From: a virus
Direction: 5' to 3' (one strand)
Virus record (IMG/VR): IMGVR_UViG_3300029309_000011
Location: 11,282-60,793 of that record
Length of the DNA stretch: 49,512 nt
Made by a program: the position numbers and the translations under genes. Positions 1-49,512 of the stretch are shown piece by piece. A model generated the notes under the pieces. It made no database searches and had not been told where the DNA came from. It worked only from the letters and a program-made list of their open reading frames with translations. Numbering within the stretch: the stretch's first letter is position 1; each line of letters begins with the position of its first letter.

Positions 1-251
1 CCTGAGATGATGTTGTTTCCATATAAGAAAGAACCAGCTACTGGTTCACGAATACCGTCAATGTCTACAGGAGGAGCTGCTATGAACGCAATTATGAAGC
101 ATGTCGCTGCTGTAAGTAGGCAGGGGATCATTAAAACACCAAACCAACCAACATATAATCTGTTGTCTGTTGATGTTACCCACTTACACAGGGACTGCCA
201 GCCTGCTAACAACTCGGATTGATTCCGACGTTGTAGAACTGATGTTGCCAT
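1..251 (-). CDS. psbA: Photosystem II D1 protein (partial, C-terminus off the left edge)
   Basis: The reverse strand from an ATG at 251 encodes the N-terminal 83 residues of D1, the reaction-centre core protein of photosystem II in the thylakoid membrane. The recognisable D1 stretches are [16 protein letters not shown] (first transmembrane helix), then [17 protein letters not shown] and LYGNNIIS. The frame stays open to the window edge, so about three quarters of the usual ~360 residues lie outside. Phage psbA genes keep photosynthesis going during infection by replacing short-lived host D1. A terminator-like hairpin lies in the 5' leader (274-295). The long plus-strand frame at 7-222 is its antisense shadow. 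Identification is very secure. Confidence 0.97.
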
Positions 252-273
252 AATAGTCCGTTGTATTGAATAT

Positions 274-295
274 AAAAAAAGCCATCCGAGATGAC
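274..295 (-). terminator. Terminator-like hairpin in the psbA leader
   Basis: On the minus strand a 6-bp stem (GTCATC/GATGGC, one G-U pair, loop TCG) is followed by seven T's. The T run ends only about 22 nt before the psbA ATG. It has the form of an intrinsic terminator. It could end upstream transcription or act as an attenuator of psbA. Confidence 0.55.
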
Positions 296-303
296 TTAAC
301 ATA

Positions 304-309
304 ACTATA
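304..309 (-). promoter_or_regulatory. Possible psbA -10 element
   Basis: The minus strand reads TATAGT here, between the terminator of the upstream gene and the psbA leader hairpin. No convincing -35 hexamer is visible at normal spacing. The call rests on position and -10 similarity only. Confidence 0.3.
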
Positions 310-335
310 CAATACAGATGTCTTGAACTCGTGAC

Positions 336-359
336 ATTAAAAAGAGGGCTTAAACCCTC
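336..359 (-). terminator. Intrinsic terminator after the DUF4278 gene
   Basis: On the minus strand a perfect 5-bp stem (GAGGG/CCCTC, 6-nt loop) is followed by CTTTTTAAT-type sequence. It lies 24 nt after the stop of the DUF4278-like gene and should separate it from psbA. Confidence 0.6.
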
Positions 360-382
360 AATTTTACTTTGCTAATCAGGGA

Positions 383-535
383 TTAGACAGATGTTTTCTT
401 GTCTTTAGTTTTAATTTCGTAGTGATAAATAGAACCACGATAGACATGTGTATTTTTGCCAGGTACAAGAACTAATTTTGAATGATCCTGATCCTTCTTT
501 TGATAGGCAACACCACGATAAGTAAGTTTTTTCAT
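383..535 (-). CDS. DUF4278-like small protein (50 aa)
   Basis: ATG at 535 and TAA at 383-385 give a 50-residue basic protein. It begins MKKLTYRGVAYQ and carries a second YRG at residues 32-34 (HVYRGSIYHYE). A start of the form M-K-x-L-x-YRG-x-x-Y and a second YRG-x-x-Y are the hallmark of DUF4278, a family of short cyanobacterial and cyanophage proteins of unknown role. The gene lies upstream of psbA on the same strand, with an apparent terminator between them. Family assignment is from the motif only. Confidence 0.7.
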   Translation of the reverse strand: MKKLTYRGVAYQKKDQDHSKLVLVPGKNTHVYRGSIYHYEIKTKDKKTSV

Positions 536-959
536 AGGTTATACCCTGTAGACAATATTTAATATAACATTTTTGTAACAACCGCTACCGTTTGTGAAGA
601 TACATTAAATCTTAAGAAAATATTAATATATCTTATATATAAAAAGAATCCCCTCTCTGGTGTTCAAGCAGGGAGGGGAAACTTTTGTATGCCTTCTAAG
701 AGAGATCATTTTCTTAGAAGAGTCACAGAGCTAGGAGGCAGCTGTGTACAAATTTATATTGGCAAAAATAAAACTGTCTGCATGATTTATTTACAAACAG
801 AAATAAAAAGAGGAGTCGCACCACCTCCTGTCCCTCAAGGCAGTGCGATCGTTTGCTAGGTGTAAGAAACAGTAAAAATTACACCTTCCTCTGGGGCTGC
901 CACTGTTCTTCTTCGCCCCTGTTCTATAATAGTATCAATATAGATTTTATCTACCCCCC
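536..959. other. Gene-poor region with six hairpins
   Basis: No secure gene was found in these 424 bases. Hairpins visible: 649-659/669-679 (11 bp), 693-701/712-720 (9 bp, perfect), 724-728/742-746, 811-815/825-829 followed on the minus strand by CTTTTTATTT, 859-865/879-885 (7 bp) and 893-897/915-919. The first is also followed on the minus strand by TTCTTTTTAT. Several could be minus-strand terminators; together they could be one structured RNA. A weak minus frame at 856-969 (37 codons from a TTG, containing VDKIYIDTIIEQG) may be a small gene or a remnant. I found no tRNA. Confidence 0.6.
925..930 (+). promoter_or_regulatory. Likely -10 box of the rightward early genes
   Basis: A perfect TATAAT stands 30 nt before the ATG at 960, the first gene of the plus-strand replication block. 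No good -35 match is seen about 17 bp upstream (ACTGTT). Confidence 0.45.
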
Positions 960-1190
960 ATGACAGCAATATTTAAACCAAAATGTATTGGCAAAGTGGC
1001 CGTAGATTCTGGAGTAATTTCTGTTATAGATGCAACACACATAAAAGTTAGTAAAGGTGGTGAAATTAATCTTCCTAGTTATAATTTGTATACATCTATA
1101 AATACGGAAATTGGTGATGGAGAGTACAACATCTACGAATGTCGAGATGACACAGGAGGACTTCGCAAAATCATTATTGATATCCAATAA
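960..1190 (+). CDS. Hypothetical protein (76 aa)
   Basis: First gene of the rightward block, starting at an ATG 30 nt after a TATAAT box. The protein alternates short hydrophobic and charged stretches, which suggests beta structure, and ends with GLRKIIIDIQ. No enzyme motif, signal peptide or membrane segment is visible, and I do not recognise the family. No Shine-Dalgarno sequence stands before the ATG (CCCCCC), so the start or the initiation mode is uncertain. The next gene overlaps its end. Confidence 0.6.
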   Translation: MTAIFKPKCIGKVAVDSGVISVIDATHIKVSKGGEINLPSYNLYTSINTEIGDGEYNIYECRDDTGGLRKIIIDIQ

Positions 1191-1449
1191 AACGGCTGGA
1201 ATAGATCCCAGAGAAGATTATAGAAAATGGTTACGTAGCACTCTTCATGATGTTTTAGATAAAGCTGTAGCTGGCGACGAAAAAGCAAAAAATTTTTTAA
1301 AAACTGCATTGGGATCTTTAATCTTATGGTCTAAAGAAGAAGACATAAAAATTAATTTTGATGCTTGGATATGGCCTTATATTGATCTATTGGAATTGCA
1401 GAAAAACAATCAAAATATTGATTGCTCCCCGTGTTCTGTAGAGGATTAG
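1147..1449 (+). CDS. Hypothetical protein (100 aa)
   Basis: I chose the ATG at 1147 (MTQEDFAK); TTG at 1111, GTG at 1114 and ATG at 1117 are other in-frame options. It overlaps the preceding gene by 44 nt in another frame. The protein is acidic and probably helical, with a Trp-rich end (FDAWIWPYIDLLELQ). Its last 98 nt overlap the end of the convergent gene at 1352-1921. I recognise no domain. Both overlapping frames look protein-like, but one of the two ends could be spurious. Confidence 0.5.
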   Translation: MTQEDFAKSLLISNKTAGIDPREDYRKWLRSTLHDVLDKAVAGDEKAKNFLKTALGSLILWSKEEDIKINFDAWIWPYIDLLELQKNNQNIDCSPCSVED

Positions 1450-1921
1450 CAGGTTCTATTCCTAAAATAAAGTGAGTTTTCCATATTGGATCAAAAAAAT
1501 ATGGAGGTCTATGCCAGAAAAATATTTTATTTTCCCTATCAATAGCCCATTCTGGATATTTTTTGTGCCATCTTATACCAGCCTTATACTGCTTATCTGG
1601 TTTTAATGAAGTGCTATCACAATATAAAACATCACCTGGATGTAACATCCATCTCAATTTTAAAAGTTCTTTAAAACATCTTAAATAAGTTTTTATTCCA
1701 TTCTTACCTGTAATTTTTTTCTCTATAGATCTCGCTCTTTTATTATTTTTTCTATGATACCAATCGTTTAACTGCCTATTTGACTTGCCAACAGCAAATC
1801 CGACATGCCAAAGCCAAAACCCTTTTTCAAATTCCTTTTGTGGTGTAAAGAAGATTTTACACATTTGCCCCTCGACAAAAAATTTATAGGTAGTAAACTT
1901 GCGACGACGATAATTTTTCAT
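1352..1921 (-). CDS. Conserved-looking cyanophage protein of unknown function (189 aa)
   Basis: A basic, aromatic-rich protein beginning MKNYRRRKFTTYKF, with FTPQKEFEKGFWLWHVGFA at residues 26-44 and many K/R-rich segments. It has no membrane segment. The Trp/Tyr/Lys composition fits a nucleic-acid-binding or nuclease-like role, but no catalytic motif is clear. It is the only sizeable leftward gene inside the rightward early block. Its ATG (1921) is separated by one base from the ATG of the rightward gene at 1923. The sequence has the feel of a family I associate with marine cyanophages, without a named function. Confidence 0.7.
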   Translation of the reverse strand: MKNYRRRKFTTYKFFVEGQMCKIFFTPQKEFEKGFWLWHVGFAVGKSNRQLNDWYHRKNNKRARSIEKKITGKNGIKTYLRCFKELLKLRWMLHPGDVLYCDSTSLKPDKQYKAGIRWHKKYPEWAIDRENKIFFWHRPPYFFDPIWKTHFILGIEPANPLQNTGSNQYFDCFSAIPIDQYKAISKHQN

Positions 1922-1922
1922 T

Positions 1923-2210
1923 ATGGAAGAGTTACTTAAAATTATTCAACATGATCCTGAACTATGGGAAATAGTTGAGAATGCAAAACATCCTGATCAG
2001 GAACCTATGGAATTTTTTGAAAGTGTTGGCAAAATGCTTGAATTAGAATTCGAAGAATTACATAGAACAGATTTAAAAGATAAACTTGCCGGTTTATTTG
2101 GTGGTTTACCTAAAAAAGCATACATAATGGCTCCCTATCTATTACATATAGCATTGGATATGTTTTTATTAAAAGCAAGTATGGATGAAAAATCAATAAA
2201 GGACTATTAA
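1923..2210 (+). CDS. Hypothetical acidic helical protein (95 aa)
   Basis: Begins one base after the start codon of the divergent gene, so its ribosome-binding and promoter signals must lie inside that gene. The sequence is predominantly helical and acidic (DPELWEIVENAKHPDQEP at the N-terminus), with an amphipathic hydrophobic C-terminal third (YIMAPYLLHIALDMFLL). No known motif. The next gene starts 1 nt after its stop, so the two are likely co-translated ahead of the DNA polymerase. Confidence 0.7.
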   Translation: MEELLKIIQHDPELWEIVENAKHPDQEPMEFFESVGKMLELEFEELHRTDLKDKLAGLFGGLPKKAYIMAPYLLHIALDMFLLKASMDEKSIKDY

Positions 2211-2211
2211 A

Positions 2212-2436
2212 ATGCAATTTGGATACGTATTATGTAACCAGAATAGATCTAAGATCTTAACCCTAACAAAAGATAAACAAGTTAGAATGATAACCTCAAA
2301 CAAAGAGAATATTGAAAAAGCCTTTTGTTTAAATAGTATGTCTGCTGTAAAATCTATTTACGAAAAGTTTAAAGAAAAAAAATTAGTAAAAGATTTAATA
2401 GTAGTAAATATACAAGAGTTCTACAGGGCGGATTGA
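2212..2436 (+). CDS. Hypothetical protein upstream of polA (74 aa)
   Basis: Follows the previous stop by one base and ends in TGATG, which overlaps the ATG of the DNA polymerase, a typical sign of translational coupling. The protein is small and basic, with predicted alternating strand and helix and no recognisable motif. Its position suggests a replication-associated accessory role; that is inference from context only. Confidence 0.65.
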   Translation: MQFGYVLCNQNRSKILTLTKDKQVRMITSNKENIEKAFCLNSMSAVKSIYEKFKEKKLVKDLIVVNIQEFYRAD

Positions 2437-4271
2437 TGTTAAGGTTCGTATTTGATTGTGAAACTAACGGGTTACTACACGAATTAAATACAGTGCATTC
2501 TCTTGTATTAAGAGATATAGATTCGGGTGATGTTACTAGCTGTTCCGATCATGACGGATACGAACCAATAGTAAATGGATTATATATGTTGTCTCAAGCC
2601 GATCTGCTTGTAGGCCATAACGTAATTAACTTTGATTTTAGAGCTCTTAAAAAGGTATATCACAGCTTTAAATTAAAGAAAAATTGTAAAATAAATGATA
2701 CTTTAATAGTAAGTCGAGTACTATGGCCTGAGTTAGAGCCAGTAGATGAAGCAAAATTTTCTCACATACCACGAAAGTACAGAGGTAAACACAGTCTTGC
2801 TGCATGGGGTGAAAGATTAAATGTAAAAAAAATTAATTTTGAAGGTGCAGACAAGTATGAAGAAAGGTGGGATATATGGTCTAAAGAGATGCAAAAGTAT
2901 TGTGAGGGAGATACTTTAGTTTCTTTAGAACTTTTTAAATACTTTGAAACTCAAAGTCTTGATTCAAGATGTTATGACTTAGAGCATGATTTTGCGAGAA
3001 TCATGGCTAGGCAGGAAGCTTTTGGATTTCCTTTTGATGAGAAAAAAGCATTTGCACTGGTTAACGAATTAAAAAAACAAAGAGCTGAGATAGATGATCA
3101 ACTACAAAAAGTATTCCCGCCAATCTCAATAGAAAGATTTTCTGAAAAAACGGGAAAACAATTAAAAACAAAAATTACTAAATTCAATCCAGCATCACGA
3201 AAACAAACATCTGAAAGACTAAAAGAAAAATATCCAGAGATTACATTTGATAAAACTGAAAAGGGTAATGTCAAATTAGATGATGATGTACTAGATGATT
3301 TAGGTAAAAAATATTCAGAAGCTGCACTATTATCTAAATACCAATTGCTTAATAAAAGGTTAGGACAAATATCTGAGGGTAAAGAAGCTTGGTTAAAACA
3401 TAGTCAAAGATATCATGACGGAAGGATACATGGTTCAGTAATAACTAATGCCTGTGTATCGGGACGATGTTCACATCGTAGTCCAAATCTTGCTCAGACA
3501 CCTCGTGTTGGTCAACCCTATGGAGCCGAATGTAGAGCTTTATTCTATGCTCCTAATGGTTGGAGACAAGTAGGTTGTGATGCCTCTGGCCTTGAATTAA
3601 GAGCATTAGGTGCTCAGTTGGCATACTTTGATGGTGGAGAATATTCAAAATTAGTTAGTACGCCAGGTTTTGATATTCATACTCATAACGCCAAATTATT
3701 TGGAATATATGATGGTCAAGAAAAAATAGAAAAACGGACAAGAGAATTAGCAAAAACACTAATTTACGCAGTTCTTTATGGTGGTGGTCCAAATCGTATA
3801 GGCTCAATCCTTGATTCAAGTTTAAAACAGCAAGATCGACAAGATATGGGAAGAGAAACAATTGACACTTTTTATAGAAATCTACCTGCTATAAAAAAAT
3901 TGAAAGATAAAGTAGATGAGAAGGTAACTCAAAGAGGATATCTTATTGGGATTGATGGTAGACATTTACAAATCAGGTCAAGACATTCAGCTCTAAATCA
4001 ATTACTTCAATCTACTGGAAGTCTTTGTGTAAAGAAAGCAACGTGTATTCTTTATGAAGATTGTAAAGATAATCATTTACATTGGGGAATCCATTATGCA
4101 TTTGTAGCTCACATTCATGATGAGATACAAGCACTTGTAAAACCACAACACGTTAGCCTCTACAAAAAACTTGCAGTGGATTGCTTTCGAAAATCTGGAG
4201 AGTATTTTAAATTGCGATGTCCTTTAACAGGAGAGGTAAATGAGGGAAAAAATTGGCAGGAGACACATTAA
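2436..4271 (+). CDS. polA: T7-type family A DNA polymerase with 3'-5' exonuclease
   Basis: 611 residues, a little shorter than T7 gp5 (704). The exonuclease domain has Exo I FDCETNG (D7, E9), Exo II GHNVINFDF (D67) and Exo III YCEGD (Y155, D159). The polymerase domain has motif A GCDASGLELRALG (D382), motif B R436-ELAK440-TLIY444 and motif C AHIHDEIQ (H561, D562, E563). All catalytic residues are present. Tyr at the motif B position, as in T7 rather than the Phe of E. coli Pol I, is the residue associated with weak discrimination against dideoxynucleotides. The ATG at 2436 overlaps the previous stop; TTG at 2433 is also in frame. It should copy the phage genome together with the primase-helicase and SSB-like protein in this block. 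Confidence 0.96.
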   Translation: MLRFVFDCETNGLLHELNTVHSLVLRDIDSGDVTSCSDHDGYEPIVNGLYMLSQADLLVGHNVINFDFRALKKVYHSFKLKKNCKINDTLIVSRVLWPELEPVDEAKFSHIPRKYRGKHSLAAWGERLNVKKINFEGADKYEERWDIWSKEMQKYCEGDTLVSLELFKYFETQSLDSRCYDLEHDFARIMARQEAFGFPFDEKKAFALVNELKKQRAEIDDQLQKVFPPISIERFSEKTGKQLKTKITKFNPASRKQTSERLKEKYPEITFDKTEKGNVKLDDDVLDDLGKKYSEAALLSKYQLLNKRLGQISEGKEAWLKHSQRYHDGRIHGSVITNACVSGRCSHRSPNLAQTPRVGQPYGAECRALFYAPNGWRQVGCDASGLELRALGAQLAYFDGGEYSKLVSTPGFDIHTHNAKLFGIYDGQEKIEKRTRELAKTLIYAVLYGGGPNRIGSILDSSLKQQDRQDMGRETIDTFYRNLPAIKKLKDKVDEKVTQRGYLIGIDGRHLQIRSRHSALNQLLQSTGSLCVKKATCILYEDCKDNHLHWGIHYAFVAHIHDEIQALVKPQHVSLYKKLAVDCFRKSGEYFKLRCPLTGEVNEGKNWQETH

Positions 4272-4402
4272 TTATTGTCACTTTCACCATGTTCTAATTT
4301 AAGAAATTCAACACATTTATTTATACAATCGTTGTCGTCACCTTGAATTGGACAAGATGATATACATTCAAAATACAAATCGATGGGATCTTTTGTTTTC
4401 AT
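4268..4402 (-). CDS. Small twin CX3C protein (44 aa)
   Basis: Minus-strand frame from ATG 4402 to a TAA that overlaps the polA stop by 4 nt. The acidic 44-residue product contains two CX3C motifs (CISSC at 13-17 and CINKC at 26-30) separated by eight residues. Twin CX3C motifs are typical of helical hairpins held by disulphides or binding a metal. Function is unknown, and nothing indicates export. The cysteine pattern makes chance unlikely. Confidence 0.6.
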   Translation of the reverse strand: MKTKDPIDLYFECISSCPIQGDDNDCINKCVEFLKLEHGESDNN

Positions 4403-4469
4403 ATCAACACTTTACATCACTACACATTAAAAATACATTGAGTACAATTTCTTAAAACACAAATTAATT

Positions 4470-4835
4470 ATGTTTAACAAACTTCTTTTAGCAAGTGCTG
4501 CTTGCTGTACTTTGTCAACTCCTGCCTTTGCTGGCCTGTATTTAAATGGGGAATTTAATCAACAAAGCCAAGGGAAAGAGTGGAATGGCAATGCCATAGA
4601 TCTTCATATCGGCTATGAAGGGACATTTGGGGAAAAAGGATCTTTCTATATCCAAGGAGGACCATACCTAGATAACCCTAAAGATGGGGACTCCGAAACA
4701 AGAGGATCTGGTAAAGTTGGTGCTGGTTATGAGTTAGCCGAGAATACAAATGTATATGGTGAACTTTCTGTTGTTACAAACGATACAACTGATAATAATT
4801 GGGGTACAAAGTTAGGGGTAAAATATAATTTTTAA
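4470..4835 (+). CDS. Porin-like outer-membrane beta-barrel protein (121 aa)
   Basis: Has a clear signal peptide: basic start, hydrophobic core, AFA-G cleavage site near residue 21. The mature ~100 residues alternate polar and hydrophobic residues with Gly and aromatics, and end in KLGVKYNF. A terminal Phe and amphipathic last strand are the signal for outer-membrane beta-barrel insertion. The size allows about six to eight strands, much smaller than classic 16-18-strand porins. It probably reaches the host outer membrane, where it might change permeability or block superinfection; the role is inferred. It is followed by a hairpin terminator at 4855-4879. Confidence 0.75.
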   Translation: MFNKLLLASAACCTLSTPAFAGLYLNGEFNQQSQGKEWNGNAIDLHIGYEGTFGEKGSFYIQGGPYLDNPKDGDSETRGSGKVGAGYELAENTNVYGELSVVTNDTTDNNWGTKLGVKYNF

Positions 4836-4854
4836 ATAACACCCTCAAACTCAT

Positions 4855-4879
4855 AGGTCAGTGCTCTTTGTGCTGACCT
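4855..4879 (+). terminator. Hairpin after the porin-like gene
   Basis: A perfect 7-bp stem AGGTCAG/CTGACCT with an 11-nt loop, followed by TTATTTACATTT. The T tract is weak, so termination strength is uncertain. Confidence 0.5.
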
Positions 4880-4897
4880 TATTTACATTTAAAACCT

Positions 4898-5113
4898 ATG
4901 TCTAATCAAGAGATTCAAGAATTAATTGATCAATCCATCGCAATAGCAATCAATAGGCATAATCGTAACGCTTCAATGATTAGTGCCACATTAGGATTTA
5001 TATTTATGGGAGCTTTTGCAGACGGATTGTTTAGAGTCTTAGGAGTGATACCACCTTTCATGGACATAGACGTAAGTATTATTACTCAGCTTTCTGAAAA
5101 ACTGTCCGTTTAA
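4898..5113 (+). CDS. Small single-pass membrane protein (71 aa)
   Basis: A helical N-terminus (MSNQEIQELIDQSIAIAI) is followed by a hydrophobic segment at about residues 28-52 (SMISATLGFIFMGAFADGLF), then an IPPFMDIDVSI motif. It looks like a family of short membrane proteins I associate with marine cyanophages. A role in lysis or membrane alteration is possible but not shown. Its end overlaps the convergent small gene at 5110-5277 by 4 nt. Confidence 0.7.
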   Translation: MSNQEIQELIDQSIAIAINRHNRNASMISATLGFIFMGAFADGLFRVLGVIPPFMDIDVSIITQLSEKLSV

Positions 5114-5277
5114 AACTTATTATTTTGAAGTTTTATAATCCGTTTGAATTTATCAAACTTTACATTTTTTTCTTTAATTAAACGGAAAAGATCCTGTAGC
5201 TCATTATTCTTTCCAGTCAGATCATCATATTGTGAAATCATAATAATACTTAATAGAATAAAATACTCTCTTGTCAT
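5110..5277 (-). CDS. Hypothetical protein (55 aa)
   Basis: Runs from ATG at 5277 to TAA at 5110-5112, overlapping the convergent gene by 4 nt. The product has a hydrophobic N-terminal third (MTREYFILLSIIMISQYDD) and a basic C-terminal half (KEKNVKFDKFKRIIKL). It may be a short membrane-anchored or amphipathic protein. The family is unknown and coding status is moderately supported. Confidence 0.45.
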   Translation of the reverse strand: MTREYFILLSIIMISQYDDLTGKNNELQDLFRLIKEKNVKFDKFKRIIKLQNNKF

Positions 5278-5319
5278 ATTAGGATAAATAAGTATAGTAG
5301 AACCGCCAGAGTAAAGTTT

Positions 5320-5484
5320 ATGAAGCAGAATTTAAAACACAAAGAGAAGTTAGAAGACATGTCTAACGATGAACTACTTGAATTGCAGGATGGCTTTATT
5401 CAGCTAAGGTTACATGCAAACCGCTATCTCGAAAAGATTGCAAACATTGTGCATGCCCGTTTAGAACATCAAGTTAAATCATGA
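5320..5484 (+). CDS. Small helical protein upstream of ssb (54 aa)
   Basis: Starts at ATG 5320; an internal ATG at 5359 (MSNDELLEL) is an alternative. It stops at TGA 5482-5484 inside an ATGA overlap with the SSB-like gene. The sequence is strongly helical with heptad-like leucines (LEDMSNDELLELQDGFIQLR) and fits a short coiled coil. The coupling to the SSB-like gene supports its being real. No function is recognised. Confidence 0.65.
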   Translation: MKQNLKHKEKLEDMSNDELLELQDGFIQLRLHANRYLEKIANIVHARLEHQVKS

Positions 5485-6164
5485 ATTTAATCATCTGCTG
5501 TGCTGTATACAAAGGAGATACAGTCACTGATCGTGGTCTTAGAACCATGTCATTTGAAATCCCTGGGGTAGGTAAAAAACCTCTTAGTATTCCTATTAAG
5601 CTACTACCAAGTTTTGCTGCAGGAGAGACAACAGCTCCTAATGCTTTTGAAGAGGATACTAATATTCTTATCAATGGTCGTCTTTACCCAATGGATGGTG
5701 TCATGTACATTGTCCCAACCCAACCTTTAATTGGGGTAAATAAATCCATTAAGCTTAATCAACTATCACTAGCCGGTGGTGTTGGTTTTATTGGAAAACA
5801 AAAAAGAGAAGATGCATTTAATTTCGGATTAATGTGTCAGGCTCCACCTCAAAAAGGAATAGGACACACTTGGCAAGATAGCCTAGGTTTTCTTATAGAA
5901 AGCTGGGGAAATGATGCAGATAGAATGAAAAAATTCTTATTTGTAGGTCGTCAATTATCTTTAGGGGGTGTTTTAAAATTTGAAGCTTGGAAAGATAAAG
6001 AAGGAAAACTAAGATCAAATTACAAAGTAAAAATAAGATCTCAACAATATTCTTTCTTTGGTAAAAATCAAAAGGAAGAAGAGATTATTAACAAGATTGG
6101 CAAAGAAATTAAAGATCTTGTTTCAGATAAAAAAGACCCTGTTGCCGAAGATGTTCCATTTTGA
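5481..6164 (+). CDS. Single-stranded DNA-binding protein (likely)
   Basis: 227 residues ending AEDVPF, the acidic-Pro-Phe tip that bacterial and phage SSBs use to recruit partners. The stretch at about 153-193 (FLFVGRQLSLGGVLKFEAW then KLRSNYKVKIRSQQYSFF) resembles the C-terminal strands of an SSB OB fold. An additional N-terminal beta-rich domain of ~110 residues makes it longer than typical SSB (150-180). It lies between polA and the recombination/primase genes, as expected for a replication SSB. It overlaps the previous gene by ATGA. The OB fold itself is inferred. Confidence 0.65.
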   Translation: MNLIICCAVYKGDTVTDRGLRTMSFEIPGVGKKPLSIPIKLLPSFAAGETTAPNAFEEDTNILINGRLYPMDGVMYIVPTQPLIGVNKSIKLNQLSLAGGVGFIGKQKREDAFNFGLMCQAPPQKGIGHTWQDSLGFLIESWGNDADRMKKFLFVGRQLSLGGVLKFEAWKDKEGKLRSNYKVKIRSQQYSFFGKNQKEEEIINKIGKEIKDLVSDKKDPVAEDVPF

Positions 6165-6210
6165 TATGGTATGTTCGATGACCTTAATAAAAACTTTACT
6201 TTCTTAAATT

Positions 6211-7152
6211 ATGACTGTATTAGATCGTTTTAAAGATACTGATAAGTATCCTCGTCGCCTTAGAGAAAAATTTGCCACACTAATTGGACTCAGAGATGAG
6301 AAAGCATTATTTCTTAAAAAAGAAGAAATGGATCGTTGTGGTTGGCATGGCGATATTTCTGACTTCCCGAATGCTTCTGAAGAAGAATATGAATTTGGAG
6401 ATGGCACTGTAAAAGATGGCATCATGTTTAAAACTCCACGTTTAATTATGCTTCGTGGAGCCCACAATACTGACCCAACATTTTTAGAAAGAAGTGATAA
6501 AGATCCTGTTACTGGAAGAAATAAAAGTACAATTATGGGTTTTTATGAAGATGCTAAATACCAATGGGATAGTTGGAAAGAGGAACATAAAGGATCTCAT
6601 AAGACTTCACCTTTTAAAGTAAGAAGAATTATGTTGGTTTATTTAGTTAATAAGGATGGTAAACCAGCCCATAACAAACCATTAGTTCTTTCATTAGGTG
6701 GTGGTGCCCAGAAAAACTTTGTAGAAAAATATTCTCAATTTCTAGAACAGCTAGAAAGTTCCTATGCAAAGGCTACAGGAGATACAAATGCTGAGGGATT
6801 TGGAGAAAAGATGTGTGCCTCTGTTATATGGACACCAACTTTTGGTGTTGTTAAATATGGGGAGTTTGATGCGAAAGTACTTTCACCTAATAAATGGGTT
6901 GAACCTACACCATCAACAATTGCTAATTTTTGGCCGAAAAAGGATGAGGACATAGATAACTATGAAAACATTTACGAATGCTTCCCTGTAGAGGCTTACG
7001 GTAAGAACTTCTTTAAACAGATGCAAGAGGAGGTAGGGATCAATGCATTAGCCCCTGGGGTTGATATAAGCACTGCTCCTGTTCTTCCAGCTGCTGACAA
7101 TCTTGGCGAAAGAAACGTAGAAACTGGTGAATTAGTTGGTGGTTTAACTTAA
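6211..7152 (+). CDS. Hypothetical replication-block protein (313 aa)
   Basis: A soluble protein rich in charged and aromatic residues, with no signal peptide. Segments such as RRIMLVYLVNKDGKPAHNKP and LVLSLGGGAQKNFVEKYSQF suggest an alpha/beta or OB-like domain, and the long acidic or Ser/Pro-rich tail looks flexible. It may resemble DUF5895-type proteins of cyanobacterial plasmids, but I cannot confirm this. It lies 46 nt after the SSB-like gene and ends at a strong terminator (7171-7210), so the two probably share a transcript and a role in DNA replication or recombination. Confidence 0.75.
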   Translation: MTVLDRFKDTDKYPRRLREKFATLIGLRDEKALFLKKEEMDRCGWHGDISDFPNASEEEYEFGDGTVKDGIMFKTPRLIMLRGAHNTDPTFLERSDKDPVTGRNKSTIMGFYEDAKYQWDSWKEEHKGSHKTSPFKVRRIMLVYLVNKDGKPAHNKPLVLSLGGGAQKNFVEKYSQFLEQLESSYAKATGDTNAEGFGEKMCASVIWTPTFGVVKYGEFDAKVLSPNKWVEPTPSTIANFWPKKDEDIDNYENIYECFPVEAYGKNFFKQMQEEVGINALAPGVDISTAPVLPAADNLGERNVETGELVGGLT

Positions 7153-7157
7153 AAAAT

Positions 7158-7337
7158 TTAAAAATCTGATAAAGCGGATAACTTTCTCGTAATTTTATCC
7201 GCTTTTTTTATGAGCTTTTTTGCGGAGTCTCTATCCTCACAAGCAGTAGCTTTTTCTAAAATTTTTACAAGTTTAGATGTTTTCAATTCAACAGACAAAT
7301 TAACCCTCGTAACTTTGTACTCGTACATTTTTATCAT
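7158..7337 (-). CDS. Small basic protein (59 aa)
   Basis: The best start is ATG at 7337 or 7328; the frame extends to a TTG at 7346. The product is basic and helical with Lys/Leu repeats (KTSKLVKILEKATACEDRD, then KKLIKKADKITRKLSAL). It overlaps the upstream minus gene by 38 nt, suggesting co-expression. The last part of its coding sequence also encodes the terminator of the opposite strand. Function unknown. Confidence 0.55.
   Translation of the reverse strand: MIKMYEYKVTRVNLSVELKTSKLVKILEKATACEDRDSAKKLIKKADKITRKLSALSDF
7171..7210 (+). terminator. Strong intrinsic terminator, inside an antisense gene
   Basis: An 11-bp stem (AAAGCGGATAA/TTATCCGCTTT) with a 13-nt loop, followed by a run of T's. 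It ends the plus-strand SSB-block transcript. It lies entirely within the 3' coding end of the minus-strand gene at 7158-7337. Confidence 0.85.
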
Positions 7338-7545
7338 CGACCGCAAGACGTTTAACCAAAGCTCTTATCATTGCTTGTCTCTGCATGACTAGGTTTACTA
7401 ATTGCTTTGATGCTATCTTTACACTTTTTATATCATTTAAATTTTCTATTTCATTTTTTACAACAGTAGCTGTAAACTCATCCTCTAGTGTTGGTGTACA
7501 ATCTAAAGGATCTAGAGTTAATTCAATTAAATCAAAAGATGCCAT
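7300..7545 (-). CDS. Small acidic protein (81 aa)
   Basis: Starts MASFDLIELTLDPLDCTP and is followed by a long helix with Val/Ile/Leu spacing typical of a coiled coil. First of a two-gene leftward unit between rightward replication genes. Plus-strand frames over the same bases (7210-7585) are hydrophobic shadows and were dropped. The family is unknown. Confidence 0.6.
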   Translation of the reverse strand: MASFDLIELTLDPLDCTPTLEDEFTATVVKNEIENLNDIKSVKIASKQLVNLVMQRQAMIRALVKRLAVDDKNVRVQSYEG

Positions 7546-7628
7546 AATTATGAGGATATATTTATTATTCTACGTTACATATTGACAGAAACCGTACACA
7601 ACTTACAATTTGACCAAAACACTTTACA

Positions 7629-8228
7629 ATGGCTGACCCTTTAAGTTTTGTTCAATTACTTGAAAAAAGTAAAGAGATTGATGAAATCTTACAATCAACT
7701 AATGATGCTGAAGAAAAAGAAGAATTAGAATACATTTGGAATTGTCTGAAATCTAGAGAAGAATCAAAATTTGACGCAATAATTAGTGTCATAAAAGATT
7801 GTGATAAACAAATTTCTATACGAGAAAAAGAAATTTTAGAATTAAAAAAGAACCAAGATTATTGGAAAAGTAAAAGAAAAACTATTATTAATATTATTAA
7901 AAATGCTTACGAAAACAAATTAATAAGTTCTATGCCTACTGGAAATAAATATCAGGCAACAATAAAATCCGTTAAATCCAAATTAATTGATGATTTTGAT
8001 AATTGGTCAAATGAAGAAAAAATTAAATTTGGTTTAGTAAAAGAGACTTTTTTAAAAAGAATATTTAATGGTGAAATGTTAAATAAATCACAAGAAAAAT
8101 TACCTGATAAAGAGCACTTAAGAAGGGCATTAATCGAAAACCCAGCAGCTGCCCCCTCGAAGGCGAAATTAGTACAGAGAGTGTCACTGACATACAACTT
8201 AAGAAAAAGATTAAAAAAGGGTGTCTAA
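7629..8228 (+). CDS. Siphovirus Gp157-like protein
   Basis: 199 residues. The first 110 form long charged helices: KEELEYIWNCLKSREESKFD, then KQISIREKEILELKKNQD, then WKSKRKTIINIIKNAYE. The order E-x-K-x-x-x-I followed by IREKEI-x-x-LKK and a lysine-rich helix ending before a small beta region matches the Gp157 family (PF05565). Its founding member from Streptococcus phage is linked to resistance or host-nuclease inhibition, and it often lies in phage replication and recombination modules. The position upstream of an exonuclease fits that setting. Assignment is by pattern only. Confidence 0.65.
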   Translation: MADPLSFVQLLEKSKEIDEILQSTNDAEEKEELEYIWNCLKSREESKFDAIISVIKDCDKQISIREKEILELKKNQDYWKSKRKTIINIIKNAYENKLISSMPTGNKYQATIKSVKSKLIDDFDNWSNEEKIKFGLVKETFLKRIFNGEMLNKSQEKLPDKEHLRRALIENPAAAPSKAKLVQRVSLTYNLRKRLKKGV

Positions 8229-8272
8229 TATTGAATTTACATTAACTACAACTAAAATAGTAAAAAAAAATC

Positions 8273-8416
8273 ATGACAAAAAAAGAAAAATTTAACAAGT
8301 TTATTGAAGATGCAGCTGTAGAAACTGAATCTGTTTCAATTCAAAATATGTTAAAAAACTACAAACAGAATCTTAAAAAGGGAACTATCGAAAATTACCA
8401 ACTTTTCGACAGATAA
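8273..8416 (+). CDS. Small helical protein (47 aa)
   Basis: ATG 8273 to TAA 8414-8416. The product starts MTKKEKFNKFIEDAAVETES and ends NYQLFDR. It is charged, probably helical, with no cysteine or membrane segment. It sits in a 235-nt gap between larger plus-strand genes and keeps their strand. Function unknown. Confidence 0.55.
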   Translation: MTKKEKFNKFIEDAAVETESVSIQNMLKNYKQNLKKGTIENYQLFDR

Positions 8417-8463
8417 ATCCAAAATACAGAGCGTCTATCCTAGACATACCTACTTGGAATAAC

Positions 8464-8700
8464 ATGTCTGGTCAAAAAAAACCAAAAGTATTTGGTGGCA
8501 CCTCATTATCACTTGAATCTATTTTTTATGAGGGGTATGAGATTAAAAGTTTGAAACATGGAAATACAGGATTAGTTTTATATAAGTATCCAAATAAACT
8601 TTATAAATGGGAAGGTTGTTGGACTAGTTGTATAGAAAGTGCTAAAACAGGGGTAGAAAAATTCTTACAGCAAACCAAAAACAAAAAAACTTTTAAATAA
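8464..8700 (+). CDS. Hypothetical protein (78 aa)
   Basis: A small beta-rich basic protein (SLKHGNTGLVLYKYPNKLYK, then WEGCWTSCIESAKTGVEKFL). The middle looks like three antiparallel strands, followed by one helix. The stop TAA overlaps the next ATG (TAATG), which indicates coupling with the winged-helix protein. No known motif. Confidence 0.65.
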   Translation: MSGQKKPKVFGGTSLSLESIFYEGYEIKSLKHGNTGLVLYKYPNKLYKWEGCWTSCIESAKTGVEKFLQQTKNKKTFK

Positions 8701-8963
8701 TGTTAACTATTGAAAGGTCACTGATGAGTAATTTAATGGATGATTTAGCTAAAGGTATTTATAAATATCTTTATGAATCTTCAACAGAATTTGAAGGTAA
8801 TCATTTTGTGTTAGTTCCTATTACTGATGTTGTAAAAAAATTTCAAAGAAATCATAGGACTATTCAAAGAAGGATTGCTGCCTTAAAGGATGAAGGATTA
8901 CTTATACCAGTGATAAAGAGACATACAATAACTCTTTATCAAATACTAAATCAGGAGGAATAA
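8700..8963 (+). CDS. Winged-helix-like DNA-binding protein (87 aa)
   Basis: The central part reads VPITDVVKKFQRNHRTIQRR then IAALKDEGLLIPVIKRHT. This is a helix-turn-helix with recognition helix around RTIQRRIAALKDEG and a beta wing (LIPVIKRHTITLYQI). The layout is that of small winged-helix phage regulators. It probably controls phage gene expression or replication initiation. ATG 8700 overlaps the previous stop; an internal ATG at 8724 could also serve. The next gene follows by TAATG with a good AGGAGG before it. Confidence 0.6.
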   Translation: MLTIERSLMSNLMDDLAKGIYKYLYESSTEFEGNHFVLVPITDVVKKFQRNHRTIQRRIAALKDEGLLIPVIKRHTITLYQILNQEE

Positions 8964-9274
8964 TGACTACAGAAAAAAATCCACAACATGATCCTTATAT
9001 AGAACATCTTGATTTTTTACTATCTTCTTTTACCGATAATGGTAGATCATTAAGAGGTTTTACTATAAATCCTCAAGAACTGGCAATAACAATGCTCACA
9101 GCTGGTCTTTTATCAAACTCTAAACTGATGATCAGTCCTGATGATGCAATTAAATCTGCTTTTGATATACATAAAAGAATTCAACACCATGTTGCTAAAT
9201 ATCAAAATATACAATTTGCTTCCAAAATTGAAGACTGTTTTGAGGAAAGACCGCCAGAAGTAGACCAAGATTAG
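8963..9274 (+). CDS. Hypothetical protein (103 aa)
   Basis: Starts in a TAATG overlap behind a strong AGGAGG Shine-Dalgarno sequence. The protein is helical (INPQELAITMLTAGLLSN, ISPDDAIKSAFDIHKRIQHH) with an acidic tail. It has no known motif. It lies directly before the exonuclease, with the two frames separated by only 35 nt. Confidence 0.7.
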   Translation: MTTEKNPQHDPYIEHLDFLLSSFTDNGRSLRGFTINPQELAITMLTAGLLSNSKLMISPDDAIKSAFDIHKRIQHHVAKYQNIQFASKIEDCFEERPPEVDQD

Positions 9275-9309
9275 GGGGCGATATCCTGTCAACAGCTGAC
9301 TATTTATTC

Positions 9310-10134
9310 TTGGATTATCGTTCTAAAGGCGACACAAGAGTTACTATAAATGGGTCAAGGCACTATAAGACTCCTTATGGTGCTCTACCATCTGTAACCA
9401 CAATCCTCTCAGCAACACAAGGCAATAAAGCAGCGTTAGAAAGATGGGCTAAAAAAAATCCCGGAGGTCGAGAAGCTGCAGCTGCGAGAGGAACAAAAGT
9501 TCATTCCTTAATGGAAGAATATTTACTGGGTATTGACAAAGAACCAGTCATTGAAGACAAAGAAATAGCTGAATATTGGGAAGGATTACCTAAGAATTTA
9601 AGTAAATTAAACAATGTTATCTGGGCAGAAAACCCAGCAAATGTTGACGATTATGCTTGGACTAAAGGTTCTGATGGTGTATCTCGTGTTTGGCATCCTG
9701 GTTTTAAAGAAGATGAGACATATGGATGGGCTGGAGCTCCAGACATTGTTGCTGAATATAAAGGTCAAATAGTATTAGGGGATTTAAAGACATCTACAAA
9801 TCCTTATTGCTCAAAATGGCCTGACTCAAGTACACCAAAACATGAATATGGTAAGAAGAGATCTGGGTTTATGAAATATCAAAAATGTCAATTACAACTT
9901 GCTGCTTATGCGTTAGGACTTGAACACACAATTAATATAGTTCCTGATTTATGTATGACTTTCGTTGCTACAAGAGAGATATCTCAAGTTTTTGTAATTC
10001 AGAAACATACTATTGATAAATACAAGAAGAAATGGAAAGACATAGTTACAAAATATTACGAAGAGGTTCTCCCTTCAAAAAAGAAGTCAGAGCTTGAGAT
10101 GGAGGGGATAAATGGAGATAACACAGACACGTAA
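9310..10134 (+). CDS. PD-(D/E)XK exonuclease, MGME1/RecB-like
   Basis: The core matches Cas4/RecB-type nucleases: LPSVTTILSAT near the N-terminus, ARGTKVHSLMEEY (H65), WAENP (E107), GWAGAPDIVAEYKG (D145), VLGDLKTST (D158, K160) and QLQLAAYALGL (Q194/Q196, Y200). These give the motif I His, catalytic Asp, the D-x-K signature and the Q-x-x-x-Y helix. Its role is probably recombination or host DNA breakdown, as T7 exonuclease does. The start is uncertain: the first usable codon is TTG 9310 without a clear Shine-Dalgarno, while the frame is open further upstream with GGGGG at 9274-9278 before a CTG at 9286. Confidence 0.88.
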   Translation: MDYRSKGDTRVTINGSRHYKTPYGALPSVTTILSATQGNKAALERWAKKNPGGREAAAARGTKVHSLMEEYLLGIDKEPVIEDKEIAEYWEGLPKNLSKLNNVIWAENPANVDDYAWTKGSDGVSRVWHPGFKEDETYGWAGAPDIVAEYKGQIVLGDLKTSTNPYCSKWPDSSTPKHEYGKKRSGFMKYQKCQLQLAAYALGLEHTINIVPDLCMTFVATREISQVFVIQKHTIDKYKKKWKDIVTKYYEEVLPSKKKSELEMEGINGDNTDT

Positions 10135-10193
10135 TAGGTAGGTCTATGTAGCATAAATTAAAGGATATCAACACTAACTGTGGGGTACAAATC

Positions 10194-10235
10194 CTAAGAA
10201 AAAAGAAAATTTCCCTATATATAGGGGTTTCTTAG
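10194..10235 (+). promoter_or_regulatory. Composite hairpin ahead of the primase gene
   Basis: An outer 8-bp stem CTAAGAAA/TTTCTTAG (10194-10201/10228-10235) encloses a perfect palindrome CCCTATATATAGGG (10213-10226). It lies 49 nt before the primase-helicase ATG. It could be an RNA switch, a processing site, a weak terminator or an operator; a plain T-run does not follow. Confidence 0.45.
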
Positions 10236-10283
10236 TCAAAAATAAGAGTTACTCTCATACTGTTAGACAAAAAATATTGAATA

Positions 10284-12851
10284 ATGCCAACTGCACCCCA
10301 AGAACCAAATAATCATTTAAAAGCGGGAGAGATTAATTTTGACCTTATCCCAAAGGATTGGGCGTTAACTCCTCTGCAAGGTAAAAGAGCATATATAGCT
10401 GGTTGGACTACTCAACCCTACTCAGTGGAAGAAATAAAACGTGAGTTTGATCAGGGAAAGGCAACAGGAATTGGATTAATAACAGGTGTCTGGTCTAACA
10501 GTGGTGGATTGATATGGGTAGATATAGATGGATCAGAGGCTATAAAGGGTCTTGAGGAGCTCGCAGGGGCTCCTATATCGGCTGCTTTTCCTCCTACCCT
10601 CACCATATCTTCTGGTAAACCTGATAGGCAAAGAATGCTATTTAGCATTCCTTCAACAAAATTAAATCTTTTACCTGATAAAGCAACAATAAAAATAGGG
10701 ATACCTGCTTTTGAAATTCTTTTTAGATCAAGGCAAGGAGCAATAATGGGTAGTCATCCTGATACTGATGGCTATTTTACAACTTCTCATGGTGGATTTG
10801 AATATGCAAAGAATCCTCCAGAAATCCCTGAATGGTTATATGAAGCAATAGCAAAATCTTACCCTACAACAAAATATAAAAAACCTATTAAGTCTGGGAT
10901 TGTCACTCAACAAGTGAATCTTGATTATGAAGAAGGGTCAGAATATCAATTAGAGGAATGTGTCAATGAAGCCAAGATATATCTTGATCATTTAAATCCT
11001 GCAAGATCGGCTGACTATGACGACTGGTTAAAAGTAGGTATGAGTTTAAAACAAATAGATGAGAGTCTATTAGCTGACTGGATTGATTGGTCAAAGCAAG
11101 CAGAAAATTTTGAAGATGGTGTATGTGAAAGAAAGTGGGACACATTTGAAATTGTAAATGGTGGTCCTGCTCCAGAAAATCATTGTGGTTTACATCATCT
11201 AAGAGCAATGGCTAAAGAAGATGGTTATATAGATGTTGGAGGTTTTGTCGTTGAATCTCCAGAAAACTTGGCTAAAAAGGCAAAAAAAGCCTTTCAACAA
11301 GATAATGCAGAACTACCTATTCCTTTTGTAAATCAAGTATTAACAGAGTTAATAGGTGAACCTTCTAATGTGGAAAGAAAATCAATTAGAGAAAATATAA
11401 ATAGTAAAGGAAAACCAAAAACACCACCTGCTTCGGAATTAGCCGAAATGGTCACAGGTATGGTTATTGAATGTGGCTGGAGATATGACCCTAAATATGA
11501 TACTTTCATGTTTTATCAACGTAAAAAAGGTACTTGGAGGAGAGAAGAATATAAAGATGAATATAAACATTTTGTTCAAGATTTATTTTTAAGAGAAAGT
11601 ATTCCTACTCCTGGTGGTTTCACCTCTCATCTTTTATCTGATGTAACAAATTTAACAAAAGCCTATATTACTCAACCTTATTGGAATGACGATCCTGATA
11701 AATTAGCTTTTTTAAATGGGGTATTAGAAATGAGCACTGGAGAATTTTTACCTCATGACCAAGAAAATTATTTAACTTGGGGTCTTGACTTTGAATATGA
11801 TCCTAATGCTGAGTCTGGTCCTATAATTCAATGGCTTAAGAAAACACAATATAATGATGAAGAAAGAGTACAGGTTTTGAGAGCTTGGCTTAAAGCTTGT
11901 CTTGTTGGTAAAGGTCATGAATTACAACGATTTTTAGAAGTCATCGGCCCTGGTGGTAGAGGGAAATCTACTTTTGCTAACCTATGCTGTGCTCTTATAG
12001 GTAATGGAAACTATGCCTCTACAACGCTTAATCAACTTGAACAAAGTCGTTTTGAAATAGCCTCAATAAAAGGAAAAAGACTTACTTTGATAAATGACTC
12101 TGAACGATATGGAGGTTCCGCACAAATTTTTAAAGCTTTGACAGGAGGAGATAATTTAAGATTTGAAGAAAAAAATAAAAATGTTGGTGAGCCTTTTGTT
12201 TATACAGGAATGGTTATGGTCTGTGCTAACGAACCTATTCAAACCACAGATAATACTTCTGGCCTTACTAGAAGAAGACTCACTGTTGAGTTTAATAGAC
12301 CTTTATGGGACAAAAATTCTGAAGCAATAGAAATGATAAAGCTTGAGAACGGAGAAGTAAAAGGGTTATGGAAGTCTTATTTGCCAGGATTAGTAAATTG
12401 GGTACTGCAAATGGAAACGAAACAAATGAGAGAATATCTTCTTGATACATATGAAAAAGTAACCCACCTCAAAGCGGTTAGAAATAATATTCTTCTTACA
12501 AGCAACAATCTAGTTGAATGGTTACAGTCTGAAGTAGTCCATTCTCCTGAATCAGTGTCTGCTGTAGGTAAAAAAATACCAGCTGCAAAAGATGCAAAAG
12601 AGAGATATGTAAACAGTAATTTTCATTTATATGCTTCTTACTGTTCATATTGTGAAGATACAGGATCAAAACCAGTAGGCCAAAAAAGGTTTATAGCTTT
12701 GTTATTAGATTGTTGCAAAAATCAACTTGGAATGAAGGAAATCTACAGTTTTAGTAAAAAAGGAAGACCATTTATTAAAGGATTAGTAATAAGAAATAGT
12801 GATCAAAAATATAAATCTTCAGAAACTATACTCCCAGAAAAGCAGACGTAG
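10284..12851 (+). CDS. Primase-polymerase / SF3 (D5-type) helicase
   Basis: 855 residues in three parts. Residues ~25-190 are a primpol domain with GLIWVDIDG (D80, D82) and SSGKPDRQRMLF. Residues ~225-310 resemble PriCT-2 (YDDWLKVGMSLKQID, ERKWDTF). From ~400 on is a D5-N plus SF3 helicase with Walker A GPGGRGKST (555-563), Walker B-like KRLTLINDSE (599-607) and the downstream MVMVCANEP with an arginine motif (LTRRRLTVEF). Such proteins prime and unwind DNA for plasmids, satellites and phages. Together with polA and SSB they form a compact replisome. A hairpin lies in the leader (10194-10235). Confidence 0.93.
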   Translation: MPTAPQEPNNHLKAGEINFDLIPKDWALTPLQGKRAYIAGWTTQPYSVEEIKREFDQGKATGIGLITGVWSNSGGLIWVDIDGSEAIKGLEELAGAPISAAFPPTLTISSGKPDRQRMLFSIPSTKLNLLPDKATIKIGIPAFEILFRSRQGAIMGSHPDTDGYFTTSHGGFEYAKNPPEIPEWLYEAIAKSYPTTKYKKPIKSGIVTQQVNLDYEEGSEYQLEECVNEAKIYLDHLNPARSADYDDWLKVGMSLKQIDESLLADWIDWSKQAENFEDGVCERKWDTFEIVNGGPAPENHCGLHHLRAMAKEDGYIDVGGFVVESPENLAKKAKKAFQQDNAELPIPFVNQVLTELIGEPSNVERKSIRENINSKGKPKTPPASELAEMVTGMVIECGWRYDPKYDTFMFYQRKKGTWRREEYKDEYKHFVQDLFLRESIPTPGGFTSHLLSDVTNLTKAYITQPYWNDDPDKLAFLNGVLEMSTGEFLPHDQENYLTWGLDFEYDPNAESGPIIQWLKKTQYNDEERVQVLRAWLKACLVGKGHELQRFLEVIGPGGRGKSTFANLCCALIGNGNYASTTLNQLEQSRFEIASIKGKRLTLINDSERYGGSAQIFKALTGGDNLRFEEKNKNVGEPFVYTGMVMVCANEPIQTTDNTSGLTRRRLTVEFNRPLWDKNSEAIEMIKLENGEVKGLWKSYLPGLVNWVLQMETKQMREYLLDTYEKVTHLKAVRNNILLTSNNLVEWLQSEVVHSPESVSAVGKKIPAAKDAKERYVNSNFHLYASYCSYCEDTGSKPVGQKRFIALLLDCCKNQLGMKEIYSFSKKGRPFIKGLVIRNSDQKYKSSETILPEKQT

Positions 12852-12909
12852 GAAGGGATATAAAAAAAACTGATACTATATATTATTTTTGTTAAGTAAT
12901 ATTAAGTAG

Positions 12910-12941
12910 TGTTACAAAATGTAACAAGTGTAAAATATAAA
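12910..12941 (+). promoter_or_regulatory. Promoter with 17-bp palindromic operator before the hli cluster
   Basis: A perfect inverted repeat TGTTACA-AAA-TGTAACA (12910-12926) overlaps a -35-like TTACAA (12913-12918), 17 bp before TATAAA (12936-12941) and 19 nt before the first hli ATG. The geometry suits a dimeric regulator that blocks or recruits RNA polymerase. The sequence is not the NtcA consensus GTA-N8-TAC. Confidence 0.6.
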
Positions 12942-12959
12942 GAAGATATAAACAACCTA

Positions 12960-13151
12960 ATGACAACAGTTACAGAATCAGGTGGTCGCCAGAATATTTA
13001 CTCTGTTGAGCCTCGCACTCAAATAGATCCTAACTATGAAGGTTATCCGTTAGAAGCTGAAAAAGCAAACGGTAGATGGGCAATGATTGGTATTGTTGCT
13101 TTATTAGGTGCTTATACTACAACTGGTCAGATTATTCCTGGCATTTTCTAA
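12960..13151 (+). CDS. hli: High-light-inducible protein 1 (63 aa)
   Basis: Start at ATG 12960 (MTTVTESGG); the frame runs back to a GTG at 12909 but that would span the promoter palindrome. The chlorophyll-binding core EAEKANGRWAMIGIVALLGA is intact with the ExxNGRxAM signature, followed by YTTTGQIIPGIF. HLIPs are one-helix thylakoid proteins of the light-harvesting superfamily that bind chlorophyll and carotenoid and protect photosystems under stress. It leads a chain of four hli genes and has the complete binding motif. Confidence 0.95.
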   Translation: MTTVTESGGRQNIYSVEPRTQIDPNYEGYPLEAEKANGRWAMIGIVALLGAYTTTGQIIPGIF

Positions 13152-13169
13152 ATTACCCCCTTTATTATC

Positions 13170-13277
13170 ATGACTCCTGAAGCAGAAAGATTTAATGGCT
13201 GGGCAGCAATGCTTGGTTTCGTTGCAGCAGTAGGTGCATATGCAACTACAGGTAACATAATTCCTGGCATATTCTAA
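13170..13277 (+). CDS. hli: High-light-inducible protein 2 (35 aa, minimal)
   Basis: ATG 13170 to TAA 13275-13277, overlapping the next ATG. The 35-residue product is almost only the chlorophyll-binding helix: ERFNGWAAMLGFVAAVGA then YATTGNIIPGIF. The usual Arg after NG is Trp (NGWAAM), so the ligand pair E...R is altered, and the N-terminal stalk is absent. It may bind pigment weakly or pair with other HLIPs. Confidence 0.9.
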   Translation: MTPEAERFNGWAAMLGFVAAVGAYATTGNIIPGIF

Positions 13278-13390
13278 TGAATAACAAAGATATTTTTCTT
13301 AAAGCACAAGGCAGAGCAGCAATGATGGGATTCATCGTTATATGTACAGTTTATGGCTTTACAGGACAACTTATACCCGGATTTGTATAA
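13277..13390 (+). CDS. hli: High-light-inducible-like protein 3 (37 aa)
   Basis: Coupled to both neighbours by TAATG overlaps. The core is KAQGRAAMMGFIVICTVYGF then TGQLIPGFV. The GRxAM and TGQxIPG parts are kept, but the Glu and Asn of the ExxNGR signature are missing (KAQGR), and a Cys lies in the helix. It is probably a diverged HLIP whose pigment binding is uncertain. Confidence 0.85.
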   Translation: MNNKDIFLKAQGRAAMMGFIVICTVYGFTGQLIPGFV

Positions 13391-13533
13391 TGGACATTCA
13401 ATCTTATTCTAAACCAATTGAAAAACAAAAAATAATTGCTGAGAGACTTAATGGTCAATTAGCAATGTTAGGTGTAATTGCAGCAGTAGGAGCTTATTTA
13501 ACTACTGGTCAATTAATTCCTGGTTTTGTTTAA
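13390..13533 (+). CDS. hli: High-light-inducible protein 4 (47 aa)
   Basis: Start at ATG 13390, in a TAATG overlap (a longer frame from 13342 would overlap hli3 wholly). The core reads IAERLNGQLAMLGVIAAVGA then YLTTGQLIPGFV. Glu and Asn are present, but the Arg is Gln (NGQLAM). The protein has a short polar N-terminal stalk. It ends in TAATG, overlapping the start of the next membrane-protein gene. Confidence 0.92.
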   Translation: MDIQSYSKPIEKQKIIAERLNGQLAMLGVIAAVGAYLTTGQLIPGFV

Positions 13534-13703
13534 TGATATTAGAAGATTCTTATCTGATATCAAATTTTTCTTCAATCCTATGGGTGTTTTATCCCATAGG
13601 TTGTTTAATTCTTATAGAATTAATTTTACGTGCCATCGATGGTGACGATGATGATGACCAAAGTGGCGGTATCATGACTCCTATTTTTCAAAAAGCAAAA
13701 TGA
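13533..13703 (+). CDS. Small membrane protein with acidic tract, hli operon (56 aa)
   Basis: ATG at 13533 overlaps the hli4 stop. Residues ~12-33 form a hydrophobic helix (SSILWVFYPIGCLILIELIL), followed by RAIDGDDDDDQSGG, an acidic cluster of six Asp, and a short tail. The coupling with hli genes suggests a thylakoid or cytoplasmic membrane role in infected cells. I do not recognise a named family. Asp-rich tails can bind Ca2+, but that is only a suggestion. Confidence 0.7.
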   Translation: MILEDSYLISNFSSILWVFYPIGCLILIELILRAIDGDDDDDQSGGIMTPIFQKAK

Positions 13704-13774
13704 ATCACCTCTATTTCACAGTCTTAATTTCTTTATACATTTTTAGTAATGTAGGATCTGTTGTATTTGCGTGA
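13700..13774 (+). CDS. Tiny hydrophobic peptide (24 aa)
   Basis: ATGA overlap with the preceding gene; ends in GTGA overlap with the next. The product (MNHLYFTVLISLYIFSNVGS then VVFA) is almost wholly hydrophobic. It could be a leaky leader, a short membrane peptide or a signal-peptide remnant. Evidence is only the unbroken chain of overlaps and hydrophobicity. Confidence 0.4.
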   Translation: MNHLYFTVLISLYIFSNVGSVVFA

Positions 13775-13872
13775 ACAGAATTTTTTACAGCCCCTATTAC
13801 TCATTATATGAGTTTATTTTCTTTGTTATTGTAGGTACAATAGCAGGAATGTATGGTTTTTTAGAGGTATAA
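13771..13872 (+). CDS. Tiny single-helix membrane protein (33 aa)
   Basis: GTG start in a GTGA overlap. The product has YSLYEFIFFVIVGTIAGMYG as a single transmembrane helix, ending FLEV. It is of the size of small photosystem or cytochrome b6f subunits, but no family-specific residues are seen. It ends 6 nt before the end of the convergent gene at 13878. Confidence 0.45.
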   Translation: MNRIFYSPYYSLYEFIFFVIVGTIAGMYGFLEV

Positions 13873-13877
13873 ATATT

Positions 13878-14219
13878 TTATTTTTTGTGTTTATGTTGAG
13901 GATAATCTTTAGTCATTGCTTTTTTAGATAAATTAAAAGTATCTCCACCACCTTCATGTCCATGAGCTATTCCTAATTCATGTAATCTTGAGTGTTCTTT
14001 AATTTCATCTCTTAAATTTTTACCACCTTTGCCAAAAGTCATATAAATTCCATAGATCAATAAAAGTAAAACCAGTAAACCAATAAATACAGCAAAAGCT
14101 GCACCTTGACCTAAATTTCCGTGAGGAATAAGAGTTTCTTTGCATTTTTCAATTTTCTCTGCATCTGCCCATGTACCTGGTAAAGTATAAATTGGGGGAC
14201 AAGATAAAAAATAATTCAT
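13878..14219 (-). CDS. Single-pass membrane protein, His-rich tail (113 aa)
   Basis: An N-terminal 35 residues with two Cys (C7, C26) precede a clear membrane helix at about 40-62 (AAFAVFIGLLVLLLLIYGI), and a charged cytoplasmic-type tail with HELGIAHGHEGGG and ending HKHKK. The His-rich motif could bind metal. ATG at 14219 overlaps the preceding gene by ATGA. No established function; it sits next to the hli cluster on the opposite strand. Confidence 0.7.
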   Translation of the reverse strand: MNYFLSCPPIYTLPGTWADAEKIEKCKETLIPHGNLGQGAAFAVFIGLLVLLLLIYGIYMTFGKGGKNLRDEIKEHSRLHELGIAHGHEGGGDTFNLSKKAMTKDYPQHKHKK

Positions 14220-14419
14220 AATTTTGATACCTTTAGTTCATTTAAGAGTTTTGTCCAAACACCTTGTGATGCTTTTTTAATTGATTTTTCTTCTTTAAAT
14301 ATATAAAGAAGTCTATGATTGGTTTTTTCAAGATCATAAAGATCAACCATCTTCTCATATAATATTTGACTTACTCTAAAATGAAAGGCTAAATGCCAGC
14401 AAATCACATTATTTAACAC
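14216..14419 (-). CDS. Hypothetical protein (67 aa)
   Basis: Starts with GTG at 14419 or ATG at 14350 (MVDLYDLEKTNHRLLYIF). The helical, Lys-rich product has no known motif. Its stop overlaps the next gene's start (ATGA), indicating a two-gene leftward unit. Confidence 0.55.
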   Translation of the reverse strand: MLNNVICWHLAFHFRVSQILYEKMVDLYDLEKTNHRLLYIFKEEKSIKKASQGVWTKLLNELKVSKL

Positions 14420-14467
14420 ATAAATAATCTAAGTATTTACATTTTAAACATATTTATATTTTTGTCT

Positions 14468-14914
14468 CTATTGTGGTTTTGTAGGCCATGTAATATTGAA
14501 TGGATCAGATTGTGTAGGAACATCTCTTAATGCCTGACGATATGTTTTCCATTCGTCCGATAAAGTAAGATCACTACCGGCTCTCCAATCAGTTTCTGTT
14601 AATAAATTATTTCTTTGATTTCTCACTGATCTCCATTCTTGTGTTGTAAGAGCAGTTTGTTCATCTGCTGTTGTCGATTCTACTTTCACGTTATAAACCT
14701 TACCATTATCAATATAAGCATCTACTGTAGATAATTTTTGTATTGGTGTTGTATAAGCAAGAGTTTCAACAAGTTCAACAACATTATTTGCTGTTAGAAA
14801 ATCTGTATTAGGACCGGCAGCAGTGAAACTAGTGTTAGGAAACAATTGTTGGATCGTACCAGTTTTTCGTACAGTGGATACACCTTCTTCATTGTCAATA
14901 ATTGCGTATTTCAT
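14468..14914 (-). CDS. Phage tail (fibre) assembly chaperone, copy 1
   Basis: 148 residues. The C-terminal ~55 residues (EWRSVRNQRNNLLTETDWRA, then TYRQALRDVPTQSDP and TWPTKP) match the tail assembly chaperone family PF16778: W-x-x-x-R-x-x-R-N-x-L-L-x-x-T/S-D-W ... W-x-x-Y-R-Q-x-L-R-D-x-P ... W-P-x-x-P. These proteins help fold or attach tail fibres. The N-terminal part (MKYAIIDNEEGVSTV) is typical of fibre-assembly proteins carrying a host-derived adaptor domain. Two shorter relatives occur at 34370-34639 and 38314-38631. Confidence 0.85.
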   Translation of the reverse strand: MKYAIIDNEEGVSTVRKTGTIQQLFPNTSFTAAGPNTDFLTANNVVELVETLAYTTPIQKLSTVDAYIDNGKVYNVKVESTTADEQTALTTQEWRSVRNQRNNLLTETDWRAGSDLTLSDEWKTYRQALRDVPTQSDPFNITWPTKPQ

Positions 14915-14968
14915 AATTAAGTCTTTAAATATATTCTTTTTATATTATATACAAGGTTTAGATTAAGA

Positions 14969-15931
14969 TTAGCCATCACCACTAAATACAAACCCTGTAT
15001 GTTGAGAAATGCTACCAGAAGTTGGTGTTCTTACACCATTCCAATAAACGAAATCACATGAAGCATCATTATTATTTCTATTACCCATTCCAAAAGCTGG
15101 TTTGGAAGCAGTAGACAAATGGAATGGATCAAGTAGTGATTGACTTCCATCTCCATCTGAATAAGATGTATTAGTTCCTGTCGGTATTCCAAACGCAAAG
15201 ATACCATCGTCTGCAGACAACTTGCCATTACCCTGATATCCTGTAGAAGTTGCTTGTGAGTTATTACTAAAGTTCCACCCAACTTTACCAGCAGTTGTAT
15301 TTGAATAAATAGTACCAGAAGGGTCTATTGCAACAGGATGAATATTAAGCATATCAGATAACTCATCTCCTGAAGGATAAAAAATATCACGTACTGCATA
15401 TAATCCAGGAGAATATTGTCCTGTCCAAAGATTATTTCTGCCTTTTTCGGCTGTGGATGTACCAGTGCCTTGGTTGCCATCAGTATCTACTGAACCAACA
15501 TTACCTCCAATAAATACCCAAATTAAAATACCATCAAAATTACCACCATCAAACTGTGCCATAGCCATCCATTTTTTACCGTCTATAGCACTTAAACCCT
15601 CACTACTACCACCACTCATATCAACAATCTCATTTCCTGTAGAAATAATATTACCTCCATTTGAGTTTGCGTTAAATCCTAAAGCTGTATGAGTTCTTTT
15701 ACCACCTCCAACTGTTGTTACTGAAATATCTTCTGCACAAGCATCTTTCCCAATCACTGCAAATACGTTAAAAGCAGAATTTTTTGCTTCGATTAAACTT
15801 TGGATATTTTGTAAATTTGATGGTGAGGGAAGAGTTGCAGATCCTAAAGACGTTGCGAGTGATTTTAAATCTTGAAAGATTCCACCACCACTGTTACCTG
15901 CAGCAGCACGAAGTCTGTGGTGTAATGTCAT
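14969..15931 (-). CDS. Tail fibre or tip protein (320 aa)
   Basis: Gly/Ser/Asn/Thr-rich protein without signal peptide or enzymatic motif. It has an irregular beta pattern (e.g. GGSSEGLSAIDGKKWMAMA, GMGNRNNNDASCDFVYWNG) that suggests a receptor-binding head or tip. The ATG overlaps the stop of the upstream fibre gene by ATGA, so the two are translationally coupled and could be subunits of one fibre. Position next to a fibre-assembly chaperone supports this. Exact function is inferred. Confidence 0.6.
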   Translation of the reverse strand: MTLHHRLRAAAGNSGGGIFQDLKSLATSLGSATLPSPSNLQNIQSLIEAKNSAFNVFAVIGKDACAEDISVTTVGGGKRTHTALGFNANSNGGNIISTGNEIVDMSGGSSEGLSAIDGKKWMAMAQFDGGNFDGILIWVFIGGNVGSVDTDGNQGTGTSTAEKGRNNLWTGQYSPGLYAVRDIFYPSGDELSDMLNIHPVAIDPSGTIYSNTTAGKVGWNFSNNSQATSTGYQGNGKLSADDGIFAFGIPTGTNTSYSDGDGSQSLLDPFHLSTASKPAFGMGNRNNNDASCDFVYWNGVRTPTSGSISQHTGFVFSGDG

Positions 15932-16767
15932 GAAAGATCACCCACTGTTGCACCATATAATTGTGAACTTACTGCCCATAATTCTATAGCAGTGGCATTT
16001 GCACCACCAAGAGTAGGAGCAGACCCTCCAACCCATTTCATAGTCGGCCAAGTAATGGTGTAATTAGATCCAGTAGCAGTAACTATTAGAAGCATTGATT
16101 GACCACTAGATATAGTTAGTGCTACAGAACTATTTGTTCCCATTGTTAGTACTTGGATGCCTCCATTACTAGGATTTAGGGTAATAGATGAAGCAGAAGT
16201 GACTGTATATACTTTTTCAACTATAGAAGCATTAAAAGTAGCCAACCCGTTAAAATTAATACCACCTGTGAATGTGTCTGCATACTCTAATTGACCTACA
16301 GCTGTAGCTCCACTGCCTGTAATGCTTTTAACCTGTAAAAACTTATCAGCTGTAACATTATTATCTGGCAAAATTATTGTGTAAGACTGACCAGCAGTGT
16401 GATCAGGGGATTTTATTTTTACTCCATGACTATTAACATGACAATTTAATTGTAAGCAACCCTCATAACTACTGCCATCACCTTTTATCTCTACTGCTCC
16501 TGAGCCATTGGGAGCAAGTTTTATATTTCCATTTGATGTAGATGTAGTTATTTCTCTTGTTAATACGTCTAAATTACCACCAAGCTCTGGACTACTGTCA
16601 TCTACAACATTACTTAAACCTGCACTTGGTAAGTTTGTTAAATTGGCACCTGATATAGCAGGTAAAACTGTAGGAAATCTAGCATCGGGTACAGTGCCAG
16701 AATTTAAATTACTAGCATTTATACCTTGTACTGATAGATCTACTAACTGTGCCTTAGTTTGTGTCAT
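15928..16767 (-). CDS. Tail fibre paralogue, distant copy (279 aa)
   Basis: Shares the module of the fibres at 34639-37548: LAPNGSGAVEIKGDG, LQLNCHVNSHGVKIKSP, AGQSYTIILPDNN, ADKFLQVKSITGSGATA, GQLEYA. Its N-terminus contains SNLNSGTVPDARFP, which in the other copies comes after the module, so module order is shuffled. The C-terminal half is different and ends GQSMLLIVTATGSNYTITWP. The shuffled order suggests module exchange among fibres. Start is ATG 16767. Confidence 0.75.
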   Translation of the reverse strand: MTQTKAQLVDLSVQGINASNLNSGTVPDARFPTVLPAISGANLTNLPSAGLSNVVDDSSPELGGNLDVLTREITTSTSNGNIKLAPNGSGAVEIKGDGSSYEGCLQLNCHVNSHGVKIKSPDHTAGQSYTIILPDNNVTADKFLQVKSITGSGATAVGQLEYADTFTGGINFNGLATFNASIVEKVYTVTSASSITLNPSNGGIQVLTMGTNSSVALTISSGQSMLLIVTATGSNYTITWPTMKWVGGSAPTLGGANATAIELWAVSSQLYGATVGDLS

Positions 16768-16810
16768 TTATGATTAAAAACTTGATTATTAAATCAATTT
16801 TACGATGACT

Positions 16811-17005
16811 TTATTTACGAAATCTCACTGTTTCCATCATTGGTTTACCTAATTCCTGTTCGTATTCTCTTTCTATTTCAAAATCATCAACGTCTGTTCC
16901 TGCTTGACTATATTTATTCATTCCTTTTACAAATCCAGATAAGAAAGTCTTACCTCCTCCATTTGCCATTACTGCTGGAAAATCATTATCTCCCATATCA
17001 TGCAC
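16811..17005 (-). CDS. Small protein (64 aa)
   Basis: Starts MHDMGDNDFPAVMANGGGKT. It is acidic, with a glycine turn and a charged helix (FEIEREYEQELGKPMMETV). It overlaps the previous small gene by 8 nt. Small proteins of this kind in structural blocks are often minor virion or assembly proteins; no family is recognised. Confidence 0.5.
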   Translation of the reverse strand: MHDMGDNDFPAVMANGGGKTFLSGFVKGMNKYSQAGTDVDDFEIEREYEQELGKPMMETVRFRK

Positions 17006-17219
17006 CCATCCTATTTAAAAAATCAGCAACTCTATCACCAACTGGAGTCTCCTGTGATATTGCGTTCATGGGATTAGTTTTTTCAGCTGCCCTTTTATTT
17101 GCTTGAAAGTAAGGAGCACTAACCATATTTCCTTGATTCATAGTATCCATTTGTTTTAATTTTGGATCTGACATCAAAGAACTTTCATCAAATCCAGCTT
17201 GCATTGGGTATCCTGGCAT
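16998..17219 (-). CDS. Small Met/Asn-rich protein (73 aa)
   Basis: Begins MPGYPMQAGFDESSLMSDP, with many Met, Asn and Gln, and ends with VADFLNRMGA. It precedes the 64-residue gene on the minus strand. No signal peptide or membrane segment. Likely a minor structural or scaffold-like protein; function unknown. Confidence 0.5.
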   Translation of the reverse strand: MPGYPMQAGFDESSLMSDPKLKQMDTMNQGNMVSAPYFQANKRAAEKTNPMNAISQETPVGDRVADFLNRMGA

Positions 17220-17273
17220 TTATCTTTACAAAAGTTGTTATTTAAATAATATCATCGACAAGACTTTTAGACT

Positions 17274-17319
17274 AGGTACGTAAGTGTATACCTTTTTTAA
17301 ACAGTCATCAACCTAACCC
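17274..17319 (+). repeat. Direct repeat copy 1 in the control region
   Basis: Imperfect ~45-bp repeat: AGGTACGTAAGTGTATA, then AAACAGTCATCAACCTAACC. Pairs with copy 2 at 17489-17533. The two lie 215 bp apart in a 369-bp stretch (17220-17588) with no gene except a 13-codon ATG frame at 17428-17469. Confidence 0.8.
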
Positions 17320-17428
17320 AAAACCTTGAAAAACTTTTTCCGCATTTTTTATCAAAAAATAGTGGTAGGGTTAGTGCAAATATTTGTACTTTGTCTCTGA
17401 AATAGATTTTTACGACTAAGGTTTACTA

Positions 17429-17588
17429 TGAACACCCAAGTTCCTAAAAAAAATAGTGATTTTACTTAACTGCATGAGTGCGGTGGTTAGGTATGTGAGT
17501 GTATATAAAGTTAAACAGTCATAAACCTAACCTCATCTTCTATAGAAGTAATATAAATAAGCAAAATTTTTTGGTATTTGGGTGTTCA
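17429..17588. repeat. 11-bp inverted repeat abutting the HNH-like gene start
   Basis: TGAACACCCAA (17429-17439) and TTGGGTGTTCA (17578-17588) are perfect reverse complements. The right arm ends on the base before the ATG at 17589, and the left arm overlaps a 13-codon ORF. Folding of the leader could sequester the start region. Confidence 0.75.
17485..17533 (+). repeat. Direct repeat copy 2 with GGTTAGGT/ACCTAACC hairpin arms
   Basis: AGGTATGTGAGTGTATATAA then AAACAGTCATAAACCTAACC. The ends also form an inverted repeat GGTTAGGT (17485-17492) / ACCTAACC (17525-17532). In copy 1 the left arm of this hairpin is degenerate. Confidence 0.8.
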
Positions 17589-18764
17589 ATGATTGTCATT
17601 GGTAATAAAGGGATGTATGCTTACGAGTACACCTACCCCCTACTTTGCATGAAGAATAGTGATGCATTTTTATATAAGAATTTGACTGCATATGATCAAA
17701 TATTATTTGTGCGGGCTTTTCAAACAGCTTTAGAACACTTTGGAAAAGAATCTTGTTGGTGTTTAACAAAGATGAACAATGCCGGATTTAAAGGTTTTAC
17801 TACAAGTAAAAAAACAAAACTCATGTATAAAGGACATGATGCAAGACCTTTAATATTAAATATGACAGGAAGAAATTATTCAGAAGAAAAACCCATAATT
17901 GTCAAAAGAAGCGAATGCAAGTCTAAATATTGTCTTAATCCTGCTCATTATTATTGGGGAACTAGAAAAGATGTAGCTTATGAAAATGCAAAAGTAAATG
18001 AAAAATCAATAAATATTGACTTAATAACTAAGTTGAGAAATGAAAGTCAAAGTGGTATAAGTAGTCGAAAATTATCTAAACATTATCGATTGCCATATCA
18101 TTCAGTAAGAAGAATTTGTTCTGGTGAGACTTATGAGGATGTTGAAAATAAGGAAGATGAATATAATGAGGATAAGATTTGGTCAAATCTCTCAGACGTT
18201 TGCATAAATTTGATGAGAGCTCATCCAGATGAAGCAAAAAATTTTAGAGGAGTCGTGACAGAAACTCAACACTACGAATGTCCTTGGCATATACAAGGGA
18301 CTGAAAAACATAAAGGTAATTTTGGATTAATGGGAGAGTGCCTAGATTGTATGAATGAAATAAAAAAATCAAGATGCACGGTAGATGTTAGAGAATTTGA
18401 AATGAAATGGTATTGGCAAGTAAAAAGATTTTGGGAACAGGTAGATATAAGAAGTGAAGATGAATGCTGGGTATGGCAAGGTGCTACAAGGAAAAATGGA
18501 ACAGAATCTACTGCATATTTTCCCTCCCCATTTCACTCAGGTAAAACACAATCTGCCCCACGTATTGCCTTCTGGTTAAGTCGTGGATATACAGGTAAAT
18601 ATAGAATATTTAATAACCCTACCTGCAAAGCATTTTGTTGTAATCCAAAACATTTAATGATAAAAGGACAAAAAGATATTCCTCAATGTGAGGCTATAAA
18701 AGACATTAAACTTCATCACGAAAATATTCTGCAGTATCATAGAGAAAGAAATAATCAAAATTAA
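17589..18764 (+). CDS. Tandem degenerate HNH-like DNA-binding protein (391 aa)
   Basis: Two HNH-type zinc modules are visible. Module 1: CWCLT (56-60), then KRSECKSKYCLNPAHYYWGT (C110, C115, H120). Module 2: CWVWQGAT (293-300), then PTCKAFCCNPKHL (C346, C350, H355). Between them are a helix-turn-helix (SSRKLSKHYRLPYHSVRRIC, 158-177) and a second Cys/His cluster (CPWH 231-234, CLDC 251-254). In active HNH proteins the first block has AHR; here it reads DARPLIL and SAPRIAF, so the usual first His seems absent in both. It may be a transcription factor or an inactive endonuclease. Start could be ATG 17589 or 17613; the frame is open back to a GTG at 17499. The upstream 369 bp carry direct and inverted repeats. 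Confidence 0.7.
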   Translation: MIVIGNKGMYAYEYTYPLLCMKNSDAFLYKNLTAYDQILFVRAFQTALEHFGKESCWCLTKMNNAGFKGFTTSKKTKLMYKGHDARPLILNMTGRNYSEEKPIIVKRSECKSKYCLNPAHYYWGTRKDVAYENAKVNEKSINIDLITKLRNESQSGISSRKLSKHYRLPYHSVRRICSGETYEDVENKEDEYNEDKIWSNLSDVCINLMRAHPDEAKNFRGVVTETQHYECPWHIQGTEKHKGNFGLMGECLDCMNEIKKSRCTVDVREFEMKWYWQVKRFWEQVDIRSEDECWVWQGATRKNGTESTAYFPSPFHSGKTQSAPRIAFWLSRGYTGKYRIFNNPTCKAFCCNPKHLMIKGQKDIPQCEAIKDIKLHHENILQYHRERNNQN

Positions 18765-18766
18765 AA

Positions 18767-19444
18767 GTGGCAAGATTTCTTACTACTATCCCTACTAATT
18801 TAGGTTTTTTTAATTTAGGAACTGTTGAAGCTTATCCTACAGGTGGTGCAGGACCCACTGCGTATGGCCCAACATCTTATTTTGGATCTGATCCAAGACC
18901 CGCAGAGCAAGGTGATAATCTTAATAATCCAATTAATTTAGGTGATTTTTCTGCAATATTCAAATCTCAGACAATATCTAATTCTCATGGTGGTCTGTCA
19001 AGAAGGCAAAGCACATTCTATGAAATAGATTTAATCTTACCAAGAACAGTGCAATTTACACAAGAATTCTCACGCACTTCATATGAAAAACAAACAAATA
19101 AAAATACACTATTAGCTTTTTATGAAATTGATGAAAACGGACATAGACAGGAGTTACCTATTAATAATGATGGATATGTATTTCGTGAATCATCTATTGA
19201 TTATCAAGAAGATGATATAGGAGCACTACAAAATGATTATCCAATTACAAGATTAGAAAAAGGCAAATATTTATTTGTTATCACAAATGATATAAGATAT
19301 TTAGAAACAACATATTCTATTGGACTTAATGTATCAGTTTTAGATTGGCGACTAACAGTAGAGACAACTGAAGAACAAATAAACTTTGGTCAAATTGATG
19401 ATGAAATAAAGGATACTATAAATTTTGGTTCAACAATTTCTTGA
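18767..19444 (+). CDS. Beta-rich protein, possibly a virion or surface protein (225 aa)
   Basis: GTG start 2 nt after the previous stop. The N-terminus (IPTNLGFFNLGTVEAYPTGG) is followed by a beta-sandwich-like pattern: RRQSTFYEIDLILPRTVQFT, LLAFYEIDENGHRQ, LEKGKYLFVITND. The alternation of strands ending in a GKYLFVITND edge resembles pre-peptidase C-type (PPC) beta domains. No catalytic residues are seen. Coupling to the HNH-like gene may simply be operonic. Function unknown. Confidence 0.55.
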   Translation: MARFLTTIPTNLGFFNLGTVEAYPTGGAGPTAYGPTSYFGSDPRPAEQGDNLNNPINLGDFSAIFKSQTISNSHGGLSRRQSTFYEIDLILPRTVQFTQEFSRTSYEKQTNKNTLLAFYEIDENGHRQELPINNDGYVFRESSIDYQEDDIGALQNDYPITRLEKGKYLFVITNDIRYLETTYSIGLNVSVLDWRLTVETTEEQINFGQIDDEIKDTINFGSTIS

Positions 19445-19452
19445 CATTAAAG

Positions 19453-20214
19453 TTAATCGTCTTCGTCATCGAAATCATTTTCTTTTGAATTGTTCTCTTC
19501 CTTTGGTTTCGTTTCGTTTTTGACTGGTTTGTTCATTTCTCTAGGTAGTAATGAATCAGGATTAAATCTAGCAAAACCAGGTGCCCCTCTATTTATTCCA
19601 TAAATATCAGCATCTGTTCGTCCTTCTTCCCTTCCATGACGTAGATAATGCTCTCTCGCCATATTTAAATCGGCACCAAAAGCATCCCTAAGATCTGTGT
19701 AGTTTTCTAAATACTGTCTTGCATCAAAACCTGATTGAGTTACTGGGGCATAGTTACGTTCTGCCGTTTTAGCTTTTGCTACAGCGTCGTTATAGGCAGT
19801 CTTTGCATTATTCAATCTCATGTTTGCTGCATCTATTGCTGGAGATTGTTTTCTTTTATCTGAAATTCCACGTAAACCTGCTGCTAGAACTCCGCCTATA
19901 GACCCACCACTAAATCCACCTGTTTGAGAATTTGATCTCTCACCAAAAAAAGAATTTTCTCTTTTTGGTAATGATGCTAGATAGGATGCACGTTCTTGCA
20001 TCTCAACACCTCTTGCCCTAGCTCCTCTTTCTTCTGAAGTTCCTACTTCGTTATATCTCCTATTAAGTGCTCGATTATATTCTTTATCTAGTCTTCCCGC
20101 ATATTCAGCTGCATTCTGAAAACTTGATTGAGGTACTAAAGTTTGATAAGCCTTCGCCTGCTCTTGTTCTGGGATTTGAATTGTTGGTGTTGAGGATCTA
20201 AAAAGACTTCCCAT
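19453..20214 (-). CDS. Virion-associated protein with a YLxNYxDL motif (253 aa)
   Basis: A helical, Ala/Arg/Gln-rich N-terminal half (EYAGRLDKEYNRALNRRYNE), a Gly/Ser-rich linker (GGFSGGSIGGVLAAGLRGIS), a coiled-coil segment (RLNNAKTAYNDAVAKAKTAE) and then one copy of the repeat FDARQYLENYTDLRDAFGAD with HYLRHGREEGRTD. That repeat is known from bacterial surface and calcium-associated proteins. The tail is strongly acidic. The architecture resembles internal or minor virion proteins of cyanophages; the role is inferred. Confidence 0.55.
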   Translation of the reverse strand: MGSLFRSSTPTIQIPEQEQAKAYQTLVPQSSFQNAAEYAGRLDKEYNRALNRRYNEVGTSEERGARARGVEMQERASYLASLPKRENSFFGERSNSQTGGFSGGSIGGVLAAGLRGISDKRKQSPAIDAANMRLNNAKTAYNDAVAKAKTAERNYAPVTQSGFDARQYLENYTDLRDAFGADLNMAREHYLRHGREEGRTDADIYGINRGAPGFARFNPDSLLPREMNKPVKNETKPKEENNSKENDFDDEDD

Positions 20215-20270
20215 TATGATTTTTTAAATTTAACTTCTATAGTAATTCTATCTGTAACAAATTCATATAA

Positions 20271-20639
20271 ATGATTGACCCCAATATATCCGACAGGGAG
20301 AAAAAAAATAATCAAAATCAATTCAGCATAAGTAATAGTACGACGCATGATAATCAATATCCATATCAATCTGATATTAGCCAACTTTTACATCGTCTGT
20401 CTACTGCTCAACTTGAACAATTATGTACACTACAAGAAATGCTTTTAGCTAAATCATTTTGGGAGGCTTCAAACTACAGTGGTTCTTTAGAAAAATGTGA
20501 AAAAAGACTTTCTGAAATATATGGAGAAGACTGGGATCAATATGTAAAATTAAAAGATCATTTTTTAAGCTTGAAACATTATTATATCTGGGCTTTACTA
20601 ATTAGTCATAGACAACAATGGAATGATGTAAAAAAATAG
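20271..20639 (+). CDS. Hypothetical protein (122 aa)
   Basis: A polar N-terminus of ~35 residues rich in Asn/Ser/Gln is followed by helices (STAQLEQLCTLQEMLLAKSF, CEKRLSEIYGEDWDQYVKL). No catalytic or membrane motif. It is followed 29 nt later by a run of coupled plus-strand genes ending in the methylase-like protein. Confidence 0.6.
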   Translation: MIDPNISDREKKNNQNQFSISNSTTHDNQYPYQSDISQLLHRLSTAQLEQLCTLQEMLLAKSFWEASNYSGSLEKCEKRLSEIYGEDWDQYVKLKDHFLSLKHYYIWALLISHRQQWNDVKK

Positions 20640-20668
20640 GCTAGTATTTGAACAGATAGTGTCCTCGA

Positions 20669-21274
20669 ATGGAAGAACAAAAATTAGAGGATTGGGTAGA
20701 TATTTTAGATACAACAAATTATGCTCCTCATAAAGATCCTGACAACCTCTATCAAAGCTATAGATTTGTTGATTTAGATATAAACTCTGTAACAACTAGA
20801 AATTTTAAGAAAAAATTATGTAAATCATTAATCGAGCAAGTAGAAATATTTATACCTCCTTCAGGAAGCTTTAGTAATCAAGATTTAAGAAGATATCTTG
20901 AATTAGTTTCAAGCTATGAAACAAGTACTAAAGATTTAATTTTAGGACTGTCACTAGCAGATCAGATAAGATTAACTTTTAGTGATATGAAAACAAGCAC
21001 TATCTGTGATAGATATCCAGAAATTAATTTAGCCGAAAAAAGAAGATATAGATGTGTTGCAGAATATCTAATTAGACAAGGAGAATTAACTAAATTACGT
21101 GATAAAAACGGAAAATTAATAAAAAAAATCGGAAATATGCAAAAAGCTGTAGTTTTATACAGACCATTACCAAAATTATTAGAAACACTTAAAAAATCAG
21201 GGCTTAGTGATTTAATTAAAATTGACAAAGATAAAAAAAATGATAAGAATATAGTAGTTGAGAAATCTAAATGA
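20669..21274 (+). CDS. Helical protein, possible DNA-binding (201 aa)
   Basis: An all-alpha-looking protein with basic C-terminus. The stretch EINLAEKRRYRCVAEYLIRQ then GELTKLRDKNGKLIKKIG resembles a winged-helix second half, followed by a Lys-rich tail. Its stop overlaps the next gene by ATGA. I would call DNA binding possible but unproven. Confidence 0.55.
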   Translation: MEEQKLEDWVDILDTTNYAPHKDPDNLYQSYRFVDLDINSVTTRNFKKKLCKSLIEQVEIFIPPSGSFSNQDLRRYLELVSSYETSTKDLILGLSLADQIRLTFSDMKTSTICDRYPEINLAEKRRYRCVAEYLIRQGELTKLRDKNGKLIKKIGNMQKAVVLYRPLPKLLETLKKSGLSDLIKIDKDKKNDKNIVVEKSK

Positions 21275-21678
21275 CAAGTAGAAGAAATAAATTACTTAAA
21301 AAATTAATTGGAAAAACTACAGGAGAGGATGAAAAAAAGTTATTTCAGCTAACTATTGAAAGAATTTGTGCTGACATGTGTGAATTTTACTATAAGTTTT
21401 ATCATAATGATGGCCCAGGGGCGATGGTATATGTTCCAAATCATGAAGATGAAAAAAAATCCATGTTTTATTTAACAGTTAATAATCTGATTACCGCTGT
21501 AGATGACCTTAATAGCAAAAATTTAGATGGTGCTGCAGATGTCATGAAGAAGGCAATAGTACGAGCCGAAAAATTAGATCCTGATAAAGAAGCATTATTT
21601 ATTATTCAGGACGATAAAGAAATGTCTTTAGTGCATTACAAAATAGATAGTGAAGGTGCAAGTTTTAAACAAATGTGA
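21271..21678 (+). CDS. Hypothetical protein (135 aa)
   Basis: ATGA overlap at the start and GTGA at the end, so it is tightly coupled with both neighbours. The protein has a basic N-terminus, then helices containing FQLTIERICADMCEFYYKFY and an acidic middle (AVDDLNSKNLDGAADVMKKA). No recognised motif. It may be a partner of the methylase-like protein that follows. Confidence 0.6.
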   Translation: MTSRRNKLLKKLIGKTTGEDEKKLFQLTIERICADMCEFYYKFYHNDGPGAMVYVPNHEDEKKSMFYLTVNNLITAVDDLNSKNLDGAADVMKKAIVRAEKLDPDKEALFIIQDDKEMSLVHYKIDSEGASFKQM

Positions 21679-22295
21679 CTAAAGGATCATGGGGTGCTAG
21701 TAGGAGATCTTTAGCACAAGTCGAACATATATCACACGATTGGTTAACTCCTTGTGAATATTTACCTTATATAGACGCATTATTAAGAGATATAGATTTA
21801 GATCCTTGTTCAACATATGATGCTAACAACCAATTTTTAAGAGCAAGAAAAATTTATACTTATGAAGTTGACGGTCTGAATATTGAAGAACCTTGGACTG
21901 GTAAAACATATTTATTTCCCCCAACCTTTGGAAGATGCTCTTTTGCAGAAAAAAGAGGCACTTGGAGATGGAGTTTATCTGCGGGTAGAGGAGCAAAAGC
22001 CCCATCAGTTATCTGGTTTAAAAGACTTTTAAGAGAATGGAAATTAAGAAACATTCCAGAAGCATTATTTTTCACTACTTATTCAGAGATGATAAGAACA
22101 TGTCCAGAAATGTGGGATTTTCCAGTCTGTGTACCTACTGACAGGGCTAATTTAATACATGGAAAAAAATTTGAGTGTTTAGAATCACCAATAAGTTGGG
22201 GATACTTTATCTATTTACCTGAAATAAGTATGGGATTTAATCAGACAGAAAGATTTAAAAATATATTCTCTCACATTGGCAAAATAATTTGCTAA
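21675..22295 (+). CDS. Dam-like phage N6-adenine methyltransferase, motif IV altered
   Basis: GTG start overlapping the previous stop. The layout follows phage Dam-type methylases (PF05869): DWLTP (22-26), LDPCS (42-46), a DGL stretch (66-68), W-x-G (74-76), then the position of the catalytic motif IV. There, N/D-P-P-Y is replaced by FPPT (81-84). Adenine methylases need Asn/Asp and an aromatic at this motif, so the enzyme may be inactive or modified in substrate. The length (206) is normal. The rest includes a plausible C-terminal fold (FFTTYSEMIRTCPEMWDF). Confidence 0.65.
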   Translation: MTKGSWGASRRSLAQVEHISHDWLTPCEYLPYIDALLRDIDLDPCSTYDANNQFLRARKIYTYEVDGLNIEEPWTGKTYLFPPTFGRCSFAEKRGTWRWSLSAGRGAKAPSVIWFKRLLREWKLRNIPEALFFTTYSEMIRTCPEMWDFPVCVPTDRANLIHGKKFECLESPISWGYFIYLPEISMGFNQTERFKNIFSHIGKIIC

Positions 22296-22489
22296 TCAAT
22301 CATCTGCCGTGGAAAATTCATATCCCTTAATTGTGCTATATATGATCTTAAAAAATTTTTAGAGCTATTGTTATCAACACCAGGTCTTACACCCCGTCTA
22401 TTTGGGCTAATATCTTGTTTTGAATCTAACGACCTGTAAAATCTGTAACGATTGTCAACGTCGTAAGTTGAAGTAGACTTAGGGTTCAT
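22292..22489 (-). CDS. Small hypothetical protein (65 aa)
   Basis: A polar, Arg/Asn-rich product (MNPKSTSTYDVDNRYRFYRS at the start) without motif. It overlaps the end of the convergent methylase-like gene by 4 nt and faces away from the DUF1599-like gene at 22514. Coding status is supported only by length and codon pattern. Confidence 0.4.
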   Translation of the reverse strand: MNPKSTSTYDVDNRYRFYRSLDSKQDISPNRRGVRPGVDNNSSKNFLRSYIAQLRDMNFPRQMID

Positions 22490-22513
22490 ATTTTTATTCT
22501 ATTGGAGATGAAC

Positions 22514-22897
22514 ATGGCAATGAGTAAAACTGAAATGCAAATTGAAAAGGTATGTGATGAAATAAAAGAACTTTTAATTAGCAAAAACAGAAAATATGGT
22601 AATTCTGCTTTAAAACCTAACAGAATCTTTAGTAAATGTTCTGCTACAGAACAGTTATTAGTTCGTATAGACGACAAATTAAATCGAATTATGAAAGGGG
22701 CTGGCTTATTAGCTACTGACGAAGATGTCATAAATGATCTTATTGGATATTTAGTACTGCTAAAAATAAGTATGCCTTATGAGAAAAGTAATGAAATTCA
22801 AGAAATTGCACAATCAATCTACGGAAAAGGATTTAAATCAGGTAATGTCGAAATCCAAGTCCAAGACATCCTCGATCATGCAAGAGACTTCGATTGA
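22514..22897 (+). CDS. DUF1599 / Nmad1-like protein (127 aa)
   Basis: Several in-frame starts exist (TTG 22502, ATG 22508, 22514, 22520); ATG 22514 has GGAG 6 nt before it. The core KNRKYGNSALKPNRIFSK then LLVRIDDKLNRIMKG then VINDLIGYLVLL matches DUF1599, named nucleotide-modification-associated domain 1. Members occur in phages that make modified nucleotides and look like all-alpha NTP pyrophosphohydrolase relatives. A role in nucleotide pool or DNA modification fits its place next to the methylase-like gene. Assigned by motif only. Confidence 0.75.
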   Translation: MAMSKTEMQIEKVCDEIKELLISKNRKYGNSALKPNRIFSKCSATEQLLVRIDDKLNRIMKGAGLLATDEDVINDLIGYLVLLKISMPYEKSNEIQEIAQSIYGKGFKSGNVEIQVQDILDHARDFD

Positions 22898-23066
22898 TTA
22901 CAAAGAATTTGAAAAAAACTATACTAGAGAACTATTATTGATGGATTGTTTGGATTGGCTTAAGGATCGACCTTACGACGCAAAGGAGATCCTAGACCAC
23001 TTGGAGTACTGTTCCAGTATCGAAAAAACTTGCGAAGTATCTCCCCAGATGGATCAAGTTCTTTAA
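22878..23066 (+). CDS. Small hypothetical protein (62 aa)
   Basis: Best start ATG 22878 (MQETSIDYKEFEKNYTRELL), giving a helical protein (DCLDWLKDRPYDAKEILDHL) with Cys at three positions. It overlaps the upstream gene by 20 nt, and its last 107 nt overlap the 3' end of the convergent lysozyme-like gene. Both frames look plausible, so one 3' part may be incidental. Confidence 0.45.
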   Translation: MQETSIDYKEFEKNYTRELLLMDCLDWLKDRPYDAKEILDHLEYCSSIEKTCEVSPQMDQVL

Positions 23067-23676
23067 GTTTTTTCTCAAGATATTCAATTCCTTTAACTTG
23101 AGTAGCAGATCCATTATATGTTTCTGCGATATTTAATAAGCAGACCTCAGCGTGACACGTATGCCTATAGAAAGTAGGTATTTCTTTGTCTGCAGCAAAA
23201 TACATATCGAGCTCTGAACGCCTTCTAGAGGTCATTAAATCGCCTCCTGACATCCATATGCGATTTATATATGGACTCCACTCTTTTATTATTTTATTTT
23301 TCGTTGCGTAGCTGTTAATTAACTCCAATAATCTGCATGATTTAAAAGATGTTAATCCAATACTGTGAGCAAAACAAAGAATAGCTGCTCTTTTATTCTT
23401 GTTTAAATTAACAAATATGTAATTTTCAGCTTTTTTTGAAAAATTTTTTAAATCTATGTAAAATTGTTTATCAATTTCTTCTTGTGAGGCTCTATCATTT
23501 GCATTTAAATAATGTTCATTTATAACTTCGCTACCATATCCTATTTTCCATAGATCTTCACCAAAATCTTTATACGCAGCATACTTTCCCATACCTAAAT
23601 AAGTTCTGGGAATAGTATATTTTTTTGTTAATTTATAACCTTTTTCTGTAAATAATGAATATCTATGGGACGACAA
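22960..23676 (-). CDS. Lysozyme-like (GH24-type) endolysin candidate (238 aa)
   Basis: The pattern AAYKDFGEDLWKIGYGS (33-49) followed much later by DLMTSRRRSELDMYF (about 165-179) matches GH24 phage lysozymes: catalytic Asp near YKD, the turn G-Y-G-S and the Arg-Arg-x-E end motif. The segment at 100-135 looks like the helical lobe. However, the Glu nine residues before the Asp in T4 lysozyme is Gly28 here, and the Thr before IGYG is Lys44, so two of the three catalytic residues are not where expected. It may be a variant endolysin or a structural lysozyme-like protein. It overlaps the next gene by 14 nt. Confidence 0.6.
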   Translation of the reverse strand: MSSHRYSLFTEKGYKLTKKYTIPRTYLGMGKYAAYKDFGEDLWKIGYGSEVINEHYLNANDRASQEEIDKQFYIDLKNFSKKAENYIFVNLNKNKRAAILCFAHSIGLTSFKSCRLLELINSYATKNKIIKEWSPYINRIWMSGGDLMTSRRRSELDMYFAADKEIPTFYRHTCHAEVCLLNIAETYNGSATQVKGIEYLEKKLKELDPSGEILRKFFRYWNSTPSGLGSPLRRKVDP

Positions 23677-24046
23677 CAGATCCGTTATAGCTTACCTCAG
23701 AATAACCATCTAACTGTAAAAGAACAACATAATTTTTAGCTGCATTAGTAACTGTCACCCCAACGGCTCCCTTACCTTTACCTGCTTTACTAATGTCAAA
23801 GAACTTTTGGAAACCTGAAGGAGCATCTCCTGAAGAAAAGGCATCTTCTTGAAAAATTTGAATTGTGTTAACACCTTCAGATCTGTCAAGAGTTACTTTT
23901 ATATCTCCAGTACCACTTGGATTAACTCTAAATCCCCTTAATGCATCACCTTTATTACCTGCTGCTGTAGGACCAAGATATGTAATTTCTGATCCAGCGT
24001 CAACACTGAATTTGTCTAGAGTTGCCTCAATTGTTCTTGTAGCCAT
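23663..24046 (-). CDS. Beta-rich small protein (127 aa)
   Basis: No signal peptide. The sequence alternates short strands with Gly/Ser/Asp turns: TIEATLDKFSVDAGSEITYL, GTGDIKVTLDRSEGVNTIQI, VGVTVTNAAKNYVVLLQLDG. This looks like an Ig- or jelly-roll-like domain. It precedes the lysozyme-like gene with a 14-nt overlap. It may be a capsid decoration or tail component; no family is certain. Confidence 0.6.
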   Translation of the reverse strand: MATRTIEATLDKFSVDAGSEITYLGPTAAGNKGDALRGFRVNPSGTGDIKVTLDRSEGVNTIQIFQEDAFSSGDAPSGFQKFFDISKAGKGKGAVGVTVTNAAKNYVVLLQLDGYSEVSYNGSVVVP

Positions 24047-24051
24047 GTTTC

Positions 24052-24264
24052 TTAAGAAATTTGCTCTTCAGTTGAGAGCTGGAATTGGATGTTAGCATCA
24101 ATACCGTGATCCTTCATAATGCTATAAAATAGCTGACGATCTAAGGCTTTTTGATGTAAAAGCTCGATAAATGCTTCTTCTAATTCTACTCTATCTAAAG
24201 ATTGTATTGCTAAAGATGCAGCATGAATAGAAAATTCAACATTTGTCGGAAGGTTAAGATCCAT
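24052..24264 (-). CDS. NblA-like phycobilisome degradation protein (70 aa)
   Basis: Layout as in NblA: short N-terminal LPTNVEFS, first helix around IHAASLAIQSLDR, then VELEEAFIELLHQKALDRQL and FYSIMKDHGI. NblA proteins are 54-65 residues with an EF start, S-x-E-x-x-Q helix, LYxQxMxRExLYxxLLK, and this one aligns position by position on helix 2 (ELLHQKALDRQLFYSIMK). NblA triggers degradation of the phycobilisome antenna. If true, the phage would dismantle the host antenna for amino acids. The similarity is partial and the usual Arg-Glu pair is Asp-Arg. Confidence 0.5.
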   Translation of the reverse strand: MDLNLPTNVEFSIHAASLAIQSLDRVELEEAFIELLHQKALDRQLFYSIMKDHGIDANIQFQLSTEEQIS

Positions 24265-24314
24265 ATAAATAAAAACCTTTATACATATAGTACCAACAGT
24301 AAATTAAAGAGCAA

Positions 24315-24413
24315 TTAATCTATCTTGTCAGTACTGTCTTTCTCTAATAAAACTGTTCCTACTCCATAGCTTCCACCAAATAAAATAATAAAACTAACAA
24401 CAACTATCTCCAT
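24315..24413 (-). CDS. Tiny single-helix membrane protein (32 aa)
   Basis: ATG at 24413, TAA at 24315-24317, located 2 nt after the next minus-strand gene's end. The product has a hydrophobic helix (EIVVVSFIILFGGSYGVGTV) and a short charged tail (EKDSTDKID). Small membrane peptides of unknown role are common in cyanophages; support is modest. Confidence 0.4.
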   Translation of the reverse strand: MEIVVVSFIILFGGSYGVGTVLLEKDSTDKID

Positions 24414-24415
24414 AC

Positions 24416-24703
24416 CTACCACTTTACCTTATGTGACCAATATCTAGCTGACATTTTATCTGGATTTTTATCTTGGGCATTATGTCTTGCATAGTACGAC
24501 TTTTTTCTAGCTTTTTCTTTTGCAGTCTTTGGATTTTTGCCGGCACCTTTTACACCTTGTTGTCCAAATCTAATTATTTTTTCTTTACCATCCTCACATG
24601 CTTTTACTACATGAGATTTTGTTTTATGATTGGGAGTTTTTTTAGGTTTATTACATTTCAAATGTTCTTTTGAAAGTTTTTTTGCTTTTGCCCTTTTAGA
24701 CAT
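24416..24703 (-). CDS. Conserved-looking basic protein (95 aa)
   Basis: Very basic (a large share of Lys/Arg) with the segments KEKIIRFGQQGVKGAG then KEKARKKSYYARHNAQ and the end RYWSHKVKW. I recognise this as a conserved phage family seen in cyanophages and other marine phages, but its function is not known to me. The composition fits DNA or RNA binding. One Cys pair (C17, C36) is present. It ends 2 nt before the membrane peptide. Confidence 0.7.
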   Translation of the reverse strand: MSKRAKAKKLSKEHLKCNKPKKTPNHKTKSHVVKACEDGKEKIIRFGQQGVKGAGKNPKTAKEKARKKSYYARHNAQDKNPDKMSARYWSHKVKW

Positions 24704-24765
24704 CAGTCCTTTTCTTAATTTTTCATATGTATAATTCTAACTCTAAGATGCTATTAGTAATATCA

Positions 24766-24975
24766 TCAAACAAACTTGACCTCTCCTGACCTTACTTTTT
24801 GTACTAGATCCATACCACGCATACCATATAAAGCATCATCTCCGGCTTCTTGAATTCGTGAATTTACCAATTCAGTATTTTTAGCTCTTTTTTCTGCTTG
24901 TAATTCTTCAGCATATTGTCTTGCAAATGCTTTTGCTTGGTCTTCAGGAAGCGACCCATCCGATGTAGAATTCAT
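24766..24975 (-). CDS. Small helical protein (69 aa)
   Basis: An amphipathic helix (EDQAKAFARQYAEELQAEKR then AKNTELVNSRIQEAGDDA) and a short end with GMRGMDLVQKVRSG. No motif. Its start overlaps the HNH endonuclease gene by 32 nt in another frame. Function unknown; coupling to an HNH gene is common in phages. Confidence 0.55.
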   Translation of the reverse strand: MNSTSDGSLPEDQAKAFARQYAEELQAEKRAKNTELVNSRIQEAGDDALYGMRGMDLVQKVRSGEVKFV

Positions 24976-25351
24976 TATTTATATAAGGTGTAGCTTTATC
25001 TGGTAGAGAAATCCTGATAGAAGTATCTTGATTCATCCACTGTTTTATCTTATCAAGTCTCTCCTCTTGGTAAAATTTATATGAAGGTTTATACCAATCT
25101 TCTAAAAGATTAGACCCTTTTAATCTATTACATTTAGAACAAGAACAAATCATATTTGATTTAACATTATGACCACCTTTATATTTTGGTAAAATATGAT
25201 CAATTGTGGCAGTATCTTTATTAAGTTGCCTATCACAGTAGGCACATTTCCAATTCCAAGATTCAAATATACATTGTCGAAATTTGTGACGGGCATTTTT
25301 TGGAGAAAGTTCAATTAAATTGGCTAGTAGATCTTGCTCGCAATAAATCAC
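24944..25351 (-). CDS. HNH endonuclease (135 aa)
   Basis: A complete HNH module: CAYC (C36, C39), ATIDHILPKYKGG (D51, H52), HNVKSNM and a second Cys pair CSKC (C71, C74) followed by NRLKGSN. This is the DH...N...H/N layout with a structural zinc site, so the enzyme is probably active. HNH proteins in phages serve as homing endonucleases or in packaging near terminase; this one lies in the lysis/antenna region, away from a terminase, so a mobile or host-DNA-cutting role is more likely. It contrasts with the degenerate tandem protein at 17589-18764. Confidence 0.85.
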   Translation of the reverse strand: MIYCEQDLLANLIELSPKNARHKFRQCIFESWNWKCAYCDRQLNKDTATIDHILPKYKGGHNVKSNMICSCSKCNRLKGSNLLEDWYKPSYKFYQEERLDKIKQWMNQDTSIRISLPDKATPYINNEFYIGWVAS

Positions 25352-25410
25352 ATTTACCTTGCAACCTTGTAAAAAACTGTATGCTGCATAAACTTACACA
25401 AATATAGTTA

Positions 25411-25635
25411 TTAATCAACTAATCGAGTTAATTCAACCTCCTCTTTTATCTCATAATCTACTTCCTCAAGAAGTCTTAATAAATAATAATGAATTTTATT
25501 TAATACCCATTTTAAATCTTCATCTCTAATGTCATTAAAAATGGCATTTAAAGACAAATCTTTTGGTGAAGTGCGTAAGTAATCTGCTAGTAATTGTAGA
25601 GCTTTATATCTATCTTTGTTCATCTCCCTTAGCAT
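25411..25635 (-). CDS. Small helical protein (74 aa)
   Basis: ATG at 25635 is one base after the stop of the preceding minus-strand gene; the frame extends further but would overlap it. The protein is all-helical with acidic and basic stripes (LQLLADYLRTSPKDLSL, IHYYLLRLLEEVDYEIKEEV). No membrane segment or motif is evident. Confidence 0.55.
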   Translation of the reverse strand: MLREMNKDRYKALQLLADYLRTSPKDLSLNAIFNDIRDEDLKWVLNKIHYYLLRLLEEVDYEIKEEVELTRLVD

Positions 25636-25636
25636 T

Positions 25637-25867
25637 TTAATCACCAGACCCTTCAATCACTTCTGCTGTTGAATTTTCTTGATTATTTTCAGATTCCTGT
25701 ATTTGTATTGTTATTATCTCTTTTGCTCCCAAAACTTTTAAATAAGAATTTTGTGCAGATTTTAGTTGTGTTTCCAATGTCTGTATCTGATTAGCTAATG
25801 TTGTAGCTTGTTCATCTAATTGCTTATTGAAATCATTTAATCTCTCAATTGATAATCCGCAAGCCAT
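25637..25867 (-). CDS. Coiled-coil protein (76 aa)
   Basis: Heptad-like spacing (LNDFNKQLDEQATTLANQIQ, then LETQLKSAQNSYLKVLGAKE) gives a long coiled coil of about 50 residues, followed by an acidic, polar tail. It may be a scaffold-like or spanin-like partner; no membrane anchor is visible. It is followed within one base by the 74-residue gene. Confidence 0.6.
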   Translation of the reverse strand: MACGLSIERLNDFNKQLDEQATTLANQIQTLETQLKSAQNSYLKVLGAKEIITIQIQESENNQENSTAEVIEGSGD

Positions 25868-25910
25868 GTTAAATAAGTAACTAATCTGAGTATAGCTTTA
25901 GGATAACTTA

Positions 25911-26459
25911 TTAACAATCATTGAATTGTTTTGCTACTTGACCACCTATTTCTGATCCTTTATCTTGTGCAAACATGGTGACGAATCCAGCAGCAAGCCA
26001 TCCAATTACTGGTATGTTACTAAAAGCGGGTGCAGCTTTTACTCCCACAGAACCTCCTACAATTCTTCCTGTAGAGTTTCCACTACCTTCTATTTTGATA
26101 CAAGCAACTTTTTTATCATTCATTACGGTTCTCTCTACCTCTTGTTGACCACCACCTTGCATTGTGTAAGTCTCTTTCAAACTCAATGTAGATTCTTTAT
26201 TCCCAAAAAATCCTTTTGGTTCACTTAGATACTTAGTTCTATGTAGAATTTTTGGGTCATTTGCTTTATAACTAATCCTGTATCCATTATCAGTAGCAAC
26301 TATATCGTAAGAGGTATAAGGACCTACAGGTACATTGACATTTGGAAAAGGGTTTTTAATTTTTTTTGTAACTAAAGTGTTCATCAAGGCAATGTTATAC
26401 ACCCCTAAGATGGACACTAAAGCTATTATTCCCCAATTCCTTTTGGGTCTACTATACAT
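25911..26459 (-). CDS. Membrane-anchored protein (182 aa)
   Basis: N-terminal membrane helix after a basic start (RPKRNWGIIALVSILGVYNI), then a beta-rich extracytoplasmic-type domain (YTSYDIVATDNGYRISYKAN, then STLSLKETYTMQGGGQQEVE), and a second hydrophobic segment at the end (IPVIGWLAAGFVTMFAQD). The gene follows the holin-like gene with an 8-nt overlap, so a role in lysis or membrane targeting is possible. Family unknown. Confidence 0.6.
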   Translation of the reverse strand: MYSRPKRNWGIIALVSILGVYNIALMNTLVTKKIKNPFPNVNVPVGPYTSYDIVATDNGYRISYKANDPKILHRTKYLSEPKGFFGNKESTLSLKETYTMQGGGQQEVERTVMNDKKVACIKIEGSGNSTGRIVGGSVGVKAAPAFSNIPVIGWLAAGFVTMFAQDKGSEIGGQVAKQFNDC

Positions 26460-26907
26460 TTTTCTTAGAACTAGTCTCTGTCACTATTTTAATTGGAGCT
26501 TGTTCAATACGCAATATCTGAGTAGGAGCAGATTGTGAAGCCTTCTCTATAAGTTTTTCAAAATCTGCTTTAGTCAGATTTGGAGTCTGATTCTTATCCA
26601 CTTTCATGGTTCCATCTCCTCTTTTACGTGCCGCATCTATTCCAAAACTACTAAGACATCCCGTCAAAATCGAAGCCGGGAAAGTGATATCCTTGGGTTC
26701 ATTTGCATAACCAGGAATAGAAATGTAATTTAAACTGACGATAAATCCACTCCAAGCAACTACAACAAGTCTTACTACGACTGAGATAAAGGCTAATTGC
26801 TCTTCTTTGTCATCAAGGTTTTCTTTAATTTTTGTAAAAACATTTTTCTTCTCTTGTGTTTTAGAAGAATCTTTTGAATTGTCAATCATTTTATATCCGT
26901 AATACAT
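26452..26907 (-). CDS. Holin-like membrane protein (151 aa)
   Basis: Start chosen at ATG 26907 (MYYGYKM); TTG 26943 and ATG 26889 are alternatives. After a charged start, residues ~50-75 form a hydrophobic helix (LAFISVVVRLVVVAWSGFIV), and a second hydrophobic part follows (FPASILTGCLSSFGI). The short segment between them and the charged Lys-rich end are typical of phage holins. The C-terminal 60 residues are polar. Context near the lysozyme-like gene supports a lysis role, but it is not proven. Confidence 0.5.
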   Translation of the reverse strand: MYYGYKMIDNSKDSSKTQEKKNVFTKIKENLDDKEEQLAFISVVVRLVVVAWSGFIVSLNYISIPGYANEPKDITFPASILTGCLSSFGIDAARKRGDGTMKVDKNQTPNLTKADFEKLIEKASQSAPTQILRIEQAPIKIVTETSSKKNV

Positions 26908-26959
26908 ACTAAGTTTACCCTCATGTAAACTTATGTATAGCAATTAATAGGTACTAAAA

Positions 26960-27457
26960 ATGCGGAAGTTCTTTCCTTTATTGATATTGATATTTGCACC
27001 AGTAGCTAAAGCAGATATCACTCATAAATTATCTAGTAGTGTTCAACTCTCAGTCAATGCTGCCGCTACTCAGGTAGAGAGAATTGGTAATAGCTATAGT
27101 GTTTCTGGAAACAATGTAACAACTCAATATACTCCAGATGGTGGGTCAGCTACTAACTCAATTGGATCTTTGACAATATCTTCAGGGGTAGGTTCAATAC
27201 CAGCATTATCAGCGGTTCAGGCTACAGCTGGCGAAAGTTTTAGTTTTAGTCAGACATTTACCCAAGCAGATGCTTTAGTTACCAGTGCTCCAAGTACAGG
27301 TGCTGTAAGTGCTTTATCTAATCAAACTTCAACAGCAGCAGGGGTTGCAGGATCATTGGCAGGTACAATCGACTCATCTTCAACATTGACTTTAACAGCT
27401 GGGGGAGCAGGAACAACAGCAACAGGACAATTTGTTAGTGAAATTTCAATAAGATGA
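26960..27457 (+). CDS. Exported Ser/Thr/Ala-rich protein (165 aa)
   Basis: A clear signal peptide: MRKFFPLLILIFAPVAKA followed by a DITHKL mature start. The mature part is low-complexity Ser/Thr/Ala/Gly with beta strands (VSGNNVTTQYTPDGGSAT), and has no Cys. It starts a rightward set of three coupled genes. Secreted proteins are uncommon in phages; it could coat or alter the host envelope. Function unknown. Confidence 0.7.
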   Translation: MRKFFPLLILIFAPVAKADITHKLSSSVQLSVNAAATQVERIGNSYSVSGNNVTTQYTPDGGSATNSIGSLTISSGVGSIPALSAVQATAGESFSFSQTFTQADALVTSAPSTGAVSALSNQTSTAAGVAGSLAGTIDSSSTLTLTAGGAGTTATGQFVSEISIR

Positions 27458-27499
27458 AATTAAAAAATCATGCCTTTGCAATTAAAAAAAGAAGAGACA

Positions 27500-27940
27500 A
27501 TGAAACAGATAAAAAAAATAATACCTGTAATCTTTCTGAGTCTAATGAACACGACTGCAAAAGCAGTCCCAGTAGTCCCAAACTTTAATACAGGTGTTCT
27601 TCAGTCTCATACTGAGACTACCTCTAAAGTGACTGAAACAATAAATGTTATTGATTATCAAACAGGCTGGCAATATACCGTCACAGGTAATAATATAAAG
27701 GCAGACAGTAATAGTTTGGTTCCTCCAGCCAAAAATGTAACTCAGACATTAAATGGAGTTAATTCTACGTGGACAAATTTAGATTCCCAAAACATGCCAA
27801 ACTTCTCGATCGTAGACGAGACAAAACCTTGGCAGATGACAACTACATTAAGCCAGCCAGGTCTAAAATCACAAACAATAATTCAAAGAACTTCAGAAAT
27901 AAAATCTGTAACAGATACAACTTCAACTTTCAGTCAGTAA
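27500..27940 (+). CDS. Exported hypothetical protein (146 aa)
   Basis: ATG 27500 gives MKQIKKIIPVIFLSLMNTTA, an N-terminal signal with cleavage near AKA. The mature part is Asn/Thr/Gln-rich and probably beta (DYQTGWQYTVTGNNIKADSN, KSQTIIQRTSEIKSVTD). The frame could extend back to 27470, but that lacks a basic/hydrophobic start. Similar composition to the previous gene suggests the two work together. Confidence 0.65.
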   Translation: MKQIKKIIPVIFLSLMNTTAKAVPVVPNFNTGVLQSHTETTSKVTETINVIDYQTGWQYTVTGNNIKADSNSLVPPAKNVTQTLNGVNSTWTNLDSQNMPNFSIVDETKPWQMTTTLSQPGLKSQTIIQRTSEIKSVTDTTSTFSQ

Positions 27941-28581
27941 AATATTTACTTTTAGCTGCAAATATTTTTGGTATTCCCATCTATGCAAATGAGGTAGGAG
28001 GCGTGTCAGCGACTGCAAACCCGGTAGCAAATTCATCAGGGTCCGTTAGTAACTTAGCGGTGCAAAATCTGTCTGGGCCATACCTCACAAATACTTATGG
28101 GGGTGGTGTTTCTTGTCAAGGTTCTACTCTTTCAATTACTCCTTTTGCAACTTTACAAGATTCTTGGAAGGAACCTTACGAAGCGATGTATCTTGATCCA
28201 GTATTTGATAACTCAGATGTAGACAATGATGGATTATTAGACAATCCCGGTGGAATTCTTTATCATAAACCTGTAAGAACAGGTCAAAAATCAAATCATA
28301 ATATTGGATGGGGAATTAGTATGAATATAACAATACCACTAGATAAAAGGCATAATGAAAGCTGTTTAAAAGCTTCTAACACTCAAAATCAAATAAATAA
28401 ACAAATATTAGCTAATAAAAGGTTAGATTTTGAGATGGCAAGACTAAAACATTGTGCCGAACAAAAAAAATTAGGAGTAACTTTCGCAAAAACAAGTCCC
28501 TCTGCTCAAATATGTGCTGATATTGTAGTTGCAAATCCACATGGTGTTATCCCCAATCATCACCATTCAATTCCGAAATAA
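27937..28581 (+). CDS. Exported protein with ambiguous start (about 214 aa)
   Basis: The clear protein part begins with a signal-like segment VKYLLLAANIFGIPIYANEV and continues GGGVSCQGSTLSITPFATLQ, then a long polar domain with two Cys. There is no ATG, GTG or TTG near this segment in frame; the codon at its start is GTA (27937), and earlier starts would run through the end of the preceding gene. It overlaps that gene's stop (CAGTAA). A -1 frameshift, an unusual start codon or a sequence error would each explain it. It ends 35 nt inside the convergent gene. Confidence 0.55.
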   Translation, partial: VKYLLLAANIFGIPIYANEVGGVSATANPVANSSGSVSNLAVQNLSGPYLTNTYGGGVSCQGSTLSITPFATLQDSWKEPYEAMYLDPVFDNSDVDNDGLLDNPGGILYHKPVRTGQKSNHNIGWGISMNITIPLDKRHNESCLKASNTQNQINKQILANKRLDFEMARLKHCAEQKKLGVTFAKTSPSAQICADIVVANPHGVIPNHHHSIPK

Positions 28582-29326
28582 GTTTTTTCTTTCTTTGTAA
28601 TCCTTTAAATCTTTCTCTATCTTTTTTACCAAATAAAGCTTTAATTCTTTTTATTAACTGCTTTATTAAAGGCTTTATTAACTTTAATAATACGGGTGTT
28701 GCAGCTGCTGAAGCTGTTGCTACTAATGCGATTGCAGCCGTAGTGCTTACTTGAGATGCATTTGGGAGTAGTTTTTCAAGAGAAGAGGTTGGTTCATACA
28801 ATACAACACAAATATTACCCTGTATTTCATGACCTATAACTATTTCATCTCCACTACGTGTTAAATCTCCAACTCTAGGTTGATTTGGTGCAGGGCAAGA
28901 TTTTTCATTTTTTTGTGGAATATTGTCAAATGTAGGATTTGGAGTGTCTAAGTTATTTTCTTCATCTTTACTCTCATCTTGATCATTTTTTTTATTCGAC
29001 TTTTCTTTGTTAAGAGATCGTTTTATATTAGGCACTGGAGCATCTTCAACATAAATTAATTCTTCTGGTTGATAATCTATTGCTTCGTAGACAGGAGATC
29101 CGGCATCACATAAAACTTTATTACCTCTTTCATCCTCATTTACTAAATTTTTTGACTTTGTATTAACTTCGTTAAACTTGACACAGCCTGGCATCTCTAT
29201 AATTGGATTACCAATTTGCAAGGTTACGGGTAGGTTTTGTGGTAATGACTCTACAGTAGAAAAGTAATAACTATCCACTTTAGGAATATTTACAGTATTT
29301 ATTAAAATTTCTGGTATTTCGGACAA
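28547..29326 (-). CDS. Hypothetical protein with hydrophobic C-terminal part (259 aa)
   Basis: The N-terminal 100 residues are soluble and acidic, with a Lys/Glu/Asn-rich linker, and two Cys. The C-terminal third has a hydrophobic segment (VSTTAAIALVATASAAATPV then LLKLIKPLIKQLIKRIKALF) ending with a very basic tail. It looks like a membrane-inserting amphipathic end. It lies 2 nt downstream of a small membrane protein gene. I recognise a similar pattern in cyanophages but no function. Confidence 0.6.
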   Translation of the reverse strand: MSEIPEILINTVNIPKVDSYYFSTVESLPQNLPVTLQIGNPIIEMPGCVKFNEVNTKSKNLVNEDERGNKVLCDAGSPVYEAIDYQPEELIYVEDAPVPNIKRSLNKEKSNKKNDQDESKDEENNLDTPNPTFDNIPQKNEKSCPAPNQPRVGDLTRSGDEIVIGHEIQGNICVVLYEPTSSLEKLLPNASQVSTTAAIALVATASAAATPVLLKLIKPLIKQLIKRIKALFGKKDRERFKGLQRKKKLISELNGDDWG

Positions 29327-29328
29327 TT

Positions 29329-29577
29329 TTAAAAGCTAGATGAAGGAAGTTTTGGAACCACCGGACCAGTGACATCTGGTAAAGGAAGAGAGCCTCCTAA
29401 CGTATCTCCTAAATTATCTTTAACAGATTCTATAGCTTTTTCTTTTATAGTATTTATTATTGTGTCTTTGTTTATAAAAATAAATAGACCACTACCTACA
29501 ACTGTTAAAGAAACAATCCCTGAAGCAATTGCTATTGCGTTAAAAATTTTTTGCATTTTTAAAAAGTATTTATTCAA
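29329..29577 (-). CDS. Small membrane protein (82 aa)
   Basis: One N-terminal membrane helix (IAIASGIVSLTVVGSGLFIF), a charged helix (NTIKEKAIESVKDNLGD) and a Pro/Gly-rich tail (LPLPDVTGPVVPKLP). It could start at ATG 29577 or 29556 (MQKIF). It precedes the hypothetical gene at 28547-29326. Short anchored proteins of this type are frequent in cyanophages. Confidence 0.65.
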   Translation of the reverse strand: MNKYFLKMQKIFNAIAIASGIVSLTVVGSGLFIFINKDTIINTIKEKAIESVKDNLGDTLGGSLPLPDVTGPVVPKLPSSSF

Positions 29578-29617
29578 ATTTTACTAAATTGATCTAATTA
29601 CTGCAAGTTGCTTATGT

Positions 29618-31447
29618 TTATGCTGTTTCTAAAGCTTGTATTCTTGCGTCAAGTGCATTATTCTTTGCTGATAACTCTTTTATAGCATTTACAAGAATTG
29701 GTACAAGTCTTTCATATTTCATACCGTAGCTCATACCATCATCTGTAAGGTTAAGGATTAAGGAATCATCATTACTGTTTCCATACCCATTAGCTTGTTC
29801 TACTGCAAGTGCTTCCTGTGCTAAGAATCCAAGGTGTAGTCTTTGTCTTTTCTTTGATCCATCAGGTGTTCCATAAGGCTGTTCATCTGTTCCATACCAA
29901 GTTCTTCTATCCCATCTGTATGTTACTGGTCTTAGTGCTTCGATCCAGTTTAATCCAATAGTGAAACTTGTGACATCTGTTTTATCTCTTGAATCAGACG
30001 AAGATATTGATGTATCTGCACAATATAAATTACTTATGCTGTTATTACCAAGACAAATATTATTTGAACCAGAAGTAATTGATCCTGATGGACTAGCTCC
30101 AGTACCTGAGTTTTTACCAAGACAGATATTATTAGAACCTGATGTAACCGAAGGAAGAGAAGATGGTCCAATACCAACATTTTCATTACCAGTTATAGGT
30201 GATGATGTGCTATTTCCATACATTGCATACTCACCTAAAGCTACATTTAGTTGACCAGTAGTGATATAGTTCATTGAGCCTCTTCCTATGGAAACATTTT
30301 CATAAGCTGAGGTAGCATAATTCATGGCATAGTTACCAATAGCTATATTTGTAAAACCATTACTGTTTAGAAGAGCCGAATGTCCGATTGCGATAACATT
30401 TGTTCTATCTACTAAGTTATATCCAGCCATACTACCAATACATATACTTTTTGTATTAGTTGTCATCTTATATCCAGCGAAACCACCGATACAGACATTA
30501 TCTGCACCAGAGGTTATATCAGGTCCAGCATCTTTTCCTAAAAGTGTATTATTAGTACCGCCATTCAGATCTGCACCAGCATTTGTACCACCAACAGTAT
30601 TTCCATCAGAGTCTGAACTTAAACCACCACCACCACCACCTGAGATTGTGATGGTTTTTGTAGTACCAGTACCAGATGCGGTCACAGAAGAACCAACAAA
30701 GTTTAAAGTGGTCGCAGCTGTGGATAAAGAACTTCCTTCTTCCTGTACAGTAATTCCTCCTGCAGCAACAGTAATTGTTTTAATCGCTCCAGTACCAGAT
30801 GCGGTCACAGAAGAACCAACAAAGTTTAAAGTGGTCGCAGCTGTGGATAAAGAACTTCCTTCTTCCTGTACAGTAATTCCTCCTGCAGCAACAGTAATTG
30901 TTTTTGTAGCACCAGTGCCAGATGCAGTTACACTACTACCAACAAAATTTAAAGTAGTTGCAGCTGTGGATAATGCACTACCCTCTTCTTGAATAGTGAT
31001 TCCTCCTGCAGAGCCAGAAGAGGCTGCTGTTAGTCTACCCTGTGCATCTACTGTAATACTTGCATTTGTATAACTACCAGCAGAAACTGAGGTGTTTGCT
31101 AATTTCGCAGCAGTCACAGCCTGTCCAGCAATTTTTGCTGTTGTCACTGTTCCGTCAGATACGACTCCTGTATTTACTAATTCACCTAATACCAACCCCC
31201 AAAAATCTAACCCACTAGCTGGAGCTGTGGTAAAAACTATAGTGGCTGCATTAATCGTATAGTCCGTTCCAGGATTTTGTAATACACCACCAACAGAAAC
31301 TAAAGTATTATTGACACTTTCTGGATTTATACTCTGACCAGAGACTTGTAAGTTAAAAGTCGTAGTACTTCCGTTAAAACTACTGCTTATATCATCAAGT
31401 TCCCTATTTTGATTTAGGAAATTAGGTTCTGATCCTATGTATGCCAT
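29618..31447 (-). CDS. Tail fibre with S74 intramolecular chaperone, copy 1 (609 aa)
   Basis: N-terminal ~95 residues (YIGSEPNF, DDISSSFNGSTTTFNLQVSG) match phage fibre anchoring domains. Then three tandem 41-residue repeats, a head-like stretch with Gly/Ala/Asn-rich YadA-type repeats (e.g. GFTNIAIGNYAMNYATSAYE), and at about 482-609 a Peptidase S74 chaperone: SSSDSRDKTDVTSF, then RPVTYRWDRRTWYGTDEQPY and ERLVPILVNAIKELSAK. S74 domains fold the trimer and cut themselves off before the SD-x-R-x-K-T-D Ser. Start ATG 31447 is preceded by the repeated promoter-like motif. Confidence 0.9.
   Translation of the reverse strand: MAYIGSEPNFLNQNRELDDISSSFNGSTTTFNLQVSGQSINPESVNNTLVSVGGVLQNPGTDYTINAATIVFTTAPASGLDFWGLVLGELVNTGVVSDGTVTTAKIAGQAVTAAKLANTSVSAGSYTNASITVDAQGRLTAASSGSAGGITIQEEGSALSTAATTLNFVGSSVTASGTGATKTITVAAGGITVQEEGSSLSTAATTLNFVGSSVTASGTGAIKTITVAAGGITVQEEGSSLSTAATTLNFVGSSVTASGTGTTKTITISGGGGGGLSSDSDGNTVGGTNAGADLNGGTNNTLLGKDAGPDITSGADNVCIGGFAGYKMTTNTKSICIGSMAGYNLVDRTNVIAIGHSALLNSNGFTNIAIGNYAMNYATSAYENVSIGRGSMNYITTGQLNVALGEYAMYGNSTSSPITGNENVGIGPSSLPSVTSGSNNICLGKNSGTGASPSGSITSGSNNICLGNNSISNLYCADTSISSSDSRDKTDVTSFTIGLNWIEALRPVTYRWDRRTWYGTDEQPYGTPDGSKKRQRLHLGFLAQEALAVEQANGYGNSNDDSLILNLTDDGMSYGMKYERLVPILVNAIKELSAKNNALDARIQALETA
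30666..31010 (-). repeat. Tandem 123-bp coding repeats (three copies, third diverged)
   Basis: Two copies starting at 30666 and 30789 are nearly identical over the unit of 123 bp; a third (from about 30913) is diverged. They encode 41-residue units containing GGITVQEEGSSLSTAATTLN and FVGSSVTASGTG. The near identity of the first two indicates a recent duplication that preserves the frame. Confidence 0.9.
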
Positions 31448-31466
31448 CTAAATTTTCTATTACTTT

Positions 31467-31492
31467 ATATCTAGTTTAAAATGGCTAATTTT
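31467..31492 (-). promoter_or_regulatory. Repeated intergenic motif, copy 1
   Basis: The plus strand reads ATATCTAGTTTAAAATGGCT then AATTTT, shared with 32797-32835 and 34329-34367. On the minus strand it reads AAACTAGATATAA, a possible late phage promoter, about 20 nt ahead of the fibre gene start at 31447. Confidence 0.5.
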
Positions 31493-31509
31493 TCCAAATA
31501 ATATTGCTA

Positions 31510-32784
31510 TTACCCTCCTTCAAGGGTTTTTACTCTAGCTGATAACTCTTTTATAGCATTTACCAAAATAGGGACTAACCTTTCATATTTCATTCCATAA
31601 GACATTTCATCTTCATTCAAATGAACTGTAATAGAGTCGTCATTAGATGTACCATAACCGTTTGTTTTTTCCACTTCTAATGCTTCTTGAGCTAAAAATC
31701 CAACATGTAATTGTGTTCTTTTCTTAGAACCATCTGGAGTTCCGTAGGGTTGTTCATCTGTACCGTACCAAGTACGTCTATCCCATCTATAAGTAACAGG
31801 ACGTAGTGCCTCTACCCATGCAAGCCCAAGGTTGAAGCTAGTAATATCCGTCTTATCTCTTTGATCTGAAGAAGATATTGAAGTATCTGCACAATATAAG
31901 TTAGTTATGTTGTTATCGCCAAGACATATATTATTTGAGCCTGTTGATACTGCTCCTGACGGGCTATTAGAAGAACCAGCGAAATACCCTAGAAATAAAT
32001 TATTTTGTCCTGAGCTTAAAGAAAATCCAGAAAGATACCCTACAGAAGTGTTATTAGTTCCTGTACTACTAGCATTAGATTGATACCCAATGGCAGTATT
32101 ATTATCACCAGTTGTTATACCATTACCAGCATATTGACCTACACAAGTAGATCGCCTTGCAGTAGTAATGCCATTGCCTGCATTACCAACACATATATTT
32201 CCTTCTCCAGTTGTAATAGACTTTCCAGCTTCATAACCAACCAATGTGTTTTCTGAACCAGTGGTTACAACTAAACCAGCCTGATGACCTACGCAAGTAT
32301 TAAATTGAGATGTAGCTGCTGTACCAGCTTTGTAACCAATAAATGTATTTCTACCGCCATCAACATTAGCTTTGCCAGCTTCAAAACCTATAGCAGTAAG
32401 ACCAGTTGAAGTAGTAGTTGACTCACCAGCTTTACTACCAATTAAAACTGAACCATCGCCAGTAGTTAAGGCAGTACCAGCGTTATATCCAATTAAAGTA
32501 TTATCAGTTGCATCAGTGCCAGAAAAACTATCCCCAGCATTTGTACCACCAACAGTATTAAACTGTGAATCAGAACTTAAACCAGAAGAAAGTCCAGTTA
32601 ATGCAGATCCATCACCACTAAAAGCAGTAGCAGCACACGTTCCTGTAACGGTTACGCCAGTACCTGAAGTTGCTAATTTTGTTGCGTTTGAGTATTTTAG
32701 GGTGACAGTAGAATCAGACGCAATGCTTATTGAATCATCTGAACTTTGTCTATGCCGTATATTTTCTACTCTAATTGCTGACAT
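31510..32784 (-). CDS. Tail fibre with S74 chaperone, copy 2 (424 aa)
   Basis: The N-terminus (VENIRHRQSSDDSISIASDS) is the same adaptor as in the gene at 33778-34317. The middle has YadA-type repeats (e.g. GRNTFIGYKAGTAATSQFNT). The C-terminus at about 304-424 is an S74 chaperone (SSSDQRDKTDITSF, RPVTYRWDRRTWYGTDEQPY), very similar to copy 1. The closeness of the two S74 domains suggests a recent duplication with different fibre bodies, hence potentially different host binding. ATG 32784 follows the repeat at 32797-32835. Confidence 0.9.
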   Translation of the reverse strand: MSAIRVENIRHRQSSDDSISIASDSTVTLKYSNATKLATSGTGVTVTGTCAATAFSGDGSALTGLSSGLSSDSQFNTVGGTNAGDSFSGTDATDNTLIGYNAGTALTTGDGSVLIGSKAGESTTTSTGLTAIGFEAGKANVDGGRNTFIGYKAGTAATSQFNTCVGHQAGLVVTTGSENTLVGYEAGKSITTGEGNICVGNAGNGITTARRSTCVGQYAGNGITTGDNNTAIGYQSNASSTGTNNTSVGYLSGFSLSSGQNNLFLGYFAGSSNSPSGAVSTGSNNICLGDNNITNLYCADTSISSSDQRDKTDITSFNLGLAWVEALRPVTYRWDRRTWYGTDEQPYGTPDGSKKRTQLHVGFLAQEALEVEKTNGYGTSNDDSITVHLNEDEMSYGMKYERLVPILVNAIKELSARVKTLEGG

Positions 32785-32796
32785 AATTTAAAATTA

Positions 32797-32835
32797 AATT
32801 GCTTGTAATATCTAGTTTAAAATGTCTAATTTTAT
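32797..32835 (-). promoter_or_regulatory. Repeated intergenic motif, copy 2
   Basis: About 39 bp (AAATTGCTTGTAATATCTAG then TTTAAAATGTCTAATTTTA on plus), nearly identical to 34329-34367 and sharing its right half with 31467-31492. It sits just before a fibre gene start. Confidence 0.6.
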
Positions 32836-32854
32836 GTAAAAACTTCTATTCTAA

Positions 32855-33778
32855 TTAAGATAATCCAATAATAGCTCCTAGTCCAGACATACCATTATTA
32901 GCTCCTGTAGAACTATCACCAAAAGTGCCTGTCATATTAACTTGTGTTCCATGATTTCCAAAGTGGTAAGCATGATAATGTCTTTCATCTGACCCATTAT
33001 CACCTTCTCCTATTTTAGTGTACGCAGGTTCTGAACCCCCTTTGTTGTAGTCAAGAACATCAGAAGCAATATTAGAACCATTACCAGCAGCAATTCTCAA
33101 TACCTTTGTGGCAGATGTTGAATTGTTTGGTGCAAGGTTTAACGCTGAAGTAACGGTTTGTCCACTTGTTTCTGAGAAAGCAAGACCTTCAGTATTAAAA
33201 TATTCAATATTGTTAACATTATCTATAACAATACCTGAAAAGGCAAAATTACCAGTAGGTGCTTCATCAATTACGTGTATACGTAGGCTGTAATCATCTG
33301 TTGATGATGTAGCTCCGTCAGCTATTGCTGTCCATATACTATTACTATTGTATTTACTAGCTGCATATACATTTCTATAAGTAAGTGCTGTGGTTGTGCT
33401 GTTATATTTTAATTCCAATTCAAAATTTAAATCTGAGGAATTAAATTTTTCTGCCCAATGAGAAGCATCATTATCACTACCAGGCTCCCTCAAAGCCATA
33501 ACAATAACAAATAATCTTTTACCCGATGTAGTAACTACAGGTATATCACTCCATGTTTGATTTGCATTGGCAAAAGTACTTACATTTTGTGTGATATCAT
33601 GCCCTATTATAGCTGGTGGAGTTGATGTTGCGTCATCTCCCTCATCATAATAATGTTCTGCTGCTGTTAATGAAGGTATTAACCCACTACCACCCCCTGC
33701 AACAGAAAGTGAGGTGGCACCACCACCTAAACCTGCCATTGACAAAGGAATGTTATATGTCCAATAATCTTGCTTCAT
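32855..33778 (-). CDS. Tail fibre-like protein (307 aa)
   Basis: Starts MKQDYWTYNIPLSMAGLGGG. A long beta-rich, Asn/Ser/Thr-rich protein with no enzymatic motif, ending HAYHFGNHGTQVNMTGTFGD then a short glycine tail. His-rich loops near the end may bind metal as in phage fibre tips. Directly coupled (1-nt overlap, TAATG) to the 179-residue gene before it. A receptor-binding role is inferred. Confidence 0.6.
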   Translation of the reverse strand: MKQDYWTYNIPLSMAGLGGGATSLSVAGGGSGLIPSLTAAEHYYDEGDDATSTPPAIIGHDITQNVSTFANANQTWSDIPVVTTSGKRLFVIVMALREPGSDNDASHWAEKFNSSDLNFELELKYNSTTTALTYRNVYAASKYNSNSIWTAIADGATSSTDDYSLRIHVIDEAPTGNFAFSGIVIDNVNNIEYFNTEGLAFSETSGQTVTSALNLAPNNSTSATKVLRIAAGNGSNIASDVLDYNKGGSEPAYTKIGEGDNGSDERHYHAYHFGNHGTQVNMTGTFGDSSTGANNGMSGLGAIIGLS

Positions 33779-34317
33779 TAAGATGTTTTACTTAGGTTTC
33801 CAATAACAGTAAATGTAGCTGATGCTGTTTTAATAATTGTATAAGAATAAATATCAACATTACTTGAGCCACCAGCTGACGGAGCAGATCCTCCTACCCA
33901 ATTTTCTGTAACCGCAGAACCATCAATAGTCAATTGTGCAGAATAACCAGCAGCAGCAGCAGTTGTGATAATAGTTACTGATATAGCCTCTCCAGTGTTC
34001 ATACTATTATTAAGACTTGTAGAGCTGTTAAATCTAATATTAGGTGTAGATGTGGTTGTTTCTTGTGTCGTAAAAAGATGTACCATTCCATCTTCTAAAT
34101 CAATGTTTGTGTTATCACTTAACTTACCAGCAGTTATGTTCACTCCTTCTCTCAATAAATTAGAAAGATCAACTCCAGTAATGCTCACCCCTGAAGCGGT
34201 AGTAGATAATTTTGCTGATCCACTATGTTTAAGACTCACACTAGAATCTGATGCAAGTGTAACTGAATCATTATTACTAGAAGTATGGCGTATATGTTCT
34301 ACTTTTACTCTTGACAT
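33778..34317 (-). CDS. Tail fibre adaptor protein (179 aa)
   Basis: The N-terminus VEHIRHTSSNNDSVTLASDS then SVSLKHSGSAKLS is the same adaptor as in the S74 fibre at 31510-32784, followed by a beta body. Lacks the S74 domain, so it probably docks with a partner protein, perhaps the 307-residue product to which it is coupled. Start ATG 34317 lies just after the repeat at 34329-34367. Confidence 0.7.
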   Translation of the reverse strand: MSRVKVEHIRHTSSNNDSVTLASDSSVSLKHSGSAKLSTTASGVSITGVDLSNLLREGVNITAGKLSDNTNIDLEDGMVHLFTTQETTTSTPNIRFNSSTSLNNSMNTGEAISVTIITTAAAAGYSAQLTIDGSAVTENWVGGSAPSAGGSSNVDIYSYTIIKTASATFTVIGNLSKTS

Positions 34318-34328
34318 AATTTAAAACT

Positions 34329-34367
34329 AAATTGCTTGTAATATCTAGTTTAAAATGGCTAATTTTA
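34329..34367 (-). promoter_or_regulatory. Repeated intergenic motif, copy 3
   Basis: Almost identical 39 bp to 32797-32835 (plus strand AAATTGCTTGTAATATCTAG then TTTAAAATGGCTAATTTTA). It lies immediately ahead of the fibre adaptor gene start at 34317. Confidence 0.6.
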
Positions 34368-34369
34368 TC

Positions 34370-34639
34370 TCAACTAGGCTTGGTAGGCCAAGTAATATTG
34401 TCTGGATCTGACTGTGTAGGGACATCTCTAAGAGCTTGCCGATATGTTCTCCAATCATCTGATAACGTAACATCGGTACTAGCTCTCCAATCGGATGCTG
34501 CTAATAATGAATTTCTTTCTCTTCTAACGTATCTCCATTTTTCAGCAAGAATTTCTTCATCTGTTGGTTGACTTGCATTTAATTTTGCAATTTCTTCATC
34601 TGTCATTTTGATGGTGACCCCATCTACCATTTTGTACAT
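34370..34639 (-). CDS. Tail assembly chaperone, copy 2 (89 aa)
   Basis: The C-terminal motif KWRYVRRERNSLLAASDWRA then TYRQALRDVPTQSDP and TWPTKP is the PF16778 signature, very close to copy 1 at 14468-14914. The N-terminus is short. It directly follows the fibre gene at 34639-35529 (overlap of one base), so it is probably its own dedicated chaperone. Three such genes in one window is unusual. Confidence 0.85.
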   Translation of the reverse strand: MYKMVDGVTIKMTDEEIAKLNASQPTDEEILAEKWRYVRRERNSLLAASDWRASTDVTLSDDWRTYRQALRDVPTQSDPDNITWPTKPS

Positions 34640-35529
34640 TAGCTTTCTCCGTATTTATAAAGTAGGAATTGTGTGTACTGTGTAAAGAGATAAGAAGTAG
34701 TATTAGTTGATGCTAATTCTAAAGAATATATTCTTTTATTTGCAGTTTTAAAAGATCCATACATTTCCATTTTGTTATCAATTTTCATAGGAGCCATCCC
34801 CCTTACTAGAATACTACCATAACTTGCTAAATTAGAAATTTCAGCAATAAAACCCAATTTGTTGTGATTTCCAGCACCAGTTCTTACAACATATTTACTA
34901 GCATTTCCACCACTGTGTGCATTATCACCACTTCCATCCCAACTCTCATAAGTAAGATCCCCACTACTATAATTATTCCCACTACTATCTTTTGGTCTAA
35001 GTACTAAAAGATCTTCATTCGCACTGTATTTAATATTTTTACCAATTAATAAATACATCCCCTCATCAAAACCTGTAAAAGTTATTGTAGCTACATTAGT
35101 AGATCCAACTTCTTGTTTTGATACAAATTGTAAACCTGCATCTGTGGCTGCAAAAGAAGATGGAAACCTAGCAGTTGGTAAGTTTCCCGATGATAAATTA
35201 TCAGCATTTAAATTAGATGGATCAGCTGCTGTTACACTCTCAAATCCTAATTGCCCTACTGCTGTAGCTCCACTACCAGTTATGCTGTTTACCTTAAGAA
35301 ATTTATCTGCTGCTATATTATTAGAAGGCAAAATCATTGTGTAAGATTGCCCTGCACTATTAGGAGGTGCCTTTATTTTTATATTATTGGATTGTGTTAA
35401 ATCATTTAGTTGAAGCGTTCCATCAATATCATCACCTGCTACCTCAAGAACACCTGTTCCATTAGGTGTTATTGTTAAATCTCCATCGTTTGTTAAAGAT
35501 TGTATTTCATTTATCTCTATTTTTGACAT
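34639..35529 (-). CDS. Tail fibre paralogue B (296 aa)
   Basis: Adaptor start MSKIEINEIQSL, then the shared module: TPNGTGVLEVAGDD, GTLQLNDL, IKIKAPP, AGQSYTMILPSNNIAADKFL, KVNSITGSGATA, and SNLNADNLSSGNLPTARFP. The C-terminal half (STNVATITFTGFDEGMYLLI, ending TQFLLYKYGES) is the variable receptor part, which conserves a LLYKY terminus in all three tandem copies. Related genes follow at 35580-37548, and a distant copy at 15928-16767. Confidence 0.85.
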   Translation of the reverse strand: MSKIEINEIQSLTNDGDLTITPNGTGVLEVAGDDIDGTLQLNDLTQSNNIKIKAPPNSAGQSYTMILPSNNIAADKFLKVNSITGSGATAVGQLGFESVTAADPSNLNADNLSSGNLPTARFPSSFAATDAGLQFVSKQEVGSTNVATITFTGFDEGMYLLIGKNIKYSANEDLLVLRPKDSSGNNYSSGDLTYESWDGSGDNAHSGGNASKYVVRTGAGNHNKLGFIAEISNLASYGSILVRGMAPMKIDNKMEMYGSFKTANKRIYSLELASTNTTSYLFTQYTQFLLYKYGES

Positions 35530-35579
35530 ACAATAAATAAATTATTATTTTATTCTAAAACATATTTATGTTACGCTAC

Positions 35580-36536
35580 TTAAATTTCAACATATTTATA
35601 AAGTAGAATTTCCGTCCCAGAGGTAAATCCTCGGTTAGAAAAAGGAGTACAATTAATTTCTATTCCATGTGCTCTCCAATTTATTGCATCAGCAACATAT
35701 TGATCAGTAAATGTGGCATATACTTCATATTTATTTGCATTAACAGCACCTGAACCACTGCCGTAATTTGGATCAAACCCTCTAAGTGTCATCCACATAT
35801 TTCCAGGGTAATTATAAATATCTGCAACAAATGAATTAGTCATAGTGCTGGTTGCACTATATCGTAAATTTATGTCTTCGTTATTTCCACCATAACTTTC
35901 GCCATGATCATGGCTACTGGAATTCTGATAATACCATCTTTCATAATGTATATATCCTTGTTTAGCACCATTAGAATCTAACCACGCCATCCTCATATTA
36001 ACTTCATTGCTGTAAATATTTTCTCCTCTTATTACTAAATGTTTTCCAATCATTTTATACATCGTATCGTTTTCTATATTAGAAAAAGTAATACTTGCGA
36101 CATCTGTAGAACCAACAGCTTGTTTCTGCACTAATTGAAAAGCAGCACCTTTGCTTGCAAAACCTGTGCTAGGAAATCTAGCAGAGGGCACTGTTCCTGA
36201 CGTTAAATTATCAGCATTTAAATTAGATAGATCAGCTGATGCCATTGACGCATACTCTAATTGTCCTGTGGCGGTTGCTCCGCTACCTGTAATACTTTTA
36301 ACTTTTAAAAATTTATCTGCCTCAATATTATTATCAGGCAAAATCATAGTATAACTTTGACCAGAACTATGAGCAGGGGATTTTATTTTTACTGAATTAG
36401 TATTATTAGAAGAATTAAGTTGTAATGTACCATCTGCTCCACCTACGCCTTTTACTTTTATGAGCCCTGTTCCTTTAGGACTAAGTTTAACGTTTGTGTC
36501 AGTACTAATTATTTCATCAACTTTTATTTTTGACAT
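35580..36536 (-). CDS. Tail fibre paralogue C (318 aa)
   Basis: MSKIKVDEIISTDTNVKLSP, then PKGTGLIKVKGVGGADGTLQ, KSPAHSSGQSYTMILPDNN, ADKFLKVKSITGSGATA, and SNLNADNLTSGTVPSARFP. The body (about 140-300) has a distinctive Tyr/Asn/His-rich part and ends TEILLYKYVEI. The N-terminal half is very close to copies B and D while the C-terminal part is diverged, as expected for receptor-binding fibres under selection. Confidence 0.85.
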   Translation of the reverse strand: MSKIKVDEIISTDTNVKLSPKGTGLIKVKGVGGADGTLQLNSSNNTNSVKIKSPAHSSGQSYTMILPDNNIEADKFLKVKSITGSGATATGQLEYASMASADLSNLNADNLTSGTVPSARFPSTGFASKGAAFQLVQKQAVGSTDVASITFSNIENDTMYKMIGKHLVIRGENIYSNEVNMRMAWLDSNGAKQGYIHYERWYYQNSSSHDHGESYGGNNEDINLRYSATSTMTNSFVADIYNYPGNMWMTLRGFDPNYGSGSGAVNANKYEVYATFTDQYVADAINWRAHGIEINCTPFSNRGFTSGTEILLYKYVEI

Positions 36537-36621
36537 CTACATACTGATGATATTTTTTTATTTTACTAGGTAAACATCCTTTCAATCTTATTCATATATA
36601 AGAGTATCTCTAATGTGTTTT

Positions 36622-37548
36622 TTAAGACTCATTATATTTGTAAAGTAAAATTTGTGTACCAGATTGAAGATATCCATTTTGAGAAACAGTTATTCTAACC
36701 CCATGTATTCTATCTGTATCAGTAGCATTATTAAATCCTGCATAAACTTCGCATTTATTATCATCATTACCTCTTCCATGACCTTGTATTAACATAAAAG
36801 TTTTATTAAAAGTATTAGAACCAGAGCTTGTGTGATTAACGGTATGTCGTGTAGCTGTATAAAATTCAATATCAAAATAAAATCTTGAAAAATTAGCACC
36901 TACATACAATGGTATTTGCTGGTCAGTACTTGAAGTGAGATTATCATCATTATCATCCCATCTATAATAACTTATATTATCGTGAACATTATTACTTGAA
37001 TCTAACCACTGAATGTGTATATAATTAGTACCGCTATTTGTATTGGCCTCTTTAATAATCATCTTATACATTCCATTATCTGCTAAACTCGTGAAATCTA
37101 TTTGTTGAATCGTATCATCACTTGATACAGTTTGTTTTGATATTAATTGATAACCTGCACCTACTGATCCATCTAAACTATATCTAGCTGTTGGTACTGT
37201 ACCGCTAGTAAAATTACTAGCATTTAAACTACTAACATCAGAAGCAGGTAAATCTGCATATTCTAATTGCCCAACGGCAGTACTACCACTACCAGCTATA
37301 CTTTTTACCTTTAATAATTTACCTGCTGCAATTTGGTTATCAGGCAAAATAATTGTATGATTTTGTCCTGCACTATTAGCTGGAGATTTTAATTTTACTC
37401 CATGACTATTATTCGAGCAATTAAGTTGTAATGTACCATCATTACTTGCACCTTTAACTTCTAAAGCTCCATTCGTTCCTTGTGTGCTTATTTTTACATT
37501 CTCATTAGTACCACTTGCCTCAATTTCATCTACATTTAAATTAGCCAT
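36622..37548 (-). CDS. Tail fibre paralogue D (308 aa)
   Basis: MANLNVDEIEASGTNENVKI, then NGALEVKGASNDGTLQLNCS, HGVKLKSPANSAGQNHTII, AAGKLLKVKSIAGSGSTA, and SSLNASNFTSGTVPTARY. The C-terminal part (e.g. TRHTVNHTSSGSNTFNKTFM) is different and ends GTQILLYKYNES. The tandem position next to C and B indicates gene amplification. No S74 domain is present. Confidence 0.85.
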   Translation of the reverse strand: MANLNVDEIEASGTNENVKISTQGTNGALEVKGASNDGTLQLNCSNNSHGVKLKSPANSAGQNHTIILPDNQIAAGKLLKVKSIAGSGSTAVGQLEYADLPASDVSSLNASNFTSGTVPTARYSLDGSVGAGYQLISKQTVSSDDTIQQIDFTSLADNGMYKMIIKEANTNSGTNYIHIQWLDSSNNVHDNISYYRWDDNDDNLTSSTDQQIPLYVGANFSRFYFDIEFYTATRHTVNHTSSGSNTFNKTFMLIQGHGRGNDDNKCEVYAGFNNATDTDRIHGVRITVSQNGYLQSGTQILLYKYNES

Positions 37549-37569
37549 AATTTTAAAATTAAATAATTT

Positions 37570-38247
37570 TTAGACAAAAGTCATAACAGAGCTAGAAGTA
37601 ATCGTAAGAGTGGCACCAGAAGCAATAGTCAAAGGTCCTATTGATAAATAATTTTTACCTGACGTTGTTGCAAAACTTGCATCCAATTGATTTTCTGCTT
37701 CTAAAAACAACTCCTCATTACCAGGACCTATTAAACCTGCCCCTGTTGAAGGAAGGTTTGTGAGTCCTGACCCATCACCAACAAAAGCTGAGGCAGTAAT
37801 ACCACTACTACCAAAAGTTCCTACTTCAGTCCCATCTGAAACTAATCCGACAGTACCAGATGCTTTTTTATATAATCCTGTGTCTGTATCTGCACTGAAA
37901 GTTATAGAGGGAAGACTACTTGATCCTGCAGGAAATGACCCTCCTGCATTTATGTAATCAGCAGTTGCATATATTATTCCAAAGAATGCTTGACCATTCG
38001 CAGGAGCCGAACTAAAAACTATGTTCGTTCCTACTAAATTAAATCCTGAAGACCCAGTAGGATCTGGTTCTTGAATAACACCATTTACAGATATTAAAAC
38101 TTGTTGAGGCGATTTTGGAAAAGGAGAAGGAGCAACACCTGAAACTTGTAAAGCAAAACTTGTAGTACTCCCATTAAAACCACTACTTATGTCATCAATT
38201 AACCTGTAATCTTGAGCAGAGCGAATAGTATTTCCAATATATGGCAT
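37570..38247 (-). CDS. Tail fibre anchor protein (225 aa)
   Basis: Starts MPYIGNTIRSAQDYRLIDDI and has FNGSTTSFALQVSG, then ISVNGVIQEPDP, IVFSSAPANGQAFFGIIY. This is the same anchor domain as at the N-terminus of the S74 fibre at 29618-31447 (YIG...DDISSSFNGST). The C-terminal half (SSGITASAFVGDGSGLTNLP) resembles T7-type fibre stems. It is located upstream of the fibre array and would attach fibres to the tail. Confidence 0.75.
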   Translation of the reverse strand: MPYIGNTIRSAQDYRLIDDISSGFNGSTTSFALQVSGVAPSPFPKSPQQVLISVNGVIQEPDPTGSSGFNLVGTNIVFSSAPANGQAFFGIIYATADYINAGGSFPAGSSSLPSITFSADTDTGLYKKASGTVGLVSDGTEVGTFGSSGITASAFVGDGSGLTNLPSTGAGLIGPGNEELFLEAENQLDASFATTSGKNYLSIGPLTIASGATLTITSSSVMTFV

Positions 38248-38313
38248 AGCAGATTAACCTAGAAGTCTTCTTAATTTCTTTAATTATTTTAAGCTCAGTA
38301 AATATGGGACTTT

Positions 38314-38631
38314 TTAACTATTAGGTCCTAATGTAGATGGCTGAGTAGGCCAAACTACATCTGTAATTACGGTATATGTTTGAGGAATATCTCGTAAATT
38401 TTGTCTATAAGCAGACCACTGAGCCTGATCAACAGAACATCCCGGAGTAACAGTCCAGTCTGTAGATTTTAAAATATAATCTCTTTTTTTTCTAATATTT
38501 TCCCAAGTAGAATCATCTAATTCTAGTACCTTTTCTCCATAAACTATAATTTCAATAGCCTCAACCTTTGATTTAAGACTTTCAAAATTGTCAGATAAAT
38601 TTACTAGATCATTATTAACTGATAATCCCAT
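38314..38631 (-). CDS. Tail assembly chaperone, copy 3 (105 aa)
   Basis: The C-terminal part reads TWENIRKKRDYILKSTDWT, then AYRQNLRDIPQT and VVWPTQP: the same R-x-x-R...DW...YRQ-x-LRD-x-P...WP-x-x-P order as copies 1 and 2, though RN-x-L-L is RDYIL. The N-terminal 45 residues are polar. It is followed by a structural gene cluster and the anchor protein, so it probably helps the fibres assemble. Confidence 0.75.
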   Translation of the reverse strand: MGLSVNNDLVNLSDNFESLKSKVEAIEIIVYGEKVLELDDSTWENIRKKRDYILKSTDWTVTPGCSVDQAQWSAYRQNLRDIPQTYTVITDVVWPTQPSTLGPNS

Positions 38632-38632
38632 T

Positions 38633-38974
38633 TTATGTCTGTTCTAAATAACTTACGGAAACGTCAAGAGTACTAGCACTATCAGTTCTTACTCTTAATA
38701 CATCACTAGATTCCATAATTACCTTTGATCCACTAATTAATTCCAATGAAGAGCCGGCTGGCACTGGTGCATTTTTTAAAAGAAATACATCATCTCCTGA
38801 ATTAGTAACTAAAAAAACATCAACGTCAGCACTTGCTCCAGTTTTATTAGAAACTAAAATACTTAAAAGAACTAATGTTGCAGAAGCACCTGCCGATACG
38901 ACATTTGCATTAGTGCTGGTATGTGCATCAGTTACACAACTTGATTTTGTATTGACTTTGAAGGTGTTTGCCAT
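38633..38974 (-). CDS. Virion structural protein (113 aa)
   Basis: A beta-rich small protein (ATLVLLSILVSNKTGASADV, SGSKVIMESSDVLRVRTDSA) with an N-terminal Asn/Ser tail. It has the composition of cyanophage neck or tail proteins of ~110 residues. It ends one base before the chaperone gene, and overlaps none. Exact position in the virion is unknown. Confidence 0.6.
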   Translation of the reverse strand: MANTFKVNTKSSCVTDAHTSTNANVVSAGASATLVLLSILVSNKTGASADVDVFLVTNSGDDVFLLKNAPVPAGSSLELISGSKVIMESSDVLRVRTDSASTLDVSVSYLEQT

Positions 38975-38975
38975 A

Positions 38976-39380
38976 TTATCCTAAAGCAATAATTAGTGCT
39001 AAGTTTTCTTCAGAGGTGACATCACCAGTAATTGATAATTGTCCATTTATCTGGACATTACCTGTAAAGGTCGCAGCTCCATTAGAATCTATTGTAAGAC
39101 GACTAGACCCACCAGTAACCAAAGCTATTTCATCATTAGCCGGACTTATTATGCCTGTATTAGGATCTCCAGCAAATTTTAAAGCACAGTTAGTAGTAGA
39201 ACCTCTCTCTAATTGAGAATTAGAAGCATCCTGTCTTAATAAAGGAAAACCTCCAGTTGTTGATGCGTCATGTACTATAACAGTTTTTATAGAGGTATCT
39301 ACAGTTACTTCTCCATCAGCACCTATAAAATTATTGTGCTGAGCTGTTGTTCCTCTTCTAAATTGAACTTGAGTTGCCAT
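38976..39380 (-). CDS. Fibre protein with Mtd-like N-terminal domain (134 aa)
   Basis: The start VQFRRGTTAQHNNFIGADGE then VTVDTSIKTVIVHDASTTGG matches the domain found at the N-terminus of phage hyaluronidase-like and major tropism determinant-type proteins (RRGTTAEH...GAEGEITVDTT...VVVHDG). The C-terminus is a short fibre stem (FTGNVQINGQLSITGDVTSE). It could be a collar or whisker part. Similar modules occur in the gene at 42128-42562. Confidence 0.75.
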   Translation of the reverse strand: MATQVQFRRGTTAQHNNFIGADGEVTVDTSIKTVIVHDASTTGGFPLLRQDASNSQLERGSTTNCALKFAGDPNTGIISPANDEIALVTGGSSRLTIDSNGAATFTGNVQINGQLSITGDVTSEENLALIIALG

Positions 39381-39384
39381 AATA

Positions 39385-40779
39385 CTATCCTAACGCCACT
39401 GCTATTGCGGTCGCAAAACTTTCAGTGCTTATTGTCCCATTACTGTCAGGAACAGTCATGGTTCTTGTTGTACTTCCTGTTATTCCAGAGCATTCAAAAG
39501 CTAATTTTTTGCTTGAATCGCTATTGTCAGTAACTCTAAAAACATTATCCGCAAACTCAGTCGATCCTCCTCCGACTAAAGCAATTGTTCCGTCCTGATC
39601 AGGTATTGTTAATGTCCTTGTTGTACTACCTGTAATGCCAGAGCAATCAAGTGCAACTATTTTTGTATTATCACTATTATTTCTAACTCTAAATCCACTG
39701 TCATTTGTCACTACAGCTGTTGAAGTTATTGAAGCTAATCCAGTAAATGTAGTTTGACTTGATCCTAATGCAATAGAAGAACTTCCAATAGTAATAGTAC
39801 TATTTGCAAGATTATTATTTGCAATTGATGAGGCAGTTGTCAATACTGTTCCTGTTTCTGCCGGTAAAGTTATTGTTACATCAGCTGTGGAGGCCGGTCC
39901 TACTAATGTGGCTGAATTAGTTCCATTATCTGTATCTTCCTTGAAAATTATGCTGCCAGCAGAAGTAGAAGATCCAGTTAAAGTTGGGGCAGTCAGACTT
40001 TTATTTGTTAAAGTTTCAGAACCAGCTAATGTAGCAAACGAATTATCAGTTAATGCAGTATTAAATTCTGCAGTTGTGCCAGATATTGTGTTAGAGCCAA
40101 GAGCTAATGTTTTATTTGTAAGCGTAACAGAGTTTGATAAAGTTACTGGATAAACAATATCGCTAGTTAATGCAACAGTACCAGTAGTGTTAGGTAAAGT
40201 TATGGTTTTATCTCCGCCTGATGCATCAGCTGCTGTTAATATTATTTCGTCAGTATCCGCACTTGACCCTTCAAAAGTTATATTTCCACCAGCTATAGAA
40301 ATAGCATTTGCAGCGTCTGCTACTCCAGAAACTAAAGTAGTTGCAGTCAGAGTGGTAGAAGTAAGAGCAGATAAACCTGCAATAGTTGTTGCAGTAGCTC
40401 CTAAATTAATGGAAGTACTTCCTACTGTTAAAGATGAATTTGCTAATTGAGCATTAGGTATTGCACTTGTTCCTAGTTCACCAGTACCAAAATTATAAGT
40501 AAGTCCTGATCCAGATGCTACACTTATATGTGCTCTGGCTTCAGATGCAGAAGGTCCTGTATATGTAATTACTCCTGTTGAATTGTCATATGAAAGACTA
40601 CCATCTCCCCCAGAATCAGTCACAGAAACAGCAGCTCTTGATCTTGTATCAGTGTAATAAAGATTAGTATTCTCAGTTAAATCTGCAGTTGTATTGCCAG
40701 CAAAATCTAGTTTATCAGAAGATGAATCTAACTCCTCAAAAAGCCCTGAAACAAGCACTAATGATTTTCTAGTTGCCAT
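39385..40779 (-). CDS. Long tail fibre-like protein (464 aa)
   Basis: Ser/Thr/Ala-rich, low complexity, with repeated blocks such as FECSGITGSTTRTMTVPDSNG and LDCSGITGSTTRTLTIPDQD (two tandem near-identical ~60-residue units near the C-terminus) and TLTNKSLTAPTLTG-type stem repeats. This is typical for trimeric fibre shafts. Upstream minus-strand motif TATATCTAGATTAG (about 40782-40795 on plus) resembles the fibre promoter motif. No enzymatic part. Confidence 0.75.
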   Translation of the reverse strand: MATRKSLVLVSGLFEELDSSSDKLDFAGNTTADLTENTNLYYTDTRSRAAVSVTDSGGDGSLSYDNSTGVITYTGPSASEARAHISVASGSGLTYNFGTGELGTSAIPNAQLANSSLTVGSTSINLGATATTIAGLSALTSTTLTATTLVSGVADAANAISIAGGNITFEGSSADTDEIILTAADASGGDKTITLPNTTGTVALTSDIVYPVTLSNSVTLTNKTLALGSNTISGTTAEFNTALTDNSFATLAGSETLTNKSLTAPTLTGSSTSAGSIIFKEDTDNGTNSATLVGPASTADVTITLPAETGTVLTTASSIANNNLANSTITIGSSSIALGSSQTTFTGLASITSTAVVTNDSGFRVRNNSDNTKIVALDCSGITGSTTRTLTIPDQDGTIALVGGGSTEFADNVFRVTDNSDSSKKLAFECSGITGSTTRTMTVPDSNGTISTESFATAIAVALG

Positions 40780-40845
40780 CTTATATCTAGATTAGATTCT
40801 TGTTCAAAAGAACTTATTTATATTTATTTTAATCCCACTAAATTG

Positions 40846-41298
40846 TTAACTTAATTCAACAGGTGGTTCTGTCTTTACTATCAATGAAGCAGTAGTAGCA
40901 GCTTGTCCTACTCTTGTAACATAATGTCCTGAGTTTACTGGAGGATTTTTTGTTATTGATCCTGCAGAATTAGCTGATAAAAAATATTTTTTCCCAGCTT
41001 CTAATGGTGCTATTGGAGTAACTCCTTCTACAATACAACGGACTAAGTTACCTGCAGACGTAGTTGTTTCCACAAAACCAACTACTCTTGCTTTATCTTG
41101 GGTATCATTTGCTATTGCTTTTCCTAATTTTCCGTCACTAGCTCTTGAGAAAACAGCATCACCTTGAACTAAATTTTCAAAAGCCTCCGCTTCAAATCCA
41201 TTTACTTTATTAGTAATTTGTCCTGGGTAATTTGTTTTTAAATCTATTAATGCTTCAGTAAAACCTTGAGCATTAGGAGGATAAGGTTGATAAGACAT
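40846..41298 (-). CDS. Structural protein, paralogue pair member 1 (150 aa)
   Basis: Shares with the next gene: a start of short YxPN motif, then L-x-D-L-K, F-E-A-E-A-F-E-N-L-V-Q-G-D-A, R-x-S-D-G-x-x-G-K-A, V-G-F, G-x-x-Y-F-L-S-A-N-S-A-G-S-I-T and a C-terminal EPPVELS. The repeating beta pattern resembles DUF2190-type trimeric decoration proteins. It overlaps its paralogue by one base (TAATG). Confidence 0.7.
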   Translation of the reverse strand: MSYQPYPPNAQGFTEALIDLKTNYPGQITNKVNGFEAEAFENLVQGDAVFSRASDGKLGKAIANDTQDKARVVGFVETTTSAGNLVRCIVEGVTPIAPLEAGKKYFLSANSAGSITKNPPVNSGHYVTRVGQAATTASLIVKTEPPVELS

Positions 41299-41828
41299 TA
41301 ACTTAATTTAACTGGTGGTTCAATTTGAATAGACAATAGAGTTGTACTTGCAGCTTCACCTATTCTCACGACTGCTTGACCTGCAGATGAAGGAGGAGTT
41401 GCAGTTATTGTCCCAGCTGTTGTAGGAGATAAAAAGAATAAATCACCTGCGTTTAAACCTGAAATCTCTTTCAGACCGGCTACGACAACTTGTACACTTT
41501 CATTTGCTAAACAAGAAAGATTTGCAAATCCAATTACAAATGCATTTTCTACACTTCCGTCTGCAGCACTAGCTTTTCCTACTTGACCATCACTGGTTCT
41601 CATATATAAAGCATCACCTTCCGCTATATCTTCAAAAGCAATAGCATTAAAGGTCACTTTGGCCGGAGCAAATGTTGTAAATCCTTCTTTCAAATCAATT
41701 ACTGCATCCACTAATCCTCTGTAATTAGGATCGTATGGTTCACGAGTCATATTAACACTATTAGCTACCATCAAATCTCTTAATACAGAGATAGCTCCTT
41801 GTATATTTGGTTCGTATCCTGTTGCCAT
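41298..41828 (-). CDS. Structural protein, paralogue pair member 2 (176 aa)
   Basis: Similar to member 1 over ~130 residues: AIAFEDIAEGDALYMRTSDG, QVGKASAADGSV, AGDLFFLSPTTAGTITATPP, GEAASTTLLSIQIEPPVKLS. A longer N-terminal part (EPNIQGAISVLRDLMVANSV) carries a short repeat of EP-x-x-x-x-Y/x. Likely a head or tail surface protein made from a duplication. Confidence 0.7.
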   Translation of the reverse strand: MATGYEPNIQGAISVLRDLMVANSVNMTREPYDPNYRGLVDAVIDLKEGFTTFAPAKVTFNAIAFEDIAEGDALYMRTSDGQVGKASAADGSVENAFVIGFANLSCLANESVQVVVAGLKEISGLNAGDLFFLSPTTAGTITATPPSSAGQAVVRIGEAASTTLLSIQIEPPVKLS

Positions 41829-41882
41829 GTTAATTATATATAATTATCTATTTTAAACTGTGCCTACCATTATAATAAAAGT
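41829..41882. promoter_or_regulatory. Divergent promoter region
   Basis: On plus, TATAAT at 41871-41876 ends 6 nt before the ATG at 41883, predicting a leaderless or very short-leader transcript. On minus, AAAATAGATAATTAT (plus 41843-41857) resembles the fibre-gene motif. Confidence 0.4.
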
Positions 41883-42131
41883 ATGGAACCTCAAGTTATA
41901 GCTGCTATTATTTCAGGAAGTATTGGAGCTTTTGCTGGTATATCAAGGGCTTTAGGGAATTTTAATAAAAAAATAGATAGAAAATTTGATCGAATACAAA
42001 GAGAAGTTGATGACTTAAAAAACAGTGTAATTCACGATTACGTCTTAAAAGAGGATTTTTTACGAGAAATGCAAGGTGTACATACTAAATTAGATAGAAT
42101 TTTAGATCATTTATTAAATCATACTAATTAA
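41883..42131 (+). CDS. Small membrane-anchored coiled-coil protein (82 aa)
   Basis: N-terminal hydrophobic part (VIAAIISGSIGAFAGISRAL) then a charged helix with heptads (IDRKFDRIQREVDDLKNSVI) and the end EDFLREMQGVHTKLDRILDH. The only plus-strand gene in the structural block from 28547 on. I recognise this layout from several marine cyanophages, without a function. TATAAT is 6 nt from its start. Its end overlaps the convergent gene by 4 nt. Confidence 0.7.
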   Translation: MEPQVIAAIISGSIGAFAGISRALGNFNKKIDRKFDRIQREVDDLKNSVIHDYVLKEDFLREMQGVHTKLDRILDHLLNHTN

Positions 42132-42562
42132 ACATTAACCCAAGCAGAACTAGAAGCTAAATATATTTTCAATACACCACTACCACCTCCAGATGTGTCC
42201 CAATGTAATTGACCATCAATTGGATTAGCTGGTTGTCCAGACGAAACAGATGCTACTGCTTTTACCGTTTGAAATGATGTTCCATCAAAAATTTTTAATA
42301 TATGAGTGCTTACTGTATCTAACCAAGTTTCACCTTTACTTAAAGATGTAAAACCGGCACCAGAGGTATTTGGAGCTGTGCTACCTATATGTACAGGACC
42401 AACTTTTATTAATCCTGTATTTGGAGAAGCTGTATTATCAGCAAAAAATAATCCTGGGCTAACACTATTATTATTTAGAGCTAACTCTCCCTCTCCTAAT
42501 CTGATAGGAAAAGGTCGGTCATTAACTGTACTTGATCTTCTTGTTTGAATTTGTACTGCCAT
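42128..42562 (-). CDS. Mtd-like head or collar protein (144 aa)
   Basis: Starts MAVQIQTRRSSTVNDRPFPI, with RLGEGELALNNNSVSPGLF then FADNTASPNTGLIKVGPVHI. This resembles the RRG-x-x-x-x-x-x-P-x-x-L-x-x-GE-x-x-x-N domain of phage fibre and collar proteins. The C-terminus, ELHWDT-type (GQLHWDTSGGGSGVLKIYL), is a small stem. It is probably virion-associated. Confidence 0.65.
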   Translation of the reverse strand: MAVQIQTRRSSTVNDRPFPIRLGEGELALNNNSVSPGLFFADNTASPNTGLIKVGPVHIGSTAPNTSGAGFTSLSKGETWLDTVSTHILKIFDGTSFQTVKAVASVSSGQPANPIDGQLHWDTSGGGSGVLKIYLASSSAWVNV

Positions 42563-42564
42563 AA

Positions 42565-44841
42565 TTAAACATCTGTATTTAAATACAATCCTGCATCTAC
42601 TACTGTATCTTGAGCAGTCTCAGGATCATAAGTGCTGGCATCAAGATTACTAGTGTTAATAGCAGAATCAACTAATTCACCATTTATATAAGCACCTGAA
42701 TCTATCAATCCCGATTCGAAAATGTTAGTAAATTCCGTAAGTGGTTTATTTATAATCCCAAATTTTATGTCATCAAGTACAGTCGGAGATTTATTAAAGA
42801 GTTTATTAACCATCGCTATCATTCTATTTGTTGTATTTAAAGAAAGTCCAGATCTATCCAATCCACCCTGTGAATCACGTTTTAAGCTGTCTGTCAAAGT
42901 CATTGCTACAACGGATGGATCAAAATTCGCAACTTTTTGTTTATTATTAAAATTACCAATAATTTCTTTATTTCCTTCCCACTTAGTAGTTCGATTATAT
43001 AAAGCAAATATCTCTGCAGATTCTTTAAGTTTTTCTTGTTCTTTTTTCCAATTTCTTTCCCATGTCTCAAGACCTTTACCTATAGGTTTATCACTAGGTT
43101 CTAATAACCATGCTCCAACATATTCATGTTTTTTTAAGTTCTCTACAGTCACATAACCACTAGTTGTTTCATCAAATGGATAGACTACAACAAAACTATT
43201 CAGACTAGGAACATCTGTTATTGTATACTCTCCTGAAATAGCGTTTCCACTTGTAAAATTTAATTGAATTTTATCGTTTTTATTTAAATTATGATTATTA
43301 AAATCTACAGTTATATTTACTCCAGATTGAGAATATTTTGCGGCTAATTTCAAAGGCTCATTACCTTCATCATGCACTAAAGACCACATTGCTGCGTAAA
43401 TATGTTTACACCAACGGAGTTGATAATATTGTAAATTTTGAAAAGAATCTTCTTTTTTATCTTCGTATTCTGGTAATTCGTAAAAATTATTTACAGTTAC
43501 ATATCCTAAATCTCTAAAAGTACCAGGAATATCTCTCTCATTACTAAGAGTTCCGTCTGGTTGTAAAACATTCCCCGGTTTGGTATCTCTAATTGGGGTT
43601 ACGGGAAATCTGGAAGTATTAGATTGCTTAAATAAATCATAACTGTCTCTCCTTGAAAAGTCTTGACAAGAACAATTCCATCTTAATTCTGTTGTTAAGA
43701 ATCTACCTACTGCAAAACCTCTATGAGCTGGAACAGTAGTTTTAGCTACTGTATCTATAGTTTTTGCTCCATAACTATCTTTTTTTTGAAAAATAATTTC
43801 GTTAGTATTTACATCAGATCCAGTAACCGTATATCCTACATAGTCGTCATATCTAAATCCTCTCAATAATCTACTTAAAATAAGATTTCCTGAAGTAGAT
43901 CCACTTGTTATTGTAGTAATTTTAAATTCAGTTGTTGAAGTAACTTCTATTGTATATCTTCCAGAAAGAACATTACCAGTACTTACATCTAAAAATACTT
44001 TGTTACCTGTAGATAAGCCGTGGACTGAATTACAAGTAACAGTAACATCAGAACCAGATCGTATATATGTTGAAGGAATGCCTGGATCTTTTTCTATTAT
44101 TCGATCTGCCATTCTTTCACCAGTAAGAAATGCAACTTCTGTAGGCAAATTTCTTAATTTAACTCTTACAAATCTCCATCTAGTGTCGTTAAATGCTGTG
44201 GAATTATGGTAAATAATATTACCTGAAGTTGTTAAAGAATTTGTTGCTGTAAGAGTAAATGTATTTTGTGTCTTGCTTACAATTTGTAAAGTTTCATCAA
44301 CTGCATTTCCGCTAGATATATCTAAAAAAACCTCGTCACCGGGAAATAAACCATGCTCAGTTTTGGTTACAATCAAAGTATTTCCATTTTGCTGATAAGT
44401 GGCCTCTACTGAAGGTGCCAAGTATCTTACAGCAAGAATTGGTAAGCCAAAATCGTAAAAACTAAAACCATCTGTATCCCGCATCCCACAGACATGTTCA
44501 CCTAATTCTTTATTTTTAGAAGGAAATGTAAATATTCTGGCAGGAATAAAAACACCTGGAAACTGTTGAAATGTAAAAAATAATCTATAATCTCCTCTTT
44601 TATCTCTTTCTTTTGAAGTTGATCCTAATATAGTTTGCATCATTACATATAATTCATAACCTCTTCTCCATCTAGTCCATAAAGAATCTTGATTATAAAA
44701 TTTTACTTCACTCTCAAACTCATAACCATCAGCCCCTCTTGGATAAATACTTGGCTGTTTTGGTTTATTATCAAAATTTTTAAATTTTTTGTTAAAATCG
44801 AAATTTGATGATTTTCCAAAATCTTTTATTTCGAATGCCAC
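42565..44841 (-). CDS. Large virion structural protein with SWIM-like zinc motif (758 aa)
   Basis: Three Ig-like repeats (about 150-212, 262-322, 505-567) share ...HGLFPGDEVFLDISSGNA-type strands: KVFLDVSTGN, IQLNFTSGNAISGEYTI. Between them lies CSCQDF (C390, C392) and later RWCKHIYAAMWSL (C478, H480): a CxC...CxH SWIM-like zinc site, unusual for a capsid or tail protein. The N-terminus has RWRRGYELYVMMQT. The best fit is a tail or baseplate protein. Related Ig-like repeats occur in the gene at 45391-46182. It overlaps no neighbour. Confidence 0.7.
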   Translation of the reverse strand: MAFEIKDFGKSSNFDFNKKFKNFDNKPKQPSIYPRGADGYEFESEVKFYNQDSLWTRWRRGYELYVMMQTILGSTSKERDKRGDYRLFFTFQQFPGVFIPARIFTFPSKNKELGEHVCGMRDTDGFSFYDFGLPILAVRYLAPSVEATYQQNGNTLIVTKTEHGLFPGDEVFLDISSGNAVDETLQIVSKTQNTFTLTATNSLTTSGNIIYHNSTAFNDTRWRFVRVKLRNLPTEVAFLTGERMADRIIEKDPGIPSTYIRSGSDVTVTCNSVHGLSTGNKVFLDVSTGNVLSGRYTIEVTSTTEFKITTITSGSTSGNLILSRLLRGFRYDDYVGYTVTGSDVNTNEIIFQKKDSYGAKTIDTVAKTTVPAHRGFAVGRFLTTELRWNCSCQDFSRRDSYDLFKQSNTSRFPVTPIRDTKPGNVLQPDGTLSNERDIPGTFRDLGYVTVNNFYELPEYEDKKEDSFQNLQYYQLRWCKHIYAAMWSLVHDEGNEPLKLAAKYSQSGVNITVDFNNHNLNKNDKIQLNFTSGNAISGEYTITDVPSLNSFVVVYPFDETTSGYVTVENLKKHEYVGAWLLEPSDKPIGKGLETWERNWKKEQEKLKESAEIFALYNRTTKWEGNKEIIGNFNNKQKVANFDPSVVAMTLTDSLKRDSQGGLDRSGLSLNTTNRMIAMVNKLFNKSPTVLDDIKFGIINKPLTEFTNIFESGLIDSGAYINGELVDSAINTSNLDASTYDPETAQDTVVDAGLYLNTDV

Positions 44842-44845
44842 TATT

Positions 44846-45388
44846 TTAAAATCTCAAATTTACATTAGCATTAGCTCCATAATTACCATGACTACCTCCA
44901 TGAACATTAAAATTAAATGGTCCTCTTTTATATTCACCCATAATATCTAAGGTAGTAGGCCCTTGAAATCTTTTGTCTACATTGACTGATCCAGACAAAC
45001 CTTTATCTGGATTCCCAAAAGTTTTTTGTGCTCCAAAACCTCCAAGATCTAAAGATGTATTTACGCCAGAGTTAATTTTCCTTAACATTTTCTTAAATGA
45101 ATTGTTTTTTTCAGGATTATATGGCATTTTCTGAAAATATGTATCATCATTTTCAGGATCATACGGCATTGTTTCTATACCTAAATTATCCTCTTCAGGT
45201 CTGTAAATTAAATTTTTAACTTTCGCAAAGGCTTTGTTGAGAAGTTGATCTTTTATTTTATTAAATTGTTCTTTTTCCGGATCAAACGCCCCTTCATTAT
45301 AGGCTTGTCTAAATAGTTCTGTAAAACCTTGTAATGGACCTCCAACTTGTCTACTAGTGGCTATTTTTTCTCCAAAAAAATCTTCCAT
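44846..45388 (-). CDS. Virion-associated protein (180 aa)
   Basis: N-terminal acidic helical half (QAYNEGAFDPEKEQFNKIKD) with two copies of MPYDPENDD/MPYNPEKNN, then a beta-rich Gly/Asn C-terminal part ending GPFNFNVHGGSHGNYGANAN then VNLRF. The terminal aromatic resembles an outer-membrane barrel signal but no signal peptide is present. Located between the two largest structural genes, suggesting an internal virion or ejection protein. Confidence 0.55.
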   Translation of the reverse strand: MEDFFGEKIATSRQVGGPLQGFTELFRQAYNEGAFDPEKEQFNKIKDQLLNKAFAKVKNLIYRPEEDNLGIETMPYDPENDDTYFQKMPYNPEKNNSFKKMLRKINSGVNTSLDLGGFGAQKTFGNPDKGLSGSVNVDKRFQGPTTLDIMGEYKRGPFNFNVHGGSHGNYGANANVNLRF

Positions 45389-45390
45389 TT

Positions 45391-46182
45391 TTAGTAGAAA
45401 CCTCCCTGCACATTACAGTAAAAACCATTAGTCAAAGCAGTTGCCCCACTTGCTGCTACATATAAAGCCTGACCTCTTCTCAGCATCAAACCTCTTTGTT
45501 TTGGTGCTATTTCATTGTTTCCAGATCCAAAATTATTTCCTGCTTGAACTGTAGGGTGATTTATAAAAGGTAATTTTTTATTTAAAGTTAAACTATATTC
45601 TTGTTGGCTACAATCAACACTAGCTACAAATAATGGAAAGAATTGATTTATATTAGTGACTGTACCGGTGCTTACAAGATAGAAACAAAAATCAGTAGGT
45701 AAAGAAACATCAACATTACCTGTTATAGTCCCTCCTACTGCAGGAATATCTACATCAAATGTTGTTGCAGTAAAGTTTGTTGTATTCTTTACTTCAAAAG
45801 TATCATCCAAAGGTACAGATCCTGAACTGTAAGTTTTAAAGTCTAAAAATACATTCTGACCAATTTCTAAATTATGTCCAGAACTTAAAGTAACTGTACA
45901 AGTTGTTCCATTAGCAGAGTAAGTACCTGTTGTAGCGGAAACGGCATCTATTGTTTGTAAAACTCTTTTTGTATATCTAAAGAATATTTCATCAACATAG
46001 GCTCCACTGATTGCAGTATCCGTCAATCCAGAGTCAACGTCAAAAATTTTAGTAGCATTACCAACCGCTGTAGGAATCAAACTGGTTAAGAAAGATTGAC
46101 CTGAAGAAACCGTGATTAATGTGGAGGCGGTTGCTGGACGATCCACCATTAATGGTTGTTTGTTTGAACTACTGCTTGACAC
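45391..46182 (-). CDS. Structural protein with Ig-like repeat (263 aa)
   Basis: Contains SSGHNLEIGQNVFLDFKTYS then DDTFEVKNTTNFTATTFDVD, the same Ig-like unit as in the 758-residue protein, plus a beta-rich end (KQRGLMLRRGQALYVAASGA). The position next to neck and head genes suggests a neck or tail-tube component. No enzymatic motif is seen. Confidence 0.7.
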   Translation of the reverse strand: MSSSSSNKQPLMVDRPATASTLITVSSGQSFLTSLIPTAVGNATKIFDVDSGLTDTAISGAYVDEIFFRYTKRVLQTIDAVSATTGTYSANGTTCTVTLSSGHNLEIGQNVFLDFKTYSSGSVPLDDTFEVKNTTNFTATTFDVDIPAVGGTITGNVDVSLPTDFCFYLVSTGTVTNINQFFPLFVASVDCSQQEYSLTLNKKLPFINHPTVQAGNNFGSGNNEIAPKQRGLMLRRGQALYVAASGATALTNGFYCNVQGGFY

Positions 46183-46213
46183 TGTTACTTTCTAAAAGAC
46201 TTAGTTTAATTAT

Positions 46214-46238
46214 ATAGGAAGGTTTTTTTCCTATTTTT
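46214..46238 (+). terminator. Intrinsic terminator in antisense direction
   Basis: ATAGGAA/TTCCTAT (7-bp stem, loop GGTTTTT), followed by six T's on the plus strand. It overlaps the stop codon of the minus-strand gene at 46231. It would stop plus-strand (antisense) transcription. Confidence 0.5.
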
Positions 46239-46398
46239 TCTCTTTTTTTTCTTTTTTACTTTTAGCATCTCTAGCTTTATCTAAAGCTTCTTTGCGTTTT
46301 TCTTTATCAGACATTTTTTCACCACTACCGTCCTCTTTCTTTTTGTTTTTATTTTTAAAATACTCAAGAAGTTGAGGAGGCATTTTGCCTTTAACCAT
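46231..46398 (-). CDS. Lys-rich small protein (55 aa)
   Basis: ATG at 46398 gives MVKGKMPPQLLEYFKNKNKK followed by an extremely Lys/Asp/Glu-rich tail. The frame extends to 46437 but would run further into the upstream gene. It overlaps that gene by 8 nt. Very charged small proteins of this type occur in virion assembly regions; function unknown. Confidence 0.65.
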   Translation of the reverse strand: MVKGKMPPQLLEYFKNKNKKKEDGSGEKMSDKEKRKEALDKARDAKSKKEKKEKK

Positions 46399-46651
46399 CA
46401 GAATTCTCCAATCTAGATACAGGTATTGATGATACAAAACGATTAGGAAGGTAATCTCCTCTAACAGTTGGGGCTCTCATATAATCCCTTTCTGCAGTAA
46501 AGATATCTAATCGTCTATCACCTGCCATTCTAATACGACCTCTACTTTGTTCAAAAGGATTTTTAGCAAGCTTTTCACCTTGCCCATAGATATCTCTATT
46601 TCTCCTTATGCCTAAAGTATATCCGAGTTGTGTTCTAGGTAAAACAGACAT
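46391..46651 (-). CDS. Small Arg-rich protein (86 aa)
   Basis: Basic (many Arg), with LGYTLGIRRNRDIYGQGEKL and RIRMAGDRRLDIFTAERDYM. No known motif. It lies between a head-completion-like gene and the Lys-rich protein gene, suggesting a minor head or tail component. Confidence 0.65.
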   Translation of the reverse strand: MSVLPRTQLGYTLGIRRNRDIYGQGEKLAKNPFEQSRGRIRMAGDRRLDIFTAERDYMRAPTVRGDYLPNRFVSSIPVSRLENSDG

Positions 46652-46657
46652 TTACAC

Positions 46658-47137
46658 TTACCTATGATTTGTTTCTAAAAACAATCGTGTCCCTACAGCT
46701 ACATCAGCTGGCCCTGGAAGAGCTTGTATAAATTCTGCACCTTCTCGGTTAAATCTGTATCTAGCTTGCTCTGGATTTCGATAATTTGGGACGTAGAGAT
46801 GCATTGCAAGTCTATCTGTTTCATAAATGTATATTTCAGTCCAAGTTTTTAAAGTTTGTCTAAAATCAGATGTTGAAACAGTACGGTCAACGTCACCAAG
46901 AATACTTTCTACTCTATTTTTTGGAATATTATCATTATTAATACTACCCGTCATATCAGTTCTTTTCTCAGCTTCATCACATCTACTCACCTGTTCAATA
47001 ATTTTACTGACCCAAAAAGAATCTTGTACATTATTTATAGCCTCTTCTAACCTAGCTTGATCACCAGCTGGTATAGAAGTAATGTTGTAACCTAGATGCC
47101 AACGTACTTTTGACTGTATAAAGGTATCGAGCTTCAT
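46658..47137 (-). CDS. Head or neck protein (159 aa)
   Basis: Helical N-terminal half (ARLEEAINNVQDSFWVSKI) and beta C-terminal half (TLKTWTEIYIYETDRLAMHL then RLFLETNHR). The size and place between the HhH gene and small Arg-rich gene fit a head completion or neck adaptor role. No specific signature, so the call is by position. Confidence 0.6.
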   Translation of the reverse strand: MKLDTFIQSKVRWHLGYNITSIPAGDQARLEEAINNVQDSFWVSKIIEQVSRCDEAEKRTDMTGSINNDNIPKNRVESILGDVDRTVSTSDFRQTLKTWTEIYIYETDRLAMHLYVPNYRNPEQARYRFNREGAEFIQALPGPADVAVGTRLFLETNHR

Positions 47138-47162
47138 TCAAACAAGTAAAATACACCTGTTA

Positions 47163-47603
47163 CTAGTCTACTCTCACTAAGTTCTCTTTAAAAATTGCAT
47201 CCCAATCAATTCTTTTAATACCCTTTAATTGTTCAAGTTTTGTATATCTTTCTCCTGTCATTGTTGTTTGAAGATCTTTTATATCTCTAGCTGTTTTTAA
47301 ACCAACACCGGGCAAACTATCAGCTATTTGTCTTGCACTTGCAGTATTAATATTTAAACGTGTATCAAGAGGAAAAGTTTCTTTATTAGTTGGTTTTGCA
47401 GTTTTATCGCCAGTGGATTGCAGTTCTGCAGTTAATCTCTCCTCTGTTTTTATTTTTTCAGTAGTTGCTTCTAAATGGGGAATTAAATCGTCCTCGTGAA
47501 CATAATCCACCTCATCATTCGCATTAACGACCATGAAGATGCCTTCTCCGTGTTGAGATATTTTCTCAACTAAGCCTCCAGTTACCTTGTGTTGATATAA
47601 CAT
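47163..47603 (-). CDS. Helix-hairpin-helix protein, ComEA-like end (146 aa)
   Basis: N-terminal SH3-like beta part (VTGGLVEKISQHGEGIFMVV then NANDEVDYVHEDDL), a linker, and a C-terminal ComEA-type HhH (RLNINTASARQIADSLPGVG then LKTARDIKDLQTTMTGERYT and KLEQLKGIKRIDWD). The LPGVGLKTARDI stretch is the DNA-binding hairpin. A DNA-binding protein amid head genes might act in packaging, DNA ejection or portal attachment. It is followed on the same strand by the head/neck gene at 46658-47137. Confidence 0.75.
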   Translation of the reverse strand: MLYQHKVTGGLVEKISQHGEGIFMVVNANDEVDYVHEDDLIPHLEATTEKIKTEERLTAELQSTGDKTAKPTNKETFPLDTRLNINTASARQIADSLPGVGLKTARDIKDLQTTMTGERYTKLEQLKGIKRIDWDAIFKENLVRVD

Positions 47604-47654
47604 AATAAAAATTACTTTCTTCTAATTTAGCTTACCTTAATAATTTTTTATTGA

Positions 47655-47683
47655 CAATAAAAAAAGCGAGTCGAGAGACTCGC
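47655..47683 (-). terminator. Strong terminator after the capsid operon
   Basis: Perfect 7-bp stem GCGAGTC/GACTCGC with a 4-nt loop (47666-47683), followed on the minus strand by seven T's. It lies about 28 nt after the 271-residue gene and marks the end of the capsid transcription unit. On the plus strand CTTTT follows, so it may be bidirectional. Confidence 0.85.
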
Positions 47684-47710
47684 CTTTTAGTAAATTTATA
47701 AAGATATAAA

Positions 47711-48526
47711 TTATGAATCTGTTCCGCCAACCTGTGAAGCAAAGTCCACAAGAGAAGAAACATCACTCCAAGATACAGCAGCAGCCGGACGTAAGTAGTT
47801 AACTCTACAAACGATATAACCTGCTCTACCTGCATCTGAGTCATCTTGAGAGATGAACACTCCATCACCAGTGATTGTAGTGTTAGCAATAGCGTTTAAA
47901 TTATACACTTTGAAAGTAGTATCCGCTGTTACTTTGTACATCATGGAATTAGCTGCATCACCTGCTGCTATTGTGCTTGTCACAGATGTCCAAGCTGGGA
48001 AATCTCCAGTTGTTGTATCTGCTGAGCCTTGAGCAAATAATGAGCTTGCTGCAGTTATAGAACTAGATGCAGCTGCTAAACCATTTAACTGTGTTGAAGG
48101 AACACCGAGTGGAGCACCACTATTGTCAGGTCCTAAAAGTAGGATCTCACCAGTTGTACCACCAAGATCTGCTGTGATAGGAGATGCTGGGAAGCTAGGA
48201 AGACCACCTGCAGGTACGTCTTGTGCGATAGCTATAGAAGCTCCATAAACATATGCAGGTCTTGCGGCATCTGCTTTGACCACTAAACTTGTGCGGTCAT
48301 CTCTTACTCTGTCACTAACTCTTCTGTCTGGAGAAGGGACAGTGATATTGAAACTCTTATTGTTAGCTTTATCAGCTGTTAAGTTAGTTACTTTTACATA
48401 ACCAACCTGTTCAAAGAGTTCAATTCCAGGCCAACCCTGTACACCCTCATGGTTAAATGCGGATAACTTGTTGATCTGATTTCCTGGTTGTAGGATTGCT
48501 CCTGCGTTACTCTTGTAAGTTGCCAT
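47711..48526 (-). CDS. Major structural or head decoration protein (271 aa)
   Basis: Beta-rich Ala/Ser/Thr/Asp-rich protein with short N-terminus MATYKSNAGAILQPGNQINK. It lies 16 nt after the major capsid protein, with AGGAGGT 8 nt before the ATG. Such a strong Shine-Dalgarno sequence fits high-level expression. Likely a head decoration or major tail protein. No family signature is recognised. Confidence 0.6.
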   Translation of the reverse strand: MATYKSNAGAILQPGNQINKLSAFNHEGVQGWPGIELFEQVGYVKVTNLTADKANNKSFNITVPSPDRRVSDRVRDDRTSLVVKADAARPAYVYGASIAIAQDVPAGGLPSFPASPITADLGGTTGEILLLGPDNSGAPLGVPSTQLNGLAAASSSITAASSLFAQGSADTTTGDFPAWTSVTSTIAAGDAANSMMYKVTADTTFKVYNLNAIANTTITGDGVFISQDDSDAGRAGYIVCRVNYLRPAAAVSWSDVSSLVDFASQVGGTDS

Positions 48527-48534
48527 TAGTTAAT

Positions 48535-48541
48535 ACCTCCT
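48535..48541 (-). promoter_or_regulatory. Shine-Dalgarno of the 271-residue structural gene
   Basis: Minus strand AGGAGGT, 8 nt before ATG 48526, in the gap after the capsid gene. Confidence 0.85.
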
Positions 48542-48542
48542 A

Positions 48543-49512
48543 TTACTCTGTAATTGTGAAGGCAGTGGTAATGAAGTCCTTATTCAAGTTCGCAAACCCG
48601 GCATATAGTTGCCAAATCAGTATGATAAAGCGACTAAAATCGTCGTTGTTGTTAATTAGAACTTGAGCGTTAGGACCACCGATACCAACACCGATAGCTT
48701 GAGGACCAAAGAATAGTCCTGCTGGAGTTGTTTTAGATACAGCTCCATTTCCATCTCCAATATCGACCGTAATTGTTTTAGATGGGAAGTTTGTAGATTC
48801 AAAGAATCTTACTCCTTCAAATACGAATCCAGAAGGCATAACTGGCTCACCAGCTACGAACTGAGCCTGTCCATACTGACCACCGCCATAAATAGCTTGG
48901 TTAGGACCCATTGCACCCATTAAAGGTGAACCTTGACCCATTCCTGGATATCTAGCTACCTCACGGAAGCCTTGATCTGCTCTGAGATCCTTCATTAGTG
49001 AAGGGTCAGCTATGCAACGATAATATCCGTCTGCAAATACAGGTACGTGACGCTTTCTTAAACTCTTAACTACCTCAAGAAGGTCAGTTTTTACATTAAA
49101 CTTGAAACGCTCAGAAGCATATTCTGTAGCAGAGTATGCGTTTAATGTTGTTGAGTTAGATTTTGTCTTACCATTTGGATAGTAGTAACCACCCTGTGTA
49201 TCAGATGCAGCACCACGAGATTCAGATTTGAATAGTTCATCAATGAATACTCTGTCTCTCCATCTACGGTAATCGTCTAACAGTGTCAACGAACCGATTG
49301 ATTGATGGAACATGTTTAAGTTTCCAGTATCAAGCAGTAAACGCTGAGCTGTCATTAGGGTTTCTCTAGCAATTTTAAATGTGCTAGGAAGATTTGAATT
49401 GTTAGGGTCAGCAGGACCTGTATATTCCCTAAGAGATACAAGTACTTTGTCCTTTACGATAGATCTGCTATTTGCTGTTCCGATAGTCTGATCCTGAGTC
49501 CTCTCTCTAGAG
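48543..49512 (-). CDS. Major capsid protein (N-terminus off the right edge)
   Basis: The frame is open through the right edge: the upstream 52 codons include VKDKVLVSLREYTGPADPNN, SNLPSTFKIARETLM, TAQRLLLDTGNLNMFHQSIG. With GYYRCIADPSLMKDLRADQG then FREVARYPG and TKSNSTTLNAYSATEYASE this matches the N4-gp56-type HK97-fold major capsid family. The protein visible is 322 residues and lacks its own start; the inner ATG at 49355 is not the real start. It is the first gene of the head operon ending in the terminator at 47655-47683. Confidence 0.9.
   Translation of the reverse strand, partial: SRERTQDQTIGTANSRSIVKDKVLVSLREYTGPADPNNSNLPSTFKIARETLMTAQRLLLDTGNLNMFHQSIGSLTLLDDYRRWRDRVFIDELFKSESRGAASDTQGGYYYPNGKTKSNSTTLNAYSATEYASERFKFNVKTDLLEVVKSLRKRHVPVFADGYYRCIADPSLMKDLRADQGFREVARYPGMGQGSPLMGAMGPNQAIYGGGQYGQAQFVAGEPVMPSGFVFEGVRFFESTNFPSKTITVDIGDGNGAVSKTTPAGLFFGPQAIGVGIGGPNAQVLINNNDDFSRFIILIWQLYAGFANLNKDFITTAFTITE

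Follow-up and report, generated by a model that had tools for sequence, protein, structure and literature searches.

It is established that cyanophages carry psbA and hli genes; we know of no protein partners described for the action of HLIPs during infection. In Synechocystis, HliA and HliB have in common with Psb34 an N-terminal sequence by which they are believed to attach to CP47, and they pair with the short, arm-less HliC (PMC9458560, PMC12142464); Psb35 stabilises HLIPs on CP47 (PMC11449106). On the phage side, hli arrays, psbA and surrounding hypothetical genes have been described from cyanophages, with hli03 and psbA listed as core (PMC3037559). On the host side, the multi-copy hli genes of MED4 are located on genomic islands and believed to stem from phages (PMC2663038), and host hli and PTOX rise in MED4 during P-HM2 infection in the light (PMC5082946).

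The locus described here lies in a 49,512-nt stretch of DNA (the window) taken from a linear virus record of 82.5 kb. Seven consecutive frames at 12960-13872, all on the plus strand, form a chain of tiny membrane-protein genes (Table 1). As an earlier note on this DNA had it, four hli genes are followed by genes for three other small proteins, here called P5, P6 and P7, and all seven are present as open reading frames of the lengths that it gave. The gap between hli1 and hli2 is 18 nt; from the hli2 stop onward every junction overlaps, again as the note had claimed, by 1 nt (TAATG) or 4 nt (ATGA or GTGA), an arrangement of the kind associated with translational coupling.

Table 1. The hli chain and its landmarks in the window
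Feature	Position	Strand	Product	Best match or annotation
psbA (D1), 5' part	1..251	-	gene continues outside window (G000:10567-11439)	PF00124, E 7.9e-81
hli1	12960..13151	+	63 aa, complete EKANGRWAM, N-terminal extension TVTESGGRQNIYSVEP	phrog_178, E 3.7e-26
hli2	13170..13277	+	35 aa, ERFNGWAAM (Arg to Trp)	phrog_178, E 1.6e-19
hli3	13277..13390	+	37 aa, LKAQGRAAM (Glu to Leu, Asn to Gln, Arg kept)	phrog_178, E 1.2e-12
hli4	13390..13533	+	47 aa, ERLNGQLAM (Arg to Gln; Glu, Asn kept)	phrog_20629, E 3.1e-21
P5	13533..13703	+	56 aa, one predicted transmembrane helix, tail GDDDDDQSGGIMTP	phrog_7843, E 2.1e-21
P6	13700..13774	+	24-aa hydrophobic peptide	mostly unannotated in relatives
P7	13771..13872	+	33-aa hydrophobic peptide, GTG start, ...EFxFFxxVGxxAGxxG...	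T4-GC 594 where annotated
Convergent gene	13878..14219	-	113 aa, PsbN-like segment	phrog_8051, E 3e-21

Pooled over four related loci (the window, L026, L030 and L062), dN/dS was 0.12 for hli1, 0.00 for hli2, 0.07 for hli3, 0.05 for hli4, 0.27 for P5, 0.19 for P6 and 0.10 for P7; frame-shifted controls over the same loci lay clearly above the real frames, at 0.43 or more where computable. Purifying selection acts on all seven genes, and the low values relative to the shifted controls mean that even the two smallest peptides, of 24 and 33 aa, are selected as proteins. We had considered that the short frames might be decay products or non-coding, which these values rule out, and, against the earlier note's own refuting case that the trailing peptides are not translated, P5-P7 evolve as protein-coding genes. 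Since gene order and junctions also recur in relatives (below), the chain is beyond chance. No Rfam match was found along it. Inside the P5 gene a perfect 8-bp hairpin (13577-13600) is followed by a T-rich stretch, and four close relatives of this locus (L012, L026, L030 and L062) have predicted hairpins like it; the hairpin overlies conserved codons, and protein conservation alone may account for its recurrence.

All four hli products are HLIPs by profile (best hits phrog_178 or phrog_20629, E 1.2e-12 to 3.7e-26) and have the small size (35-63 aa) and single helix of the family, with hydropathy maxima of 1.45-1.68 over 19 residues. The chlorophyll-binding motif ExxNGRxAM is complete in hli1 alone, as had been noted, and the canonical pigment sites are altered in hli2, hli3 and hli4. 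The replacements first listed were right for Trp in hli2 and Gln in hli4 and wrong in giving "Lys/Gln", because hli3 has Glu replaced by Leu and Asn by Gln. Nor are the proteins of 35-37 residues minimal, as the note had called them: 35-47 aa is a normal size class, and 35-aa copies occur in hosts and cyanopodoviruses. The hli2 DNA is 86% identical to hli of P-SSP2/P-SSP3 and MED4-213, and its NGW class, present in most cassettes, recurs in phages and hosts, which argues against decay of hli2; hli3 orthologues likewise occur in both viruses and hosts. The degenerate motifs are conserved classes rather than decay. A recurrent C-terminal variant was seen in viral hli4-type HLIPs (L011, L058, L064, L086 and L102), which end in TGHMFFG, not TGQxIPG. 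The hli1 N-terminus resembles the NCBIfam Psb34 model NF033486 at E 0.014 and 15.3 bits, under the cut-off of 45; with this score, and carrying the chlorophyll motif, hli1 is not a member of Psb34. Its N-terminal arm alone found no match in PDB. The products of hli2-hli4 have no such arm.

P5 belongs to phrog_7843 both by profile match and by its position right behind hli, and is annotated in cyanomyoviruses as a hypothetical protein, T4-GC 437 or 273. An AlphaFold2 model predicts a single helix at residues 11-36, with core pLDDT about 90, and a low-confidence acidic tail. We considered phrog_905 as a separate acid-tail gene of phages and rejected it, the search merely recovering P5. A 53-aa Prochlorococcus protein (L235:974-1135, minus strand; L238:811-972) has a P5-like acidic tail (DDDD..GGLMQP) and matches PsbW weakly, below threshold (E 0.0011). 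P5 and P7 matched nothing in Pfam, NCBIfam (Psb34 included) or the PDB chains, and were therefore rejected as members of a known photosystem subunit family; the PDB search yielded no solved structure containing either of them. A literature search found no functional study of the trailing peptides.

A P5 profile scan of IMG/VR gave 492 confirmed relatives, 80 of which we read; these are the closest relatives, so the sample favours similar cassettes. Every distinct viral locus whose upstream sequence reaches 900 nt or more, 61 in all, has hli genes just upstream of P5. A P6 relative follows P5 in 57 of the 76 distinct viral loci from these closest relatives (exactly 24 aa long in 52 of those 57), and 61 of the 76 have a P7 relative. 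psbA is present in 16 of the 17 P5-bearing records tested, the lone exception being a 119-kb fragment, and in all nine of the complete phage genomes. The earlier note had proposed a search for the trailing peptides beside hli and had taken their occurrence in phages without hli or psbA as telling against its idea; the viral counts bear out the association with both genes. By tblastn, relatives of P5, P6 and P7 sit side by side in T4-like cyanomyoviruses, and the same cassette is found in P-SSM2/3/4/7, P-HM2, MED4-213, P-TIM68, S-SSM4, P-RSM6 and IMG/VR contigs; annotations of these myoviruses usually miss P6 and sometimes give P7 as T4-GC 594. Several cyanomyoviruses also have, after the last hli and before P5, a tiny conserved, unannotated frame (PVPLKxVPYIF...; L006:2826-2915, L007:2723-2818, L008:2677-2763).

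The window phage itself is of another kind. Its terminase shares 67.5% identity over 90% with the terminase of S-EIVl (KJ410740), a freshwater phage of Synechococcus, beyond which there were next to no matches in the phage collection searched. S-EIV1-like phages are recognised by a homologous terminase and replication genes, the latter judged here from the S-EIVl annotation, which includes a family A DNA polymerase and a primase, and the terminase would place the window phage in this lineage. The chain is a conserved cassette common to two phage lineages, T4-like cyanomyoviruses and the S-EIV1 lineage.

Parts of the cassette are also found in host chromosomes. The P5 profile found 106 relatives in host contigs, and the 80 of these 106 that were listed are all from Prochlorococcus or related Synechococcaceae; of 81 Prochlorococcus genomes, 61 have a P5 match at E<1e-10, and P7 is present in 13 of the 18 searched, at one to three copies apiece. 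The search beside hli that the note had called for succeeds here too, the gene order being hli-P5-P7-hli in MIT9302, hli-hli-P5-P7-hli in AG-449-G23 and NGW-hli, P7, P5 in AG-409-I11. In most genomes host P5 lies away from hli, so that it may have a role independent of hli. In 16 loci it is followed directly by PTOX (plastoquinol oxidase, AOX family), whose frame is in pieces in three of them. Host P7 follows a P6-like 64-aa protein in some genomes, and solitary copies lie beside an apt-like gene. The occurrence of these homologues in hli clusters and beside PTOX fits a role in the photosynthetic membrane. One 189-kb contig filed as Prochlorococcus, AG-418-C09 (L115, L183), carries a complete viral-type cassette and is probably a cyanomyovirus in a single-cell assembly.

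Around the chain, the start codon of psbA, a minus-strand gene, is at window position 251. The gene convergent with P7 resembles PsbN at scores under both curated cut-offs (Pfam E 2e-4, 21.6 bits against 25; NCBIfam E 0.0032, 17.2 bits against 70), and we do not count it as PsbN; it is possibly linked to the cassette in function. All T4-like phages of Prochlorococcus are reported to have a PsbN-like gene (PMC3037559). Farther on, at 25911-27457, three genes match phrog_605, phrog_2714 and phrog_564. Judged by eye, P-TIM68 has counterparts of the first two proteins immediately after P7 (L011:3555-4567), and L183 has a protein resembling the third close to its cassette, which suggests that these genes and the cassette form a larger shared module.

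The altered motifs of adjacent HLIPs tend to change together. In a first sample, all 20 cassettes with a Glu-less HLIP also held a non-Trp Arg-less HLIP, compared with two of the 41 without a Glu-less HLIP. When more distinct adjacent pairs were sampled, 45 of the 47 with a neutral residue in place of the hli3 Glu had also lost Arg from the following HLIP, and five of the seven that kept an acid in hli3 kept Arg in the following HLIP; these pair counts ignore kinship and few independent lineages are visible in them, and the search pattern for hli3 fixed GR, so the constancy of the hli3 Arg is built into the sample. The exceptions were two neutral/Arg and two Glu/Tyr pairs, and in a further six neutral cassettes no adjacent partner was found; the exceptions comprise a V-type group in which no neighbour lacks Arg, and a single host genome that keeps Glu and has Tyr in place of Arg. 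Strict complementarity, which the 20 of 20 in the first sample would have allowed, was given up in view of these exceptions. With few independent lineages and such exceptions, the covariation is suggestive, a lead towards hli3:hli4 heterodimers rather than proof of them.

We propose that the chain is a translationally coupled phage HLIP photoprotection cassette, with a docking hli1, partners hli2-hli4 and host-related companions P5-P7 that stabilise or position the HLIPs, and give this reading a probability of roughly 55%. By analogy, hli1, with its N-terminal arm like that of HliA, HliB and Psb34, would dock on CP47-containing PSII assembly or repair intermediates. The arm-less, HliC-like helices of hli2-hli4 would form heterodimers with hli1 or with one another, binding chlorophyll and dissipating energy during insertion of the phage D1 encoded by psbA, and the single-helix P5, P6 and P7 may stabilise or position the HLIPs, as Psb35 does in Synechocystis. 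The thylakoid location, PSII docking, heterodimers, helper role and photosystem binding are what we infer from the sequences. The earlier note had suggested that the trailing peptides could be unrecognised photosystem-associated subunits, an idea that is partly supported; coding selection, linkage to hli, co-occurrence with psbA and the host hli/PTOX context speak for this, and the failure to match Pfam or PDB speaks against it. Because the chain recurs in unrelated viruses and parts of it are found in the host, P5-P7 are probably genuine partners of the photosynthetic machinery that have been overlooked. A bolder version, which we offer tentatively, sees in P5-P7 unrecognised small subunits of the photosynthetic apparatus of Prochlorococcus, or factors in its assembly, delivered by the phage with obligate heterodimeric, charge-complementary HLIPs as a self-contained photoprotective assembly complex.

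Several other explanations touch parts of this proposal. One would add to it: the Glu and Arg changes in hli3 and hli4 could mark an obligate asymmetric hli3:hli4 heterodimer that holds one Glu-Arg pair and has fewer sites for pigment. The pair counts above point that way, but the few lineages and the exceptional pairs and partnerless cassettes weigh against it, as does hli2, whose NGW product is an alternative partner, and we regard this form of dimer as doubtful. The placement of host P5 directly upstream of PTOX and its solitary position in most genomes, together with the solitary P7 copies beside the apt-like gene or behind the P6-like protein, would instead suit P5-P7 as thylakoid or plasma-membrane microproteins for electron flow (for example to PTOX or PSI), neighbours of hli through light-stress co-expression only. 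The unbroken hli link in the phage sample and the host hli-P5-P7 clusters make this rather unlikely, though a reading to be kept in mind.

Less probable still is that P5-P7 are lysis or host-takeover membrane peptides hitch-hiking with hli and without any tie to photosynthesis. Phage lysis and takeover modules do often contain small single-helix proteins, but P5-P7 belong to widespread Prochlorococcus chromosomal families found near hli and PTOX, and every complete P5-bearing phage genome tested has psbA. That the degenerate HLIPs are decaying duplicates, and P6 and P7 chance ORFs, we find scarcely credible: the full motif is confined to hli1 and both peptides are very short, but dN/dS is 0.00-0.19 for the genes concerned over the four loci compared, phages and hosts alike have the NGW class, and P6 holds its exact length across most viral loci.

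As far as our literature search shows, the conservation and selection of P5-P6-P7, their host families and context, their occurrence in an S-EIV1-like phage and the Glu/Arg pattern are new. A conserved, mostly unannotated trio of microproteins that travels with hli in two phage lineages and is present in Prochlorococcus genomes supplies concrete candidates for HLIP partners, and HLIPs with changed Glu and Arg residues are suggested to be functional classes with defined partners.

The likeness of the proposed photoprotection cassette to Psb34 and Psb35 is that of small single-helix proteins linked to HLIPs; P5 and P7 lie outside the Pfam and NCBIfam families, hli1 has only a weakly Psb34-like N-terminus, and Psb35 is likened by role. 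With HliA/HliB-HliC on CP47 in Synechocystis it shares one armed HLIP and short arm-less HLIP partners, whereas the phage partners are of 35-47 aa with Trp, Gln or Leu at the Glu/Arg positions, and their interaction is a proposed one. Among phages, P-SSM4 (PSSM4_177-181) and P-SSM2 (PSSM2_272-279) have the same succession of hli genes, P5 (T4-GC 437/273) and P6/P7-like frames, the last mostly unannotated in such T4-like cyanomyoviruses, with psbA a few kb downstream in the same genome; the window phage differs from them in its S-EIV1-like terminase and in having psbA ~13 kb away on the opposite strand. S-EIVl, close to it in terminase, has neither psbA nor P5-P7 in its genome and a single weak HLIP-profile match, whereas the window phage carries both and looks like a marine member of the S-EIV1 lineage bearing photosynthesis genes.
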